From the NCBI GenBank assembly GCA_030168595.1, contig CP115556.1, forward strand, positions 434,001 to 498,000: DNA of 64,000 bases, written 5' to 3'. This DNA comes from Methanomassiliicoccales archaeon LGM-DZ1 (GTDB lineage: Archaea > Thermoplasmatota > Thermoplasmata > Methanomassiliicoccales > Methanomethylophilaceae). The translations under genes and the position numbers were made by a program. Below the pieces are notes generated by a model, which was given only the letters and a program-made list of their open reading frames with translations, was not told the origin of the DNA and did not search any database. Below are positions 1 to 64,000 of this stretch, piece after piece (the stretch's first letter is position 1; every line of letters begins with the position of its first letter).

Positions 1-764
1 TCATCGATTTCGAGAACGTCTCCAAGGACTTCGGGGAATTCAGGCTGGACGTGAACTCCGGAGCGGTGAGGATCGGAGAGTCCGTCGGCGTCGTCGGGCC
101 GAACGCCACCGGAAAGACCACGTTCGTCAAGATGCTGGCCGGGGAGATCAAGCCGGACACCGGCAGCGTCAGCGGGGTCATGAAGGTCTCCTACAAGCCC
201 CAGTATATCTCCCAGGACTATGACGGCACCGTCCAGGACTACCTCTACGCGGTCAACTACGAGCAGGCGTCGAGCGGGTTCTTCGAGACCCAGGTGATCG
301 GCCCGCTGTCCCTGAAGTTCCTCATGGACAAGCCTGTCCGCAACCTTTCCGGCGGAGAGCTGCAGAGGGTCGCCATCGCCGGGTGCCTGGCCCGCGAGGC
401 CGACATCTACCTGCTCGACGAGCCCTCGGCCTACCTGGACTCCAACCAGAGGATGGAGGCCGCCAAATGCATCAGCGGGATGATGGAGAAGACCGGCAGG
501 TCGGCGCTCATCGTCGACCATGACATCTACTTCATCGACATGGTCTCCGACTCCCTGATGGTGTTCGGCGGGGAGCCCGGGAAGCACGGCATCGCCGAGG
601 GGCCGTTCAAGATGAGGGAGGGCATGAACCGCTTCCTGAAATCGGTGGACATCACCTTCAGGAGGGACGCCGACACCCACCGCCCCAGGATCAACAAGGA
701 AGGGTCCAACCTGGACCGCTCGCAGAAATCCGCCGGCGAGTACTACTACGCCGAGCAGAACTGA
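1..764 (+). CDS. ABCE1/RLI ribosome-recycling ATPase, C-terminal part (5' end outside window)
   Basis: This is the second nucleotide-binding domain of the archaeal/eukaryotic ABCE1 (RLI) protein, which splits post-termination ribosomes in the cytosol. The frame is open from base 3, so the Fe-S domain and first ATPase domain lie outside the window. Visible motifs in order are Walker A (GPNATGKT), the ABC signature (LSGGELQR), Walker B with D-loop (YLLDEPSAYLD) and the H-loop (VDHD). After it comes the usual C-terminal hinge region containing RPRINKEGS. The stop is TGA. The family assignment is secure; only the missing 5' half limits the entry. Confidence 0.95.
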   Translation, partial: IDFENVSKDFGEFRLDVNSGAVRIGESVGVVGPNATGKTTFVKMLAGEIKPDTGSVSGVMKVSYKPQYISQDYDGTVQDYLYAVNYEQASSGFFETQVIGPLSLKFLMDKPVRNLSGGELQRVAIAGCLAREADIYLLDEPSAYLDSNQRMEAAKCISGMMEKTGRSALIVDHDIYFIDMVSDSLMVFGGEPGKHGIAEGPFKMREGMNRFLKSVDITFRRDADTHRPRINKEGSNLDRSQKSAGEYYYAEQN

Positions 765-772
765 GATCCCCC

Positions 773-1662
773 TCAGTCTGCCGGCATATGCCTCTCCCAG
801 AAGGAGACGGCCTCCCGGAACCAGCCTTCCGCTTTCGTTCCGACGCCCATGCCGAAGCCGTGCCCCAGGCCCGCGTAGACGTGGACCTCGGAGTCCACGC
901 CCGCCTTCTTCAGGGCTTCGGAGCGGTCCCTCATGACCCTCCAGTCCGCGATCCAGTCCTCGGTGCCCACACAGGCGTAGGCCGGGGCATCATGGCGGGA
1001 GACACGCGAATAACCGGTGTACTGCATCACCGCGGCGGAGGCCTGCGGGATGCGGAGGCCGTAAGAAGCTAGGACATCCGAATTGCCGAGCGCGGCTGCC
1101 ATGCGGGCGCCCGCAGAGCCTCCCCACAGTGAATAACCGTCCTCCGCGACCCCCAGCTTCTCTGCATTGCTCTCGATGACCCAGAGTGCGCGTGCGAGGC
1201 GTCGTAAGGGCATTCGGTGCGGTAGATCAGCGTGAATGCGTTGTATCCCAGCTTTGACAGGGCCAAAGCATGCGGGAGCCCGTCGTGGAGGGCCGCCACA
1301 TAGGCGAACCCTCCTCCGGGGCAGGTCACTGCGAACGGCGCCCCCTGCCTGCCGCTGAAGAAGAACAGCCCGGTATCGGCAGCGGAAGGGTCCCGGGAGA
1401 TCTCCTCCTCCGAGTAAAGGGGGATGAATATCCTCTTTCCTGCCTCGGCGCGGCGCTTCAATTCCGCGATGATCTCGACGGTCTCCTCCGCCCTTACATC
1501 GGTGTACCAGACGAGGGTCCTCGGGGTGCTGATCTCCTTCAGCGCCATCTCCGGGCGGACGCCGCGGCCGATCGGGAAGAGCAGCCTCCCGAAATCCCCG
1601 AAAGCAGGATCTGAGATGACCTCCCCGACGGCCGTCCCCGGTCCGATGATATCTCTGCTCAC
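773..1662 (-). pseudogene. alpha/beta hydrolase (BD-FAE-type esterase), frameshifted
   Basis: Two minus-strand frames together make one esterase. The 5' frame carries the oxyanion region (CPGGGFAY) and the 3' frame carries the nucleophile elbow (GGSAGARMA), the acid region (GTEDWIADW) and the catalytic His (GHGFGMG). The frames join near 1195-1200, where the coding strand reads CACGCGCACTC; removing one GC dinucleotide restores a continuous protein reading ...DASHALWVIES.... The start is taken as GTG at 1662, whose GTGA overlaps the TGA of the upstream aldo/keto reductase, implying translational coupling. A two-base slip could be a genuine disablement or a sequencing error; the rest of the protein is well preserved, suggesting a recent event. 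Confidence 0.75.
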
Positions 1663-2546
1663 CAGTTCTTCTTCTCCTTCGAGCTGTCGTGCTGGGTCTT
1701 CCTCTTCTCGACCGTGTCGGCGAACCATTCTACCATGGCCGGATCGGAATGCGAGAAGAAGGAGCTCTTCCCGGTGTCCATGGCGGCAATCCTCTCCATG
1801 TCCCTGTCCGAGAGGGAGAAATCGAAGACATCGAGGTTCTGGACCATCCTGTCGTAATGGGTCGACTTGGGTATGACAACCACTCCGCGCTGAATGTGCC
1901 AGCGGAGGATGACCTGCGCAGGGGTCTTCCCGTACGCATCGCCTATCTCCTTCAGAGCGGGGTCCGAGAACAGCCCTCCGCGGCCATCGCCGAACGGGGC
2001 CCAGGCCTCGTGCCTGACACCGTATTTCTCCATGATCTCATGGGCCTGCTTCTGCTGGAAGAGAGGGTGGGTCTCCACCTGGTTCACCATCGGCCTCATG
2101 CCCGAGAAGAGCGCGAGGTCCACCAGCCGGTCGGGATAGAAGTTGGACACCCCGATGGCGCGGATCTTCCCCTCGTCATAGAGCTCGGTCAGCGCCCTCC
2201 ATGCCCCGTAGTAGTCGGAGAACGGCTGGTGGAGCAGGCAGAGGTCGAGGTAGTCGGTCTTCAGCCTGCGCATGGATTCCTCGACGGAGGCCTTCGTCTT
2301 CTCGTAGCCGTAGTGCTCGATCCAGACCTTGGTGGTCAGGAATATATCATCGCGCGGGACGCCGCTCTTCTCGATCGCGTTCCCTACCTCCTCCTCGTTG
2401 AAGTAGCTCTGCGCGGTGTCGATGGACCGGTACCCGGCTCTGAGGGCATCGAGGACGCACCTCTCGCATTCGTCCTTTGTTACCTGGTAGACCCCGTAGC
2501 CTACCATCGGCATCTTCACTCCGTTGCTGAGTTCTGCATATTCCAT
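1659..2546 (-). CDS. aldo/keto reductase
   Basis: A 295-residue NAD(P)H-dependent carbonyl reductase of the AKR superfamily, closest in style to the 2,5-diketo-gluconate reductase group. The catalytic set is visible: Asp and Tyr in DTAQSYFNE, Lys in TTKVW and His in LLHQP, with the cofactor-binding segment VVIPKSTH near residue 220. It is cytosolic; the substrate cannot be read from sequence. ATG at 2546 is preceded by a good ribosome-binding site (GGAGG, 8 nt). It is the first gene of a two-gene unit with the frameshifted esterase. Its promoter is flanked by near-identical repeats, described separately. Confidence 0.92.
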   Translation of the reverse strand: MEYAELSNGVKMPMVGYGVYQVTKDECERCVLDALRAGYRSIDTAQSYFNEEEVGNAIEKSGVPRDDIFLTTKVWIEHYGYEKTKASVEESMRRLKTDYLDLCLLHQPFSDYYGAWRALTELYDEGKIRAIGVSNFYPDRLVDLALFSGMRPMVNQVETHPLFQQKQAHEIMEKYGVRHEAWAPFGDGRGGLFSDPALKEIGDAYGKTPAQVILRWHIQRGVVVIPKSTHYDRMVQNLDVFDFSLSDRDMERIAAMDTGKSSFFSHSDPAMVEWFADTVEKRKTQHDSSKEKKNW

Positions 2547-2566
2547 TCATTTCCCTCCGGATATTG

Positions 2567-2623
2567 CTGACATGATGTACACTAATGCCGCATATAAATG
2601 TGCCTTTATCTGACATCATGTAA
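2567..2623 (-). promoter_or_regulatory. aldo/keto reductase promoter with paired operator-like repeats
   Basis: On the minus strand a TATA element (around 2591-2599) lies between two almost identical 14-mers: TTACATGATGTCAG at 2610-2623 and GTACATCATGTCAG at 2567-2580. Both are in the same orientation, with starts 43 bp apart, about four helical turns. Each also contains a partial palindrome (ACATSATGT). This arrangement is typical of a repressor or activator that binds both sides of an archaeal core promoter. The regulator is not identifiable here. Confidence 0.5.
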
Positions 2624-2791
2624 TCAATCACAGGACAGGAGAGTTTTTCGGATTTCAGGTACGCAGCAGATGCCCTTGGATGCAGACAGAAGAAGTGCCA
2701 GTCCCGGACCGCAGGCGGATACGCCTGTGCGCATCCCATCTTTTGATGTTATCATTGTATGTTTTATAACATAGTTCGGGATTCTGACGGC

Positions 2792-3763
2792 ATGGAGAAG
2801 ATGGGGAAGGCGGACACGCATGTGCACACCTTCTACTCTGGCTTCAACACCCTGGGGCTGATGAGCTTCCCGGAATCGGTGATACCTCCGGAGAAGCAGG
2901 TGGACGATGCCCGCCGCCGCGGGCTGAACGTCCTGTGCATCACCGACCACAACGAAGTGGCCGGCGGTTTCCGCGCCCAGGAGTATGCGAAGCAGTTCGA
3001 TGATATCGAGGTCGTCGTGGGTGACGAGGTCATGTGCGACGAAGGCGAGGTGATCGGCCTCTGGCTCACCGAGAAGCCCAAGAAGTACCTATCCCCGGAG
3101 GAGGCCGTCGACATCATCCACGAGCAGGGCGGGCTGGCGGTCGCGCCGCACCCGTTCAGCGTCCACGTGGACGGCCTGCAGGAGAGGATCCTTGACCTCC
3201 CGCTGGAAGGCATAGAGGTCATGAACGGCGGGCATCCGGACGCCTATTCCAATTAGTTCGCCAAGTGCGTGTCCGGGCTCTTCCCGGGCAGATGGGCGGA
3301 GACTTCCGGGTCGGACGCCCACTCCCTCTTCACGGCCGGCTACAACTGGACGGAGTTCCCGGGGAGCACGGCCGAGGACCTCAGGAAGGCCATCCTGCAT
3401 AAGACGACCGTCGCCGCGGGCGAGCCCGCTCCGGTCCTGGGCCAGGTCCAGTGGAGCATGGAGGTCGTCTGGGGAGGCCAGAAGCTCATGTACAAATCCC
3501 TGAGGCACAGGCTGGAGGAGGAAGAGGACAACGCCCTCATCCACAAGATCAACTCGATCACCGACATCAAGAAGGCCACCGGGATCGTCGCGGGCTTCGC
3601 CTACGAGTTCCCGCTGACCGTCATGCTCGCCACGCTCCTCAGCACGCAGTTCCTCAAGAGGAAGGCCAAGGCGGCCATGAAGGACATCGGCAGGCGCCTC
3701 GATGCCATAAAAGCAAGGGGCTGGGATGATGCAGGAGAATGGAACGGGCAGTCCCGCCGATGA
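2792..3763 (+). CDS. PHP-domain phosphoesterase with in-frame TAG (possible pyrrolysine)
   Basis: A single PHP-family metal-dependent phosphoesterase frame is interrupted at codon 155 by TAG (3254-3256); the same frame continues to TGA at 3761. Before the TAG are the metal-binding motifs ADTHVHT, ITDHNE, VVGDEV and VAPHPF. After it comes the motif family members need to complete the site, SGSDAHS, so both halves belong to one domain. The substrate is unknown. The start is ATG 2792, about 26 nt downstream of a TATA element (2763-2769), implying a leaderless transcript; ATG 2759 lies upstream of the TATA box. The 3' end overlaps the next gene by 38 nt. If TAG is read as pyrrolysine the product is 323 residues; otherwise the gene is broken. 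Confidence 0.8.
3254..3256 (+). other. in-frame TAG codon in the PHP gene
   Basis: The amber codon falls between ...GGHPDAYSN and FAKCVSGLFPGRW..., inside conserved PHP sequence. The family usually has an ordinary, often basic, residue there. Flanking coding quality is unchanged and there is no frame change. Confidence 0.75.
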
Positions 3764-4106
3764 GGTCTTCGGGGTCGGCGTCGACGTCCCGGAAGGGTTC
3801 CTGGAGGAGCTCATGGACGCCATAGACGCGGTCATGGATCCCGTCTACCCCGGGTACCGGCGCTCGTTCCGCTATTATCCCGTGACCGGGACCTGGAAGA
3901 CTATGGAGGGCTCGCACCCGTACATCGGCAGCCCGGGGGAGGTCTCCGCCGAGAAGGAGGTCCGCCTGGAGTTCGTCGTCCTGAAGAAGGACCTGCCGGC
4001 GGTCATGGAGGCCATAGACAGGGTCCACCCCTATGAGGAGCCCGCGGTCGATGTTTACCGCGAGGTCCCCTGGAGATCGCTCATTCCTTCTTCTCGGTCA
4101 CGTTGA
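3726..4106 (+). CDS. NIF3/YqfO-like domain protein
   Basis: A 126-residue cytosolic protein resembling the CutA-like insert domain of NIF3/YqfO proteins, with the characteristic motif HPYEEPAVDVY near the C terminus. Biochemical function is unknown for this stand-alone form. It starts inside the 3' end of the PHP gene (ATG 3726 or 3729), so the two are probably co-translated. Its 3' end overlaps the convergent gene at 4081 by 26 nt. The family match rests mainly on the HPYEEP motif and overall size. Confidence 0.65.
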   Translation: MMQENGTGSPADEVFGVGVDVPEGFLEELMDAIDAVMDPVYPGYRRSFRYYPVTGTWKTMEGSHPYIGSPGEVSAEKEVRLEFVVLKKDLPAVMEAIDRVHPYEEPAVDVYREVPWRSLIPSSRSR

Positions 4107-4689
4107 AGACGTTGTCGAACGTCCTCTGCATCCTGAAATTGCGGATGCTGTTCTTGCGGTAGACCACGTCCTCGGGCGGGATCAGCCCGTTCTCGCCGTA
4201 GAAGTCGAGGAGCTGGTCCGCCGCCTCGTAATTGTAGCGGACTCCCACCAGAACATTGAGCTTGAAGTTCCTGCAGGGGATGTTCTCCGGATAATCGGTC
4301 CCGTTCCCGCGGGCAAGCTCCGTCCTCTTCACCTCTTCGTCGCTGAGGAGGAGCCTCATATCCTCGTCGCAGAAGCGTTCGCAGAGGTCGTACTCCTCGG
4401 CCATGTAGAGTCCCTCGATGGCGCTCTCCCTCAGGAAGTACAGCTCCGCGCCGGCGATCCCGAGGCCGTCGAAGGTGGGCGCGATCTCGGCCAGGAACCT
4501 CCAGTTGTGGTCGTCGGCCGCCAGGCGGCATACGGAGGCCAGGAACGTCCCGGCGGAGCCGGCCTCCGCCCTGTCGATGTACCTCCCCATCCTCACGCGG
4601 TTCTGGTCCGAGAGGGAGCCGTACCAGTCCCCGAGGCCCGCCTTGCGGACCTTCTCGGGAACGTCCTTTTTTGAGCCGAATCCGAACAT
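4081..4689 (-). CDS. hypothetical protein, 202 aa, with N-terminal FGxKK motif
   Basis: I do not recognise this protein. It is mostly helical and charged, with no membrane segment, and begins MFGFGSKKD, a motif shared with three other genes in the window. The start is ATG 4689, about 25 nt downstream of a TTTTATTA element (4711-4718), so the message is probably leaderless. A longer in-frame opening to 4983 runs through the promoter and is not credible. It overlaps the convergent NIF3-like gene by 26 nt. Confidence 0.7.
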   Translation of the reverse strand: MFGFGSKKDVPEKVRKAGLGDWYGSLSDQNRVRMGRYIDRAEAGSAGTFLASVCRLAADDHNWRFLAEIAPTFDGLGIAGAELYFLRESAIEGLYMAEEYDLCERFCDEDMRLLLSDEEVKRTELARGNGTDYPENIPCRNFKLNVLVGVRYNYEAADQLLDFYGENGLIPPEDVVYRKNSIRNFRMQRTFDNVFNVTEKKE

Positions 4690-4751
4690 GGCCGCTGTAT
4701 GGCGGTAGCGGTAATAAAACGCTGGGTCTGCCGGGGTCCCGCACCGCGCGG

Positions 4752-5813
4752 TCAGTCCCCGTCCTCCCCGCTGTCCCTGCTGCCCTTCTCGCGGGCGATC
4801 TTCAGGTAGTGGGTGTCGCACTTGGTGATGTTGTCGGTGACCAGGTACTTCACCGATACGAACGGCGCGGAGCGCCGGGTGCAGTCCGCCTTCTGGCAGC
4901 TCTTGCAGAACAGCCGGTCGCAGGGCTCCGTCATGATGGTGATGTCGGTGTCGTCCCCGATCTCCCCCTTGATGTTGCAGCACATGGCATCGATGAGCTT
5001 CTGGGACTCCTCCACGGTCATGTCAGCGGGGACGGTCATATGGGCATCGACGTGCATGGTCACGCCGTACTTGGTCACCCTGAGGTGGTGCACCTCGATG
5101 ACGTCCGGCGTCCTCGTTCTGTTGATGCAGCGGGTCACCCGGCGGAGGGCGTCCTCATCGACGGTGTCCATGATCTCGAACATGGACCTCCTGAGCACGC
5201 GCACGCCGGTTATGATGATGAAGGCGCCGAACAGCAGCGCGGTCACGGGATCCAGGATGTACCAGTCGTATCCGAGGCTGTCCCCGATGTAGACCAGAGA
5301 GAGGCCGATGAGGATACCGATGGAATCGAAGGTGTCGGTGCAGAGGTGCTTCCCGCTGGCCTCGAGCGCGATGGACCCGCTGCTCCTCCCCATCCTGATC
5401 GCCTTGTAGCCCATCAGGAAATTGACCAGGGCGGCGAAGGCGACCAGCACCAGGCCGATGTCCAGGCGGTCGATCTCCTGCGGGGAGATGAAGCGGTTGA
5501 CGGACTCGACGATGATCAGCGCGCCGGCCAGCAGGATCATGCTGCCCTCCATCGAGGAGGAGATGAGCTCCACCCTCCCGTGCCCGTAGGGGTGGTTGGC
5601 GTCCGCAGGCTGCATGGTAAGATAGAGAGCATACACTCCGACGATGCCGGCGATGACGTTGACGATGCTCTCGAGGGCATCGGTGAGGATGGAGACCGAA
5701 TCGGTGATCACCCAGGCGATGAACTTCATCAGCATCAGGGCGGCCCCGACCCCGGCGATGACCTTCTGGAAACGATAATTCTGCTTCTCGGCTTCCAGTT
5801 TCGCCCTGTCCAT
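4752..5813 (-). CDS. cation diffusion facilitator (CDF) metal transporter
   Basis: A 353-residue CDF-family exporter, which uses the proton gradient to expel divalent metals. The first roughly 210 residues hold six membrane helices. TM2 carries the metal-site sequence TDALESIVN and TM5 the site HLCTDTFDS. A cytoplasmic C-terminal domain follows (VHHLRVTKYG, VDAHMTVP). An extra Cys cluster near the C terminus (CDRLFCKSCQKADC) is unusual and may be a metal sensor. The metal specificity cannot be read. It appears monocistronic. Confidence 0.9.
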   Translation of the reverse strand: MDRAKLEAEKQNYRFQKVIAGVGAALMLMKFIAWVITDSVSILTDALESIVNVIAGIVGVYALYLTMQPADANHPYGHGRVELISSSMEGSMILLAGALIIVESVNRFISPQEIDRLDIGLVLVAFAALVNFLMGYKAIRMGRSSGSIALEASGKHLCTDTFDSIGILIGLSLVYIGDSLGYDWYILDPVTALLFGAFIIITGVRVLRRSMFEIMDTVDEDALRRVTRCINRTRTPDVIEVHHLRVTKYGVTMHVDAHMTVPADMTVEESQKLIDAMCCNIKGEIGDDTDITIMTEPCDRLFCKSCQKADCTRRSAPFVSVKYLVTDNITKCDTHYLKIAREKGSRDSGEDGD

Positions 5814-5876
5814 AGCATGTCCTAGGGAGCACCGTATAAAATGATTGCTTCGGTTTAAGAATCCCTCAAAGCGTTT

Positions 5877-7289
5877 TTAAGATTCCCTGATATGCCCGGA
5901 AGCTTCTTCCGAGCCTTCTTCCCCGCGGCTCCAGGACAGCGCCATTCCCGCCAGGCACATGCCGAGGCAGATGGTGAACGCGGCGTGTATGGTATCGGCG
6001 AAGACCCCGTACCTCTCGGGCTCGAGGCCGTCGGCGGACCCCATGATCATCGATATGCAGGCCATGGCGATGCCCATGGACACCATCATGCCGGTCTGGC
6101 GCATGACCGCGACGACGCCAGACGCCTCTCCCCTGTACTGCGGGGGCGCGGAGGACATTATGACCGAGGTGTTGGGGGACGAGAACACCCCCATGCCCGT
6201 CCCGATGAGGCACATCATGGCGACGACGTACCAGATGTCGAACTCGGTGCCGATGAAGATGAACATCGCGATGCCCGCGCTCATTATCGCCATGCCGGCG
6301 GTCGGGAGGAGGCGCTTGTCCTCCATCCTGTCGGAGACGGCGCCCATCTTCGCCGAGAGGGCCACCTGTATCGCCGGCTGCACGAGCAGGAGGAGCCCGG
6401 CCTGGGTGGCGGTGAGCGCCCCGATGCTCTGCAGGTACAGGGACAGGAAGAACTGCACGCAGTACGATGCCCCGTAGTTGAGGAACGCGGCGAAGCCGGA
6501 GCGGGTGAACGTCTTGATCCGGAACAGGCGCATGTTGAGCACGGGGGACGGCGACCTGGAGAACCGGAGGAGCGTCAGTGCCAGGAGGACCGCTCCGGCC
6601 GGCACGGCGGCGGCCGCCCAGGTCTCGGTGATGTTGACGACGCCCGACATGAGCACGAAGATCGATATCCCCCAGAGGACGGAGCCCTTCCAGTCCATGG
6701 AGTCGTCCGGGGTGGGCCTGATCTCGTACCTGATCCCCCTGACGAACGTCATGGAGAACGCGCACAGGCAGATGATGAGGGCGAAGCAGCCCCTCCATCC
6801 GACGCTGTCCGAGATGACCCCTCCCAGGGTGGGCCCCAGCGTAAGTCCGAGGTACACAGCGGTGACGTTCATCCCCAATGCCCATCCGCGCCTGCTCTCA
6901 GGGTACACGTAAGTCAGCATGGCTATCGAGGTGACGTTCATCATCGCCGAGCCGAACCCGATCACGAAACGGCACCCGACCAGGAACCAGAAGCTCGGGC
7001 TGATGGCGGCGAGGGACGCCGCGGCCGCGGTGATGGCCAGCCCGGTGACGTAGATGCGCCGCATCCCTGCGATCCCCGACAGGCGTCCCGCAGGGACCAT
7101 GGCTATGACCGAGCCGAGGAGGAACAGCGTGTTGATGTACCCGAGGTCGTGGGAGCCCCTGCCGAAATCGTCGCCTATGTCCACCAGGGCCAGGTTGAGC
7201 ATGGTGCTCATCAGGGGGGTGATGATCGCGCCTGCCAGCGTGCAGATCATCAGCTTCCTGCGGTCGGAATCGGAATAGGCGCCTTCCAC
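5877..7289 (-). CDS. MFS multidrug exporter, DHA2 (EmrB/QacA) type
   Basis: A 470-residue major facilitator with about 14 hydrophobic helices, the DHA2 drug:proton antiporter plan. Supporting motifs are the loop 2-3 sequence PAGRLSGIAGMRRIY, the TM4 region GCRFVIGFGSAMM and the TM5 motif C sequence LGLTLGPTLGGVIS. The start is GTG 7289, about 25 nt downstream of TTTTTTATAC (7311-7320), so it is likely leaderless. The substrate is unknown. The stop is TAA. No neighbouring regulator gene is visible. Confidence 0.88.
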   Translation of the reverse strand: MEGAYSDSDRRKLMICTLAGAIITPLMSTMLNLALVDIGDDFGRGSHDLGYINTLFLLGSVIAMVPAGRLSGIAGMRRIYVTGLAITAAAASLAAISPSFWFLVGCRFVIGFGSAMMNVTSIAMLTYVYPESRRGWALGMNVTAVYLGLTLGPTLGGVISDSVGWRGCFALIICLCAFSMTFVRGIRYEIRPTPDDSMDWKGSVLWGISIFVLMSGVVNITETWAAAAVPAGAVLLALTLLRFSRSPSPVLNMRLFRIKTFTRSGFAAFLNYGASYCVQFFLSLYLQSIGALTATQAGLLLLVQPAIQVALSAKMGAVSDRMEDKRLLPTAGMAIMSAGIAMFIFIGTEFDIWYVVAMMCLIGTGMGVFSSPNTSVIMSSAPPQYRGEASGVVAVMRQTGMMVSMGIAMACISMIMGSADGLEPERYGVFADTIHAAFTICLGMCLAGMALSWSRGEEGSEEASGHIRES

Positions 7290-7421
7290 GCCCTGCCATC
7301 CGTGCCTCCGTATAAAAAACGTAAGAAGATACGAAGGAGGGAACGGCAGCCCACCGACCCTTACGAAACGTCTTAATTTATGATGATATGAATAAAAATA
7401 CCATGCCCAGTATGCATTAAG

Positions 7422-7450
7422 TTATATACCGAATTGTCAATCGTTTAGGC
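7422..7450 (+). promoter_or_regulatory. cysK promoter (TATA, leaderless start)
   Basis: TTATATAC at 7422-7429 sits about 25 nt before the cysK ATG at 7451, leaving essentially no 5' leader. The region just upstream (7370-7420) is markedly AT-rich against the GC-rich background. Confidence 0.6.
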
Positions 7451-8359
7451 ATGGCAATATACAGCTCCGTAACGGAAGCAATCGGGAACACACCGCTCAT
7501 CAGGCTCAACAGGATAGCTCCTGCGGGCTCCGAGGTCTATGTGAAGGTCGAGGGCAAGAACCCCGGAGGATCGATCAAGGACCGCGCGGTCCTCTCCATG
7601 ATCAACGACGCCGAGGCGCGCGGACAGCTCAAGAAGGGCGGGGTCATCATCGAACCGACCTCCGGGAACACCGGCATCGCCATCGCGATGGTCGCCGCCG
7701 CCCGCGGGTACAAAGCGATACTTGTCATGCCCGACACCATGTCTAAGGAGAGGCAGGCGTACCTGAAGGCCTACGGGGCGGAGCTCGTGCTGACCCCCGG
7801 GAAGCTCGGCATGCAGGGGACTCTCGACAAGACGAAGGAGCTCCTCGCCTCGACGCCCGGCTCGATCTCCCTGGGACAGTTCGACAACCCCGCTAACATC
7901 CTCGCCCACAGGGCCTCCACCGGCAGGGAGATCCTTGCCGACCTGCCCGATGTCGACTACGTCGTCGCAGGGTTCGGTACCGGAGGCACCATCTCCGGCA
8001 TCGCCTGGGCCCTCAGGGACGCCGGCTCGGATGCCAAGACCGTCGCCGTCGAGCCCGCCGAGAGCCCCCTCATCACCGAGGGGCACGCCGGGCCCCACAA
8101 GATCCAGGGCATCGGGGCGAACTTCGTCCCCGCCAACCTCGACAGGTCCGTCGTGACCGAGGTCTCCACCGTGAAGGGCCAGGATGCCATCGACACCGCC
8201 CGCGCCCTCGCCAGGCAGGAGGGGATCTTCGCCGGCATCTCCTCGGGCGCCAACGTCTTCAAGGCCATCGAGATCACCAAGGCCCATCCCGGGTCCAAGG
8301 TCGTGGCCATCCTCCCCGACGGCGGCGACAAGTACGTCAGCACCGGGATCTACGAGTGA
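7451..8359 (+). CDS. cysK: cysteine synthase (O-acetylserine sulfhydrylase)
   Basis: A 302-residue fold-type II PLP enzyme making L-cysteine from O-acetylserine (or O-phosphoserine in some archaea) and sulfide. The PLP lysine lies in PGGSIKDRA, the substrate loop is EPTSGNTGIAIA, and the phosphate-binding loop is GFGTGGTISG. The length is standard. It begins a short sulfur/amino-acid cluster followed by metA and ridA on the same strand. Without the diagnostic acceptor-specific residues being testable here, O-phosphoserine use cannot be excluded. Confidence 0.93.
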   Translation: MAIYSSVTEAIGNTPLIRLNRIAPAGSEVYVKVEGKNPGGSIKDRAVLSMINDAEARGQLKKGGVIIEPTSGNTGIAIAMVAAARGYKAILVMPDTMSKERQAYLKAYGAELVLTPGKLGMQGTLDKTKELLASTPGSISLGQFDNPANILAHRASTGREILADLPDVDYVVAGFGTGGTISGIAWALRDAGSDAKTVAVEPAESPLITEGHAGPHKIQGIGANFVPANLDRSVVTEVSTVKGQDAIDTARALARQEGIFAGISSGANVFKAIEITKAHPGSKVVAILPDGGDKYVSTGIYE

Positions 8360-8392
8360 TATCCTCTGCATGAGCGGAGGAGGCGATAGCGC

Positions 8393-9322
8393 ATGCCGAT
8401 AAACGTCCCGAACGACCTCCCGGCGGCCTCTGTCCTCGAGAACGAGAACATGTTCGTCATGAGGGAGAACAGAGCGACGACCCAGGACATCCGTCCCCTG
8501 GACATCCTGATCCTGAACCTCATGCCGACCAAGGTCGAGACCGAGATCCAGATCATGAGGCTGCTCTCGAACAGCCCCCTGCAGGTCAACATAACCTTCC
8601 TGCAGATGTCCACCCACGTGTCGAAGAACACGTCCCAGGTGTACCTCGACAGGTTCTACGACCGCTTCGAGAACGTCAAGAACAGGAAGTGGGACGGCCT
8701 GATCATCACCGGCGCCCCGGTGGAGAACATCGATTTCACCGAGGTCGACTACTGGGACGAGCTCTGCGAGGTCATGGAGTGGTCCAAGAAGAACGTGTTC
8801 TCCACCCTGCACATCTGCTGGGGGGCGCAGGCCGGCCTGTACTACCACTACGGCATCCCGAAGTACCCCCTGAAGTCGAAGATGTCCGGCGTGTTCGCCC
8901 ACAAGGCCCTGGCCAAGGACGAGCCGCTCCTGAGGGGGCTGGACGACGTCTTCTGGTTCCCCCACTCGAGGCACACCGAGGTCAGGGCGGAGGACATCCT
9001 GAAGAACCCCCACCTGCACATAGTCGCCGTCTCGGACGAGGCGGGAGTGGGCATCGTACTGAGCGAGAAGGCCGGGCAGGTGTTCATCACCGGCCACATG
9101 GAGTACGACGCCAAGACGCTCTCCTACGAGTACTACCGCGACCTGGGGAAGGGCATGAACCCCCACATCCCCTCGCATTACTTCCCGAACGACGACCCCT
9201 CCAGGGACCCGATAATGAACTGGAGGAGCACAGCGAACCTGGTGTTCACCAACTGGCTCAATTATTACGTGTACCAGAAGACCCCCTACGACATCAACGA
9301 GATCGGGGGCGACAGGGAATGA
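8393..9322 (+). CDS. metA: homoserine O-acyltransferase, MetA family
   Basis: A 309-residue class I glutamine-amidotransferase-like acyltransferase that activates homoserine for methionine synthesis. The catalytic Cys lies in [12 protein letters not shown], the His in [10 protein letters not shown] and the Glu in TGHMEYD. Many MetA-family enzymes use acetyl-CoA rather than succinyl-CoA. Because an O-acetylhomoserine sulfhydrylase is also in this window (32.6 kb), acetyl transfer is the better guess. ATG 8393 follows a GGAGG site by about 10 nt. The 3' end overlaps ridA through ATGA. Confidence 0.92.
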
Positions 9323-9702
9323 GGACGGAAAGGATCGCAGCGGAAGGGGGCATGCCCCCTCTGGGGCCTTACTCCCCCGGCATCGCGGCCGGGGACCTCG
9401 TCTTCGTCTCGGGGCAGACGCCCGCGGACCCGGCCACCGGGAAGGTGCCGGAGGGCATCGAGGCCCAGACCAGGCAGGCCCTGGAGAACGTCTGGGCCGT
9501 GCTCTCGGCCGCAGGCGTCTCCAGGAGCTCGGTGGCCAGCGTCACCGTCTACCTCACCGACCTCGGGGACTTCGCCGCGATGAACAGCGTCTACGCGGAG
9601 TTCTTCGAAGAGCCGTACCCCTCGCGCGTGTGCGTCGAGGTCTCCAAGCTCCCCAAGGGCGGGAAGATCGAGGTATCGGCGATCGGCGTCAGGCACCGCT
9701 GA
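9319..9702 (+). CDS. ridA: RidA-family enamine/imine deaminase
   Basis: A 127-residue YjgF/RidA protein. These hydrolyse reactive enamines/imines, such as 2-aminoacrylate released by PLP enzymes. The active-site Arg ([12 protein letters not shown]) and downstream Glu (KIEVSAIG) are present, as is the family opening PPLGPYSPG. The start ATG at 9319 overlaps the metA stop (ATGA), so it is co-translated. Position after cysK and metA suits protection against PLP-enzyme by-products. The last 14 bases overlap the convergent radical SAM gene. Confidence 0.93.
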
Positions 9703-10846
9703 ATCGTTCCTGCGGGCCGCCCGACATCGGATTGACCAGTTTCCGAAGGACGGCCTCGCGGACCATGGGATTGAACGCGGAGAGGTCCTTCTTCTCGGAG
9801 ATTATCGCGTCCACCTCCTGCTTCACGTGGGTGAACACCGCCTTGTAGATCCTGCAGGAGTCCCCTCCGGGGTTCTCCGCCCCGGACTGATAATAGGCAT
9901 CGACGGCGCACCCGCCCTGGCAGTAATCGTAGATCTCGCAGTTCCGGCACTTCTCGCGGCGGGCCACTGACGCTTCCAGGATCTTGGAGAACCCAGGCGT
10001 CCTGAAGGCCTGCGAGATGCTGCTGATGTCGTTGATGTTGCACATCCGGAACTCAGCGGGGCAGCCTTTCCCGCACGGGTAGAGGTCCCCGTTCGGGTAC
10101 ATGCAGATCCACTTCATGAGGCAGGACGTGTGCGCGCAGTCCGACGGCTGAGGGTCGCCGAGGGCGTTGAGGATGTACAGGAAATGGGGGACCAGGGGGA
10201 TCTTAGCGTCCGGGTCGTTGAACCACCTGTCGAAGACCTCGATGGACGACCTGATGTAAGCGTCCGGGTCGGGGACCAGCGAGGGGTCCTGCGCCGCGCA
10301 TCCCGCTCTGATGACAGGTGCCAGGGAAAGGGAGGCGCCCACGTCCTCGAAATGGTCGTAGATCTCTGACTGGCGGTCCTGGCACTCCCTGGAGACGGTC
10401 GCGCTCACCGCGAACACCCTCTCCTTCCCGGCGAGCTCCTCGATCTTCTTCTCGACCTTGGCACAGTCATGCCTGAGGATCCCTGCGCAGGGTCCCTCGT
10501 GGGAGATGCCGATGTTGATCATCTTCTCCCTGCAGAACTGCACGAACTTCCTGTCGAGCTCCAGGCCGTTGGTCTGTACGGTGTTCCCGACCTTGGAGCG
10601 GCCGAAATGCTTCTCCTCCAGCTCGATCGCTTTCTTGAAGAAGGAGAGCGGAAGCGTCAGGGGTTCCCCGCCGTGCCATATGAAAAGGGCGCTGTCATAC
10701 TCGGAAGCGACCATGGAGAACAGGCGGTCGAGCTTCTCGAACGATATCCTCGCCGGGGTCCTCTCCGATGGGAGATGATAACAGTGCCTGCAACCCATGT
10801 TGCAGGCCAGGGTGGGTTTGATGATAACCGAGATGAAACGATTCAT
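9689..10846 (-). CDS. radical SAM/SPASM peptide-maturase-like enzyme
   Basis: A 385-residue radical SAM enzyme of the SPASM class (sulfatase-maturase and peptide-maturase relatives). The [4Fe-4S]/SAM motif is C15-x3-C19-x2-C22 (ACNMGCRHCYH), with HGGEPL the usual SAM-binding segment. The C-terminal half carries a SPASM cysteine set: CAHTSC, CMYPNGDLYPCGKGC, then CRNCEIYDYCQGGC and a final Cys. The start is ATG 10846; TTG 10852 is also in frame. It lies 16 nt downstream of the Cys-rich peptide gene on the same strand, the classic arrangement of a RiPP maturase behind its precursor. An alternative is an anaerobic sulfatase maturase, but no sulfatase is nearby. Confidence 0.85.
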   Translation of the reverse strand: MNRFISVIIKPTLACNMGCRHCYHLPSERTPARISFEKLDRLFSMVASEYDSALFIWHGGEPLTLPLSFFKKAIELEEKHFGRSKVGNTVQTNGLELDRKFVQFCREKMINIGISHEGPCAGILRHDCAKVEKKIEELAGKERVFAVSATVSRECQDRQSEIYDHFEDVGASLSLAPVIRAGCAAQDPSLVPDPDAYIRSSIEVFDRWFNDPDAKIPLVPHFLYILNALGDPQPSDCAHTSCLMKWICMYPNGDLYPCGKGCPAEFRMCNINDISSISQAFRTPGFSKILEASVARREKCRNCEIYDYCQGGCAVDAYYQSGAENPGGDSCRIYKAVFTHVKQEVDAIISEKKDLSAFNPMVREAVLRKLVNPMSGGPQERFSGA

Positions 10847-10862
10847 CCACAACCGTTCTCGG

Positions 10863-11156
10863 TCAGAACGGCCACCAGGACCAATAGCCGTTGAAGCCGT
10901 CGGTCACGTAGCAGCAGCAGATGCAGCAGATGACGATGCAGCCGATGCAGGCGGCGTGCTGGGCAGGAGTCCTGCAGTAACCCCTCTCGCTGCAGCAGGA
11001 ATAGTCGCAGGCGGGGTCTCCTCCGTCGATCTCGGCGTTCTTGGGGGTGTTGTAGTCTTTTTTGGTTTCCTCGCCGGTCACAATGGACATCGCAGTGAAA
11101 GCGAGCGGGGACTGGCTTGCGTAAGCAGCAATTAGCTCTTCGACAGACTTCGACAT
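10863..11156 (-). CDS. Cys-rich small protein, candidate RiPP precursor
   Basis: This 97-residue protein splits in two. Residues 1-46 are ordinary and leader-like (MSKSVEELIAAYASQSPL...), ending in Asp-Gly-Gly. Residues 47-97 contain 11 cysteines (50, 54, 55, 61, 70, 73, 77, 78, 80, 81, 82) and finish with an aromatic tail (YWSWWPF). ATG 11156 has an upstream GGGTGA; an in-frame extension to 11258 would cross the TATA box. The radical SAM/SPASM gene follows after 16 nt. I infer a precursor peptide with thioether or other Cys-linked modification and possible cleavage after Gly-Gly. Alternatives are a small metal-binding protein or a tail-anchored membrane protein, since residues 69-84 are hydrophobic. 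Confidence 0.7.
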   Translation of the reverse strand: MSKSVEELIAAYASQSPLAFTAMSIVTGEETKKDYNTPKNAEIDGGDPACDYSCCSERGYCRTPAQHAACIGCIVICCICCCYVTDGFNGYWSWWPF

Positions 11157-11490
11157 TAACTCACCCTGCCAATACTGGCTTAGATATAGCGACAGTAACC
11201 CCTCCGCATATTTTAAGCCTATTCCCTCCCCATTTATATAATAAAATAATGGGAGCAAAAAAGGAATAATCCCGGGGAAGGTTATTCCCGACGCATCACT
11301 CCGATAGCATCTGGCGTACTGCCGCCGATCGCAGGATCTCTGCAGACCGAGGTGCCGTGACGATGCCTGGACATCGCCGGGGGCAATGCTCCCCCGGCGG
11401 CCGGCTGAGGCCCGCTTTTAATCCGGAGAATCAGGAAACGCGGTCCCCGGACGATGAATCTTTTAACCCGCATGCGCCAATCAGGGTCCT
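11157..11490. promoter_or_regulatory. divergent intergenic region with two promoters and a strong hairpin
   Basis: This 334-base gap separates the Cys-rich peptide operon (minus) from the DUF5685-like gene (plus). The minus promoter is TTATTATATAAATG at about 11233-11247, giving a leader of roughly 60 nt. The plus promoter is CTTTTAAC at 11458-11465, giving a leaderless start at 11491. Between them is a perfect 8-bp hairpin, GCCGGGGG / CCCCCGGC (11376-11398), with no T-run on either side. No credible gene was seen here. Confidence 0.5.
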
Positions 11491-12405
11491 ATGTTCGGCT
11501 ACACGGTCCCGCTCTTCTCGCGCATGCCTGCGCCGGAGAGGACGGACTATCAGCGGTACTACTGCGAGACCTGCCATCAGCTGAAGGCAGGATACGGGCT
11601 GGTCAGCACCGCGGCCGTGAACTACGACATGACCTTCAACACCATCGTCCTCAACGCCGTGGCCGGCGATGTTCAGGATTTCAGGGGGACCCGCGCAGGG
11701 CCTGCCTGCGTGCTGAGGGCACCCGGCGCGGACTCCGACCTGTTCCGCCGGATGGCCGCCTACACCGTGCTCCTGACCAAATGGGAGATCGAGGACGACC
11801 GCACCGATGCCCCCTCGCTGAAGACCCAGTTCATCGGCCTGACCCTGGAAAGAGCGATATCTAAGGCGGAGGAGAACGAGCCGGGGTTCGACAGGACCGT
11901 GGGCGACGGGTTCCGCCGTCTCCGCAAGCTCGAGATAGGGGAATGCCCCGACGCGGCGGCCATCGGGGAGGAGTTCGGGAGATACCTGGTGAAGCCTCTG
12001 GCGGAGATCGCCGGGGATGCGGACTTCCCAGAGCTCGACGAGCTCTTCATCAGGCTGACCCAGGCGATCTACGTCATGGACGCGGTCGACGACCTGGAGG
12101 AGGATTACACCGACGGGACGTTCAACCCGTTCCTCGTAGGCTGTCCCAGATTCATCAACAGGGACGTCTATGTGAAGGAGAACCTCTACACCCTCGCATC
12201 GACCCTGAACGGCATCATCGGGAAGCTGCAGGCCGCGTACTCGGAGGTCAGGCCCCGCATGAAGAGCATGCGCGGAGCGGCCGACAACATCGTGTACCTG
12301 GGGATACCCGAGGCCGCCAAGGATGCGCTTGCCGGAAGGAAGACGGCCAAGCCGAGCGTGAAGAACGCGCTCGACCGCCGGAAGGACAGGACGTCGACTT
12401 ACTGA
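11491..12405 (+). CDS. DUF5685-like protein
   Basis: A 304-residue protein matching the DUF5685 pattern as I recall it. It begins MFGYTVPLF, has an N-terminal CETCHQLKAGYG motif, an NYDMTFNTIVLNA segment, and an acidic YVMDAVDDLEEDY motif followed by NPFLVGCPRF near residue 220. Function is unknown; the paired acidic clusters and helical content are faintly prenyltransferase-like. The start is leaderless behind a TATA element at 11458-11465. It is divergent from the Cys-rich peptide/radical SAM pair, so a shared role is possible but unproven. The last 7 bases overlap a convergent small gene. Confidence 0.65.
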   Translation: MFGYTVPLFSRMPAPERTDYQRYYCETCHQLKAGYGLVSTAAVNYDMTFNTIVLNAVAGDVQDFRGTRAGPACVLRAPGADSDLFRRMAAYTVLLTKWEIEDDRTDAPSLKTQFIGLTLERAISKAEENEPGFDRTVGDGFRRLRKLEIGECPDAAAIGEEFGRYLVKPLAEIAGDADFPELDELFIRLTQAIYVMDAVDDLEEDYTDGTFNPFLVGCPRFINRDVYVKENLYTLASTLNGIIGKLQAAYSEVRPRMKSMRGAADNIVYLGIPEAAKDALAGRKTAKPSVKNALDRRKDRTSTY

Positions 12406-12662
12406 CCGCTGAGGGCGTTGCGCCCGCAGGGATCGAAATGATTGCAGACACTGAGGATGTCGGTCTCCTCTCCCGTGAGCTTGCAGACCGCTTTCCCGAA
12501 CGAGATCTCGGCATGGCTGCAGTTCTCGCAGCAGCCGGGGCGGTATCTGGGGCAGGAGCCCTTGGCATGGACCACCTTGTTGTTCACCATGCACGCCCAG
12601 TCATCATCAGAATGGACGCAGAACCTGCACACATCGCACTTGCCGTATCTCTCGTCCGACAT
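12399..12662 (-). CDS. small Cys-rich metal-binding protein, 87 aa
   Basis: An 87-residue protein with ten cysteines and several histidines in CxxC-type groups: CDVCRFC, then SCPRYRPGCCENC and finally VCNHFDPC. This spacing suggests two zinc or Fe-S sites. I recognise no named family. ATG 12662 lies about 25 nt from a TTTATCTA element on the minus strand, so it is probably leaderless. It overlaps the DUF5685-like gene by 7 nt at their 3' ends. The stop is TAA. Confidence 0.65.
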   Translation of the reverse strand: MSDERYGKCDVCRFCVHSDDDWACMVNNKVVHAKGSCPRYRPGCCENCSHAEISFGKAVCKLTGEETDILSVCNHFDPCGRNALSGQ

Positions 12663-12723
12663 CGGATTCGGGCTTACCTGGAAGAGGTAGATAAACATGC
12701 TGGCTGGCCGGGCCAGGCATGGT

Positions 12724-14061
12724 TCATCGCTCCTTTCCGGCGCCTGCCTTCCCGAGGGTCAGGCCGACCCCGAACACGGGATCGCCCGCTTTTTTCTCAG
12801 CTGATACGATCAGCAGGACGACGGCCGCTGCGGAAGCGATCGCCATCAGCCCCCACATCAGCGAGAACTGGTTGAGGGTGTACGGCCTCTCGATGATGAA
12901 CCCCGAGACGGTCGTGAAGACGCTGGCACCAAGGAACAGGAAGATGTTGGTGGCGGCCACGGCGGTCCCGGAGACCGCCAGGGGGTACCACTCCTTCACC
13001 TGGCTGAACGAGAGGGTCATGAACCCGCCGAAGAACCCGAAGAGCGTGCTGACGGCCATCCAGAACCAGTAGCTGTCTATCTCCCCGGCGAACAGGAACA
13101 GAACGACCCAGACCAGGGCGAACGCCGTCCCGCCGAGGATCATGGTCCTCCTCTTGGACTTTATGATCCCATGGGACACGAAGGAGCCCACGGCCACGGT
13201 GCTGGCTATTTTGCCGATGCCAAGAGCGGTGATCATCCATGAGGCGGAGAGGGCGAAGTCGTAGACAGTATCGAAATACGTTGCCGCCCAGGTGGCCTGG
13301 AACACCATGATGGAGCCGTAGACCATGAAGTAGGCCAGGGCGCAGGGCCAGAACCTCCTGCCGCCGGACGCCACGAGCTTCAGCCCGGCGAGCATGGGCA
13401 CTTTCGCGGCGGAGGACTCCTCGCGGGGCCTCCCGGTCTCCGCCTCCTCCGATTCCTCGACGGACGGCAGCCCGACGTCCTTCGGATGGTCGCGGATCAG
13501 GACCGCGCACGCGACGGCCAGGATGAAGGTCACCGTCCCGAGCACCAGGAAGACATCGCGCCATCCCACGGCATCCGCCAGCATGCGCAGGGGGCCGCCG
13601 GCGGCTATGGCGCCGACGTTCCCGACGGCTATGACGATGCCGTTGAGCACGGCGAAATCCCTGCGGGGGAACCACATGGAGACTATCTTCATCAGCGGGA
13701 TGTAGACGACCGCCATGCCGACGGCGATCATCGCCTTGCCGACCGCTACGGCTGCGAACGAATCCGCGGAGAAGGTCAGCAGGGACCCGACGGATGCGAC
13801 GGCCAGGAAGACGGACGAAGTCAGGCGCGGGCCGAAACGGTCCGCCATGAGGCCGCAAGGAATCTGCATCAGGGTGTAGGTCCAGAAGTACACGCTGTTG
13901 AGGATCCCCTTCGATCCCCCGACATCGTCGATGATATCATCGCCGACGACGCCCACCGCCATGCGGTGGAAGTAAACGAAGAAATATCCGATGGTGAGGA
14001 CGATGAACATCGTCCATCCGAGACGGCCGACGGCCCTTGTAGCTGAGGGGTCTTCAGTCAT
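12724..14061 (-). CDS. MFS transporter (anion:cation symporter/OPA-like)
   Basis: A 445-residue, 12-helix major facilitator. The opening GYFFVYFHRMAVGVV and the loop 2-3 motif GLMADRFGPRL resemble the glycerol-3-phosphate/organic-anion branch of MFS. A hydrophilic central loop (about residues 190-225, rich in Glu and Ser) divides the two halves. The substrate is unknown. ATG 14061 is chosen over TTG 14073. It is adjacent to the Cys-rich peptide region but transcribed on its own, so a link to peptide export is only speculative. Confidence 0.85.
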   Translation of the reverse strand: MTEDPSATRAVGRLGWTMFIVLTIGYFFVYFHRMAVGVVGDDIIDDVGGSKGILNSVYFWTYTLMQIPCGLMADRFGPRLTSSVFLAVASVGSLLTFSADSFAAVAVGKAMIAVGMAVVYIPLMKIVSMWFPRRDFAVLNGIVIAVGNVGAIAAGGPLRMLADAVGWRDVFLVLGTVTFILAVACAVLIRDHPKDVGLPSVEESEEAETGRPREESSAAKVPMLAGLKLVASGGRRFWPCALAYFMVYGSIMVFQATWAATYFDTVYDFALSASWMITALGIGKIASTVAVGSFVSHGIIKSKRRTMILGGTAFALVWVVLFLFAGEIDSYWFWMAVSTLFGFFGGFMTLSFSQVKEWYPLAVSGTAVAATNIFLFLGASVFTTVSGFIIERPYTLNQFSLMWGLMAIASAAAVVLLIVSAEKKAGDPVFGVGLTLGKAGAGKER

Positions 14062-14169
14062 AACGACCCACAAAGCGGGCCCTTGTATTTCAATATGGTT
14101 TGTACAGAACAGTGCAGAGCAGGGTTTGCGGCCCTTCCGGGGGCCGCATGCGGGCCTGCCCCTGGGTCA

Positions 14170-14694
14170 TCATTCAGACGGCAGGACGTCGATGCAGAAG
14201 CCCTTCATCACGTCCAATGCCTCGCGGCCGAGCTTCCCGTCATAGGAGGCGACGAGCGCCGGGTCCACCAGGATGTCGGCGTCGGGCAGGGTGGTCCTGA
14301 CCAAGGCTGCGTTCACGATGACGCAGATGTTGGTCGCCACCCCGCAGATCTCGACGCGGGAGTATCCCCTGCGCCTCATCATCTCGAAAAGCCTGTCAGA
14401 TCCGAAAGTGCCTTTCTCGATGACAGTGCACCTCTCCGAGAGAGGCCTCAGCTTCCCGTATATCTCCCAGCCGGGCGTGCCCTTCATGCAGTGCTCCGTC
14501 GGTATGTGCCGGCCTTCGTTGGTCTCGCCGTAGCCGGGCCCGTGGGTGTCCTTGGTGAAGATCACGTCCTCGCCCTCGGCCAGGGCCTTCTCCACCCTCT
14601 GCGCGAGAGCATCCTCTATGCCGGCGGCGGCCTCCGATCCGAGGGACCCGCTGACGAAATCATTCTGGTAATCCACAACCAAAAGCGCATCCAT
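14170..14694 (-). CDS. isochorismatase-family hydrolase, probably nicotinamidase
   Basis: A 174-residue cysteine hydrolase of the isochorismatase/nicotinamidase fold. The catalytic Asp lies in VVDYQNDFV, the Lys in VIEKGTFG and the Cys in VEICGVATNICV. An H-rich metal-site region (TKDTHGPGY, EGRHIPTEHC) is typical of nicotinamidases, which convert nicotinamide to nicotinate for NAD salvage. ATG 14694 is about 25 nt from a TTTATG element on the minus strand. An NMN adenylyltransferase elsewhere in the window fits NAD metabolism, though it is not adjacent. Confidence 0.85.
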   Translation of the reverse strand: MDALLVVDYQNDFVSGSLGSEAAAGIEDALAQRVEKALAEGEDVIFTKDTHGPGYGETNEGRHIPTEHCMKGTPGWEIYGKLRPLSERCTVIEKGTFGSDRLFEMMRRRGYSRVEICGVATNICVIVNAALVRTTLPDADILVDPALVASYDGKLGREALDVMKGFCIDVLPSE

Positions 14695-14726
14695 ATGCCG
14701 GCGGCATCGCCCTCCGGCATAAAGAA

Positions 14727-15149
14727 TCATATGCGGATGATGGCGCCGGGGAATTTCGCCCTGAGGGCCGCGTAGACGTCGCTGAACGGGATGCCCGTCT
14801 CGATCGAGATCTCGGTGCATCCCATGCCGCTCTCGTACAGGCCGGCGACGTCGTCCTTCTCCTTCCTGCTGAGGCTGGTTCCGCCCGATGCATGCGCTTC
14901 GGTATCCGGGATGTCCCATCTCACCGAATGGCACCGGGGGCATCTCTTGGGGCGTCCCCTCGCGGTGCCCCACTTGTGGCCGCACCTGAGGCATACGCAG
15001 CGGAGATATTCCTTCATCCATACCGTAGAACGGCACTTGGGGCAGCTCTTCGGGATCCCGTCGTCCTTGCGCGATACCCACCTGTGGCCGCACAGGGAGC
15101 ACGTGTAGAGGGCACCCGATGTGCCCGTGAAATCAGAGGACCGGTCCAT
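14727..15149 (-). CDS. tandem zinc-ribbon protein with C-terminal helix-turn-helix-like region
   Basis: A 140-residue protein with two similar zinc ribbons, CSLCGHRW...CPKC (about residues 17-39) and CLRCGHKW...CPRC (about 54-73), an internal duplication. The C-terminal 40 residues (KDDVAGLYESGMGCTEISIE...) have the pattern of a helix-turn-helix. It is probably a nucleic-acid-binding regulator. A TATA element (15181-15189) lies about 35 nt upstream of ATG 15149. No target can be named. Confidence 0.7.
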   Translation of the reverse strand: MDRSSDFTGTSGALYTCSLCGHRWVSRKDDGIPKSCPKCRSTVWMKEYLRCVCLRCGHKWGTARGRPKRCPRCHSVRWDIPDTEAHASGGTSLSRKEKDDVAGLYESGMGCTEISIETGIPFSDVYAALRAKFPGAIIRI

Positions 15150-15392
15150 AGGATACCACTGGATTCACATCGCGGTCTCGGCTTTATAAGGGATTTGCGA
15201 ATATTTTCGGAAAACAGGATGAAAACATAATTGGATTGATAAGAACAGACAGATCCACGCCCGTTCCGGGGCGGGAGCGCATGCGGCCCGCAGACCGCAT
15301 CGGATAAAGGCGCACGGACACCGGAACCTTCGGAAAGAAATCCCGGCCGGACAACGGCTTCGGAGACCGCTTGAACGGAACTAAAAGAAAGG

Positions 15393-15470
15393 TGGCGGGC
15401 AAGAAGGGATTCGAACCCTCAACCTACAGCTTAGGAGGCTGTTGCCATATCCAGGTTAGGCCACTTGCCC
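15393..15470 (-). tRNA. tRNA-Arg (anticodon CCT), CCA encoded
   Basis: On the minus strand the acceptor stem is GGGCAAG/CTTGCCC. The anticodon stem is ACAGC/GCTGT around loop CTCCTAA, giving anticodon CCT (codon AGG). The T-arm is GAGGG-TTCGAAT-CCCTT. The discriminator is G (15396) and CCA is encoded at 15393-15395. There is no intron. AGG is heavily used in the neighbouring genes. Confidence 0.93.
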
Positions 15471-15535
15471 AGAGTTAAATCGTTTGCCAGTAAGGCAAAG
15501 CAGGAGATTTGCTCCTGCTTTATATCCTTATTGGT

Positions 15536-16264
15536 TCAGTTCTTGTCTTCAGCCGCAGGAGCGTCGGCCTTGGGGGCCTCGTCCTTCTTGGCCGCCGCCC
15601 AGATCTCGACGAACTCGACGGTGTCGACGCCGAACGCCTCGCGGAGGTCGGAGACGATTCTGAACCTGGCGGTGACCCAGGTCTGGTTGAACTTGACGAT
15701 TTCGGGGAGGGTGACGATGACCTTGTCCCCGGGGAACTCGAACTTGAAGTCGGAGGCGTCGCCGAAGTCGGCCTCGATGATGGCGGCGGCCTTGGCGTTG
15801 TTGTCGGTGATCTCCTCAGAGATCTTCATGACGTACTTGAGGTCGTGGCCGGCGAGCTGGTTGTTGAAGTCGACGCGGACGCGTCCGGCTCCGACAGCGG
15901 TGACGATGCCGGGCCTGCCGCCGAGGGTGACGGTCATGCCGACCATGGGGTTGATCTGCTCCCTGTAGAACTCTTTGGCGGAGTGGACCTCGATGAGCTT
16001 GGGGTTCCTGGCTCCGGCGCCTTCCTCGGCGGGGACCTCGACGGTGAACTCCTCTCCGACCTTGGCGGCCGCGATGGCCTTGTCGAGAGCGGGGAACAGC
16101 TTGTTGGATCCGACGATGTACGCCATGGGGGCGTACTTGACCTTGTCGCTGTAGATGTTCGCTTCTTTCGCCGCCGCCTCGTCGGTGGTGTCGTAGAGCC
16201 TGTCCTCGTCCGCAAGATACGCCTTGTACTCAAGGCGGATGACCTTCTTCGCATTGTCTGCCAT
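15536..16264 (-). CDS. FKBP-type peptidyl-prolyl isomerase, SlyD-like
   Basis: A 242-residue cytosolic chaperone/isomerase of the archaeal long FKBP group. The FKBP core (KVIRLEYKAYL, PMAYIVGSNKLFPALDKAI, VGEEFTVEVPAEE) is followed by an insert-in-flap-type region (MVGMTVTLGGRPGIVTAVGAG, VRVDFNNQLAGHDLKY). A C-terminal domain of about 90 residues ends in an Ala/Lys/Glu tail. Lineage FKBPs of this length often carry such an extra domain. A TATA element near 16315-16325 gives a leader of about 30 nt. Confidence 0.9.
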   Translation of the reverse strand: MADNAKKVIRLEYKAYLADEDRLYDTTDEAAAKEANIYSDKVKYAPMAYIVGSNKLFPALDKAIAAAKVGEEFTVEVPAEEGAGARNPKLIEVHSAKEFYREQINPMVGMTVTLGGRPGIVTAVGAGRVRVDFNNQLAGHDLKYVMKISEEITDNNAKAAAIIEADFGDASDFKFEFPGDKVIVTLPEIVKFNQTWVTARFRIVSDLREAFGVDTVEFVEIWAAAKKDEAPKADAPAAEDKN

Positions 16265-17968
<1,704 letters not shown>

Positions 17969-17972
17969 GCCA

Positions 17973-18022
17973 GGAGGGGCCCGAGCCCCTCCGAAACCCC
18001 TTAGGGCGCTTGCCGGTTTTTT
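17973..18022 (+). terminator. gdhA terminator
   Basis: A hairpin GGAGGGGC/GCCCCTCC (17974-17993) follows the gdhA stop. A T-run (TTTTTTAT) lies at 18017-18024, about 25 nt further on. Confidence 0.5.
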
Positions 18023-18106
18023 ATCGCCGGCACACCGCCCGCATATACTGGCCTGTCCGCGACGCGCCGATAAAGTATAATATCCCGGAGCGGATGGAGG
18101 CCGTAG

Positions 18107-18179
18107 GCCACTTTGGCGCAGCTGGTAGCGCACGTGCCTTGTAAGCATGAGGTCGGGGGTTCGAACCCCTCAAGTGGCT
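18107..18179 (+). tRNA. tRNA-Thr (anticodon TGT)
   Basis: The acceptor stem is GCCACTT/AAGTGGC. The anticodon stem CGTGC/GCATG encloses loop CTTGTAA, giving anticodon TGT (codon ACA). The T-arm is CGGGG-TTCGAAC-CCCTC. The discriminator is T at 18179 and CCA is not encoded. A TATA-like element (TATAATATC) lies about 25-30 nt upstream, and CCTTTTGATTT follows the 3' end. Confidence 0.93.
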
Positions 18180-18292
18180 CCTTTTGATTTCTGGCACATC
18201 CGGCCCTTCATCGGATCCGAATAGTTCGCAAATGCCCCGGGACGTATCAGGCCCCGGAATGGTTTTGAAAAAATCGAAGCAAGGCCCGGGAA

Positions 18293-18433
18293 TCACTTCT
18301 TGCCTTTCTTCTTGAGCTCTTTCATGGCCTTGTACTTCTCGACAGGGTCATCCGAGCTCATGGCCTTCTTCTTCTCTTCGGCCTTGGCTTTGTTCGCCTT
18401 GTTCCTGGAGAGCTGCTTCTTGCTCTGTGCCAT
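18293..18433 (-). CDS. 46-residue Lys-rich small protein
   Basis: A short gene encodes a 46-residue, strongly basic, probably helical protein starting MAQSKKQLSRNKANKAKAEE and ending in a Lys-rich tail. ATG 18433 is about 25 nt from an AAATAAAATC element on the minus strand, which supports it as a real leaderless gene. No family is recognised. Its composition suggests a nucleic-acid- or ribosome-associated role. Confidence 0.6.
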   Translation of the reverse strand: MAQSKKQLSRNKANKAKAEEKKKAMSSDDPVEKYKAMKELKKKGKK

Positions 18434-18469
18434 GGAGCGTCCGTACTATCGGATTTTATTTGTATTTTT

Positions 18470-20575
18470 TCAATCGGACAGCCTGCCGTCAGAATACGAT
18501 ATTACATGCTGGCACACTCTGTCCGATACCAGGGCGCCGATCAGCTCCTCTTCCTTGGGGAGCCAGAAACCGCGGTCGCAGACGATGACCAGCCTCTTCT
18601 TGGCACGGGAGACCGCGGTGTTGATGACCTTCATGCCCGTCGCCGTGGATGAGGATGTGAACCTGAGAGGGACGTCGCGGACGCAGTCTTCGCCGTCCTG
18701 CACGCTCAGGATGACCGTGTCCCATTCCCTCCCCTGGGATTTGTGCACGGTCAGCAGGGCGTCCCCCTCCGACCACGGCATGGTGTCGCGGAGGACGCGG
18801 TACTGGTTCTTGTACGGGGTCAGGATGCAGAAGCTCCCTGCGGGAGGCTCCTCGCGCCGGATCCATTCCGAGATGGCCTCGGCCTCCGGCCTGTTCATGC
18901 GCTCTTTCCTCGGGCCGCACCTGACATCAATGCAGATTATCTCCAGCGGATGCTCGGCCAATCCCCTGATGCCGTTGCGGTAGACGAAGCGGTCGAGGAC
19001 CCCGGCGAGGTTGTCCCCGAAGCGGTGGGAGGCGGTGAGGTCGCGCTTGACCGTGCGGGCGAAAGAGGGCTCCGCCCCTGCGCGGTACATGTCGGCAAGC
19101 TCCTGCGGATCCCTGGCGAGGACATCCTCGGTGTAGAGGGCGGACATGTCCCAGAGGAAGGACCAGGCCATCTTGGGGTCCTTCCCCGCCCATCCCTCCA
19201 TGCTCTCCTTCTCCAGGGTGCACACCGGGGGCAGCTGCTTATGGTCCCCCAGGAACGTCACGGGGATGCCGTTGGCCAGCAGGGCGGTGCTCAGGAGGAC
19301 CCCGCAGTACCCGGCCTCGTCGATGAATATGTGGTCGGCATCCAGGGCCGGCTTGTCCCCTTCGGCGCCGTTCGGCAGGAAGCGCGACATGCATATCTGC
19401 GGGGTGCAGGCGATTATCAGCGCGTCCTTCGGATCGCGGTCGACCGCCGATGCAGTGAGGGCGGCCGCCTGAGACTCCAGCTCCTCGATCCTCGCACCGA
19501 TCTGCATGTCCGTGCATCCGGCGTACTAAGGGATCGAGCCCGCCGGACGGTCGCGCCCGTACATCACCCTCTGAAGTTCTCCCAGTGCATTGCCGTCGCC
19601 TTTTTCCGCACGTGCCAGCAGCGCAGAGGCCTCCCTGTCGCCCTCCAGCCTCCGGGAGAGCGAGGCGATCCTGTCGGAGAAAGGCTTCCCGCGCTCGCCC
19701 CTTTTTTGCATGGACATGAGCTCTGCGACCTCGCCGCGGACGGAATCGCGGCGGCGCTCGGCGAGGACCTTCCTGAGAAGGTCCGCATCCTTCCTGCGCT
19801 TGTCCGCGATGGCGCGGATGCCCTTCCCCTCGCATATGCCGGGATACTCCGAGGCGAACGGCTCGGTCGCCGTCCCCAGGCGGATGATGGCCTTCGCCGG
19901 GTCCAGCCCCGACAGCTCCCTGCTGCGGCCGATGGCGCTTATGAGCCCGCGCAGTACCTGCTCCACGGCGTTGTTGGTCGGAGCGATCACCGCTACCCTC
20001 CTCCCCTTTGCAAGATAAGCGGAGACGGAAGCTGCGAGGACCTCCTGGGTCTTCCCGGTGCCGGGAGCTCCCCACACATATGACATGGGGGACGAAAGCA
20101 CCGCGCGGACCGCCTCCCTCTGCTCCGGGGTAGGGGCGGGGCCGTCGGGCCAAGGCACGGCATCCCCGGCGATGCACGGGGCCGAACGGGGCAGGGACAC
20201 CGACTCCCCGAAGCGCTCGTAATATTCCTTGAGGTTCCTGACCAGGAAGGACAGGTCCGTCTCTATGCTGAACCTGTGCCCCTCCTCGGAAGCCACGTTG
20301 AACACCCAGGCTGGGACCTTCGCCGCCAAGGTGCGGCTGTCCCTGTCGTAGAAGAGGATCTCCGCCTCCGCGGTGACGCAGAGGTCCTCGATCCTGATCC
20401 TGAGCCCGTCGGTATCCTCGATGGGGCGGGCGAGCACGAGGATGATGTGCTCCTTCCCGGACGTATGGTACGACTCAACCTCTGCTACAGAGAGATTGGT
20501 CCCGTTGGCCCCGGTGAACGACAGCAGGGCCTCCGCCGCGGACGTGCAGACGGAGACCAGTTCGCGGCCCCTCAT
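18470..20575 (-). CDS. SF1 (UPF1/Dna2-like) helicase with in-frame TAG
   Basis: One helicase frame of 702 codons is interrupted by TAG at codon 350 (19526-19528). The frame continues through YAGCTD directly into the second half. Before the TAG lie an N-terminal domain, the Q-motif-like PTPEQREAV and Walker A (WGAPGTGKT). After it lie Walker B (FIDEAGYC), LGDHKQLPPV, the motif TVHKSQGREWDTVI and motif VI (TAVSRAKKRLVIV). Neither half is a functional helicase alone, so either TAG is translated (pyrrolysine) or the gene is dead. ATG 20575 overlaps the upstream gene stop (ATGA), placing it third in a unit with two tandem paralogues. Confidence 0.8.
19526..19528 (-). other. in-frame TAG codon in the SF1 helicase gene
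   Basis: Plus-strand CTA at 19526-19528 is TAG in the helicase frame, between ...RDRPAGSIP and YAGCTDMQIGARI.... It falls in the variable region between the early motifs and Walker B. The frame is unchanged across it. Confidence 0.75.
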
Positions 20576-21465
20576 CCGGCGTTCTTCACTCTCTGCGCCT
20601 TAGGCTCCCTGGGGGCCGGAGGCTCCATATCGAAATAACCGTCGACGAAATCGGCGATGTGCCCATGGCAGGAGGCGAGGTGCTTCTTGGCGGTCAGCTT
20701 GGTCGACATGGCGTAGCGGCTCATGTCGTCGAGCCCGTCGGCGAGGTACCCGGCCCTGTCGGTGCGGTTGCATTCCCAGTACATCACGGCCTTCTCGATC
20801 TCCGGAAGCGACTTCCCATCGATGGAGAGGGTCGCAGCGTCGTTCAGGCTGTTGAAGAACTGCCTGAAGAGCAGGACGGAGCGGTTTGACATCTTCTTGT
20901 CCATCTTGAACCTCTTCTTAGAGGGGTTCATGGCGGATATCGTCTCGGCGGCCGTCGCGCCGAGGTCTATGCAGTCCCGGCACTTGATCGGCACGTCGCG
21001 GATGTCCGCCGCCCAGCCTATGTACCCCATGTCGAGGTAGCAGCAGTTCATGTACAGGACGACGACGTCCTGCGGGTCCTGCGCACGCGGGACCTCGGAG
21101 GCTATGATCCTGAACATCTCGCCGGTGACGGAGCCAGCTTCGATCCCGGGATGCTTGATCTCCATCTCCGTTTCCACCCTGGCCATCGCGGGCACCGGGT
21201 ACACGGTGCCTGGCTCGACGGCGGCGATGCAGGCGGCCGCCGCCTTGCGGGGTATCTCCCCGTAGGCGCGGACGAAGGCCCTGTCCTCCCCGTCCCAGCG
21301 GTCTACGCCGTCCGACCAGAAGTCGGCGGCCTTCGAGAGGTTCCCGTGGGCCAGCATCGATTCCGCTGCTATGAAGCAGGCGTTCCATCCCGCATCGTCC
21401 GCTATGACCGGGATGTCGTATGCTGTCTCCTTTTCCTCTTCCTTCTTCCTTCCGAACATCGTCAT
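20572..21465 (-). CDS. hypothetical protein, 297 aa; paralogue of the next gene upstream
   Basis: I do not recognise a named family. The protein is soluble and helical, begins MTMFGRKKEEEKE, and shares blocks with its neighbour: RWDGEDRAFVRAYGEIPRK and the strongly conserved GWAADIRDVPIKCR. Conserved cysteines (NCCYLDMG, KCRDCIDLG) are partly shared. Start ATG 21465 or 21459 lies about 25-30 nt from a TGTTTAAC element, suggesting its own leaderless promoter. Its stop overlaps the helicase start, so the three genes probably act together. Confidence 0.7.
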   Translation of the reverse strand: MTMFGRKKEEEKETAYDIPVIADDAGWNACFIAAESMLAHGNLSKAADFWSDGVDRWDGEDRAFVRAYGEIPRKAAAACIAAVEPGTVYPVPAMARVETEMEIKHPGIEAGSVTGEMFRIIASEVPRAQDPQDVVVLYMNCCYLDMGYIGWAADIRDVPIKCRDCIDLGATAAETISAMNPSKKRFKMDKKMSNRSVLLFRQFFNSLNDAATLSIDGKSLPEIEKAVMYWECNRTDRAGYLADGLDDMSRYAMSTKLTAKKHLASCHGHIADFVDGYFDMEPPAPREPKAQRVKNAG

Positions 21466-21508
21466 TACCTTCTAGGCCCGGTCGCCCGGTTAAACATTTG
21501 CGCTGCAG

Positions 21509-22351
21509 TCAGCGGGAACTCCCTTTCCCGAAGTACTCCTCTATGAACGCGGATATCGCGGCGTCCGCCGAACGGCGGTTCGATCTCGTTATGCCTGCGG
21601 ACGCCCCCCTGCCGACGGCGTTCAGCCCCTCGGCCAGGCGGATGGTCCTGTCGGCAGGAGCGGAGCTCCAGTATGCGACAGCCGATTCTATGTCCTCCAG
21701 CGGCCTCGACCTGACCGCCTCCTCGGTGTCCTGCGACAGCTGATCGAAGAAGCCCTTGTAAAGTGCCAGCGTGCGCACGGCCATCTTGACGTTCATGCTC
21801 CCCATGTACCCCTCGGAAGCATGCTTTCCGGCGGCGCCCTCGGAGCGTTCCGCCAGGGCGGAAGCGGAACGGCAGAGGAGGGGCACGTCGCGGATGTCCG
21901 CCGCCCATCCCATCCTCCCGATCTGGAGGTAGAAGCAGTTCATGCAGAGGAGGACCACATGGTCGTCCGAGTCCATCCTGTCCAGCTTCGAGGAGACCGA
22001 GTCGAAGGACTCGCGGCAGACGGATGCCGTCACATCCGGGAACTTCAGGGACATGTAGGATTCCAGCTCGGCGAGCTGATGGCACGGGTGCAGCACACCC
22101 TTGGAGATATCCGACACCACCTTCTCAGAGAAACGGCGGGGGATGCCCCGGTAAACGCGCAGGAACCCCTCGTCCTTCCCGTCCCAGCGGTCGGCGGACT
22201 GCTTCCACAGGGCCACGGCGCCCCTGAGGTCGCCGGAACGCCACTGCCTGCCGGCGGCGTCCGCGAAGCTGCTCCACGGAGCGTCCGCCGGTATGTCCGG
22301 GAGCTCGGGCGCGTCCGCCCCCTTCTTCCCCTTCCTGCCGAACAGTCCCAT
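21509..22351 (-). CDS. hypothetical protein, 280 aa; first of a tandem paralogous pair
   Basis: A paralogue of the following gene. It begins MGLFGRKGKKGADAPELPDI and contains RWDGKDEGFLRVYRGIPRR and GWAADIRDVPLLCR at matching positions. The pair clearly arose by tandem duplication and then diverged. No membrane segments or catalytic motifs stand out. A TATA-like AT-rich stretch lies at about 22375-22390. Proximity to an SF1 helicase hints at a nucleic-acid-related role, without direct evidence. Confidence 0.7.
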   Translation of the reverse strand: MGLFGRKGKKGADAPELPDIPADAPWSSFADAAGRQWRSGDLRGAVALWKQSADRWDGKDEGFLRVYRGIPRRFSEKVVSDISKGVLHPCHQLAELESYMSLKFPDVTASVCRESFDSVSSKLDRMDSDDHVVLLCMNCFYLQIGRMGWAADIRDVPLLCRSASALAERSEGAAGKHASEGYMGSMNVKMAVRTLALYKGFFDQLSQDTEEAVRSRPLEDIESAVAYWSSAPADRTIRLAEGLNAVGRGASAGITRSNRRSADAAISAFIEEYFGKGSSR

Positions 22352-22526
22352 TCGAATCGTCCTCCCTAACGCCCTTCTATTACTTTAAGGACGACTTCGA
22401 GGGCGGAGAAACGGGAAGCACATCACGGACGCAGGACGGAGTACCCGCCCACGAACTTCTCGATCTGATAGTCGGCAACGGCGAAGTTCTTGGGGGCCGA
22501 GGACGCGGATGCCTTCTCTATGATGT

Positions 22527-24182
22527 TCAAGGCCGAGCACGAACGTGTCGGAACGGTCGGACGGCCTGCCTCCGCAGCAAGGCCGCCTTGGCGATGTCGC
22601 CCTCAGATGCCCAGGCCTTCCTGGCCGCGGAAGAAGACCCCCGCCATCGCCTCTTCTCCTTCTTCTTCCTGGCCACGCTCTCCTCGAAGCTCTCCTTCTC
22701 CGGAGCGTAGTCGCAGGTGACGTCCTTCCCTTCGCAGACGGTGCCGTCCACGCAGTCGATGACCGCGTCAGCGGTCATGGCGTCGACCTCGACGAAAGAC
22801 GATTCCTCCCCGAGCCCGACCTTACCGACCGCCTCGTCCGGGAGGCCGGCCCTCTTGCGGACCATGTCCGCGATCCGGGTCCTGGTCATCCCGTCCTTCT
22901 TACCGAGATTGATGATGAGTGACACCGTGTCCGGCGCCCTGCCCGACGGCTTCTTCTTGGGGGGCTGGTCCGGGCCCTTGTCCGGGCGGGGGCGGGCCCT
23001 GCGCTCATGATGGACCACCTCATGCGGCTCGGAGAACTCCTCGAGGTCCTCCGGCTCTATCCTGCGGATGCGCACGTCGGTGGCGTCCTCGAACAGGCGG
23101 ATGCGGTCCATGTCCCTGCGGGTGGCTATGGTGACAGCGGTGCCCTCCCTGCCGGCCCTCCCGGTCCTGCCGATCCTGTGGATGTAGGATTCCGCCCGGG
23201 ACGGGGCGTCGAAGTTCACCACCAGGTCGACATCCTCGATGTCCAGGCCCCTGGCGGCGACATCGGTGGCGATGAGCACAAGAGTCCTGTTGTCCCTGAA
23301 CTTCCTGACCACCCTCTCCCTGAGCTCCTGGGGCATGTCGCCGTGGAGGGTCCCCACCCTGCGGTCGTCCCTCATCTCCTCGTAAAGGGTGTCGACCATG
23401 GTCTTGGTGGCGCAGAAGACGATCGCCTTGGGGTTCCCGCGGGCCAGGACGGCGCGCAGGACGTCGCGTTTCTCCTCGCGCCTGCACATGATGACGTACT
23501 GCCTGGTGAGACCGGAGAGGACGTTCCCCTCGGTGGCATCTATGGTCACCGGATCATGCAGCAGGCTCTGCTCCAGCCTCTCGACGGAAGGGGTCATGGT
23601 GGCCGAGAACATCATGGTGTGGCGGCCCTCCGGAAGATGTGCCAGCACCGCGTTCAGGTCCTCCTCGAACCCCATCTCCATCATGCGGTCGGCCTCGTCG
23701 ATCACCGCTTCCTCCGCGGAATCGAGCGAGAGGATGCCCCTCTCGCACATGTCCCGGAGGCGCCCGGGGGTGCCGACGATGACGTCCGCCCCCCTGCGGA
23801 TGGCCTCGGCCTGCTGCCTCATGTCCGCTCCGCCGTACACGGCGAGGCTGTAGTGGCGGGACGTCTTCGAGAGCTTCCTGAACTCCAGCTCCACCTGCAG
23901 GGCGAGCTCGCGGGTGGGGACGATGACCAGGACCGAAGGCCGGTGGCGACCCCCCTCGGTGCGGGAGAGGGCGGCCATGGCGTACGCCCCGGTCTTCCCG
24001 GTGCCGGTCTGGGCCTTTGCGATGATGTCCCTGCCCGAAAGGGCCGCGGGTATGGCCTCGGCCTGCACGCGTGTGGGCTCCGCCCATCCCAGCGCCTCGG
24101 CGGCGCGGGCTATCTCGGGCCTGACGCCCAGTTCTTCGAAGGTGACCGTGTTAACAGCTCCGGCGGGGCGGATGCCCCGCAT
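22527..24182 (-). CDS. DEAD-box RNA helicase with DbpA-like C-terminal domain
   Basis: A 551-residue ATP-dependent RNA helicase. Motifs in order: Q motif (PTRVQAEAIP), Walker A (AQTGTGKT), PTRELALQ, TPGRL, DEAD (VIDEADRMM), SAT (MFSATMTP) and the RNA/ATP motif HRIGRTGRAGREG. After a basic linker (about residues 385-420), a DbpA-like RNA-binding domain runs from LIINLGKKDGMTRTRIADM to YAPEKES. ATG 24182 is about 27 nt downstream of TTTTTATAGG, so it is leaderless. The last 25 residues look unlike family sequence and a second frame stays open to 22423, so a frameshifted tail is possible. Confidence 0.92.
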   Translation of the reverse strand: MRGIRPAGAVNTVTFEELGVRPEIARAAEALGWAEPTRVQAEAIPAALSGRDIIAKAQTGTGKTGAYAMAALSRTEGGRHRPSVLVIVPTRELALQVELEFRKLSKTSRHYSLAVYGGADMRQQAEAIRRGADVIVGTPGRLRDMCERGILSLDSAEEAVIDEADRMMEMGFEEDLNAVLAHLPEGRHTMMFSATMTPSVERLEQSLLHDPVTIDATEGNVLSGLTRQYVIMCRREEKRDVLRAVLARGNPKAIVFCATKTMVDTLYEEMRDDRRVGTLHGDMPQELRERVVRKFRDNRTLVLIATDVAARGLDIEDVDLVVNFDAPSRAESYIHRIGRTGRAGREGTAVTIATRRDMDRIRLFEDATDVRIRRIEPEDLEEFSEPHEVVHHERRARPRPDKGPDQPPKKKPSGRAPDTVSLIINLGKKDGMTRTRIADMVRKRAGLPDEAVGKVGLGEESSFVEVDAMTADAVIDCVDGTVCEGKDVTCDYAPEKESFEESVARKKKEKRRWRGSSSAARKAWASEGDIAKAALLRRQAVRPFRHVRARP

Positions 24183-24234
24183 GTCCCTTCCCTATGGCGA
24201 ACCCTATAAAAATGGAACCCCTCGCGGAAAGGGC

Positions 24235-24924
24235 TCAGCTCTTGCCGCCGACGGTGTCCTCGGCGGACTGGATGCACTTGGTCAGCACCGAGTAGGCGCT
24301 GATCATGTCCGGCTCGTCGACTATGAAGATGGTGTCGGTGTGGCAGGAGACGGTCTCCTCGATGTTGATGCCGGCATCGGAGAGGTTGGTGATCAGGTAG
24401 GCGATGACCCCGGCGGTATCGACGATCTTCTCGGGGGACTTCACCACGATCTCGACGAGGTTCTCCCTCACCTTGATGATGTTGAACCTGCCGACGGTGT
24501 CCATGATCCTGTCCCTGAGCATGCGGTCGGCGATAATGGTAACGGCGCTGGCCGACTGCACGCACTGCATGATGGAGTTCTCGTTCCAGAGGTCCTTGAA
24601 CAGGCTGTCCATCTTGTGGAGGACGGTCCAGTCGTTCTTGGCGGTGACGATGCAGGTCTTCGTCCTCATCTCGAGCCTGCTGTCCTTGAGGACGGTGAGG
24701 ATGGCAAGCTCATGGTCGGTGGTGACGCTGAGCTTGGTGGCGTAGCGCCTGCAGGCGATCATGACGGCCTCCTCGTTCTCCACGTCCAGGTCCTTCATGA
24801 TCATCCGGGCCAGGGAGGAGTAGTTGATGAGGCCTTTGGAAACGCAGTCCTTGATGCTCGGGTGCGCATCGATGTATATCCTGGTCCGCTCAGCCAGGCT
24901 TTCGCGCGAGGGGGTTTCTGCCAT
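24235..24924 (-). CDS. ACT-like domain regulatory protein
   Basis: A 229-residue soluble protein. The C-terminal half has ACT-like signatures (VRENLVEIVVKSPEKIVDT, IAYLITNLSDAGINIEETVS), preceded by an N-terminal HTH-like section (LINYSSLARMIMKDLDVEN). Archaeal proteins of this plan are usually annotated as ACT-domain proteins of unknown ligand. ATG 24924 lies about 25 nt from ACATAAATATC, giving a leaderless start; the longer frame to 24993 passes through the promoter. It is a candidate amino-acid-responsive regulator beside the arginine genes, though on its own promoter. Confidence 0.7.
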   Translation of the reverse strand: MAETPSRESLAERTRIYIDAHPSIKDCVSKGLINYSSLARMIMKDLDVENEEAVMIACRRYATKLSVTTDHELAILTVLKDSRLEMRTKTCIVTAKNDWTVLHKMDSLFKDLWNENSIMQCVQSASAVTIIADRMLRDRIMDTVGRFNIIKVRENLVEIVVKSPEKIVDTAGVIAYLITNLSDAGINIEETVSCHTDTIFIVDEPDMISAYSVLTKCIQSAEDTVGGKS

Positions 24925-25002
24925 ATGCGGGAAGTAACACATTCCGATATTTATGTCCTGTTTCTGACAGGATGTACAATTATGGAGGGTCACTTGAAAG
25001 GA

Positions 25003-25031
25003 CCGCGGGAAGGCCTGCGGGCCCCCCGCGG
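25003..25031 (-). terminator. argD terminator-like hairpin
   Basis: CCGCGGG (25003-25009) pairs with CCCGCGG (25025-25031) just beyond the argD stop. There is no strong T-run. Confidence 0.35.
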
Positions 25032-25053
25032 AAGAACATCTGTTAAGGGTTTC

Positions 25054-26247
25054 TCAGAGCAGGGCGACGGCCTCGGAGAAGACCTTCATGAAGTCGTCCT
25101 TCTGCTTCATCGAGAAGATGAGCGGCGGGATGAGCCTGACGGTCTTGCCGTGGGCGAGGTTGACCAGGACCTGGTGGCCGATCATGTAGTCCCTGATGGA
25201 CGCCGCCTCCTCGGGAGTGGATATCTCCACGCCCTGGATGAAGCCCATTCCGCGGACGTCGACGATCTTGTTCGGGAAGTCGGCCTGGAGGGCCTTGAGG
25301 TCCTTGGTCCAGGCCTCGCCGACGGTCCTGACGTTCTCGAGGAGGTGCTCGCGGTTGATGATGTCGATGACGGCGCATCCGCTGGCGGTGACCAGGGGGT
25401 TGCCGCCGAAGGTGGTCCCGTGGGTCCCGGGGGTCATGACGGAAGCGATTTCGTCGGTGGACATGACGGCTCCGATGGGCATGCCCGCGGCCAGGCCCTT
25501 GGCGGTGGTCATGATGTCCGGGATGACGCCCAGGGCATCGCAGCACCACCACTGGCCTGTCCTTCCCATTCCGGTCTGGACCTCGTCGACGATCATCAGG
25601 GTGCCGTTGTCGGTGCAGAGGTCGCGGACGCCTCTGAAGAACTCGCGGGTCGCCGGGTGGACCCCGGACTCCCCCTGGATCCCTTCGACGATGAGCGCAG
25701 CGGTGTCCTTGGTCATCTTCGCCTTGACATCCTCGAGGTCGTTGAAGTTGTAGTAGACGTACGCGTCCTTGTTGATGAGCGCCTCGAACGAGTTCTGGAT
25801 GTTCTTCTGCCCGGTGGCTCCCATGGCGGCCGAGGTCCTTCCGTGGAACCCGTTCAGGGCGGACATGATCTTGGTCCTCCCGGTGTAGCGGACAGCGGTC
25901 TTCATGGCGCCCTCGTTGGCCTCTGCGCCGCTGTTGCAGAACAGTGTGCGGGTGATCGGCTCGGGGGTTATGGTGGAGATGCGCTGTGCCAGCTGCGCCT
26001 GCTCCTTGATGTAGTAGAGGTTGGAGACGTGCACCAGGTGGGACACCTGGTCGCGCATGGCCTTGACCCATTCCGGGTGCGAGTACCCGAGGGAGCAGAC
26101 GGCGATGCCCGCCACGGTGTCGAGGTACTGCTTCCCCTCGTCGTCGTACAGGTAGCAGCCCTCTCCCCTCTCGAACGCAAGGTCCAGGCGACCGTAGTTC
26201 GGGAACAGGTATCTCTGGCTCAGCTCCTTGACTTTATCGAATTCCAT
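25054..26247 (-). CDS. argD: acetylornithine aminotransferase
   Basis: A 397-residue class III PLP aminotransferase converting N-acetylglutamate semialdehyde to N-acetylornithine. Visible features: CNSGAEANEGAMK, the PLP-site Asp in VDEVQTGMGRTG, and the Schiff-base Lys in TTAKGLAAGMPIGA. TFGGNPL completes the cofactor site. It is the last gene of argC-argJ-argB-argD, starting 2 nt after the argB TAA. The operon context supports argD over other class III transaminases. Confidence 0.94.
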   Translation of the reverse strand: MEFDKVKELSQRYLFPNYGRLDLAFERGEGCYLYDDEGKQYLDTVAGIAVCSLGYSHPEWVKAMRDQVSHLVHVSNLYYIKEQAQLAQRISTITPEPITRTLFCNSGAEANEGAMKTAVRYTGRTKIMSALNGFHGRTSAAMGATGQKNIQNSFEALINKDAYVYYNFNDLEDVKAKMTKDTAALIVEGIQGESGVHPATREFFRGVRDLCTDNGTLMIVDEVQTGMGRTGQWWCCDALGVIPDIMTTAKGLAAGMPIGAVMSTDEIASVMTPGTHGTTFGGNPLVTASGCAVIDIINREHLLENVRTVGEAWTKDLKALQADFPNKIVDVRGMGFIQGVEISTPEEAASIRDYMIGHQVLVNLAHGKTVRLIPPLIFSMKQKDDFMKVFSEAVALL

Positions 26248-26249
26248 GT

Positions 26250-27116
26250 TTATCCCTTGAATGATGATTGTTGATCGGTTGATGATGCCCGCTTCGATCG
26301 GCCTTTGACGATGAGGGTGCCCACCGGCTCCCCTCTTATCGCGCCGGTTATTATGCTTCCGTCGGTGCGGCCGCTGACCATGCGGACGGATTCCGCCCCT
26401 GCCTCGACCGCCTTCCGGCAGGCGATGACCTTGGGAATCATCCCTCCGCTGATAGTGCCGTCCTTCACCATGGCATCGATCTGGGACAGCGTGACGGTGT
26501 CGATCTTCGACGACGGGTCCTTCACGTCCCTCAGTATCCCGGGGACATCGGTGACCGCAATCATCTCCTTCACCCCTGCCGCGGCGGCCACGGCCGCGGC
26601 CATGGTGTCGGCGTTCACGTTGAGATGCTGGGTCCCGTCCGACCCGACGGGATAGATGACAGGTGCCACGCCGTCGTCGACGAGGTCGTAGATGACCTGC
26701 GCGTCCACCTTCACGGGAACCCCGGTGAGACCATAATCCACGAACATCTCCTTCCCCTCGTCGATGACGGTCATGGGCTCGTCCTTCCTGCTCTCGGCCA
26801 CGAAGTAGCCCGGCATGCCGACGCATCTGACCCCCGCTTTCTCCATGGCGGCCACGATGTCTCCGTTGATGCTGCGGAGGACACTCTCCACCACCTCCAT
26901 CGTCGGCCCGTCGGTGATGCGCTTGCCGGCGACCTTCTTGGGCACGATGCCGCGCCTCTCGAGCTCGGCATTGATGGCGGGGCCTCCGCCGTGCACGAAC
27001 ACCAGGCTGATCCCCTCCTTCTGGAGCTCGGCGGCCTCAGCGCAGAGCTTCTCCAGGCCCCCCTCGCCGAGGGCGTTCCCGCCGAACTTCACCAGATAGA
27101 TCTCGCGCATGCCCAT
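26250..27116 (-). CDS. argB: acetylglutamate kinase
   Basis: A 288-residue amino-acid kinase phosphorylating N-acetylglutamate. The N-terminal YLVKFGGNAL, the FVHGGGPAIN loop, NVNADTMAAAVA and the ADP-site region (TVTLSQIDAMVKDGTISGGMIPK) are all present. The start is ATG 27116, with ATG 27110 as alternative, a few bases after the argJ stop. The C-terminal 15 residues (Lys/Arg/Ser/Gln-rich) extend past the usual family end. Confidence 0.94.
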   Translation of the reverse strand: MGMREIYLVKFGGNALGEGGLEKLCAEAAELQKEGISLVFVHGGGPAINAELERRGIVPKKVAGKRITDGPTMEVVESVLRSINGDIVAAMEKAGVRCVGMPGYFVAESRKDEPMTVIDEGKEMFVDYGLTGVPVKVDAQVIYDLVDDGVAPVIYPVGSDGTQHLNVNADTMAAAVAAAAGVKEMIAVTDVPGILRDVKDPSSKIDTVTLSQIDAMVKDGTISGGMIPKVIACRKAVEAGAESVRMVSGRTDGSIITGAIRGEPVGTLIVKGRSKRASSTDQQSSFKG

Positions 27117-27119
27117 CTC

Positions 27120-28346
27120 TCAGGATGCGTACTCCGCGTTGATGCGGACATAATCGTAGGTGAGGTCGCAGCCCCAGCCGGTGGCCTTCCCGTTGCCCAC
27201 TCCGAGGTCGAGCTGGAAGATGACCTCCTTGTTGTCCATGGCCATCCTCACGACCTCGACGGACCTCTCCTCCTGGAACACCGGAGCGCCCGAATCGAGG
27301 ATGGGGACCTCCATGTCGCCGCCTTTGATGGTCAGGTGGACCTCGTCGAGGTTGAAGTTGACCCCGCTGTTCCCGAGGGCCATCATTATGCGCCCGTAGT
27401 TCGGGTCGGCGCCGAAGATGGCGGCCTTCACGAGCGGGGAGTTGATGATGGTCTTGACGACCTTGCGGGCGTCGGAGTCGCTCTCGGCCCCGGTGACCTC
27501 CACGGTGACGAGCTTGCTGGCACCTTCTCCGTCCATGGCGATGGTCTTGGCGATCTTGGTCATGACCATGCGCAGGGCGTCGGCGAAGGCCGGGTCGTCG
27601 TCGGCCGCCTCGCCCCCGGCGAGGCCGTTGGCGAGCATCAGGCAGGTGTCGTTGGTGGACTGGTCGCCGTCCACGGACACCATGTTGAGGGAATCGTCGA
27701 GGATCTGCTGGAACGTGTCCTGGAACTTGGGGGTCAGGACCGCGTCGGTGGTGATCATCGTCAGCGTGGTCCCGTGGAGCACCTTCAGGTGGGGCGCGAT
27801 CATGCCGCTGCCTTTGGAGATCGCGGACACGTAGACCAGGGTGCCGTCGCCCAGGCGGACGCGGACCGAGCATTCCTTCTTCACGGTGTCGGTGGTCATG
27901 ATGGCCTCGCAGAGCAGGCCGTCCGCCTCGCGGCCGACGTCGAGCTGCCTGGCGGCCTTGGAGATGCCGTACTGGATCTTGTGCATGTCCATGAAGCGGC
28001 CGATGAGGCCGGTGGACATGACCCCCACCTGAGTCGGCTCGAGGTTGAGCTCGGCAGCGACCGCCCTCTGCATGGTCTCCGCATCCTCCAGGCCGCGGCG
28101 GCCGGTGAGGGCGTTCGCGTTCCCGCTGTTGACGACCACGGCCGACAGCTTGGGGGAGTTCTGCTTCATCATGAGCTGCACGGGCGCCGCCTTGACCTTG
28201 TTGGAGGTGAACGCCTTGAACGCAGTCGCCGGGACCTCGGAATAGAGGAGCCCCAGGTCGAGGGAGCGGTACTTGACTCCGCTGTGCACCCCGGCCGCTT
28301 TGAAACCCTGGGGGGTCGTTATGCCCCCGTCGATAATCTCTACCAT
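27120..28346 (-). CDS. argJ: glutamate N-acetyltransferase/ornithine acetyltransferase
   Basis: A 408-residue self-processing enzyme that recycles the acetyl group from acetylornithine to glutamate. The segment KGSGMIAP...TTLTMITTDA marks the autocleavage region. The family's ATML site is GTTL here, keeping the nucleophilic Thr but changing the residue before it. Relative to the usual spacing, about four residues are inserted between MIAP and the site. The C-terminal YDYVRINAEYAS is typical. It sits between argC and argB on one transcript. Confidence 0.93.
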   Translation of the reverse strand: MVEIIDGGITTPQGFKAAGVHSGVKYRSLDLGLLYSEVPATAFKAFTSNKVKAAPVQLMMKQNSPKLSAVVVNSGNANALTGRRGLEDAETMQRAVAAELNLEPTQVGVMSTGLIGRFMDMHKIQYGISKAARQLDVGREADGLLCEAIMTTDTVKKECSVRVRLGDGTLVYVSAISKGSGMIAPHLKVLHGTTLTMITTDAVLTPKFQDTFQQILDDSLNMVSVDGDQSTNDTCLMLANGLAGGEAADDDPAFADALRMVMTKIAKTIAMDGEGASKLVTVEVTGAESDSDARKVVKTIINSPLVKAAIFGADPNYGRIMMALGNSGVNFNLDEVHLTIKGGDMEVPILDSGAPVFQEERSVEVVRMAMDNKEVIFQLDLGVGNGKATGWGCDLTYDYVRINAEYAS

Positions 28347-28352
28347 TTCAAT

Positions 28353-29375
28353 TCACACTCCGAGACCCGGGAAGTCGAGGCCGTCGGACTCCGGCAGCCC
28401 CAGCATCAGGTTCATGTTCTGCACGGCCTGCCCGGACGCCCCCTTGACGAGGTTGTCGAGCACGCCGAAGGCGACCAGGCGGTCCCCGTCCAGTCTGACG
28501 GCCCCCACCTGGGCATGGTTGGACCCGACGACATCGCGGATCGACGGGTTCTCCACATAGTGCACGAAGCGCTCCTTCCCGTACTGCGCCTCGTACACTG
28601 CGTCTATGTCCTCCTGCGGCGCGCCGTCCCTGAGCCTCATGTAGCAGGCCGAGATGATCCCACGGACGATCGGGACCAGGTTGGGGACGAAGGCAATGTC
28701 GCAGCCGGTCCCCGCGAACATCCCGACGGCCATGTCCATCTCCGGCTGGTGGCGGTGGGTCCCCACTTTGTACGGGATGACCGATTCGCCGCAGTACGGA
28801 TGATGGAGGCGGGGGGACGGCGTCATGCCGGCCCCGGACGTCCCGCTCTTCCCGTCTACGAAGACGTCGGGGAAGACGAGGCCCGACTTCATGATCGGGG
28901 CTATCGCGAGTATCGCGGAGGTGGCGAAGCAGCCCGGGTTGGCCACCAGGCCCGCCCCCTTGATATTGTTGCGGAAGAGCTCCGGGAGCCCGTAGACGGC
29001 CTCCTTCATGCCCTCCGGGTCGGTATGCTCCTTGCCGTAGTACTTCTGATAGAGGGCAGGGTCGCTGAAGCGGTAGTCCCCGGACAGGTCGATGCACTTG
29101 ATGCCCTGGGCGCGCAGGGCGGGGACCTCGTCCATGGCGACCCCGTAGGGGGTGGCCACCAGCACCAGGTCCAGGTCCTCGGTGTCCGAGATCTTCTCGG
29201 TGAACGAGATGTCGGTGTACCCCCTGAGGAACCCGTGGACCGACGAGACCTTCTTCCCGGCGTTCGAGCGGCTGGTGAGGGCCGCGAGCTCCACGTCGGG
29301 ATGCTTCACGAGAAGGCGGGACAGCTCGCTCCCCGTGTAACCAGTTCCTCCGATGATTCCAACCCTGTAGACCAT
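28353..29375 (-). CDS. argC: N-acetyl-gamma-glutamyl-phosphate reductase
   Basis: A 340-residue NADPH-dependent reductase, third step of arginine synthesis. The dinucleotide motif is GIIGGTGYTGSELSRLL, the catalytic Cys lies in ANPGCFATSA, and the conserved GTHRHQPEM is present. ATG 29375 is first in argC-J-B-D. The promoter (TATTTTTAACC, about 29418-29430) gives a leader of roughly 25 nt. A nine-base inverted repeat flanks that TATA element. An extension to 29525 would cross the promoter. Confidence 0.94.
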   Translation of the reverse strand: MVYRVGIIGGTGYTGSELSRLLVKHPDVELAALTSRSNAGKKVSSVHGFLRGYTDISFTEKISDTEDLDLVLVATPYGVAMDEVPALRAQGIKCIDLSGDYRFSDPALYQKYYGKEHTDPEGMKEAVYGLPELFRNNIKGAGLVANPGCFATSAILAIAPIMKSGLVFPDVFVDGKSGTSGAGMTPSPRLHHPYCGESVIPYKVGTHRHQPEMDMAVGMFAGTGCDIAFVPNLVPIVRGIISACYMRLRDGAPQEDIDAVYEAQYGKERFVHYVENPSIRDVVGSNHAQVGAVRLDGDRLVAFGVLDNLVKGASGQAVQNMNLMLGLPESDGLDFPGLGV

Positions 29376-29408
29376 GGCCGTTCCCTGCTTCCGATGATGG
29401 AAGACCAC

Positions 29409-29460
29409 TTCCGACAGGGTTAAAAATATGATGTCTGAAAAACGACACATTCTGTCGGAA
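29409..29460. promoter_or_regulatory. inverted repeat flanking the argC TATA box
   Basis: TTCCGACAG (29409-29417) and CTGTCGGAA (29452-29460) are a perfect 9-bp inverted repeat with 34 bp between them. The argC TATA element lies inside. The site is upstream of both divergent arginine operons and is a strong candidate for an arginine-responsive operator. Confidence 0.55.
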
Positions 29461-29612
29461 CCGTCAGAACTGCGACGGCACCGACGGTATGTCGACCTGA
29501 GATTCCCAGGGAGACAGAAAAGCACCCCTGCCCGGACGCGGCCCCGGAAGAGCCCCGCGCATGCGCGCGCATCGGCTATCTATAAATGAAAAGACGCTAT
29601 GGTCTGGAACAT

Positions 29613-30905
29613 ATGGCAGCAGCTAAAGCGGCTAAGAAGGAGCAGGCGAAGAAAGGCACCGCCGGCAAGGCCGGGGAATCCGGAAGGGACAAGGTCGTCC
29701 TCGCGTACTCCGGAGGACTGGACACTTCCGTTGACATCCACTGGCTCTCGGAGAACTACAACGTAGACGTCGTCGCGGTCTCCGTAGATGTCGGCCAGCC
29801 CAAGGCCGAGGACGACATCATCGCCCGCGCCAAAAGGAACGGGGCGGTGGACGCCATGTTCATCGACGTGAGGAAGGAGTTCGTCGAGAACTACGTATGG
29901 CCGCTGGTCAAGGCTAACGGCCTGTACCAGGACGTCTACCCCCTCAGCACCGCCATCGCCAGGCCCCTGATGGCCAAGACGCTGGTCGAGGTCGCCGAGA
30001 AAGTGGGCGCGAAGTACATCGCCCACGGATGCACCGGGAAGGGGAACGACCAGGTCCGCTTCGACGCGGGCATCGTCGCCCAGAACCCCGACCTCAAGAT
30101 CCTGGCCCCGCAGAGGGAATGGGTCGTCAGCAGGGACGAGGAGATCGACTACGCCGCCGAGCACGGCATCGAGATCAAGGCCAAGAAGAACAGCCCCTAC
30201 TCCAGGGACGAGAACCTCTGGGGCGCCAGCTGCGAGTGCGGAGCGCTCGAGGACGCCTGGAGCGAGCCTCCTGCCGGCGTGTGGGCGCACACCGTCGACC
30301 CTGATAAGGCCCCCGACGAGCCGACCTACATCGAGATCGGCTTCGAGAAGGGCGTCCCGGTGTCCCTGAACGGGAAGAAGACCGACGGGGTCACGCTCAT
30401 CGAGAAGCTCGACAAGATCGCCGGGGACAATGGCGTGGGGAGGATCGACCACGTCGAGGACAGGCTCGTCGGCATAAAGAGCCGCGAGACCTACGAGTGC
30501 CCTGCGGCCGTCGTCATCATCGCGGCGCACAAAGCGATGGAGGCCATGTGCCTGCAGCGCGAGGTGCTCGACTTCAAGAGGATCGTCGAGCAGAAGTTCA
30601 CCCGCATCGTCTATGACGGCCAGTGGTTCGGCGGCCTCAGGGAGCCCGTCAACGCCTTCATCGACAAGACGCAGGAATACGTCACCGGCACGGTGCGCGT
30701 GAAGCTCTACAAGGGCAGCGTCACCGTGGTCGGGAGGAAGAGCCCCGTGTCCCTCTACGACCAGGGCCTGGCCACCTACTCCAAGGACACCGTCGACACC
30801 TTCGACCACAAGGCCGCGATGGGGTTCATCTACGTCTGGGGCCTGCCCGATCAGACCGCGGCCAGGGCGCATGCCGGCGCCAAAGGCAAGAGCAAGAAGC
30901 AGTGA
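29613..30905 (+). CDS. argG: argininosuccinate synthase
   Basis: A 430-residue ligase joining citrulline and aspartate at the cost of ATP. The PP-loop is VVLAYSGGLDTSV. Further marks are AHGCTGKGNDQVRF and KKNSPYSRDENLWG. ATG 29613 is about 28 nt downstream of CTATAAATG, giving a leaderless start. The first 25 residues are a Lys/Ala-rich extension (MAAAKAAKKEQAKKG...) before the family's usual start, an oddity with no known role. The argH gene follows after 6 nt. Confidence 0.95.
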   Translation: MAAAKAAKKEQAKKGTAGKAGESGRDKVVLAYSGGLDTSVDIHWLSENYNVDVVAVSVDVGQPKAEDDIIARAKRNGAVDAMFIDVRKEFVENYVWPLVKANGLYQDVYPLSTAIARPLMAKTLVEVAEKVGAKYIAHGCTGKGNDQVRFDAGIVAQNPDLKILAPQREWVVSRDEEIDYAAEHGIEIKAKKNSPYSRDENLWGASCECGALEDAWSEPPAGVWAHTVDPDKAPDEPTYIEIGFEKGVPVSLNGKKTDGVTLIEKLDKIAGDNGVGRIDHVEDRLVGIKSRETYECPAAVVIIAAHKAMEAMCLQREVLDFKRIVEQKFTRIVYDGQWFGGLREPVNAFIDKTQEYVTGTVRVKLYKGSVTVVGRKSPVSLYDQGLATYSKDTVDTFDHKAAMGFIYVWGLPDQTAARAHAGAKGKSKKQ

Positions 30906-30911
30906 TCTGAG

Positions 30912-32360
30912 ATGCCCGGGAAGGCACTTTGGTCAGGAAGGTTCAAGGACGGGATGGACAGCGGGACGCTGGCCTTCACCTCCTCGGTCGAGATCGACTC
31001 CAGGATGGCGTTCTACGACATCATGGGGTCCCTCGCCCATGTGAGCATGCTGAAAGCATGCCGCATCATACCCGCCGACGACGCGGACTCGATCACGGCC
31101 GGCCTCAGGAAGCTGGCCGGCGACCTGGCGGCCGGGAAGCTCGAGATGGACTACGGCCTGGAGGACGTCCATACCAATATCGAGGTCAAGCTGACCGACA
31201 TGATCGGCCCGGCGGGCGGCAAGTTGCACACCGGGAGGAGCAGGAACGACCAGGTGGCCGTGGATTACAGGATGTACCTCCGGGACGCCGCCCTCGGCGC
31301 CGTGGACGCCATATCCTCGCTGATCCGCGCGCTGCAGGACGTTGCCTCGAAGAACCGCGACGTCATCCTCCCCGGATACACGCATATGCAGCACGCCCAG
31401 CCGGTGACGCTCGCCCAGCACATGCTGGCGCATGCGTTCAGGCTCGGCAGGGACTCCGACCGCTTCCTGGACGCCCTCGACAGGATGGACAGATGCCCGC
31501 TGGGGGCGGCCGCCCTCGCCGGCACCACCTACCCGATCGACAGGAAGATGACCTCCGACCTCCTCGGCTTCCGCGACCCCACCGAGAACTCGATGGACTC
31601 GGTCGCCTCCCGCGACCATGTGACGGAGATCGCCTTCGACTGCGCCATGGCGGCGGTCTCGATGTCCTCGCTCGCCGAGGAGCTGGTCCTGTGGAACACC
31701 CAGGAGTTCGGGTTCGTCGAGATGGACGACAGGTACTCCACGGGCTCGTCCATCATGCCGCAGAAGAAGAACCCCGACATCTGCGAGCTCGTCCGCGGGA
31801 GGACCGGCATCTCGGTGGGAGCGGTCATGAACATGCTCACCGAGACCAAAGGGCTCCCGCTGTCCTACAACCGCGACCTCCAGGAGGACAAGCGCCCCGT
31901 CATGGACGCCCTCGATACCGTCGTAGCCTGCGCGCGCATGATGGCGAACGTCGTCTCGACGCTGAAGTTCAACGAGAGCAGGATGCTCGAAGCGACGAAG
32001 TCCGGGTTCATCAACGCCACCGACCTCGCCGATTACCTGGTCACCAAAGGCGTCCCGTTCAGGGAGGCCCACGGCATCGTCGGGGCGGCCGTGAGGTACT
32101 GCATCGAGAAGAAGACCGTCCTCGACAACCTCACCCTCGACGAATTCAGGAAGTTCTCGCCCCTCATCGACAGCGATGTCTTCGCGTCCATCTCCGTGAA
32201 GAACTGCGTGGAGAGGAGGGACTCCTACGGAGGCACCTCCCCCGCATCCACTGATGTGGAGCTGACCCTGTCCATGCAGGACAGCATGCGCCGCGAGGAG
32301 ACCGTCCGCGCCAAGAACGCGCTCATCGAGAGCTGCTGGAAGAAACTTCTCGGCGAGTGA
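30912..32360 (+). CDS. argH: argininosuccinate lyase
   Basis: A 482-residue fumarase-superfamily enzyme giving arginine and fumarate. It shows KLHTGRSRNDQVAVD, the TxxH motif region GYTHMQHAQPVTLAQ and the signature GSSIMPQKKNPD containing the catalytic Ser. It is co-transcribed with argG (6-nt gap). Its length is slightly above the 460-residue norm. A short hairpin follows the stop. Confidence 0.95.
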   Translation: MPGKALWSGRFKDGMDSGTLAFTSSVEIDSRMAFYDIMGSLAHVSMLKACRIIPADDADSITAGLRKLAGDLAAGKLEMDYGLEDVHTNIEVKLTDMIGPAGGKLHTGRSRNDQVAVDYRMYLRDAALGAVDAISSLIRALQDVASKNRDVILPGYTHMQHAQPVTLAQHMLAHAFRLGRDSDRFLDALDRMDRCPLGAAALAGTTYPIDRKMTSDLLGFRDPTENSMDSVASRDHVTEIAFDCAMAAVSMSSLAEELVLWNTQEFGFVEMDDRYSTGSSIMPQKKNPDICELVRGRTGISVGAVMNMLTETKGLPLSYNRDLQEDKRPVMDALDTVVACARMMANVVSTLKFNESRMLEATKSGFINATDLADYLVTKGVPFREAHGIVGAAVRYCIEKKTVLDNLTLDEFRKFSPLIDSDVFASISVKNCVERRDSYGGTSPASTDVELTLSMQDSMRREETVRAKNALIESCWKKLLGE

Positions 32361-32361
32361 T

Positions 32362-32377
32362 CGGGCCTCCGGGCCCG
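32362..32377 (+). terminator. argGH terminator-like hairpin
   Basis: CGGGCC (32362-32367) pairs with GGCCCG (32372-32377), directly after the argH stop. AT-rich sequence follows at 32387-32400. Confidence 0.35.
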
Positions 32378-32562
32378 TACCCCGCCATTAATTTACATTT
32401 TACATCAGCTTCGGCCGTATCCGATCAGACGGAAGACGGATCCGCGCACCCCTTGATTTCAATCATTTTTTGACGGGATTCTCTGTCAGTGAAGAGCTTG
32501 TAGGAACAGAAATGGCCCGAAGGCGAAAGAGCCAGCATAGGAAAAAGGAGGAAGAAGTTTGC

Positions 32563-32590
32563 GGGCCCGCCCCCTTCCGAAGGCGGGCCC
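32563..32590 (-). terminator. metY terminator hairpin
   Basis: A perfect 9-bp stem, GGGCCCGCC (32563-32571) with GGCGGGCCC (32582-32590), lies just past the metY stop at 32598. The 205 bases between argH and this point hold no gene I can support. Confidence 0.45.
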
Positions 32591-32597
32591 GGCGGGA

Positions 32598-33983
32598 TCA
32601 GTTGCCGAAGACCTTCTTGAATCCGGCGTCGAGGTCCGCGATGAGGTCCTTGACGTTCTCGGCCCCGATGGAGATCCTGACGGTCGTCGGGTAGATGTGG
32701 ATCTTCGCGAGCTCCTCCTCGGTCAGCTCCGAGTGGGTGGTCGACGAGGGGTGGATGATGAGGGACTTCTCATCTGCGACGTTGGCCAGGAGGCTGAAGA
32801 GAGTGAGGCTCTCGGTCAGCTTCTGCGCCTGCTCGCCGGTGCCGTTGACCTCAAAGGTGAAGATCGACGCGGCGCCGTTGGGGAAGTACTTCTCATACAG
32901 CGCGTGGGTCGGGGTGTTCGGGAGGGAGGGGTGGCTGACGTACTTGACGTGCGGGTTCTGGGACAGCCACTTGGCGATTATGAGCGAGTTCTCGACCTGC
33001 CTGTCGACACGGAGCGAGAGGGACTCGAGGGACACCAGCAGCGCGAAGGCGGTAACAGGCGAGATGGTCGAGCCGGTGTCGCGGAGGAGGATGGCCCTTA
33101 TCCAGGTGACGAACGCGCCGGGGCCGAGGTCGGCGAAGACCAGGCCGTGGTAGGACGGGTTAGGCTGGGTGAGGTTAGAGTACCTGCCGTACGCTTTCCA
33201 GTCGGTCTTCCCGCTCTCGATGATGACGCCGGCGATGACGGTACCGTGGCCGGAGATGAACTTGGTCGCGGACTCGACGACGATGTCGGCACCGTGCTCC
33301 AGGGGCCTGAACAGGTAGGGGGTGGCGAAGGTGTTGTCGACGACGAACGCGATCTTGTGCTTGTGGGCGATCTCGGCGATGGCGTCGACATCGGTCACAT
33401 CGGAGTTGGGGTTCCCGAAGGTCTCGGCATAGATGACCTTGGTCTTGTCGTTGATCTTGGACTCCAGGTCGGCGAGGTCGGTCGGGTCGAAGTACTGAGT
33501 GGTGATCCCGTAGTTGTCCTTCAGGGTGTAGGTGAACAGGTTGATGGTCCCGCCGTAGAGGTTGTCGGCAGCCAGAATCTCATCCCCGGAAAGTGCCAGA
33601 GCAGTGACGGCGTAGGTCACGGCGGCTGCTCCGGATGCGACGGCGAGGGCAGCGGCGCCTCCCTCGAGGGCGGCGATCCTGTCCTCGAAAACGGACTGGG
33701 TCGTGTTGGTGAGCCTGCCGTAGATGTTTCCGCCTTCCTTGAGCGCGAACCTGTTGTACGCCTGCTTCGAGTCCTTGAAGACGTACGAGGAGGTCAGATA
33801 TATCGGGACGGCCCTGGAAGAGTCCTCGGCGGGCTTCTCCTGGCCCTTGTGGATCTGGATGGTCTCGAACCTGTACCCCTGGGGGTTCAGGGGTCCGGCA
33901 GGGACATCGTGGGCGTCATCTACGCGGAAGGGTTTGCTTTCAATCTCTTTCTCATCTTTCTTTCCGAACAGTGCCATATTCAT
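32598..33983 (-). CDS. metY: O-acetylhomoserine sulfhydrylase
   Basis: A 461-residue Cys/Met-metabolism PLP enzyme making homocysteine from O-acetylhomoserine and sulfide. The PLP Lys lies in VESATKFISGHG, with YGRLTNTTQSVFEDRIAALE and DNTFATPYLFRP also characteristic. ATG 33983 follows AAGGAG by 5 nt; ATG 33977 is possible. The first 30 residues (MNMALFGKKDEKEIESK...) are a charged extension not needed for the fold and resemble the starts of three unrelated genes here. With metA it forms a direct-sulfhydrylation route to methionine. Confidence 0.93.
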   Translation of the reverse strand: MNMALFGKKDEKEIESKPFRVDDAHDVPAGPLNPQGYRFETIQIHKGQEKPAEDSSRAVPIYLTSSYVFKDSKQAYNRFALKEGGNIYGRLTNTTQSVFEDRIAALEGGAAALAVASGAAAVTYAVTALALSGDEILAADNLYGGTINLFTYTLKDNYGITTQYFDPTDLADLESKINDKTKVIYAETFGNPNSDVTDVDAIAEIAHKHKIAFVVDNTFATPYLFRPLEHGADIVVESATKFISGHGTVIAGVIIESGKTDWKAYGRYSNLTQPNPSYHGLVFADLGPGAFVTWIRAILLRDTGSTISPVTAFALLVSLESLSLRVDRQVENSLIIAKWLSQNPHVKYVSHPSLPNTPTHALYEKYFPNGAASIFTFEVNGTGEQAQKLTESLTLFSLLANVADEKSLIIHPSSTTHSELTEEELAKIHIYPTTVRISIGAENVKDLIADLDAGFKKVFGN

Positions 33984-34107
33984 GTCTCCTTTCAGGCAGC
34001 CTCTTGCTGCTTCTGATGGATATTATGATATTCCTAACTACTTATTATCTATTGTTAATATAATTCGATTGGGAATAAAACGTGAATTTTATTCTTATCG
34101 TGCCCGT

Positions 34108-34488
34108 TTATTTCTTCGGATGAAGGTCGAAAAGAATATCGTCGTCCTCCGTGATCTCGAAGCCGATCCCGGCCTTGGAGAGGATCTGGGACGTCCCCTC
34201 CTTGATCTTCGAGAGGTCCACTGCCTTGGGGTTGTAGCTCTGGAAATAGAACTCCTTGCGGTCGATCGGGAAGATCATCCTGATCCTCGCTTTCCTGATG
34301 TAGCCTTCCGGTTTGCGGTTCTCGGACAGATCGGACACGTTCATGTTCACGATCATCTGGAGCTCCTCGGCGTCCGGGACCTGGTCGGCCACGGTGAGCG
34401 CGGATACCAGCAGCTCCTCGAAAATCGGAGCGAGGTCCTTGTAATCGCTCTTGTCGTTCAGAATGAAGTGCACGCTGGTCTTTCCCAT
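34108..34488 (-). CDS. hypothetical protein, 126 aa
   Basis: I do not recognise this small soluble protein. It is acidic, predicted mixed alpha/beta, and begins MGKTSVHFILNDKSDYKDL. A GATAAATATCTAAA element at about 34510-34523 lies upstream of ATG 34488. It ends in TAA and appears monocistronic, between metY and thiDN. No catalytic or metal motifs are visible. Confidence 0.65.
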   Translation of the reverse strand: MGKTSVHFILNDKSDYKDLAPIFEELLVSALTVADQVPDAEELQMIVNMNVSDLSENRKPEGYIRKARIRMIFPIDRKEFYFQSYNPKAVDLSKIKEGTSQILSKAGIGFEITEDDDILFDLHPKK

Positions 34489-34649
34489 GCCCCGCCAATC
34501 CAGATTTAGATATTTATCCGCGATTGTAGACGTTTTCTTATAATAATAAAAGACGCGCCCGCGTATGCATTAAATGAATATCAGAATGCCCGCGCCGGCG
34601 GGGCCCACTGTTTAACTATATAAGATGCGAGCGGATAGGGCCGGATATT

Positions 34650-35936
34650 ATGAGAACAGCCTTATCGGTGGCAGGTTCGGACTCTGTGGGAGGCGCCGGC
34701 ATCCAGGCCGATGTCAAGGCCATGGCCTCCGTCGGGGTCCACGCCGCCACAGTCATCACCGCGGTCACAGCGCAGAACACCAGGGAGGTCACCAAGATCA
34801 TGCCCGTCCCAGCATCGATGGTCCAGGCGCAGCTCGATGCCGTCCTGAGCGACTGCGATGTGCGCGCGGTCAAGACCGGGATGCTATTCAGCGCCGAGAT
34901 CGTGGACACGGTGGCCGATGCCCTCGAAGACCACGATGTGCCGCTCATAGTGGACCCCGTCATGGTCGCCACTGTCGGCGCCAGCCTGCATGACGGTTCG
35001 TTCGTCAGAGCGATGAAGGAGAGGCTCCTCCCCATCGCCGAGCTCGTCACCCCTAACAGGCACGAGGCCGAGGTCCTCGCCGGCATGAGGATCGAGAACG
35101 AGGACGATGCCACCTACGCATGCGAGATAATCGGTAAGGAAGGCTCCGCCGTGCTCCTCAAGGGGGGTCACATGAACGACGCGAACGTCACGGATTACCT
35201 GTACGTCTCCTCCAGGATCAACAGGATAAGGAACCCCAGGCTCCCGTACCCTGCCGGCCATGGCTCCGGGTGCGTGCTGTCATCCTACATCACCGCCCAT
35301 ATGGCAAACGGCCTCGACCTCATGGCCTCCGTCCTGGAATCCAGGAAGATGATCCAGAAGTCCCTGGAGACCCAGTACTCCATAGGGAAGGGGGCCCCCA
35401 TCGTGAACGCCGCCGCCGGCATACCGGAAGCTCCCTGCGGGGACGGCGCCGATGTGCTGAAGGCTCTCGACGAGGCCGCCGCCGGGATCGCCTCCGAACT
35501 GCCGGCAGGATCCTTCCCGGAAGGGCTGAACATAGCCTATGCGAAGGAGGGCGCGGCAGGCCCCGAGGACATAGCTGCCTTCGACGGAGGTATCGTTCCC
35601 GGAAATGGGAAGCCGGCCGATGCCCGCTACGGGGCTGCAGAGCACATCTCGTTCGTGATCGCCGAGGCCATGAAGGCCGACCCCTCGGTCCGCTGCGCCG
35701 CCTGGTTCCGCTGCGATGAGGAGTTCGTCGAGAAGATGGAGGATGCCGGCCTGGAAGTCTCCCTGGTCAGGAAGAGGCACAGGAGCATCGCGGAGACAGT
35801 CAGGGAGGCTATCTCGGAGCACTCTCGCGGGTTCCCGGACGCCGTCGCCGACATCTCCGGGGACAGCGTGAAAGTGGACGTGCTCGGCAGGGACCCTGCT
35901 GACGTCCTCTCGAAGCTCTCCAAGATCTCGAACTGA
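34650..35936 (+). CDS. bifunctional HMP(-P) kinase/thiamine-phosphate synthase (ThiD-ThiN)
   Basis: A 428-residue fusion typical of archaea. Residues 1-250 are ThiD (SVAGSDSVGGAGIQADVKA, VDPVMVATVG, LLKGGHM, GHGSGCVLSS), phosphorylating hydroxymethylpyrimidine. Residues about 285-428 are ThiN (PEGLNIAYAKEGA, PADARYGAAEHISFV), joining pyrimidine and thiazole moieties. A leaderless ATG 34650 follows CTATATAAG by about 28 nt. A separate ThiE is encoded 3 kb away, so two thiamine-phosphate synthases of unrelated fold coexist. No TPP riboswitch was found upstream. Confidence 0.92.
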   Translation: MRTALSVAGSDSVGGAGIQADVKAMASVGVHAATVITAVTAQNTREVTKIMPVPASMVQAQLDAVLSDCDVRAVKTGMLFSAEIVDTVADALEDHDVPLIVDPVMVATVGASLHDGSFVRAMKERLLPIAELVTPNRHEAEVLAGMRIENEDDATYACEIIGKEGSAVLLKGGHMNDANVTDYLYVSSRINRIRNPRLPYPAGHGSGCVLSSYITAHMANGLDLMASVLESRKMIQKSLETQYSIGKGAPIVNAAAGIPEAPCGDGADVLKALDEAAAGIASELPAGSFPEGLNIAYAKEGAAGPEDIAAFDGGIVPGNGKPADARYGAAEHISFVIAEAMKADPSVRCAAWFRCDEEFVEKMEDAGLEVSLVRKRHRSIAETVREAISEHSRGFPDAVADISGDSVKVDVLGRDPADVLSKLSKISN

Positions 35937-35946
35937 AACCCCCTTA

Positions 35947-35974
35947 CGGCCGGGATATGCCCGGCCGCATTTTC
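35947..35974 (+). terminator. thiDN terminator
   Basis: CGGCCGGG (35947-35954) pairs with the following GCCCGGCCG (35959-35967) around an ATAT loop. CATTTTCC follows. Confidence 0.55.
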
Positions 35975-36047
35975 CATCATCTGAAAATTGGCGATGCGGG
36001 AATGGCTCCCGATCCTTCGTTCTGACAGGGTTTCATTCAAGGAATGG

Positions 36048-36103
36048 AAAAAAAGACCCGTCCGGCCGATGCCGGGACGGGATGGGCCCGGAATGTTCCG
36101 GGC
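36048..36103 (-). terminator. terminator of the membrane FKBP-like gene
   Basis: On the minus strand two hairpins follow the stop at 36113. The first is GGCCCGGAA-type (36084-36103). The second is CCCGTCC(C)GGC with GCCGGACGGG (36057-36081), followed by TCTTTTTTT (36048-36056), an intrinsic-like terminator. Confidence 0.55.
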
Positions 36104-36112
36104 CGAAAGGTT

Positions 36113-37069
36113 TCAGCTGACCGACTTGACGGTGATGACGTAGTACAGGACGGTGTTGTAGTTCTCGGCCAGGGTCCTGTAGCTGAACTCGCCGTTGCCG
36201 CTGTTGAGGCCGTTGATGTAAACGGTCCCGGAGATAACATCGCTGCCGGCGGTCACATTGTAGAGGCTGAGCTTGATCATCTTGATCTCGCTGAAACCGT
36301 CGAGATCGTCGGAGTACTGGTCGGTCACGGTCTGGGTATTGGAGATCACGAGACTGAATGTGATAACTCCGCCCGAAACAGTGCTGACACTTGCCTTCAC
36401 AGTGCCGAAGCTGCCTTCCACGATAGTATACTCCTCTCCCGCAGTCGGCATGTATGTGACAGTGACTTTGCCATCACTGCTGGCAGTGGCGATGCCGCTC
36501 CATCCGAGAACGGTCTTCTCGATGGCGGTTGCAGCCCCGTTGGAGGGAACAGAGACATCAGAGTACATGTTGGTGAACTCGGATGCAGCCATCGTGACGC
36601 TCGTCGGGGTGGTGAGGCCGCTCATCGATGCGGACTTCGTGGTGCTGGAAGCAGTGTAGCCTTCGCCGAGCGGGATTGCCAGGCGGATCTTGTCCCCTTC
36701 CTTCGCGCCGTAGAGGGCATCGTTGAACGCCTGGAGGACGCTCCCGGACCCGATGGTCACCGAGAATGTGCTGTAGGACGTCGCTTCTGTATAACCGGCG
36801 GAGTGGACCCACTGGGTCGAATCAGCTATGCTCTCCACGGTGGTCTGGTAGATCGCGCCGCCGTTGTCATAGTAGTCGTACAGCGACAGGGTGTAGTCAG
36901 TGACCACAGTGCTGCCGGTGTCGGCCTCCGTATCGTTCCCATCGTTGATCATGTGGTCATTGACGTATGCACCGACGACCGCGATGGTCGCAACGACAAT
37001 GACAATCAGGCAGACCAGGGAAATAGGCTCGCGCTCTTTCCTCGGTTTCACGTCCTCTTCATCGGCCAT
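36113..37069 (-). CDS. membrane-anchored extracellular protein with FKBP-like domain
   Basis: A 318-residue protein with a charged N terminus (MADEEDVKPRKEREP), one membrane helix at about residues 16-37 (ISLVCLIVIVVATIAVVGAY) and a Ser/Thr-rich outer part. Residues about 100-150 (SFSVTIGSGSVLQAFNDALY, GAKEGDKIRLAIPLGEGY) follow the FKBP isomerase pattern. It is probably a surface folding factor, or a domain that has lost activity. The codons are notably less G-ending than the neighbours', as often seen in archaeal surface proteins. It is monocistronic. Confidence 0.7.
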   Translation of the reverse strand: MADEEDVKPRKEREPISLVCLIVIVVATIAVVGAYVNDHMINDGNDTEADTGSTVVTDYTLSLYDYYDNGGAIYQTTVESIADSTQWVHSAGYTEATSYSTFSVTIGSGSVLQAFNDALYGAKEGDKIRLAIPLGEGYTASSTTKSASMSGLTTPTSVTMAASEFTNMYSDVSVPSNGAATAIEKTVLGWSGIATASSDGKVTVTYMPTAGEEYTIVEGSFGTVKASVSTVSGGVITFSLVISNTQTVTDQYSDDLDGFSEIKMIKLSLYNVTAGSDVISGTVYINGLNSGNGEFSYRTLAENYNTVLYYVITVKSVS

Positions 37070-37227
37070 TTTACCGAGTGGCTATTCTGAAGACCATATT
37101 TAACTATTGGCTGATGCCCGCGCCTTCTTTCTTATATGCGCGTTCTTTTTCTTCTCCTTCCTTCCGGGCGCGCGTCCGCGGTACATCCCGGGCTGTGGTT
37201 TTTACGTAGGATGTGCATGTTCCCTGC

Positions 37228-38022
37228 ATGTCCTTCCAACCCGGAGAGATGATGGGCAGGGTCAGGGCGGCATGCCCCCTGGTCCACCACATCACGAATT
37301 ACGTCACGGTCAACGACTGCGCCAACGCCACCATCTGCGCCGGAGGGTCCCCCGTCATGACCGACGAGGCCCTGGACCTCCCCGGGATGGTCCCGCTGGC
37401 CTCGGCGGTGGTCCTCAACATGGGCACGCTGAACGTCCGCACCGTCGAGTCCATGGTCCAGGCAGGGAAGATCGCCAACGAGCACGGCATACCTGTGCTC
37501 TTCGACCCGGTCGGGGCGGGGGCGACCCCCTACAGGACCCAGACCGCCGAGAGGATCCTCAGGGAGGTGAAGGTCTCCGTCATCAAGGGCAATGCGGGGG
37601 AGATCGGGGTCCTCGCCGGCACCGGAGGGGAGGTGAAGGGCGTCGATTCGCACGGAGGGACCGACACGGCCGCCGCCGTCAGGACGCTGGCACAGCGCAC
37701 CGGAGCAGTTACGGCGGCCACAGGGGAGACCGATTACGTATCGGACGGGGAGAAGACCTATACCCTGCGCAACGGGGACGCTCTGCTTGGGAAGATCTCC
37801 GGCACTGGCTGCATGGTCTCCTCGGTCGCCGGCTGCTACATCGGGGCCTGCGGAGTCTCGGCTGAGAGCGTCGCCGCCGGCATAACGGTGTTCAACACCG
37901 CCGCGGAACTGGCCGTGAAGGGCGGGAAGGTCTTCGGGCCCGCCTCCTTCAAGACGAAGGTCCTGGACACCCTTTACTCCATGGAACCTGGGAACGCCGA
38001 TTCGCTGGCGAGGTTCGATTGA
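37228..38022 (+). CDS. thiM: hydroxyethylthiazole kinase
   Basis: A 264-residue ribokinase-like enzyme salvaging thiazole for thiamine. It shows VHHITNYVTVNDCANATI, the Asp-containing FDPVGAGATPYR and the anion-hole/catalytic GKISGTGCMVSS. ATG 37228 is about 28 nt from a TTTTTACG element, while ATG 37213 is too close to it. It begins a seven-gene thiamine cluster, followed at once by thiE. Confidence 0.93.
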   Translation: MSFQPGEMMGRVRAACPLVHHITNYVTVNDCANATICAGGSPVMTDEALDLPGMVPLASAVVLNMGTLNVRTVESMVQAGKIANEHGIPVLFDPVGAGATPYRTQTAERILREVKVSVIKGNAGEIGVLAGTGGEVKGVDSHGGTDTAAAVRTLAQRTGAVTAATGETDYVSDGEKTYTLRNGDALLGKISGTGCMVSSVAGCYIGACGVSAESVAAGITVFNTAAELAVKGGKVFGPASFKTKVLDTLYSMEPGNADSLARFD

Positions 38023-38661
38023 ATGGGACTGATGGACCTCTATGTGATAACCGACCGCGCCATGCTGGGCAAGACCACGGAGGCTGAGGCCGCCAGGCTC
38101 TGCTACGAGGCCGGGGCCGACGTCGTCCAGCTCCGGGGGAAGTCCATGGACGGAGGGCTCCAGCTGGAACAGGCCCGCCTGATGCAGAAGGAGGCCGACC
38201 GCCTCAACAAGATCTTCATCGTGGACGACAGGGTCGACGTGGCCGTGCTGGCACATGCCGACGGGGTGCACCTGGGCCAGACAGACATCCCGGTGAGGGA
38301 GGCCCGCAGGCTGACCGGTGACGACATGATCATCGGCGCCAGCGTCTCCACCGTGGAAGAGGCGAGGAAGGCCATCGAGGACGGCGCGGACTACCTGGGC
38401 GTCGGGTCGATATTCACCACCAAGACCAAGCCCGACGCCAAGCAGGCGCTGGGCCTCGACATCATATACGATATCAAGAAAGAGCTCGGGGATGTGCCGC
38501 TGGTCGCCATCGGGGGCATCAACCGCGGGAACATCCTCGACGTCATCCATGCCGGCGCCGACGGCGCGTGCGTGGTGTCCGCGATCATGGCCGCGCCCGA
38601 TATCGGGAAGGCGGCCCATGAACTCAAGACCATGATCCTCAACGACAGGCGCAGAGCATGA
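38023..38661 (+). CDS. thiE: thiamine-phosphate synthase
   Basis: A 212-residue TIM-barrel enzyme coupling HMP-PP and thiazole phosphate. Motifs: VVQLRGKSMDGG, FIVDDRVDVAVLAHADGVHLGQ, IIGASVSTVEEA and VAIGGINRGN. ATG 38023 abuts the thiM TGA, and its stop overlaps the thiS ATG. It duplicates the ThiN activity of the fusion at 34.6 kb. Confidence 0.93.
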   Translation: MGLMDLYVITDRAMLGKTTEAEAARLCYEAGADVVQLRGKSMDGGLQLEQARLMQKEADRLNKIFIVDDRVDVAVLAHADGVHLGQTDIPVREARRLTGDDMIIGASVSTVEEARKAIEDGADYLGVGSIFTTKTKPDAKQALGLDIIYDIKKELGDVPLVAIGGINRGNILDVIHAGADGACVVSAIMAAPDIGKAAHELKTMILNDRRRA

Positions 38662-38852
38662 AGGTCAACGGGGAGGAAGCGGAGGACCCAGCGGGGAAGA
38701 CCGTCTCCGGATGGCTCAGGGGCCGCGGCTACGACCCGCTGCGCTCGGCCGTCCTGCTCAACGGGGAGGTCGTCCCGAGGGCCGAGATGGATAAGAGGAA
38801 GCTCTCGGACGGGGACGAGATGGAGATCGTCAGCTTCGTGGGCGGAGGATGA
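38658..38852 (+). CDS. thiS: sulfur carrier protein ThiS
   Basis: A 64-residue ubiquitin-like sulfur carrier ending in Gly-Gly-Gly (EIVSFVGGG). Its C terminus is adenylated by ThiF and thiocarboxylated to donate sulfur to the thiazole ring. It overlaps thiE (ATGA) and thiF (ATGA), indicating tight coupling. The N terminus (MKVNGEEAEDPAGKTVSGWL) fits the family. Confidence 0.92.
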   Translation: MKVNGEEAEDPAGKTVSGWLRGRGYDPLRSAVLLNGEVVPRAEMDKRKLSDGDEMEIVSFVGGG

Positions 38853-39520
38853 TGCGGCCGGAAGACGGGAGCGGCCCTGAAGAGGAGATGTTCGCCAGGA
38901 ATCCTCCGGGCATGACCGAGGCACTCTCGGGAGCGACCGCCGGCATCGCCGGCCTCGGAGGGCTGGGCTCCAACATCGCCGCCATGCTGGCACGTTCGGG
39001 GATCGGCCGCATCGTCGCCGCCGACTTCGACAGGGTGGAGCTGAGCAACCTCAACCGCCAGAACTACGGGACCGAGGATCTGGGACTCCTCAAGACCGAG
39101 GCCACCGAAAGGGCCCTGAGGCGCATACGCCCCGGGATCGCCTTCGAAGGGCATGCCGTCCGCCTCGGCCCCGACAACATCCCGGAGATAATGCGCGGGT
39201 GCGACGTCGTCATCGAGGCCCTGGACGGCCCGGAGGACAAGGCCATGCTCGTATCGGCGGTCCTCGAGAAGATGCCCGGGACGCCGGTGATATGCGGGAA
39301 CGGGATGAGCGGGTTCGGAGATGCCGACCGCATCGTCAGGAGGCACCTTGGAAAGCTCGTCACGGTCTGCGGCGACATGAGGGACGGCGGCGTCTCCCCT
39401 CCCAGGGTCGCGGCCCCCAAGGTGACCGCCTGCGCCGCGCTGATGGCGGACGCCGCCGTCGATGCCATCGTATCCAAATACAGGGCATCCGATAGCAGGC
39501 GGGAAAAGGAGGGGTTCTGA
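38849..39520 (+). CDS. thiF: ThiS adenylyltransferase ThiF
   Basis: A 223-residue E1-like enzyme of the short ThiF type. The nucleotide loop is GIAGLGGLGSNIAAML, the adenylation Arg/Asp set is AADFDRVELSNLNRQNY, and IEALDGPEDK follows. It has no Zn-Cys pairs, as in clostridial-type ThiF proteins. Its start overlaps thiS, and its TGA overlaps the CTG start proposed for thiG. Confidence 0.9.
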   Translation: MMRPEDGSGPEEEMFARNPPGMTEALSGATAGIAGLGGLGSNIAAMLARSGIGRIVAADFDRVELSNLNRQNYGTEDLGLLKTEATERALRRIRPGIAFEGHAVRLGPDNIPEIMRGCDVVIEALDGPEDKAMLVSAVLEKMPGTPVICGNGMSGFGDADRIVRRHLGKLVTVCGDMRDGGVSPPRVAAPKVTACAALMADAAVDAIVSKYRASDSRREKEGF

Positions 39521-40626
39521 CGGAAGACGATCTGGTCATCGGCAAGAGGCATTTCAAATCCAGGTTCATCCTCGGCTCGGGGAAGTTCTCGCTGGACATG
39601 ACGGACAGGGTCATCAGGGAGGGCGGCGTGGAGATCGCCACGCTGGCCGTCCGCAGGGTGAACAGCGGGGGCAGGGAGAACGTCCTCGACTACATGCCGG
39701 AAGGCGTCACCCTGCTGCCGAACACCTCAGGTGCCAGGAACGCGGAGGAGGCCCTCACCATCGCCCGCCTGGCCAGGGAGCTCGGGTGCGGGGACATGAT
39801 CAAGATCGAGATCGTCCGCGACACCCGCTACCTGCTGCCGGACAACGCGGAGACCGCGAAGGCCGTCAAGCTCCTGGCCGATGACGGCTTCGTGCCGCTC
39901 CCGTACATGATGCCCGACCTGGAGGCGGCCAGAACCATGGCCGCCAACGGGGCGGCGGCCGTGATGCCCCTGGCCGCCCCCATCGGGAGCAACCGCGGCC
40001 TCCTGGCCAAGGATTTCATAAAGATGATGGTCGAGGAGATCGACCTGCCGGTGATCGTCGATGCCGGAATCGGGCGCCCGTCCCAGGCCTGCGAGGCCAT
40101 GGAGATGGGATGCGCCGCGGTCATGGCGAACACCGCTGTGGCCACCGCCTCGGACGTTCCTGCCATGGCCAGGGCGTTCAGGCTGGCCATCGAGGCCGGG
40201 CGTCTGGCATATCTCTCCGGGCCGGGACGCGTCCTCTCCGACAGGGGCGAGGCATCGAGCCCGCTGACCGGGTTCCTGAGGCAGCGAGATGGCCTACCGC
40301 ACCGAGTACGATGCATGCGCCTACATGCCGCACATGGAGGCCATCCCCAACGGCATCATGGACGAGGTCATGGAGGAGCAGTCCGCGTACGATCCGGGAT
40401 CGTTCGGCGAGAGGGACGTCAGGCGTGCGCTCGCGGCCGACCGGCTCGGCCCGGAGGACTTCGGCGCGCTCCTCTCCCCCGCGGCCGTCCCCTTCATGGA
40501 GGACATCGCGGCCAAGGCGAGGGCGGTCACGCGCAGCCATTTCGGGAACTCGGTCTGCATGTTCACCCCCCTGTACGCCTCCAACTACTGCGACAACCGC
40601 TGCCTCTACTGCGGGTTCAACCATGA
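39517..40626 (+). CDS. thiG: thiazole synthase ThiG, CTG start and run-on 3' end
   Basis: This enzyme forms the thiazole ring. The family region runs from GKRHFKSRFILGSGKF through LPNTSGARNAEEAL, the VPLPYMMPDL segment and IVDAGIGRPSQACEAMEMG to the usual ending SSPLTGFL near 40277. There is no ATG, GTG or TTG before GKRHFKSRF. CTG 39517, 4 nt behind AGGAGG and overlapping the thiF stop (CTGA), is the best start. The frame does not stop at the family end but continues about 115 codons, antisense-free but overlapping thiH in another frame, to TGA 40626. A small indel near 40279 probably removed the native stop. Confidence 0.85.
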   Translation: MTEDDLVIGKRHFKSRFILGSGKFSLDMTDRVIREGGVEIATLAVRRVNSGGRENVLDYMPEGVTLLPNTSGARNAEEALTIARLARELGCGDMIKIEIVRDTRYLLPDNAETAKAVKLLADDGFVPLPYMMPDLEAARTMAANGAAAVMPLAAPIGSNRGLLAKDFIKMMVEEIDLPVIVDAGIGRPSQACEAMEMGCAAVMANTAVATASDVPAMARAFRLAIEAGRLAYLSGPGRVLSDRGEASSPLTGFLRQRDGLPHRVRCMRLHAAHGGHPQRHHGRGHGGAVRVRSGIVRREGRQACARGRPARPGGLRRAPLPRGRPLHGGHRGQGEGGHAQPFRELGLHVHPPVRLQLLRQPLPLLRVQP

Positions 40627-41458
40627 CAACGACATCCGGCGCGCCCGTCTGACCCCGGAAGAGGTGGAGATCGAGATGTCCAACATCGCCGCCACCGGGC
40701 TGACGGAGATACTCATCCTCACCGGAGAATCCAGGGAATACTCCGATCCCGCGTACATCGAGATGTGCGTGAAGGAGGCGAAGAAGCACTTCTCCAGCAT
40801 CGGGCTGGAGGTCTATCCCCTGAACTCGGACGAGTACGGAAGGCTGCATGCCTGCGGCGCCGATTACGTCACGGTGTTCCAGGAGACCTACGACCCGGAG
40901 ACCTACAGGAAGTTCCACGCCGGAGGGGCGAAGAGGATCATGTCCTACCGTTTCAACGCCCAGGAGAGGGCGCTCATGGGCGGGATGAGGGGCGTCGCGT
41001 TCGGCGCGCTCCTGGGCCTCAGGCCCGACTGGAGGAAGGACGCGTTCGCCTGCGGGCTCCACGGATACCTCCTGCAGAGGAAGTACCCCTGGGCGGAGAT
41101 CTCCTACTCTCTGCCCAGGCTGAGGCCGTGCAGCAGCCACCCGACTGACGACACCGCCGTCACCGAGAGGGACCTCCTGCAGACGGCGATGGCGTACAGG
41201 CTGTTCATGCCGTTCGCCGGAGAGACCATCTCCACCAGGGAGCTGCCGAGGTTCCGCGACGGGATCGTGAACATCTGCGCCACCAAGATCTCCGCCGGGT
41301 CGTCCGTCAGGATCGGAGGGCACAGCACGGTGAAGGACCAGGGCGACGGTCAGTTCGACCTCTCCGACAGAAGAGGCGTGGAGGAGGTCGTCCGCGACCT
41401 GAGGGCCGAAGGGCTGCAGCCGGTTTTCAACGATTACGTGAGGTCCGACCGATGCTGA
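40289..41458 (+). CDS. thiH: 2-iminoacetate synthase ThiH (radical SAM tyrosine lyase)
   Basis: A 389-residue radical SAM enzyme cleaving tyrosine to dehydroglycine for the thiazole ring under anaerobic conditions. The cluster motif is CDNRCLYCGF, with PLYASNY just before it and ILTGESREYSD following. The C-terminal half has GLRPDWRKDAF and SAGSSVRIGGH. It starts at ATG 40289 within the run-on part of the thiG frame and overlaps the next gene by 7 nt. Confidence 0.93.
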   Translation: MAYRTEYDACAYMPHMEAIPNGIMDEVMEEQSAYDPGSFGERDVRRALAADRLGPEDFGALLSPAAVPFMEDIAAKARAVTRSHFGNSVCMFTPLYASNYCDNRCLYCGFNHDNDIRRARLTPEEVEIEMSNIAATGLTEILILTGESREYSDPAYIEMCVKEAKKHFSSIGLEVYPLNSDEYGRLHACGADYVTVFQETYDPETYRKFHAGGAKRIMSYRFNAQERALMGGMRGVAFGALLGLRPDWRKDAFACGLHGYLLQRKYPWAEISYSLPRLRPCSSHPTDDTAVTERDLLQTAMAYRLFMPFAGETISTRELPRFRDGIVNICATKISAGSSVRIGGHSTVKDQGDGQFDLSDRRGVEEVVRDLRAEGLQPVFNDYVRSDRC

Positions 41459-42048
41459 TCGTCTCCGTCACCGACCGGAAACACTGCGTCCGGCCCCTGG
41501 CGGAGCAGATCGAGCTTATCTGCCGCGGCGGGGCCGACGCCGTCGTTCTGCGCGAACGGGACCTGGGACGTGCAGAGTACATGGAGCTGGCACATCTGAT
41601 CATGGATATCTGCAAGAGCTTCGGGACGGAGTTCATAGCCCACGGCGGGGCGGACCGCGCCGAGGAGCTGGGGGCTGACGGGGCGTGGATGACCTTCGCG
41701 GAACTGGAAGAGAAAGGAAGGCCGGCGCATATGAAGGCGGTCGTCTCGGTCCATTCTCTCCTGGAGGCCGCCGATGCCTGCAGACTCGGCGCGGACATGC
41801 TCGTCTTCGGCAATGTCTGCGAGACCTCCTGCAAACCCGGGAAGCCTGCCGCCGGGTTCGGGGCTCTGAGGGAAGTATGCGCCTCATCAAGCGTCCCGGT
41901 CCTGGCCATAGGCGGGATGGACGCCCCTGCCGCCCGCCTTGCGGCGGAAGCGGGCGCCGCCGGCGTCTGCCTGATGTCCGGGCTCATGTCCGCAGATGAC
42001 CCAGAGACAATCGTGGCCGGGATCAGAGCATCTTCAGGTCGCCGGTGA
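41452..42048 (+). CDS. second ThiE/TenI-like protein
   Basis: A 198-residue TIM barrel of the ThiE/TenI superfamily: VVLRERDLGRAEYMELA, FIAHGGADRAEELGADGAWM and VPVLAIGGMDAPA. The normal HTDGVHLGQ-type segment is altered to HGGADRAEELGADG, and VFGNVCETSCKPGKP resembles TenI. Such proteins are often thiazole tautomerases rather than synthases. It closes the thiM-E-S-F-G-H cluster, overlapping thiH by 7 nt and the convergent pth2 by 26 nt. Confidence 0.8.
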   Translation: MLIVSVTDRKHCVRPLAEQIELICRGGADAVVLRERDLGRAEYMELAHLIMDICKSFGTEFIAHGGADRAEELGADGAWMTFAELEEKGRPAHMKAVVSVHSLLEAADACRLGADMLVFGNVCETSCKPGKPAAGFGALREVCASSSVPVLAIGGMDAPAARLAAEAGAAGVCLMSGLMSADDPETIVAGIRASSGRR

Positions 42049-42400
42049 ACCTGTCGAGCTCGGACTGCTTCTTCGGCCCCAGCCCGAGGCAGGTGTACGT
42101 CCCGGGCTCCACTTCCGTCCTGCCGGCGTCGCACACCAGGGAGCACGGGATGCCGTTGGCCTTGGCGATCTCCTTGAACTCGAAGAGCGTCCGCTCATCC
42201 GGGACCTTCAGCACGGAGATCTTCGCCCCGCCCGAGTCCCAGGCACGGTAATCGGCGGGCGATCTCTTCTCGGCCTGGAGGGCGCAGGATACGGCCGCAT
42301 GGCACGCCTGCGCGGCCGTCTTCCCCTTGGACATCTTGATGTCCTGCCTGACGAGGATCACGACCTTGTACTCCCCGTCCCTGTCGAAAAGGATGGACAT
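42023..42400 (-). CDS. pth2: peptidyl-tRNA hydrolase 2
   Basis: A 125-residue archaeal/eukaryotic-type Pth2 that rescues stalled peptidyl-tRNA. Motifs: YKVVILVRQDIKMSKGKTAA, QACHAAVS and GIPCSLVCDAGRTEVEPGT near the active site. ATG 42400 is about 25 nt from TTTTATAATG on the minus strand, so it is leaderless; the longer frame to 42457 includes the promoter. Confidence 0.94.
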   Translation of the reverse strand: MSILFDRDGEYKVVILVRQDIKMSKGKTAAQACHAAVSCALQAEKRSPADYRAWDSGGAKISVLKVPDERTLFEFKEIAKANGIPCSLVCDAGRTEVEPGTYTCLGLGPKKQSELDRFTGDLKML

Positions 42401-42529
42401 GAACGCAGGACGCAGCGACGGCATTATAAAACTGGCGATTGGAGATGCAGGCGGCATAGCCCCCGCGAATAGGCAACGCGGCCGCCGGCTGCAATCAGTT
42501 TATATCCATGTCACAATTGATGAGCGCTT

Positions 42530-43873
42530 ATGATTTCCTCTGGGAAGCGCCGTCCGAAATCTGCCTCCGAGATGATCCGCCAGGCGGACCTTTGGCGCAT
42601 CGGCGCCGACGGGGACCAGAACTACGTGCAGGCGTTCCAGCTCTACAAGAAAGCGGCCTCCCGCGGCAACGTCCGCGCCATGTTCCTCCTGGGCACGATG
42701 TTCGAGAGCGGGCACGGCACGAAGCAGTCGTACCGCGAGGCCGCCAAATGGTACGACCGCGGCTGCGAAGAGGGCGACATAGACTGCGCCGCGGCCATCG
42801 CGTTCCTGAGCGAGGCGGGGCTGGGAGTGAAACGGTCCCGTTCGTATGCCATCGAGATGAACGAGCGCGCCGCCACCGCCGGCAACGTGAGGGCGGAGAA
42901 CAACCTCGGCCTGATCTACCTCGACCCGGACGGAGGCGACCTCAACCTCCATGCTGCCATGACCTGGTTCCAGAAGGGGAACATCTCGGGCTTCGCGCCC
43001 GCACAGGTCAACCTGGGGAGGATGTACCAGAGGGGGATGAACGTCAACCGCTCCTGCGGGACGGCCGCCGTCCTTTTCAAAAGGGCGGCGAGGCAGGGGA
43101 ACACGGGCTCCAAGATCCACCTCGCGAGGCTCTACCGCCTGGGTCTCGGCGTCGACAGGTCCGAGACGGTCGCCAGGCACCTTTTCCTGGAGGCGGCCAG
43201 GTGGGGCAGCTCCGGCGCCAGGAAGGAGCTGGAGGAGGACGAAGGAGAGCCGGAGGGCCCGAAGTACTGCGCGGCGCTGAAGAGGGCGGAGGACCCGCAG
43301 TCCCAGCTCGAGATCGGGCTGGCGTACCTGGACGGCATCTGCACCGGCCAGTCGGTGTACACCGCCGTCTACTGGCTGGAGCAGGCCGCTAAAGGCGGCT
43401 CCGAGACCGCCATGTACGTGCTCGGGCAGATCTACGAGAACGGGATCTGCCTCGAGAAGTCCCCGGCGTCGGCCGCCAAGTGGTACAGATGGGGTGCGGA
43501 CAGGGGCCACGGCCCGTGCGCCTACAATCTGGCCTACATGTACGAGAACGGGATCGGGGGGCCCAAGGACCCGGAGAAAGCCCTCGCCCTCTACAGGAAG
43601 GCGTCGGAGGACTCATCATCGGACGAGGATGCGCTTTCGGATGCCCTGTTCGCCGTAGGCTCCATGATGCTCCGCGGGAACGGGACGGAGAAAGACCCGG
43701 CAGGCGCAGCCGAGGTCCTGTCGAGGTCCGCCGAGCTGGGACATGCCGGCGCCCAGCTGCTGGCGGGGAAGATCCTCCTGGCATCCGACCGCTGGAAGGC
43801 GGTGTCCTTCCTTAAGAGGGCCGCCGAGCAGGGCGACGAAGAGGCCACCAAGATCCTCTCGGAAATGGAATGA
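42530..43873 (+). CDS. Sel1-like repeat protein
   Basis: A 447-residue solenoid of about ten Sel1/TPR-like repeats, with units such as AFQLYKKAASRGNVRAMFLL and AAKWYRWGADRGHGPCAYNL. Sel1 proteins are protein-interaction scaffolds. There is no signal peptide, so it is probably cytosolic. An acidic break at about residues 237-245 (EEDEGEPEGP) interrupts the repeats. The start is leaderless, about 28 nt after GTTTATATC. The partner is unknown. Confidence 0.88.
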   Translation: MISSGKRRPKSASEMIRQADLWRIGADGDQNYVQAFQLYKKAASRGNVRAMFLLGTMFESGHGTKQSYREAAKWYDRGCEEGDIDCAAAIAFLSEAGLGVKRSRSYAIEMNERAATAGNVRAENNLGLIYLDPDGGDLNLHAAMTWFQKGNISGFAPAQVNLGRMYQRGMNVNRSCGTAAVLFKRAARQGNTGSKIHLARLYRLGLGVDRSETVARHLFLEAARWGSSGARKELEEDEGEPEGPKYCAALKRAEDPQSQLEIGLAYLDGICTGQSVYTAVYWLEQAAKGGSETAMYVLGQIYENGICLEKSPASAAKWYRWGADRGHGPCAYNLAYMYENGIGGPKDPEKALALYRKASEDSSSDEDALSDALFAVGSMMLRGNGTEKDPAGAAEVLSRSAELGHAGAQLLAGKILLASDRWKAVSFLKRAAEQGDEEATKILSEME

Positions 43874-43993
43874 CGGGCCACCGCACCTTATGCGCAACGT
43901 ACCCCATAGAAGCAGGATCTGTGGAGCGGGAACCGTCTTAGACATCCTGCTCCGCATTGTTTTTATGCAGGATGACCGCGATACAGTGGCGCA

Positions 43994-44416
43994 ATGGCAC
44001 TAGTGAACATCGTGTATCATCACTCCGGAGACCCCAAGGCGCCGGAGGGGAAGGACATCAGAAGGAAGTCCGTCAAGGAGATGGACGAGTACATGAACCA
44101 TCTCGTCGTCGAGATGAAGTTCGCCGGCGTCTCCACCAAGTACGAGAGCGTGGAGCAGGAGGGCCCCAACGACATCGTCATCAACGGCCGCAGGGTGGAG
44201 GATATCCTCGACGGCCTCGAGATCCGCCGCCCGGAGGTCAACGACGAGAACTCCGTTCGCTCGCAGGTCATCGTGGTCACCGAGAGGTCCCCGGACGAAT
44301 GGGACACCGGGATAATCGAGGACATCTCGGACATCCTGATGAAGAACGCCCTCTCCAAGGCGTACGCCGACGCCGATAAGCTCCGCATCAAAGAGCTCAG
44401 GAACAGCTCCGACTGA
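43994..44416 (+). CDS. conserved hypothetical protein, 140 aa
   Basis: Not confidently recognised. The protein has a mixed fold with VNIVYHHSGDPKAPEGKD at the start and NDIVINGRRVEDILDGLEI centrally, the latter faintly like thioredoxin-fold DUF2703 proteins but without their cysteines. It is soluble and acidic. ATG 43994 is about 30 nt from GTTTTTATG. A clear terminator follows. Confidence 0.65.
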   Translation: MALVNIVYHHSGDPKAPEGKDIRRKSVKEMDEYMNHLVVEMKFAGVSTKYESVEQEGPNDIVINGRRVEDILDGLEIRRPEVNDENSVRSQVIVVTERSPDEWDTGIIEDISDILMKNALSKAYADADKLRIKELRNSSD

Positions 44417-44426
44417 AACATCAAGC

Positions 44427-44460
44427 GGCCGCCGTCCTGGCGGCCACCTTCCCTTTTTTA
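44427..44460 (+). terminator. terminator upstream of tgtA
   Basis: GGCCGCC (44427-44433) pairs with GGCGGCC (44439-44445), then CCTTCCCTTTTTTA. The T-run merges with the tgtA TATA element (TTTTTATAAA). Confidence 0.6.
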
Positions 44461-44484
44461 TAAATCCCGTCCAATCCCGAATTC

Positions 44485-46446
44485 ATGTTCGAGATCTCCA
44501 AGAGGGACGGCATGGCCCGCATCGGGAAGTTCACCACGACGTCCGGCCGCAGCTGCGAGACGCCTGCTCTGCTCCCGGTGATCAACCCCAAGATAAAGAC
44601 GGTCCTCCCCCGCGAGCTCTATGACGAGTTCGGTTTCAGGGCGATGATCACCAACTCCTACATCATCCGGAACACCCCGGACCTGAAGGAGAAGGCGCAG
44701 TCTGTCGGCCTGCACGAGATGCTGGACTTCCCCGGGATCATCATGACCGACTCTGGGACGTTCCAGAGCCACATGTACGGGGAAGTGGAGCTCACCAACA
44801 GGGAGATCGTGGAGTTCCAGAAGTCCATCGGCACCGACATCGGCACCGTGCTCGACATCTTCACCGAGCCCTATTGGACCAAGGAGGAGACCGCGGAATC
44901 GATAAAGGAGACCCTGAAGAGGACCGAGGAGGCCGTCTCGCTCAAAGGGGACATGATGATCAACGGCGTCGTCCAGGGATCGGTGTACCCGGACCTCAGG
45001 GAGGACTGCGCCCGGAAGATGGCGTCCATGGACATCGATGTCCATCCCATCGGCGGAGTGGTGCCGCTGATGGAGCAGTACCGCTACTCGGAGCTGGTCG
45101 ATGTCATCGTCTCCTCGAAGATGGGGCTCAACCCGAACCGCCCCGTCCACCTGTTCGGTGCGGGCCACCCGATGATCCTCGCCTTCGCAACTCTCATGGG
45201 ATGCGACCTTTTCGATTCGGCATCCTATGCGAAATACGCCAAGGACGACAGGATGATGTTCATCGACGGGACGTTCAGGCTGCAGGACATGCAGTCCCTG
45301 GACTGCGACTGCCCCGCCTGCCGCGGGACCACCCTCCAGGCCCTCAGGGCCATGGGGAAGAATGAGAGGATCCGCCTCATCGCCAAGCACAACCTCTACC
45401 AGATCGTCCGCGAGCTGGCACTCGTCAAGAGGTACATCCTCGAGGGCAGGCTCTGGGAACTGGCGGAGGTCAGGTGCAGGGTCCATCCCGCCCTGCTGTG
45501 CGGCCTCAGGAGGCTCAGGGAGTACCAGGACTACCTGGAGAAGTTCGACCCGGTCTCCAGGGAAGGTGCCGTGTTCTACACCGGGGTGGAGACCCGCGGC
45601 CGGCCGGTGTTCCTGAGGTACGAGAAGAGGATAATGTCCCGCTATGTGCCGAGGACCAAGAAGGCCGCTGTGTTCTACGGAACCGAGGGCAAGCCCTACT
45701 CGAGGGTGTTCGTGTCGGACTTCGTCAACGCCAGGAGGCAGGGTTACACCCCGGTGGTGCTCTCCCCCTTCGGCCCGGTGCCGGCGGAGCTCGATGAGCT
45801 GTACCCCATCGCCCAGTCGGTGTTCCCGGAGATCGAGGACACGGATACCCAGAACGAGTCTGAAGATCTCACCATGCAGTTCCTCTCCTCGTTCTTCGAG
45901 GAGACTGTGTCGTTCACCGACCTCGAGAAGAAGTTCGGCGGGGAGCCCTCCGAGGAAGAGGTCAGGGAGAACGACATCGAGAGGATCAAGGCCGTCGCGC
46001 GCTATCAGTTCGGAACCGATGCCGCCGACGCCCTGCTTGACGGGAAGATCGACTACATCCGCAGCCGCAAGACTGGGAAGATAAGGAACGTCATCGTCGA
46101 CGGGGAGCATGTGCTCTCCATGCGCGCCGGTGACGGCATGTTCACCCTGAGGATCGAGGGCGCCAAGAAGATCGCCGCGAAGGTCCCGAAGCCGGCCATG
46201 CGCGTGCAGGTGGCCGATGATGCGGTGCCTTTCGTCGCCAAAGGAAGGAACGTCTTCGCCCAGTTCGTCCTCGATGCCGACGAGGGCCTGGTACCTCAGG
46301 ACGAGGCGATAATAACCGACAGCAGGGACAACGTCGTCGGAACGGGCAGGATGCTCCTCGTGAAGAGCGAGATCCAGGCGATGAAGAAAGGCGTCGCCGT
46401 CAAGACCAGGACAGGGAAGGAAGAGGGGAAGGACGGCGAGGAGTGA
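44485..46446 (+). CDS. tgtA: tRNA-guanine(15) transglycosylase (archaeosine synthesis)
   Basis: A 653-residue enzyme exchanging G15 of tRNA for preQ0. The N-terminal TIM barrel has the nucleophile region MTDSGTFQSHMYG and a Zn-site CDCPACRG. Middle domains follow, then a C-terminal PUA domain (about residues 575-640, VVDGEHVLSMRAGDGMFTLR... MRVQVADDAVPF). The full length matches archaeal TgtA rather than bacterial Tgt. It is leaderless, about 26 nt from TTTTTATAAA. It is diagnostic of Archaea. Confidence 0.95.
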   Translation: MFEISKRDGMARIGKFTTTSGRSCETPALLPVINPKIKTVLPRELYDEFGFRAMITNSYIIRNTPDLKEKAQSVGLHEMLDFPGIIMTDSGTFQSHMYGEVELTNREIVEFQKSIGTDIGTVLDIFTEPYWTKEETAESIKETLKRTEEAVSLKGDMMINGVVQGSVYPDLREDCARKMASMDIDVHPIGGVVPLMEQYRYSELVDVIVSSKMGLNPNRPVHLFGAGHPMILAFATLMGCDLFDSASYAKYAKDDRMMFIDGTFRLQDMQSLDCDCPACRGTTLQALRAMGKNERIRLIAKHNLYQIVRELALVKRYILEGRLWELAEVRCRVHPALLCGLRRLREYQDYLEKFDPVSREGAVFYTGVETRGRPVFLRYEKRIMSRYVPRTKKAAVFYGTEGKPYSRVFVSDFVNARRQGYTPVVLSPFGPVPAELDELYPIAQSVFPEIEDTDTQNESEDLTMQFLSSFFEETVSFTDLEKKFGGEPSEEEVRENDIERIKAVARYQFGTDAADALLDGKIDYIRSRKTGKIRNVIVDGEHVLSMRAGDGMFTLRIEGAKKIAAKVPKPAMRVQVADDAVPFVAKGRNVFAQFVLDADEGLVPQDEAIITDSRDNVVGTGRMLLVKSEIQAMKKGVAVKTRTGKEEGKDGEE

Positions 46447-46509
46447 ACCGGCGCTCCGATCCCCCGGCTTCCGCTGGGGAACGGCTGCCCGGTATCTCCC
46501 GGCCCTTCC

Positions 46510-47055
46510 TCAGACGATCTCCTTTCCGGCCATGTAGCTCTGCTGGAACGCGGCGCATTCCATGGCGGCCCCGGGCTCGGCCGCGCCGGCGGCGCAGATG
46601 ACCTTGGCGAGGCGGACGCCGGGTAGGCACTCGATCCAGCCCTGAAGGCATTTCACCGCGCCTTCGGAGGCATGGTCGGCATCCCTGTCCTCGGACGCCA
46701 GGAGAAGGTATACGTCCTTTATGCTGTACTCCGCGCCGTAGAGCGGGTTGGCCCTGTCGATGAGGGTCTTCATCTGCCCGCTGACGCTGTAATAGTAGAC
46801 CGGCGTGGCCCAGACGATGACGTCGGACCCGCGCATGGCGCTGACGATCTCGGCGGCATCGTCCTTTATGACGCATTTGCCGGTCTGGTTGCAGACGAGG
46901 CATCCGTTGCAGAACCCGATCTTCTTCCCTTTGAGCGAGACCATCGAGACCTCGTTCCCCGATTCCAGCGCGCCCTTCGCGAACGACTCGGCGAGCTCGT
47001 CGGTATTGCTGTTCTTCCTAAGACTGCATTCGATGATCAATATCTTCTTCGGCAA
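46510..47055 (-). CDS. NADPH-dependent FMN reductase/Fe-S flavoprotein
   Basis: A 181-residue flavodoxin-fold protein. The FMN phosphate loop is ECSLRKNSNTDEL, and the Cys motif FCNGCLVCNQTGKC matches the Fe-S flavoproteins common in methanogens, which pass electrons in anaerobic and oxidative-stress reactions. TPVYYYSVSGQMKTLIDR is typical. The start is TTG 47055, about 9 nt after GGAGGG; no in-frame ATG exists. Confidence 0.85.
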   Translation of the reverse strand: MPKKILIIECSLRKNSNTDELAESFAKGALESGNEVSMVSLKGKKIGFCNGCLVCNQTGKCVIKDDAAEIVSAMRGSDVIVWATPVYYYSVSGQMKTLIDRANPLYGAEYSIKDVYLLLASEDRDADHASEGAVKCLQGWIECLPGVRLAKVICAAGAAEPGAAMECAAFQQSYMAGKEIV

Positions 47056-47102
47056 CAGGCCATCCCTCCCGGAGCATTGCTAGACCGTACGATATGAAAA
47101 AC

Positions 47103-47354
47103 TTATTCGGGGCCGCCGCCGGCAGGCCCGGACGGTATCCCGGCGGCCCCCTCGGCCGCCTTGATGCAGGCCAGGAGGTCGTCGGCCGTGTTCCGGAGGG
47201 TCCCGGGGGAATCCGAGGCCATGCGGAACGTCACCGTGCTCCCCTCGATGCCCGCTTCGACGTAACCGGCGTTCTCCGGCGATACCGCCGACAGCACCGC
47301 CTCGGCTGTCCTGCGGTCCGGATAGGGGAAGCGAATCTCGAGGGAGAGCTTCAT
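47103..47354 (-). CDS. Pcc1-like KEOPS subunit
   Basis: An 83-residue protein matching the CTAG/Pcc1 pattern: strand KLSLEIRFPYPDRRTAEAVL, SPENAGYV, EGSTVTFRMASDSPGTLRNT. Pcc1 dimerises the KEOPS complex, which makes the t6A tRNA modification. The C-terminal tail is Gly/Pro-rich. It lies 4 nt downstream of leuB and is probably on the leu transcript. Short length keeps the call below certain. Confidence 0.7.
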   Translation of the reverse strand: MKLSLEIRFPYPDRRTAEAVLSAVSPENAGYVEAGIEGSTVTFRMASDSPGTLRNTADDLLACIKAAEGAAGIPSGPAGGGPE

Positions 47355-47358
47355 GCCC

Positions 47359-48480
47359 TCACTTCTTCTGGTTGAGGATGAAGTCGCACATCGCCTTCCC
47401 GACCTCGGCCGTCTTGAGCTTGCCTCCGAGGTCCGGGGTCACCTGCATGGTGTCGAGGCAGTGCCTGACGGCGGCATGCAGCATCTTCCCTTCCTCGGGG
47501 AATCCCTGGTTCTTGAGGAGGAGCTCGGCGGCGAGCACGGCGGCTATGGGGTTGGCCTTGCCCTGGCCCGCGATGTCGGGCGCGGAGCCGTGGATGGGCT
47601 CGAACATGCTGAGGCCCTCGGGGTTGATGTTCCCGGACCCGCCCATGCCGAGGCCGCCCTGGAGCTGGGCGCCGAGGTCGGTGAGGATGTCGCCGAACAG
47701 GTTGGGGACGGCGACGGTGCCGAAGGTCTCCGGGCGGACGATCATGGCCATGCTCATCGCGTCGACGAACATGTACTCGAGGTCCAGGCCGTACTCCTTG
47801 GCCTTCTCGGCGAATATCTCCCTCTGCATCCCGTAGTTGTTGGTGATGACGTTAGCCTTGTCCACCAGGGTGACCTTCTTCTCGCCCCTCTCCTTGGCGT
47901 ACCTGCAGCAGTAGTCGGCGAAGCGGGTCACTCCCCTGCGGGAGAGCATGCCGATCTCGATGCTGTACTCGTCATCCGCGGACGGGCGGGCCCTGACATC
48001 GAAGTCCATGTCGTAGGATTCCCTCTTGACGCCGATCTTCGCCTCATAGCCGTTGTCCTTCCTGAGCTTCGCTCCGAGGCCCATGTAGAAGTCCTCGGTA
48101 TTCTCCCTCAGGAAGTGGATGTCGAAGGGGACCTCCCTCTTGAGCGGGACGTACGGGAACCACGAGGTGACCGGGCGGAGGTTGATGTACTGGTCGAAGA
48201 CGGCCCTCATCTTCAGGAGGATGCCGCCCTCGAGGACTCCGGGCTTGATCCTCGGGTCGCCGATGGCGCCGAAGTAGATGGCGTCCTTCTTCCTGAGGTC
48301 GGAGATGTCCTGGTCGGTCAGGAGCTCCTTGGTCCTCAGGTAGCGCTCGCCGCCTATGTCGAATACCTCTCCGTCGAAATCGAACGACGATATCTGGCAC
48401 AGTGCCTCGAGGCAGTCCGTGCCCACCCTTATCACCTCGGGGCCGATGCCGTCCCCGGGAACTATCGCGAAATGCTTCAT
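47359..48480 (-). CDS. leuB: 3-isopropylmalate dehydrogenase
   Basis: A 373-residue beta-decarboxylating dehydrogenase oxidising 3-isopropylmalate to the leucine precursor. Visible: IVPGDGIGPEVI, LRENTEDFYMGLGAK and the NAD site MFEPIHGSAPDIAGQGKANP. Its ATG overlaps the leuD stop by one base. Related enzymes such as homoisocitrate or tartrate dehydrogenase are excluded mainly by context, in leuA-C-D-B. Confidence 0.92.
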   Translation of the reverse strand: MKHFAIVPGDGIGPEVIRVGTDCLEALCQISSFDFDGEVFDIGGERYLRTKELLTDQDISDLRKKDAIYFGAIGDPRIKPGVLEGGILLKMRAVFDQYINLRPVTSWFPYVPLKREVPFDIHFLRENTEDFYMGLGAKLRKDNGYEAKIGVKRESYDMDFDVRARPSADDEYSIEIGMLSRRGVTRFADYCCRYAKERGEKKVTLVDKANVITNNYGMQREIFAEKAKEYGLDLEYMFVDAMSMAMIVRPETFGTVAVPNLFGDILTDLGAQLQGGLGMGGSGNINPEGLSMFEPIHGSAPDIAGQGKANPIAAVLAAELLLKNQGFPEEGKMLHAAVRHCLDTMQVTPDLGGKLKTAEVGKAMCDFILNQKK

Positions 48481-48971
48481 CAGAACTTCCCCTCCTTCAC
48501 CAGGTTGACCAGCCCGCCGGCGTCGATCAGCTTCTGGATGAACTCCGGGTACTTCTCGAAGCTCCATTCTTTGCCGCTGGTCTCATCGGCGACCTTCCCC
48601 TCGGAGATGGACACCTTCACGGTGTCCCCCTCCTTAGCGTCCGCCTTGCATTCCACCAGCAGGAGCCCGATGTTCATCGAGTTGCGGTAGAATATGCGCG
48701 CGAACGACTCGGCGATGATGCAGCTGAACCCTGCCTCCATGAGCGACAGGGGAGCATGCTCCCTGGACGACCCGCAGCCGAAGTTCTTCCCAGCCACCAG
48801 GATGTCCCCTTTGCCGACCTTCTCCGCGAAGCCCGGCCTCACCTTCTCGAAGATGAAGTCGTTCAGGTGGTCGAGGTTGGTGACGACCAGCCTCTCGGCG
48901 GGGATGATCTGGTCGGTATCGACGTTGTCGCCGAACCTCCAAACCTTCCCCTCAACGATTTTAGAAGTCAT
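48480..48971 (-). CDS. leuD: 3-isopropylmalate dehydratase small subunit
   Basis: A 163-residue swivelling subunit of the leucine isomerase. Key marks: RFGDNVDTDQIIPA, GKNFGCGSSREHAP and SFARIFYRNSMNIG. It pairs with the LeuC large subunit, whose stop overlaps this start (ATGA). The archaeal homologue class can also act on other malates; context favours leucine. Confidence 0.93.
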   Translation of the reverse strand: MTSKIVEGKVWRFGDNVDTDQIIPAERLVVTNLDHLNDFIFEKVRPGFAEKVGKGDILVAGKNFGCGSSREHAPLSLMEAGFSCIIAESFARIFYRNSMNIGLLLVECKADAKEGDTVKVSISEGKVADETSGKEWSFEKYPEFIQKLIDAGGLVNLVKEGKF

Positions 48972-50248
48972 TGCGAAACCTCCAGCTGATCGGGGGTGAC
49001 GATCTTCCCGGCCACGGCCGAGGCCGCGACCACTTCAGGCCCGGCCAGGTACACTTCCGATGCCTTGTCGCCCATCCTGCCGATGAAGTTCCTGTTGGTG
49101 CTGGACACCGCCCTCTCGCCGGGCGCAAGGATGCCCATGTACCCGCCGAGGCAGGCCCCGCAGGTGGGACCGGATACGTATGCCCCGGCATCGATGAAGA
49201 CCTCGGTCAGGTGCTCCTCCAGCATCTGCCTGTAGACGCGCTGGGTGGCCGGGACGACGATCATGCGGACGCCTTTCGCGACGTGCCTGCCCCTGAGGAT
49301 CTCCGCCGCGGCGCGCATGTCCTCGATCCTGCCGTTGGTGCAGCTCCCGAGGTAGGCCTGGTCGATCTTCACGTCGACGTCCTTTACCAGGTGCCCGTTC
49401 TCGGGCAGATGCGGGAAGGCCACCATGCTCTCCAGTTCGGAGAGGTCGTACTTCAGGGTGCGGCAGTAGACCGCGTCCGGGTCGGCATCGACGGCCTCGT
49501 AGGTCCCGCGCACATCGTTCTTGATGTATTCGCGGGTGCGGTCGTCGCAGGGGAATATCCCTGCTTTCCCGCCGGCCTCGATGGCCATGTTGGAGACGGC
49601 CAGCCTGTCGGGCACGCTCATCTCGGCGACCCCGGGGCCGCAGAACTCGAGCGCCTTGTAGGCGGCGCCGTCCACGCCGATATCGGAGATGATCTTGAGG
49701 ATCAGGTCCTTGCCGCCGACGTTCTTCCTGAACTTGCCGGTAAGCTCCACTTTGATGGACTCCGGCACCTTGAACCACAGCTTGCCGGTGGCGAAGACCA
49801 CTCCGGCCTCGGTGGACCCGATCCCGGTGGACAGGGCGTTGACCGCCCCGTAGGTGCAGGTATGGGAATCGGCGCCGACGATCAGCCTGCCGGGGGCCGC
49901 GAAGCCCTTCTCGACCATCAGCTGGTGGCAGATGCCGCCCTCGCAGATCTCGAAGTAGTTGGGGAGGTCGTACTTGGCCGCGAAGTCCCTCATCTCCTTC
50001 GCCTGGATGGCGGAGGGGATGTCCTTGTTGGGAACGTAGTGGTCGGGGATGAGGACCATGCGGTCCTTGAACATCTTCTTCTCCGACGGCGCCCTGGCGG
50101 CGTCGATCTCCTCGAACTTCCTGAAAGCTATGGGGCCGGTGACGTCGTTCACCATCACGTAATCGACGTCGGCCACCACGATCTGCCCGGCCTTCGCGTC
50201 CGTATGGGCGTGGGCGGACAGGATCTTCTCTGCGATTGTCTTTCCCAT
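48968..50248 (-). CDS. leuC: 3-isopropylmalate dehydratase large subunit
   Basis: A 426-residue aconitase-family subunit binding a [4Fe-4S] cluster. Cluster ligands lie in YLGSCTNGR and GPTCGACLGG; substrate motifs are GADSHTCTYGA and the STNRNFIGRMGD loop. It starts immediately after the leuA stop and is coupled to leuD. Confidence 0.94.
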   Translation of the reverse strand: MGKTIAEKILSAHAHTDAKAGQIVVADVDYVMVNDVTGPIAFRKFEEIDAARAPSEKKMFKDRMVLIPDHYVPNKDIPSAIQAKEMRDFAAKYDLPNYFEICEGGICHQLMVEKGFAAPGRLIVGADSHTCTYGAVNALSTGIGSTEAGVVFATGKLWFKVPESIKVELTGKFRKNVGGKDLILKIISDIGVDGAAYKALEFCGPGVAEMSVPDRLAVSNMAIEAGGKAGIFPCDDRTREYIKNDVRGTYEAVDADPDAVYCRTLKYDLSELESMVAFPHLPENGHLVKDVDVKIDQAYLGSCTNGRIEDMRAAAEILRGRHVAKGVRMIVVPATQRVYRQMLEEHLTEVFIDAGAYVSGPTCGACLGGYMGILAPGERAVSSTNRNFIGRMGDKASEVYLAGPEVVAASAVAGKIVTPDQLEVSQ

Positions 50249-51847
50249 TCAGCATTCCTTCTTGCGTTTGACGCGGGAGAAGTCGCGGTTGATGGCCGCC
50301 ATGGTGGCGTCCACCGAGGTCTCCACGATGTCCGTCCCGACGGCCCTCCCGAACGACATCTCCCCGTCGTTCTGGACGTTCTTCATGGTCACCGCCACCT
50401 GGCACATCGAGTCCGACTTGCCAGTGATGGCGGAGAGCTTGTACTCCTCCATCGTCATCTTGGGGTTGATGGCCTTCCTGATGGCGTTGACGGCCGCGTT
50501 GACGGGGCCGACGCCGGTCTCGGCCACGGTCACCGATTTTCCGTCGGTGCGGGTGATCTTCACGGTGGCGGTGGGGGTGGTGGTCCTGCCGGTGACCACG
50601 GTCAGCTCGTCGAGGACGCACTCGCGCTTCTCGACCGATTTCTTCCACATGATGTCCTCGGCGATGGCCTCCAGCTCCGCGTCGGTGACGATCTTGCCGG
50701 TCATCGACATGCGCTTGACGGCCTCCATCAGCTCGGGCATGTGCTCCTGGGGGAACTTTATGTTCATCTCCTCCAGCTTGCCCTCCACCGCATGCGAGCC
50801 GGACAGCTTGCCGACGATTATGTGCCTCTTCGCGCCCACGACCTCGGGCTTGAAGGGCTCGTAGGTCAGGGAGTTGGCCATGACGCCGTGCACATGGATG
50901 CCGGACTCGTGCGCGAACGCGTTGTAGCCGACGATCGGCTTGTTGGCGGCCAGGCTGAACCCGGTGATCCTCTCCACCAGGGCGCAGGTGGACGCGATCT
51001 TGGAGAGGTCGTAGGTCTTCACACCGTAATTGGCGTACAGGTTGACGGCGACCTCCTCGAGGGCGACGTTCCCGGTCCTCTCTCCGATCCCGTTCAGGCA
51101 GCCCTGGACGATGGTGGCGCCGTTCTCCACGGCGGCCAGGGAGTTGGCCAGGGCCAGGCCCATGTCGTTGTGGCAGTGCACGGAGATGGGAATCTTCAGG
51201 GCCGAGTGCAGCTCCTTGATCATGGCCCCGTACGCCTTCGGTATGATGACGCCGACGGTGTCGGGTATGTTCGCGCTCTCCGCCCCGGCATCCTGGACGG
51301 CCAGCAGGATGTCCTTCATGAAGTCCATCCTGGTGCGGGTCGCATCCTCGCAGGAGAACATGACGTCCAGTCCGTGCTCCCGGGCGTATTCCACGGTCTC
51401 GACGGCCTTGGCCTTGACCTCCTCGGGGGTCATCTTGAGCTTGTACTTCATGTGCAGGTCCGAGGTGGCTATGAACGTGTGGACATAGTCCAGGTCGGAA
51501 TCGATGACCGCGTCTATGTCCTTCTTCACGCAGCGGGCCAGGCTGCAGACGCGGGCGTTCAGGCCCAGCTTCCCGATCTGCTTCAGGATGTCCCTCTCGA
51601 TGTCCGAGGAGGCGGCGAAGCCCGCCTCGATGATATCCGTCCCGAGGTCGTCGAGGGCCTGCGCGATGCGCACTTTGTCGTCCGGGTTCAGAGCGATGCC
51701 CGGAGCCTGCTCGCCGTCCCTCAGCGTGGTATCGAAGATCTTCACATCTTTGATGGGCCCCACACCAGAGAGCGCAAGCTGGTTGTACTGGCTGACCGCG
51801 AACATGTCTTCCGATACCACAGCGCTTTCACTGGTTTGTTGAGTCAT
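50249..51847 (-). CDS. leuA: 2-isopropylmalate synthase
   Basis: A 532-residue acyl-CoA condensing enzyme, first step of leucine synthesis. The catalytic barrel has IFDTTLRDGEQAPGI, VHCHNDMGLALANS and NAFAHESGIHVHG. The C-terminal regulatory LeuA dimer domain (about residues 390-510) is present, supporting leucine feedback inhibition and LeuA over the shorter homocitrate synthases. The first 30 residues are extra. It heads the leuA-C-D-B transcript. Confidence 0.9.
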   Translation of the reverse strand: MTQQTSESAVVSEDMFAVSQYNQLALSGVGPIKDVKIFDTTLRDGEQAPGIALNPDDKVRIAQALDDLGTDIIEAGFAASSDIERDILKQIGKLGLNARVCSLARCVKKDIDAVIDSDLDYVHTFIATSDLHMKYKLKMTPEEVKAKAVETVEYAREHGLDVMFSCEDATRTRMDFMKDILLAVQDAGAESANIPDTVGVIIPKAYGAMIKELHSALKIPISVHCHNDMGLALANSLAAVENGATIVQGCLNGIGERTGNVALEEVAVNLYANYGVKTYDLSKIASTCALVERITGFSLAANKPIVGYNAFAHESGIHVHGVMANSLTYEPFKPEVVGAKRHIIVGKLSGSHAVEGKLEEMNIKFPQEHMPELMEAVKRMSMTGKIVTDAELEAIAEDIMWKKSVEKRECVLDELTVVTGRTTTPTATVKITRTDGKSVTVAETGVGPVNAAVNAIRKAINPKMTMEEYKLSAITGKSDSMCQVAVTMKNVQNDGEMSFGRAVGTDIVETSVDATMAAINRDFSRVKRKKEC

Positions 51848-52053
51848 TTAAAACCACCGATCCGTCATCATCGACCCGTCAGCGGCGCCGAGATAATTTG
51901 GCGCTCCCTGCGGGCGGTCGCGAGGCCGTTCTCACGTGCCTCCGACGGCGATACGGCCCATTTTATAACTCTATAAAAATACATCGAAGCCCGCGCGCGG
52001 ATGCCCGCGCGCAGGCACATAAATTAAAGGGCGTCAGGACGCCCCGGAAGGGA
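51848..52053. other. leuA upstream intergenic region
   Basis: No gene is seen here. Minus-strand TATA-like elements lie near 51890-51900 and 51962-51980, the latter giving a possible leader of about 100 nt for leuA. A direct repeat GCCCGCGCGC occurs twice near 51991 and 52005. GGGCGTC/GACGCCC (52029-52044) is the terminator hairpin of the minus-strand gene ending at 52054 only if that gene reads through it in the downstream direction; as placed, it lies just beyond that stop. Confidence 0.35.
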
Positions 52054-52470
52054 TCAGTCCTTCTTCTCTTCCGTTCCCCCGGCGCCGCTGTCCGAGGAGG
52101 CTCCCTTCTGCCCGTCCCTGTCCTTCTGGGTCTTCTCCTCTTTCTGCCCGCTGCGGTCGGCGGACCTGAGGCCGAGCTCCTCCTTCTTCTTGGCGTCCCT
52201 GTCGGCCTTCAGCTCGCGGGCCGCCTCCTTGTACTCGGCGCGGTATTTCGAGATGAGCTCTTTCCTCTTGGCGATCTCGGCCTTGGTCTTCTCCTTCTCC
52301 TCGGCCTTGCGTTCCTTCGGGACCTTCTTCATCTGCTCCTTGCGGTCATCCTTGTAAGCGCGGAGCGCGCTCTTCTCGTTCTCGAATCTCTTCTTCTTGG
52401 ACTCGACATCGTTCTCGCGGGCCTTCGCCAGCGATTTGTGCCTAGCCGCCGCCTTCTGCTGCTCTGCCAT
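52054..52470 (-). CDS. Lys/Glu-rich coiled-coil protein, 138 aa
   Basis: A highly charged, almost entirely helical protein (about half Lys, Glu, Arg or Asp), beginning MAEQQKAAARHKSLAKAREN and ending in a disordered Gly/Ser/Glu tail. No named family is recognised, and low complexity makes homology unreliable. ATG 52470 follows a TATATATC element by about 40 nt. A coiled-coil or nucleic-acid-associated role is possible. Confidence 0.6.
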   Translation of the reverse strand: MAEQQKAAARHKSLAKARENDVESKKKRFENEKSALRAYKDDRKEQMKKVPKERKAEEKEKTKAEIAKRKELISKYRAEYKEAARELKADRDAKKKEELGLRSADRSGQKEEKTQKDRDGQKGASSDSGAGGTEEKKD

Positions 52471-52602
52471 CTGCGGACCTTCGCCTGGGAGATGCACATT
52501 TGGCGATATATACCAGACGCTGGAGATTCCGGAGAAACCTCCGATGCATGGGGAAAATGTAAAGGAAAGAGGTTTTCGCCGCCGGTCCCGCCGGCGGCAG
52601 GA

Positions 52603-52986
52603 TCACTCCTTATAAGTCCAGAGGCCGTGCTTGTTGCAGTACTCGTACGCGACGACGTCCTTGGCATCGGTCGGGAAGAACGCCTCGGGCTTGTCCCCGG
52701 GCTTGAGGTTCTTCCTCATATAGATGCCGTCGGCCTCGATAGCGATGAACACGATGTAGTGGTCCTCTTCCATGGGGTGGGCGGCGGATTTGCCGACCTT
52801 GACGAGGATCCCTCCGTCCTGCCTGACGATGTAGGGGACGTGCTTGTTCTCATCGGGATCGGCCGTCTGGGCGGTGAGCTTCGCAGTCGCCTGCCCGCAA
52901 CAGACGGGCGTGCAGTTGCATTTGCCTGTGTACGCCTTCTCGAAGACCTCTCCGCATTTCTCGCATTTGTAGTATTGGATTGCCGT
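52603..52986 (-). CDS. desulfoferrodoxin (superoxide reductase), ACG start
   Basis: A 127-residue 2Fe-type superoxide reductase protecting anaerobes from superoxide. The N-terminal desulforedoxin part has YYKCEKCGEVFEK and CNCTPVCCG. The SOR centre ligands are in KHVPYI, HPMEEDHYIV and the final CNKHGLW. No ATG, GTG or TTG exists in frame before the first Cys pair. ACG at 52984-52986 sits 7 nt behind GGAGGT and gives the expected N terminus. An in-frame TAG lies upstream, and a TATTAAAAG element at about 53018-53030 leaves only a short leader. The gene is easily missed by finders because of its start. Confidence 0.85.
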   Translation of the reverse strand, partial: TAIQYYKCEKCGEVFEKAYTGKCNCTPVCCGQATAKLTAQTADPDENKHVPYIVRQDGGILVKVGKSAAHPMEEDHYIVFIAIEADGIYMRKNLKPGDKPEAFFPTDAKDVVAYEYCNKHGLWTYKE

Positions 52987-53153
52987 GGTTGCTACCTCCG
53001 CGCTCGGAATCTCCTAAGGCGCTTTTAATAACATCACCCGGACCGTTCCCCGGGATGGCCTATGTACAAAGAATGCGCATAACCGGCTGCGCACCGTTTA
53101 AGTAAGAACGGCGCCGTCTGTGCCGCAGGTGAACGAGCACGGCAGAGAGCATC

Positions 53154-53690
53154 ATGTCCAAGAACCTGGCCTTAGCGGCCGCCGCCGGGGCGCTGGTGAT
53201 GGCGACCTCAGCATTCCTCACATGGATAAACGGTCTGGACGCAACAGGATGGAAGCTGTTCTCTGACTCGCCCGACCTGTACGTCCTCTCCGGCGGGACC
53301 ATGGTCAAGGCGGGCAGCTTCTGCATGCAGATCCCCGTGTTCATGCTCGCTTTCGGGCTCGCCGCGTTCGTTCTGGAGCTCATCAAGGCCGCCTATCCTG
53401 ACATACCGCGCGCAGCGGACTCCGTCATCACGTCGACGGCCGCCTTCCTAGGGGCCGCCGGGATCGTATTGGCCCTCCTCTTCGCATTCTGGGACGTCCT
53501 GGGCGGGACAATATACATGCTGGACGGGAGCATGTTCTACGGGACATCCGGATGCACCGCCGGCATCGGCGTATGGCTGGCGCTCATCGGCTCGGCGGTG
53601 ACGGCCGCCGTCGGGATCTGGCAGGCAGTAACGGCGTTCAGGAGGCCCGCCGACCCTGCACGGAAGAGGCCGGAGGACCGCGAGGAATGA
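53154..53690 (+). CDS. four-helix membrane protein, divergent member of a local family
   Basis: A 178-residue integral membrane protein with helices at about 5-25, 60-82, 95-117 and 130-152. The segment GIVLALLFAFWDVLGG and the GTSGCTAGIGVWLALIG stretch match the two tandem membrane proteins at 58.3-59.2 kb in position and pattern. No function is known. It has a basic C-terminal tail. It is followed closely, in the same frame, by another open frame. Confidence 0.7.
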   Translation: MSKNLALAAAAGALVMATSAFLTWINGLDATGWKLFSDSPDLYVLSGGTMVKAGSFCMQIPVFMLAFGLAAFVLELIKAAYPDIPRAADSVITSTAAFLGAAGIVLALLFAFWDVLGGTIYMLDGSMFYGTSGCTAGIGVWLALIGSAVTAAVGIWQAVTAFRRPADPARKRPEDREE

Positions 53691-53783
53691 GGGCCGGAGA
53701 GTGATACCGCGGACTACCCCATACTCTTCGGGAAGATCGCCGGGCACGAGGTCTGCGCCGGGAGGCCGTCCTTCGGCGGCATC

Positions 53784-54329
53784 TTGGCTGTATCGGACCC
53801 GGTCAGCCTGAAGTCCATAGATGCCATCAAGCCCCGCCAGCGCCGCGGGGCCGTCGTCCTCGCCGATGCGGGGAGCATATCGTCCCGCAGGTTCGACCCG
53901 ACGTTCGTGGAGCTCTGCAAGGTCCCCGGGAACGATGTCTGGCTCATCGAGTGCATCGAGACCGCGGACGACATCCTGGACGCGTTCCTGCCGGGCCTGG
54001 CGAAGCTCGTCATCCCCGTGTCGGGAATCCGCGGGCGCGGGGTCCTGGAGGAGGCGCTGAGCCTCTCCGACCAGTGCGTTCCGCTGGTGTCCGTCCGGAA
54101 CGGCAGGGCGGACTGGGGCCGCGGAGGCCCGCTGGAAGCGGTGAAGGACCTGGCCGATACCGGATACGGCAAGATCATGGTCTGGGACATCGGCGGGGAG
54201 CTCCCCACCGGATTCTGGGAGTCCGCTTCCCGCGATGCCTCGATAATCTCTTATGTCCCGGGTTCCAGGAGGCTCACGGACGACGTCCTCACCGACGTCC
54301 TCCCGCCCGTTCCAGAAGCTCTTGGGTGA
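53784..54329 (+). CDS. unrecognised protein; true start uncertain
   Basis: The only standard start is TTG 53784, but coding-like sequence continues in frame back to 53691, just after the preceding TGA (..YPILFGKIAGHEVCAGRPSF..). The protein is about 180-205 residues, alpha/beta, with VVLADAGSI, VIPVSGIRGRGVLEEAL and KIMVWDIGGELPTGF. I do not recognise the family; a TIM-barrel-like fold is a weak guess. The 3' end overlaps the convergent flavoprotein gene by 41 nt. Confidence 0.6.
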   Translation: MAVSDPVSLKSIDAIKPRQRRGAVVLADAGSISSRRFDPTFVELCKVPGNDVWLIECIETADDILDAFLPGLAKLVIPVSGIRGRGVLEEALSLSDQCVPLVSVRNGRADWGRGGPLEAVKDLADTGYGKIMVWDIGGELPTGFWESASRDASIISYVPGSRRLTDDVLTDVLPPVPEALG

Positions 54330-54837
54330 ACTCCCCCGAGCGTCTGCGGAAGTACTCCCTGTCCCCGCGGTCGGTGCCCCCGAGGCACAGGTCGCCGGCC
54401 CATTCCGAGCCGGTCGCGGCGGCGAACGACCTGAACACCGACAGCACGCATCTGAACGACGGGACGTCGGATCCGCCGCAAACCAGCCCGGCGGCGAGGG
54501 CCGGATGGCGGAACCCGTGCATGTGCCAGATCCAGTCGAAGCGGTCCAATGCTATTTTAATGGCCGAGGACGGGCCGCTGAAATGCACCGGGGACGACAG
54601 GATCAGGAGGTCCACCTCCGAGAAGGCTTCATAGACGGCGTCCATGCCGTCCCTCTTCGTGCATCCCTCTCCGCCGAAGCACCCGCCGCACGAATCGCAG
54701 TGGGATATCGCCAGCTCGGACGGATGGATGACCTCGGCCTCCCACCCGGCCTCCCTGAGCGCATCCTCTGCCCCGGAGCACATGGCGGAGGTGAAACCGT
54801 CCCTTCTGCCGCTTCCGCAGAGCACGAGCGCGCGCAT
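54289..54837 (-). CDS. NADPH-dependent FMN reductase/Fe-S flavoprotein
   Basis: A 182-residue flavodoxin-fold protein, second of this type in the window. FMN loop: LCGSGRRDGFTSAM. The Cys set CDSCGGCFGGEGC resembles the Fe-S flavoproteins, and LSSPVHFSGPSSAIKIALDR matches the isoalloxazine-binding segment. Redox partner unknown. ATG 54837 lies just upstream of the divergent G1P dehydrogenase gene. Confidence 0.8.
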   Translation of the reverse strand: MRALVLCGSGRRDGFTSAMCSGAEDALREAGWEAEVIHPSELAISHCDSCGGCFGGEGCTKRDGMDAVYEAFSEVDLLILSSPVHFSGPSSAIKIALDRFDWIWHMHGFRHPALAAGLVCGGSDVPSFRCVLSVFRSFAAATGSEWAGDLCLGGTDRGDREYFRRRSGEFTQELLERAGGRR

Positions 54838-54925
54838 GGCCGCTGTATCCGATGGACGGCTTTTATAGTTTCATACCTTAGCGTCGGAAGGCGATATCAC
54901 GGAGGAATTCACGAAAGCCAAGTCG

Positions 54926-55960
54926 ATGAACTTCCCCAGGACGACCGTCTTCGGCCACGGGGTCCTCAAACAGACTGCTGAGATCTGCGATTCCCTTCTC
55001 TTCGGGGAGGACGGCATCATCATCACCGGCAGGAAGACCTACGAGGCGGCCGGGAAGATGGTGGAGGACATCGTCTCCGAGAAGTACAACGCCATCCCCG
55101 TCTTCACCGGCGGATGCGACAGGGAGAGCGTAGATGCCGCAGAGAAGGCCGCCAAGGAGGCCAGGGCATCGTTCATCCTCGCGGTCGGCGGCGGCAGCAA
55201 GATCGACACCGCCAAGATGATCTCGAAGGACCTCGGCATACCGTTCGTGAGCATACCCACATCGATAGCCCATGACGGCGTGTGCTCGGACCGCGCCTCC
55301 ATGAAGGACGAGACCGGGAACCCCCTCACCGTGAGGGCAGAGCCCCCGATGGCGGTCATAGCCGACACCGAGGTCCTGGTGAAGGCCCCCTACAGGTACC
55401 TGGCATCCGGGTGCGCGGACGTGATATCAAACAAGACCGCGCTGAACGACTGGAACCTCGCCAGGAAGATAAAGGACGAGGAGTTCAGCAATTCCGCGTA
55501 CACCATCGCGGACTACGCGGCGGAATCCATAATCCGGGATTCGGACAGGATAAAACCGGGGCTGGAGGAGAGCGTCTGGCTCGTCCTCAAGCCCATCATC
55601 GCCTCCGGGGTGTCCATGTGCATAGCCGGGACGTCCCGGCCGACTAGCGGCTCGGAGCACATGTTCTCGCATGCGGTGGACCTCCTCTTCCCGGGAAGGG
55701 CGCTCCACGGGGAGCAGACCGGCGTCGGCTGCATAATGATGACCTACCTCCAGGGAGGAGACTGGAAGCGCATCAGGGACGCCCTGGCCAACATCGGAGC
55801 CCCCACCACCGCCGCCGGCATCGGGCTGACGCCCGAGGAGTGCGTGGAAGCGTTGGTGAAGGCCAACAAGGTGAGGAAGGACAGGTACACCATACTGGGC
55901 GAGAACGGACTTACGCGCAACGCCGCCTACAACCTGGCCAAATCGACCGGAGTGATCTGA
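54926..55960 (+). CDS. egsA: sn-glycerol-1-phosphate dehydrogenase
   Basis: A 344-residue NAD(P)-dependent enzyme making the sn-glycerol-1-phosphate backbone unique to archaeal lipids. It has the nucleotide loop AVGGGSKIDTAKM, PTSIAHDGVCSDRAS, and metal ligands in SGSEHMFSHAVD and ALHGEQTGVG. ATG 54926 is the first standard start, but nine codons upstream in frame (TEEFTKAKS) look coding, and ACG 54899 follows GGAAGG by 7 nt. A TATA element at 54861-54868 is compatible with either. UPF0179 follows 10 nt downstream. Confidence 0.95.
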   Translation: MNFPRTTVFGHGVLKQTAEICDSLLFGEDGIIITGRKTYEAAGKMVEDIVSEKYNAIPVFTGGCDRESVDAAEKAAKEARASFILAVGGGSKIDTAKMISKDLGIPFVSIPTSIAHDGVCSDRASMKDETGNPLTVRAEPPMAVIADTEVLVKAPYRYLASGCADVISNKTALNDWNLARKIKDEEFSNSAYTIADYAAESIIRDSDRIKPGLEESVWLVLKPIIASGVSMCIAGTSRPTSGSEHMFSHAVDLLFPGRALHGEQTGVGCIMMTYLQGGDWKRIRDALANIGAPTTAAGIGLTPEECVEALVKANKVRKDRYTILGENGLTRNAAYNLAKSTGVI

Positions 55961-55970
55961 GGCTGACATC

Positions 55971-56396
55971 ATGATACTGTTGACGCTGATCGGCAAGGAG
56001 AGGGCAGAGGCCGGCAGGCGCTTCGTCTACATCGGCCCCGAACCTGAGTGCAGCGAATGCAAGGTCAGGGACATCTGCCTTAACCTGGAGAAAGGCTCCG
56101 AGTACATGGTCAGGAAGCCCAGGCGCCCGGTGCACGAATGCGCCCTCACCGGGGAGCAGATGCAGGTCGTAGAGGTGGAGAAGGTCTCCAGGGAAGGGTC
56201 CGTGGACACCAAGCTGGCACTCGAAGGCGCCACCGTCCAGTTCAAGGCCGCCGCCTGCGGGCAGACCGGATGCCCGCATTACCTCCAATGCAACCCGCCC
56301 GGGATCGAGGACGGGACCAAGGTGACCATTGAAAGGACGGAGGGCAAGGCAGACTGCCCTGTCGGTCTGAACCGCACGTTCGCCGTCCTGAAATGA
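55971..56396 (+). CDS. UPF0179 family protein
   Basis: A 141-residue archaeal protein of unknown function. Seven or more conserved cysteines (CSECKVRDIC, HECALTG, CGQTGCPHYLQC, DCPVG) suggest a Zn or Fe-S site. It is probably co-transcribed with egsA. Confidence 0.88.
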   Translation: MILLTLIGKERAEAGRRFVYIGPEPECSECKVRDICLNLEKGSEYMVRKPRRPVHECALTGEQMQVVEVEKVSREGSVDTKLALEGATVQFKAAACGQTGCPHYLQCNPPGIEDGTKVTIERTEGKADCPVGLNRTFAVLK

Positions 56397-56463
56397 GCGC
56401 GGAACGCGACCGTCCGGCGCAACCGCTGCTCCGATCATATGACCCAGATTGCAGAGGAATACT

Positions 56464-56949
56464 ATGGAACTTCAGCATGACAAGCCGATGAGAAGGGCCG
56501 ACAGGGAGGTCCCGGCGGCCGATGCCGAGAGAATCCTGGCCGGAGCCTCCTTCGGGGTACTGTCGGTGGCGACCCCGGACGGCTGGCCGTACAGCACCGC
56601 CGTCAACCACGTTTACAGGGACGGCAGGATATACTTCCATCATACAAACTCGGAGGACAGCCTCCTCAACGCCTGCCTCAGGGACGGGGCCAGGGTCTGC
56701 TTCACTGTTGTATCGAGGTCGCATGTGGTCCCTGAGAAGTACACTGACCGCTACGAGAGCGCGGTGGCGTTCGGCACCGTCCGCAGATGCCCCGACCAGC
56801 ACGAAGGATGGATGGCCATCTGCAAAGGGCTGTCCCCCGGGTGCGGGGACACGTGGGAACGGCAGGCAGAATCTGGGAGCAGACGCGCCTGGGTCTGGGA
56901 GATCGACATCGAGCACCTGACCGGCAAGGCCAATCCCGTGAGGGAATGA
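56464..56949 (+). CDS. pyridoxamine-5'-phosphate-oxidase-fold flavoprotein (NimA-like)
   Basis: A 161-residue split-barrel protein. RILAGASFGVLSVATPDGWPY and TAVNHVYRDGRIYFHH match the FMN-binding PNPOx-like family that includes NimA nitroimidazole reductases. The substrate is unknown. ATG 56464 has GAGG 6 nt upstream. It may follow UPF0179 on the same transcript. Confidence 0.85.
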   Translation: MELQHDKPMRRADREVPAADAERILAGASFGVLSVATPDGWPYSTAVNHVYRDGRIYFHHTNSEDSLLNACLRDGARVCFTVVSRSHVVPEKYTDRYESAVAFGTVRRCPDQHEGWMAICKGLSPGCGDTWERQAESGSRRAWVWEIDIEHLTGKANPVRE

Positions 56950-57069
56950 ACGCCTGAGTTCGCTGCAGCAGAACAGCAGAAAACGACAGAGAAAGATGAT
57001 GAACGGACGGCAGGGTGATGCCCCGCCGCCCGGAAATGGTTTTCCTGAGGATCTCCCGGCGGGGCCCGC

Positions 57070-57972
57070 TCAGAACTTCTCGCCGGTGATGCGCTCGTAC
57101 ATGTCGACGTAGAGCTTGCTCACGCGGTCGATGATCTCCTGGGGGAGAGCAGGTATGTCAGGCTCCGGAAGGCCCTTCTCGCGGGCGTCGTAGAGCGCCT
57201 TGTGGTAGCCGGTCTCGCGGTAGTACTGCCTGACGAATTCCTTGGAGAGCTCGACGATGTTGCCCTTGGCGTACTCGTCGGCGTCCCACCAGCGGTCCTC
57301 GTCGAGAGTACCGAAGGTGTCCACGACCATGAGCTTCCTGTCCTTGTCGTAGCCGTACTCTTTCTTGCCGTCGCAGTGGATGAGCCCCCTCTTGGCGGCC
57401 TCTTTCGCGATGATCTCATCGATCTTCAGGGTGGTGGCGACGATCTCGTCGTATTCGCTGTCGGTCAGGCCGGCGATCTTCTTCGCTTCGGCCGTCGTGA
57501 GGTTCCTGTCGGTGGCCTCCAGTTTGGTGGTCGCCTCCACGTAGGGCTGGGGGAGCTTCTCGCCGTACTTCACCTCATGGCCCTTGGGGAACCCGAGGTC
57601 CTCGGCCTTGATCTTCCCTGCTTTGACGCGGTCCATCAGCGAACCGGCGGCATAATGCCTGCAGATGATCTCCAGGGGGATGAGGTAGTTGGTGGTCTTG
57701 TTGTTGATCTGGGAGTAGTCCCTGATGACGCGGACGCGCTTGACATCCATCCTGTCCTTGGCAGGCTCGGAGATGTAGTGGTTGTAGATCCCGTTGTCGT
57801 TGAGGACCTTGAACCAGTACTTCGCGGTGCGGCACAGGGTCTCGCCTTTGTGGGGGACCATAGAAGGTATGATCTTATCGAAAACGGAAATGTGGTCGGT
57901 ATAGGCGAACTCCAGGGTATCGTCGTCGATCTCGTAGACCTCTTTGACCTTGCCGGTCATGATCTTCTTCAT
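57070..57972 (-). CDS. purC: SAICAR synthetase
   Basis: A 300-residue ATP-grasp-like ligase of purine synthesis. TGKVKEVYEIDDDTLEFAYTD, the substrate loop SQINNKTTNYLIPLEIICR, and DTFGTLDEDRWWD are present. ATG 57972 lies about 26 nt from AATAAATATG, fitting a leaderless start; ATG 57984 is nearer. The form is longer than bacterial PurC, as in the eukaryotic/archaeal style. Confidence 0.93.
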   Translation of the reverse strand: MKKIMTGKVKEVYEIDDDTLEFAYTDHISVFDKIIPSMVPHKGETLCRTAKYWFKVLNDNGIYNHYISEPAKDRMDVKRVRVIRDYSQINNKTTNYLIPLEIICRHYAAGSLMDRVKAGKIKAEDLGFPKGHEVKYGEKLPQPYVEATTKLEATDRNLTTAEAKKIAGLTDSEYDEIVATTLKIDEIIAKEAAKRGLIHCDGKKEYGYDKDRKLMVVDTFGTLDEDRWWDADEYAKGNIVELSKEFVRQYYRETGYHKALYDAREKGLPEPDIPALPQEIIDRVSKLYVDMYERITGEKF

Positions 57973-57984
57973 GTTTCGGGCCAT

Positions 57985-58258
57985 CTGCTACAACATATTT
58001 ATTCCCAGCCGAAAGACGGGCCGCCGATGCCTGCCGGAAAGGACGGTGATCCGGCGGCCGTGTTAATAAAATTCAGATTGGCCGGAAAGTACGTCATATT
58101 TTTTGTAATGATATGACATTTACAAAATATGATAGTAGTATGAAGATAATTTGAATTAAATCGGCTTTATGAAGTTAAAGATAACATCAAATTCTATTTA
58201 ATAGTTCATCGCGATTACGTATCCAACCTCCAGATGGGAGGGATGGAAGTGATACCAA
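57985..58258. promoter_or_regulatory. AT-rich divergent region between purC and the membrane protein pair
   Basis: No gene is seen. The purC promoter is near 57994-58003. CATATTTTTTGTAA (58095-58108) and TTTACAAAATATG (58119-58131) form an imperfect inverted repeat, nested with GTCATAT/ATATGAC (58093-58117). The plus-strand promoter is CTATTTAATAG at about 58193. The low GC of 58081-58200 contrasts with the flanks. Confidence 0.45.
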
Positions 58259-58747
58259 ATGGAAACCAAGATCGATTCCCGTATCATCGGGATTATCGCG
58301 GTCATGGGCATCATGATGGTCGTCGCTGCGATTTTCATGAACTGGATTGCAGTCGACGATGCATACCTCGGATACAGCGGGCTCCAGATCGGAGACCTCG
58401 TTGACGGCGGGGACTATGACGATTGGCAGCAGAACGTTCCCCTGATCGTCTTCATCCTCGGAATCATCATGCTCATTCTTGAAATCATATCTCTGATCAT
58501 GCCTGACATGTCCAAGAAGATCGAGGCGATCATGCCCTCGCTCACCTTCATTTTCGGCATCGTCATAATCATCCTCTGCGCGCTCTTCGCATGCTGGGAC
58601 CTGTTCGACGAGCACACCGTTCTGCTCGTGACGACCGACCCCTGCGATGCAGGCGCCGGATGCTGGACTGCCCTCGTAGGTGCGGTCATCTGCGTCATCT
58701 GCAACCTCGGACAGGTCATCGCGACCGTCAAGAAGAAGGAGGCCTGA
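58259..58747 (+). CDS. four-helix membrane protein, family member A
   Basis: A 162-residue protein with four membrane helices and an acidic outer loop after the first (VDDAYLGYSGLQIGDLVDGG). It shares DDWQQNVPLIVFILGIIMLI, PDMSKKIEAIMP and ILCALFACWD with the next gene. ATG 58259 follows GGAGGGATGGA. Codons are more A/T-ending than the surroundings. Role unknown. Confidence 0.75.
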   Translation: METKIDSRIIGIIAVMGIMMVVAAIFMNWIAVDDAYLGYSGLQIGDLVDGGDYDDWQQNVPLIVFILGIIMLILEIISLIMPDMSKKIEAIMPSLTFIFGIVIIILCALFACWDLFDEHTVLLVTTDPCDAGAGCWTALVGAVICVICNLGQVIATVKKKEA

Positions 58748-58750
58748 ACA

Positions 58751-59212
58751 ATGGCGAAGCTCAACATTGAAATCAACAAGGCGACAGGGACGCTTGCGCT
58801 GATGGGCATCATACTGATGGTGTTCTCGGTCCTTATGACCTGGCTCGATGTCAATACTAACCCTGACATTTCCGCAACCGGCATAGACCTGTTCAGCAAC
58901 GATGATCTCGACGACTGGCAGTCTAACATCCCCATGATAGTCACCATCCTCGGTGTCATCATGCTGATCCTCGAGTTCGTCTCCATCCTCGTGCCTAACA
59001 TGTCTAAGAAGATCAAGGCCTCCATGCCCCTGATCGTCTTCGTGTTCTCGCTGATCTCCATCATCCTGTTCGTGCTCTTCGCGACCTGGGACGAGATCGA
59101 CGACCCTGTACAGGTCGGCGGCGGAGCCTACGCGGTCCTCCTGGGAGCTATCATCTGCCTCTGCGCGACCGCCGGACAGGCGTTCGCCATCCTGAAGCAG
59201 AAGGCCCAGTAA
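58751..59212 (+). CDS. four-helix membrane protein, family member B
   Basis: A 153-residue tandem paralogue of the preceding gene, 3 nt downstream: DDWQSNIPMIVTILGVIMLI, PNMSKKIKASMP and ILFVLFATWD match in order. The outer loop differs (DVNTNPDISATGIDLFSND). The pair are probably co-expressed, perhaps forming a hetero-oligomer. The stop is TAA and a terminator follows. Confidence 0.75.
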   Translation: MAKLNIEINKATGTLALMGIILMVFSVLMTWLDVNTNPDISATGIDLFSNDDLDDWQSNIPMIVTILGVIMLILEFVSILVPNMSKKIKASMPLIVFVFSLISIILFVLFATWDEIDDPVQVGGGAYAVLLGAIICLCATAGQAFAILKQKAQ

Positions 59213-59233
59213 GTCTGAGAGCAAAACATCTTA

Positions 59234-59265
59234 CCGGGCCTCCCGGCCCGGACGTTTTCCATAAT
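59234..59265 (+). terminator. terminator of the membrane protein pair
   Basis: CCGGGCC and CGGCCCGG (59234-59251) form a stem, followed by ACGTTTTCCATAATTTT. Confidence 0.5.
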
Positions 59266-59294
59266 TTTAAAATCCTGGACAGAAGAAGACTGTC

Positions 59295-60017
59295 TTATTT
59301 GCGGCGGCGCAGACTCCCGCAGACAGGGCAGCCGGGATCGCTGCAGACGTCCAGCACCTCATAGGAAGGAACGGAAAGGTCGGAGGTAAGCATCCTCCCG
59401 ATAAGTGGGTCTCCGACGCCGGTCAGAACCATGATCGCCTGCAGAGCCTCGGCCGAACCGAAATGCATCACGGCCGCCCCCATCGACGGGGTCGGTCTGT
59501 CCGCTTCCTTCACGCGCCCGTAGAGGCATTCGAGGCAAGGGGTCCTCCCGGGGACCACCACGGTCAGCTGCCCCTGCATCCCGGAGATACCGGCATGCAC
59601 CAGGATTTTCCTGTTACTCACGCACCACCTGTTGAGCTCCCTGCGGGACGAGATGCTGTCGAGGCAGTCTAGCACCACGTCGCATCCCTCGAACACCATG
59701 CCGGCGCTGCTGCTGTCGATCTCCCTGACATATGCGGACACCCTGATGTGAGGATTGACAGACAGCGCCCACTCCCTCAGGAGCTCCGCCTTCGGCCGGT
59801 CCGAGTCCTCGCGGTATACGAACTGGCGGTTGAGGTTGGAGATCTCCGGCGTGTCCGGATCGGCCAGGACCAGTTCCCCCACGCCGGCGGATGCCAGGGC
59901 GGTGACAGCGGAAGTCCCGAGGCCGCCGCACCCGGCGACACCGACCTTCGAATGTGCCAGCTTCTCCTGCCCTTCCTCTCCCAGAAGGGGCAGCTGGCGG
60001 CTGTAGCGCCCGTTCAT
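59295..60017 (-). CDS. E1-like ThiF/MoeB/HesA family adenylyltransferase
   Basis: A 240-residue enzyme adenylating the C terminus of a ubiquitin-like sulfur carrier. The ATP loop is GVAGCGGLGTSAVTALA, with ADPDTPEISNLNRQF and the catalytic-loop area DCLDSISSRRELN. Two CxxC pairs (CLEC, CPVC) bind Zn, as in MoeB. It is distinct from the thiF at 38.8 kb, and its partner carrier (molybdopterin or tRNA-thiolation type) is not in the window. ATG 60017 overlaps the upstream stop. Confidence 0.88.
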   Translation of the reverse strand: MNGRYSRQLPLLGEEGQEKLAHSKVGVAGCGGLGTSAVTALASAGVGELVLADPDTPEISNLNRQFVYREDSDRPKAELLREWALSVNPHIRVSAYVREIDSSSAGMVFEGCDVVLDCLDSISSRRELNRWCVSNRKILVHAGISGMQGQLTVVVPGRTPCLECLYGRVKEADRPTPSMGAAVMHFGSAEALQAIMVLTGVGDPLIGRMLTSDLSVPSYEVLDVCSDPGCPVCGSLRRRK

Positions 60018-60496
60018 GGGCGGCCTTCGCAGATCTCTGAGAGCATGGTCAGGGCCGCTTCGGCGGACTGCCGGCGGACATCTTCGCGGTCCCCTTTGAA
60101 ATGGAAGGTCACGGCCTTGTGCGAACTGCCGGATACGGCCGCGATGCAGACGGTGCCGACAGGCTTGGTGTCGGTAGCCCCTCCGGGGCCCGCGATGCCG
60201 GTGACCGCCACCGCGGCGTCGGACCTGTACAGTGCCAGGGAGCCGCGCGCCATGCACAATGCGGTCTGCTCGCTCACCGCCCCGAACTCGAAGAGGATCC
60301 CGCGGGGCACCTTCAGGATGTCCTCCTTGGCGGTGTTCGAGTAGACGACGGCCGAGCCAAGGAAGAACGATGAGCTCCCAGGCACGTCAGTGATCTCGGC
60401 GCCGATGAGGCCGCCGGTGCAGGATTCCGCCGCGGAGACCCTGAGCCCCTTCTCGCGGCAGACGGCCGCCAGCCTGCTGACAGCATCCTCGGCCAT
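60014..60496 (-). CDS. CinA C-terminal-type amidase (nicotinamide-nucleotide amidase-like)
   Basis: A 160-residue CinA-C/PncC domain. It has AAESCTGGLIGAEITDVPGS, the Ser/Tyr region FLGSAVVYSNTAKE and AVAVTGIAGPGG. PncC deamidates NMN for NAD recycling, which fits its position directly after the NMN adenylyltransferase gene (1-nt gap). Confidence 0.88.
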   Translation of the reverse strand: MAEDAVSRLAAVCREKGLRVSAAESCTGGLIGAEITDVPGSSSFFLGSAVVYSNTAKEDILKVPRGILFEFGAVSEQTALCMARGSLALYRSDAAVAVTGIAGPGGATDTKPVGTVCIAAVSGSSHKAVTFHFKGDREDVRRQSAEAALTMLSEICEGRP

Positions 60497-60497
60497 A

Positions 60498-61028
60498 TCA
60501 TGCCTCGTCGTCCATGCCGATGTCGCGGACCCTGCCGGCACCGTCGATCTCATCGATGACCTCGGCCACCGCACCGGGGACCAGGGACCTCCAGTCCCCT
60601 CCGGAGGCCATCCTCCTGCGGACCTCCTTCCCCGAATAATCCCTGCGGTTGTAGAGCGGCGAGCGCTCGACCCTGTACCCGGCCTCCTCGAAGAGGCGGC
60701 GGGTCAGGGGATTATTGGAGTACACCGTCCTAAAGGGAGGGCACATGGAGACAACGTGAGAGACCCAGACGGAGTACCTGTTGAGGTCCTCCACCGGGAC
60801 GACCGAGCAGTTGGTGATCCCCTCGGCGGCCAGGGCCCTCTCGATCATGAGGTAGCGCTCCCCTGCGGTGAAAGGGTTGTCCGGACGGTGGGAGTACTGG
60901 GCGCTGCCTATGCCGACGGTCACATGGTCGGAGACGGCGGCGACCCTGCGGATGACCTCCATATGTCCCAGGTGCAGGGGCTGGAAGCGCCCCATGACCA
61001 GCGAGTACTTCTCGAATCCGTCTGTCAT
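60498..61028 (-). CDS. archaeal nicotinamide-nucleotide adenylyltransferase
   Basis: A 176-residue NMN adenylyltransferase making NAD from NMN and ATP. GRFQPLHLGHMEVIRR contains the HxGH nucleotide motif; NPFTAGERYLMIERAL, YSNNPLTRRLFEEAG and the C-terminal YSGKEVRRRM match. ATG 61028 overlaps the LonB stop, so NAD synthesis is transcriptionally linked to proteolysis here. Confidence 0.93.
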   Translation of the reverse strand: MTDGFEKYSLVMGRFQPLHLGHMEVIRRVAAVSDHVTVGIGSAQYSHRPDNPFTAGERYLMIERALAAEGITNCSVVPVEDLNRYSVWVSHVVSMCPPFRTVYSNNPLTRRLFEEAGYRVERSPLYNRRDYSGKEVRRRMASGGDWRSLVPGAVAEVIDEIDGAGRVRDIGMDDEA

Positions 61029-63166
61029 CGCTCGCCGGCGCTCTGAACGCCTTCCTGCTGGGGTGCATCGGCCGCAGGGGCCTGCGGGGCATCCGCCGCA
61101 GACGGGGACGGCTCGGCCGCCGCCTGGGCATGCGCCTCGTACTGCACCGGGGGCTGGACCTTCTCGTAGCTGGGGCCGTCCGGATTGAGGACGTCGAGCC
61201 TCTGGAGCAGCATGGTCTTGGCGGGGCAGTCGGCGAACGCCAGCTCCGCGACGTCGCGGTAGGTCCTGACGCCGAAGACCTCCATGGTCTTGTAGAACCT
61301 GCTGCGGATCATGACGTCCTTGATGTTGTCGTAGGGGATGAGCGCGGTCTTTATCCCTGCGGACGCCGCGGCCTCGAGCTTGGCGGTGACGGCGCCCACG
61401 GGCAGCACCTTGCCGCGGACGTTCAGCGATCCGGTCATGGCGAGGTCCTGCCTGATCGGGATGTTCTCCAGGGCGGAGAGTATGACGGTGGTCATGGTGA
61501 TCGATGCCGAGTCGCCCTCGACGCCGTCGTAGGTCCCGATGTACTCGAGGTGGATGTCCACCTCCGAGATGTTCCTCGAGCTGAAGTTCTTGATGACCGC
61601 CGTGATGTTCTCGACAGCTTCCTTGGCTATCTCGCCGAGCTTACCGGTGGCGATGATCCTGCCGCCGTCCTTGTGGGCCGCAGGGGTAACCTCGGCCACG
61701 ATCGGGAGCATGATGCCGGAGTACTCGGCCATCCCGGTCCCGGGATCAAGGGCGGCGAGGCCGTTGATCTGCCCGACGGCCGTGCCGGTGGTGTTGAAGA
61801 GCTGGTAGGCCTTCGATGCCTCGATCTGCCTGTCGGCGATCTGCTGCTCCAGGGACCTCGCGTTGATCTTGGCGGAATCGACATCGGCGAAGGTGGTGAC
61901 CTCCGCTCCCCTGGCGACTGCCACATCTCCGGCGGCGCGGATCAGGCCGCCGAGCTCCCTGAACCTCAGCGTGAGCCTGCCCTTCCTGCCGGCCCTGCGC
62001 TGGGCCTCCTTTATGATCTCGCCGACGGCATACTTGTCGAAGGGCGGGATCTTCCCGTCCTTCCTGACCTCCTGGGCGACGAACCTGCAGATGTCGGTCC
62101 TGTGCTCATCGGTGTCGGGCATCGTGTTGCGCATGTAGACCTCGTAACCGTACCCGCGTATCCTGGACCTGAGCGCGGGGTGCATGCCCTTCATGGCGTC
62201 TAGGTTCCCGGCGCAGACGAGGACGAAGTCGCAGGGGACGGGCTCGGACTTGACGAGTGCTCCCGAGGACCTCTCGGACTGGCCGGTGATGGCCATCTTG
62301 TGCTCCTGCATGGCGGTGAGGAGGGACTGCTGGCTCTCCATCCTCAGGGTGTTGATCTCATCGATGAAGAGGACACCCTTGTTGGCGCGGTGGATGTCTC
62401 CGGCCTCCAGCCTGCTGTGCGCAGGGGTGCCGAGGCCTCCGGACTGGTACGGGTCGTGCAGGACATCTCCCAGAAGCGCTCCCGAATGGGTGCCGGTGGC
62501 ATCCACGAAGGGGGGTTTCTCGCCGGCGTCGTGGCCCACGAGGAGCTTCGGCGCGTTGTTGATATCGTTCCTGGGCGCCATGGGGTTCCTGGCGAACAGG
62601 AGGATGATCATGACCGCGAAAAGCGAGATGAAGAGGATGTAGTAGTTCGCGAACATCAGGGTCCCGAGCAGACCGAGGATGACGATCGCGGCGCATGCGT
62701 AGAGGTGCGAGGTCTTCTTCTGATTGTCGTGGGCGGATGCCGCCGCTTTCTGCTGCTGGACGATCTGCTTCCCGCGGCCGGCGGGGAACACCCTGATGCG
62801 GGGCTCGTTCTCGTCCTCCGGATTGGCGTATGCCACGATGTCCTGGAGCTCGTCCTTGGGCAGGTACTCGGTCATCGAGTTGGCCAGCATCGACTTCCCG
62901 GTGCCGGGCTCTCCGATCAGCATCATGTGCCTCTTCTGGGCGGCCGCCTTCTTCATGACCTCGACCGCCCTGTCCTGTCCGATGACCCTGTCGGCCATCT
63001 TGTCGGGGATGGGAATGTCCTTCGTGCTCGCGAAGGTCTGCTTCTCGATCCATTCCTCTACCGGGACGTCGGCCAGGACCGGATCCTTCTCGTCCCTGCT
63101 CTCGATGGCATCTCCGCCGTCTTCCGCGCGGAAGGTGCCGAATCCATCATTGTTTCTTCCAGCCAT
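61025..63166 (-). CDS. archaeal membrane-bound Lon protease (LonB)
   Basis: A 713-residue AAA+ serine protease at the inner membrane face. Walker A: IGEPGTGKSM; two membrane helices lie at about 150-195, inserted within the ATPase domain as in LonB; Walker B: VLFIDEINTL. The Ser/Lys dyad is in EGDSASITMT and VTAKLEAAASAG. After the protease domain is an Ala/Pro/Gln-rich tail of about 40 residues, unusual for LonB. ATG 63166 follows GGGTGA; GTG 63175 is also in frame. Confidence 0.95.
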   Translation of the reverse strand: MAGRNNDGFGTFRAEDGGDAIESRDEKDPVLADVPVEEWIEKQTFASTKDIPIPDKMADRVIGQDRAVEVMKKAAAQKRHMMLIGEPGTGKSMLANSMTEYLPKDELQDIVAYANPEDENEPRIRVFPAGRGKQIVQQQKAAASAHDNQKKTSHLYACAAIVILGLLGTLMFANYYILFISLFAVMIILLFARNPMAPRNDINNAPKLLVGHDAGEKPPFVDATGTHSGALLGDVLHDPYQSGGLGTPAHSRLEAGDIHRANKGVLFIDEINTLRMESQQSLLTAMQEHKMAITGQSERSSGALVKSEPVPCDFVLVCAGNLDAMKGMHPALRSRIRGYGYEVYMRNTMPDTDEHRTDICRFVAQEVRKDGKIPPFDKYAVGEIIKEAQRRAGRKGRLTLRFRELGGLIRAAGDVAVARGAEVTTFADVDSAKINARSLEQQIADRQIEASKAYQLFNTTGTAVGQINGLAALDPGTGMAEYSGIMLPIVAEVTPAAHKDGGRIIATGKLGEIAKEAVENITAVIKNFSSRNISEVDIHLEYIGTYDGVEGDSASITMTTVILSALENIPIRQDLAMTGSLNVRGKVLPVGAVTAKLEAAASAGIKTALIPYDNIKDVMIRSRFYKTMEVFGVRTYRDVAELAFADCPAKTMLLQRLDVLNPDGPSYEKVQPPVQYEAHAQAAAEPSPSAADAPQAPAADAPQQEGVQSAGER

Positions 63167-63167
63167 T

Positions 63168-64000
63168 TCACTCACCCTTCTTCGCGATTGTGATCAGCAC
63201 ATAGACCAGTATCAGGCATATGAGCCCCATGACTATCCACGGGGCGATGTTCATGATCGTGTCGGCAAGAGAATCCTCCGCCGGCCACGTGTAGCCGCTG
63301 TCGCTGAGCTGCAGTGCATAGAACGGGTAGTACGCTGTGTTGTAATCGCTGTAGAACGCGAACGGCTGGTGGGACTGGCTGAATGTCGCCCCGTCCACCT
63401 TGTCGTAGGCCCCGCAGCAGAGGTAAGCCTTCTTGTCGTCTCCCGTGGAATCGAAAGTGATGTCGACGCCGTACACCTTGGATCCGTCGACGATGACCTC
63501 GTTCCACGCGTGATAGCCGTTGTCGGACGACTGGGCTCCCAGTCCGATGACGTTTATGACGCTTATGCCGGAGGCCCTCGCCAGGAGTGTGAACGCGTTC
63601 GAATACCCGTCGCAGACGACCACGTACCTGTTCTCGTCCGTGTTCTTGATGAGGAACGCTCCCACGACCGTATGGTCATATGCCCACTCATTGTCCTTGT
63701 CGACGTTGGGATCGTAGCGGTAGATCGATGCCGAGGTCAGATGGAAATTGATCTTCTCGATCTTGGTCAGGGTCGTGTCCGAGGACGAGAACCCGAAGCC
63801 GTCCGATATCTCTGTGACCCTGGCCTCGATAGCGGTGATGACATCCGAATAGGAACTGTACGTGGTCCCCGATGCCGAGCTGAGAGCTGTGAGAGTATAG
63901 TCGCTGAGGGCGTTTATCGTGAACGTCAGGCTCGAAGTGCTCGTGATCTCGATGGTGCTTCCTGTGGTGCTCTGGTAACCGGCATTGACCCCCCACACCC
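63168..64000 (-). CDS. membrane-anchored transglutaminase-like protein (5' end outside window)
   Basis: The C-terminal 277 residues of a surface protein, open to the window edge. The transglutaminase-like triad is visible: Cys in YVVVCDGYSNAF, His in GYHAWNEVIVDG and Asp in YGVDITFD. A C-terminal helix (IAPWIVMGLICLILVYVLIT) anchors it with a short AKKGE tail inside. The outer part is Ser/Thr-rich. Its stop is 1 nt before the LonB ATG, so surface processing and LonB may be linked. It may cross-link or hydrolyse peptides; activity is untested. Confidence 0.8.
   Translation of the reverse strand, partial: VWGVNAGYQSTTGSTIEITSTSSLTFTINALSDYTLTALSSASGTTYSSYSDVITAIEARVTEISDGFGFSSSDTTLTKIEKINFHLTSASIYRYDPNVDKDNEWAYDHTVVGAFLIKNTDENRYVVVCDGYSNAFTLLARASGISVINVIGLGAQSSDNGYHAWNEVIVDGSKVYGVDITFDSTGDDKKAYLCCGAYDKVDGATFSQSHQPFAFYSDYNTAYYPFYALQLSDSGYTWPAEDSLADTIMNIAPWIVMGLICLILVYVLITIAKKGE

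Follow-up and report, generated by a model that had tools for sequence, protein, structure and literature searches.

Does a TAG codon in the middle of a helicase gene of Methanomassiliicoccales archaeon LGM-DZ1, a gut-type methanogen of the genus Methanomethylophilus, end the protein, or is it translated as pyrrolysine (Pyl, the 22nd amino acid)? The gene lies in the window, by which we mean the whole 64,000-nucleotide stretch of DNA that was analysed, corresponding to positions 434001-498000 of a genome held in a single contig of 1,768,094 bases. Its reading frame runs on the minus strand from an ATG at 20575 to a TGA at 18470, and the TAG is the sole internal stop. We propose that the gene encodes one full-length SF1 helicase of 701 residues in which the TAG at codon 350 would be translated as pyrrolysine, a reading to which we assign a probability of roughly 0.93.

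Helicase motifs on both sides of the TAG

The features of the locus, in window coordinates, are:

18470..20575, minus strand: SF1 helicase gene (AAA_11/AAA_12, Upf1/IGHMBP2/RecD2-like), 701 codons with TAG taken as sense, assigned from Pfam and homology
19526..19528, minus strand: in-frame TAG at codon 350, putative pyrrolysine codon, assigned from column comparison with orthologues
20048..20071, minus strand: Walker A, GAPGTGKT, codons 169-176, 5' of the TAG
19307..19330, minus strand: Walker B (motif II), IFIDEAGY, codons 416-423, 3' of the TAG
18587..18751, minus strand: C-terminal helicase motifs TVHKSQGREWDTVILS and NTAVSRAKKRLV, 3' of the TAG, assigned from Pfam and motif positions
20572..21465, minus strand: upstream gene, function unassigned, no Pfam match; a distant relative adjoins the TAG-containing helicase in the orthologous locus L007

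A sequence-only reading of the window had placed Walker A and Walker B on opposite sides of the TAG within one frame, and had considered an old pseudogene unlikely since both halves keep their motifs. Both points hold. Codons 169-176 and 416-423 flank the TAG, motif III (GDHKQLPP) lies on its 3' side, and motifs III-VI are all downstream of codon 350, such that Walker A, Walker B and the C-terminal motifs expected of an SF1 helicase are found within one chain. In a Pfam search with the full protein, AAA_11 was matched at residues 151-452, spanning the TAG, and AAA_12 at residues 557-668; when the halves were searched separately, the beginning of AAA_11 was matched in the N-terminal one, and its remainder together with AAA_12 in the C-terminal one. 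Domain matches thus extend across both halves, and homology to one-piece helicases runs through the TAG.

The closest solved structures by sequence are Smubp-2, which is the best match, and Upf1, both weak matches, and profiles of the TIGR00376, RecD2 and MkoA types also match the protein. The curated cut-offs were not reached for either RecD2 (TIGR01448, 55.8 against 500 bits) or IGHMBP2 (TIGR00376, 54.6 against 348.9 bits), and with NCBIfam scores this far below them we place the helicase in none of these families. It shares its core motifs with the SF1B helicases of the Upf1/IGHMBP2/RecD2 type but differs from them in its sub-cut-off family scores and, judged by these profiles, is an SF1 member of a family outside the curated RecD2 and IGHMBP2 models.

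The upstream gene and the start of the helicase share 4 bases (ATGA), and both genes are therefore probably carried on one transcript. This gene and its neighbour at 21509-22351 (minus strand) are paralogues with 35% identity, neither of which has a Pfam match, and distant relatives of the pair adjoin the TAG-containing helicase in L007.

Pyrrolysine machinery and TAG usage in the source genome

An absence of pyl genes, which was seen at the outset as one finding that would refute pyrrolysine, is not the case, as the genome holds a complete pylTSBCD set. PylS scored over its cut-off, PylC, PylD and a RamA-like protein adjoin it (open reading frames read by eye, with no profile run), and PylB is encoded elsewhere in the genome. 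A single tRNAPyl-like gene with a CTA anticodon sits just upstream of pylS; it was located via the anticodon-loop sequence reported for the M. alvus tRNAPyl, whereas Rfam gave no match in this region and ARAGORN misses the gene. The genome also encodes MtmB with one internal TAG, as well as a second methylamine methyltransferase gene nearby that likewise contains one. Among the 28 relatives with the helicase, PylS was detected in 22, and every genome whose aligned helicase contains a TAG belongs to this group. The search did not detect PylS in the four genomes of genus g12, and the helicases there lack such a codon. A PYLIS-like RNA structure was not found 3' of the helicase TAG (z = -0.21), and such enhancer-like RNA signals are not required for Pyl decoding (PMC4153887).

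Usage of TAG as a terminator was assessed with a simple gene finder based on codon usage, applied to stretches that total 860 kb (49% of the genome). None of the 717 predicted genes ends in TAG, with 664 ending in TGA and 53 in TAA, despite TAG making up 19.6% of background stop triplets (7767/39626), and at most one gene (L049, with a TAG two codons before its TGA) may conceal a TAG terminator. When the codon in question was treated as sense, the ratio of internal to terminal occurrences was 16:0 for TAG against 12:45 for TAA (Fisher p 6e-9), and 0/16 TAG, 45/57 TAA and 569/693 TGA codons still stood as termini. The TAA and TGA controls indicated that the gene finder also fuses neighbouring in-frame genes; since they give similar joined frames, internal TAG counts alone prove little, and we rely instead on the missing TAG termini and on homology. 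In stretches of four relatives, genes ending in TAG numbered 0/368, 1/292, 2/347 and 1/343. No other tRNA with a CTA anticodon was found in a partial scan of the 860 kb sample. Within this sample TAG is thus practically unused as a terminator, as expected of a genome-wide TAG-as-Pyl code. Its absence at gene ends despite a background of about 20%, taken together with the TAG codons of orthologues described below, indicates that TAG is a sense codon in the source genome.

The TAG is shared by diverged orthologues

Helicase relatives were identified in 29 of the 102 genomes of the family (source genome counted), with one-piece homologues in the 28 relatives, and homology to uninterrupted one-piece helicases continues across the TAG. 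Several relatives within the genus are without the gene, and no helicase relative was found in the viral contigs searched. Four closer orthologues inside the genus, L006, L007, L008 and L009, are 45-47% identical to the LGM-DZ1 gene over its length. Both L007 (genome G006) and L008 (G005) carry a TAG at the identical alignment column, at 46-47% protein identity to the LGM-DZ1 helicase. The context of this codon (O) reads YGRDRPAGSIP-O-YAGCT in LGM-DZ1, YARDRPLKDIG-O-YEGCD in L007 and YQRDRPKNSIP-O-YDGCT in L008. Elsewhere the column is occupied by CGT (Arg) in L006, by GAA within a degenerate motif in L009, and by Glu in 18 of the 24 remaining rows, the sister genus having mostly Glu. The comparison of homologues at codon 350 that the sequence-only reading had suggested thus yields a TAG in two orthologues that have diverged, with Arg or Glu encoded in others. 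The chance of three random stops coinciding in a single column out of 680 is approximately 2e-6. The helicase of strain 1R26 also carries the codon-350 TAG.

The codon is embedded in a short conserved patch:

19514..19561, minus strand: Y-x-R-D-R-P-x3-I-x-O-Y-x-G-C, codons 339-354, defined by identity among the three TAG rows

This patch stands out within a helical insertion that separates motif Ia from motif II and is variable elsewhere. Over the insertion (codons 250-385), the three TAG rows agree at 17 of 121 columns; codons 339-354, the TAG included, account for 10 of the 17. All three rows agree at Y351, G353 and C354, which immediately follow the TAG and precede any ATG.

Relatives of the same neighbouring genes lie beside the L007 helicase, which supports orthology of the two loci. 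In the inferred tree the LGM-DZ1 helicase and L007 are sisters (support 96/93), while L008 groups, less well supported, with L006 and L009; by this topology the TAG was either gained once and lost twice, or gained twice. Helicases of the same gene family in the sister genus g9 (L029, L030 and a second copy in G069) contain in-frame TAG codons at other positions.

Constraint on the two halves of the protein

Decay of the downstream half, the other outcome that had been named as contrary to pyrrolysine, is not seen: for each of the orthologues compared, the 3' half is the better conserved of the two, with identities (3' vs 5') of 55% vs 39% in L007, 54% vs 38% in L008, 58% vs 37% in L006 and 56% vs 36% in L009. 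The Ka/Ks comparison that had been proposed for the 3' half points in the same direction, with dN at 0.40-0.44 in the 3' half against 0.66-0.73 in the 5' half, dS similar between them and dN below dS; as dS is near saturation and GC-biased, these ratios are indicative only. The protein is hence conserved on both sides of the in-frame TAG.

Strain 1R26 ('Candidatus Methanomethylophilus sp.') is about 98-99% identical to the window over the aligned parts. Its helicase has zero substitutions and two single-base gaps at homopolymer or short-run positions, and because similar gaps occur elsewhere along the 1R26 contig, we read both as sequencing errors. Window positions 14001-20000 match the 1R26 contig C42 over ~6 kb at 0.9995-1.0 identity with flanks at 94-99%, and this near-identical block suggests a recent exchange between the strains.

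Alternative explanations for the in-frame TAG

A pseudogene, in which the TAG arose recently as a nonsense mutation and left the 3' half as a relic, would fit the two 1-base gaps in the 1R26 helicase and the lack of the gene in several relatives within the genus. However, the gaps sit at positions where sequencing errors are the plainer reading, the same column holds TAG in three species that differ at over half of their protein positions, and constraint is stronger on the 3' half than on the 5' half, making a pseudogene extremely improbable. Alternatively, the TAG could terminate a 349-residue subunit, with translation restarting at ATG357 to give a two-chain helicase. An ATG is indeed present seven codons past the TAG in LGM-DZ1, and a conserved TAG position would be expected under a two-subunit model as well. 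This restart model fails on two counts: the Y-x-G-C directly after the TAG, kept in all three TAG rows, precedes any ATG, and no ATG stands at that position in L007 or L008, whose first Met comes later. Moreover, a single chain is encoded where orthologues have Arg or Glu in this column, and the source genome hardly ever uses TAG to terminate; we consider a split gene highly improbable.

Competition between aRF1 and tRNAPyl is expected in principle at a TAG codon, and the helicase TAG could be leaky, giving a regulated mix of a short product and the full helicase that is tied to the Pyl supply (methylamines or the PylRS level). That the TAG is common to several species would suit such a regulatory site, but Arg or Glu replaces it in relatives and no RNA signal was found 3' of it. 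The missing TAG stops further suggest constitutive, efficient decoding, as has been argued for 'Ca. M. alvus' (PMC4153887), and we therefore regard regulated leakiness as unlikely. A final alternative is that another suppressor tRNA decodes TAG as one of the standard amino acids, given that comparisons of this kind speak to sense decoding and not to the identity of the residue. Against this, tRNAPyl with its CTA anticodon and PylRS are both present, and the partial scan of the 860 kb sample yielded no further CTA tRNA, leaving this alternative with next to no probability.

Probable pyrrolysine at residue 350

On the comparisons above, the TAG at codon 350 is read as sense, and the presence of a single tRNAPyl(CUA)/PylRS system points to pyrrolysine as the residue. 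We hypothesise that tRNAPyl(CUA) charged by PylRS inserts pyrrolysine at codon 350, where the ribosome would do so efficiently and aRF1 would seldom stop. Residue 350 is predicted to lie in a loop of the helical insertion between motifs Ia and II, at a place taken by Glu or Arg in other species. An AlphaFold model of the helicase, built with no alignment, has a mean pLDDT of 41 and is confident only in the helical insertion (codons ~255-340), so that it lends weak support to the loop position. The TAG probably originated through a GAG to TAG change at a position tolerating Glu or Arg, which would have been harmless since TAG already meant Pyl. Pyrrolysine at this residue need not be catalytic.

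The window had been said to hold two pyrrolysine candidates within 64 kb, and a further one besides the helicase is indeed present:

2792..3763, plus strand: PHP-type phosphoesterase-like gene with an in-frame TAG at codon 155 (3254-3256)

This TAG occurs at the same column in 1R26 and in another species, G001 (69% identity), and the sense rows vary widely there, with Met, Ala, Leu and His among the residues. Both genes have a Cys four residues past the TAG (+4), as O-Y-x-G-C in the helicase (Cys codon 19514-19516, minus strand) and O-F-A-K/Q-C in the PHP-type gene. Every TAG row of both genes has it, against 0/26 helicase and 0/27 PHP rows with a sense codon. A contact between the pyrroline imine of Pyl and this Cys thiol could yield a reversible thiohemiaminal clip. 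As a general rule, Cys(+4) was rejected, since it showed no enrichment among ~30 non-methyltransferase TAG sites from five genomes, where only the helicase and the PHP gene (two species) have it, and it is missing from eight TAG sites that are not shared with the homologues at hand. Given its absence from the wider sample, a Pyl-Cys pairing would concern few retained sites only, and the lead is weak, as it comes from two independent genes and the offset was picked out post hoc. We consider it quite unlikely that pyrrolysine has been retained for function at the two shared sites through such a pairing.

Further genes of the source genome with in-frame TAG codons and coding-like flanks were observed in L052 (2751-3269, plus strand, and 14767-15252, minus strand), L186 (7641-8369, plus strand) and L175 (3666-4445, plus strand). 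These include TetR-like, PPC/DUF296-like and other genes, and relatives of the PPC-like gene have varied sense codons at the site. An apparent internal TAG at codon 7 of the frame at 52603-53034 (minus strand) most likely reflects a wrongly assigned start codon: translation of the desulfoferrodoxin-like gene probably begins at a later one.

Comparison with known pyrrolysine systems

In the methylamine methyltransferases MtmB, MtbB and MttB, Pyl is the catalytic residue. These enzymes, of which the source genome encodes examples, resemble the helicase in having an in-frame TAG at a conserved site and in depending on the same tRNAPyl and PylRS, but differ from it in that Glu or Arg can replace Pyl in the helicase. 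Kivenson et al. are said to have described, in Science in 2025, archaea including Methanomethylophilus in which TAG means Pyl throughout, with proteomic support. Like these archaea, the source genome has TAG nearly absent as a stop and many non-methyltransferase genes with an in-frame TAG; unlike them, where Pyl has reportedly been demonstrated by proteomics, in LGM-DZ1 it is predicted from sequence.

For 'Ca. Methanomethylophilus alvus', which belongs to the same genus as the source genome, Borrel et al. (2014; PMC4153887, Table 7) listed 16 predicted non-methyltransferase Pyl proteins, including the helicase-like AGI85437 (536 aa, 'prophage Lp3 protein 8'). They found that TAG accounts for 1.6% of stops in that organism and proposed its constitutive (stable) decoding as Pyl (PMC4153887). 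As such genes were already listed for the lineage in 2014, the novelty of a TAG-containing helicase is lower than the sequence-only reading implied. AGI85437 is shorter than the LGM-DZ1 helicase and annotated differently, the two being set apart by description only. The TAG site of the LGM-DZ1 helicase, in comparison with the 'Ca. M. alvus' list (PMC4153887), is common to three species of the genus. What is new here is one additional gene, together with a TAG position that lies in a short conserved motif and is common to diverged species; a TAG conserved between diverged species outside the methyltransferases is a type of evidence absent from the 2014 list.

Standard gene calling splits TAG-containing proteins such as this one in two. 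With the helicase, pyrrolysine beyond the methylamine methyltransferases gains another well-supported case, and the question arises whether selection maintains Pyl at a site without a catalytic role, or whether the residue is a neutral passenger made possible by a code that leaves TAG free.
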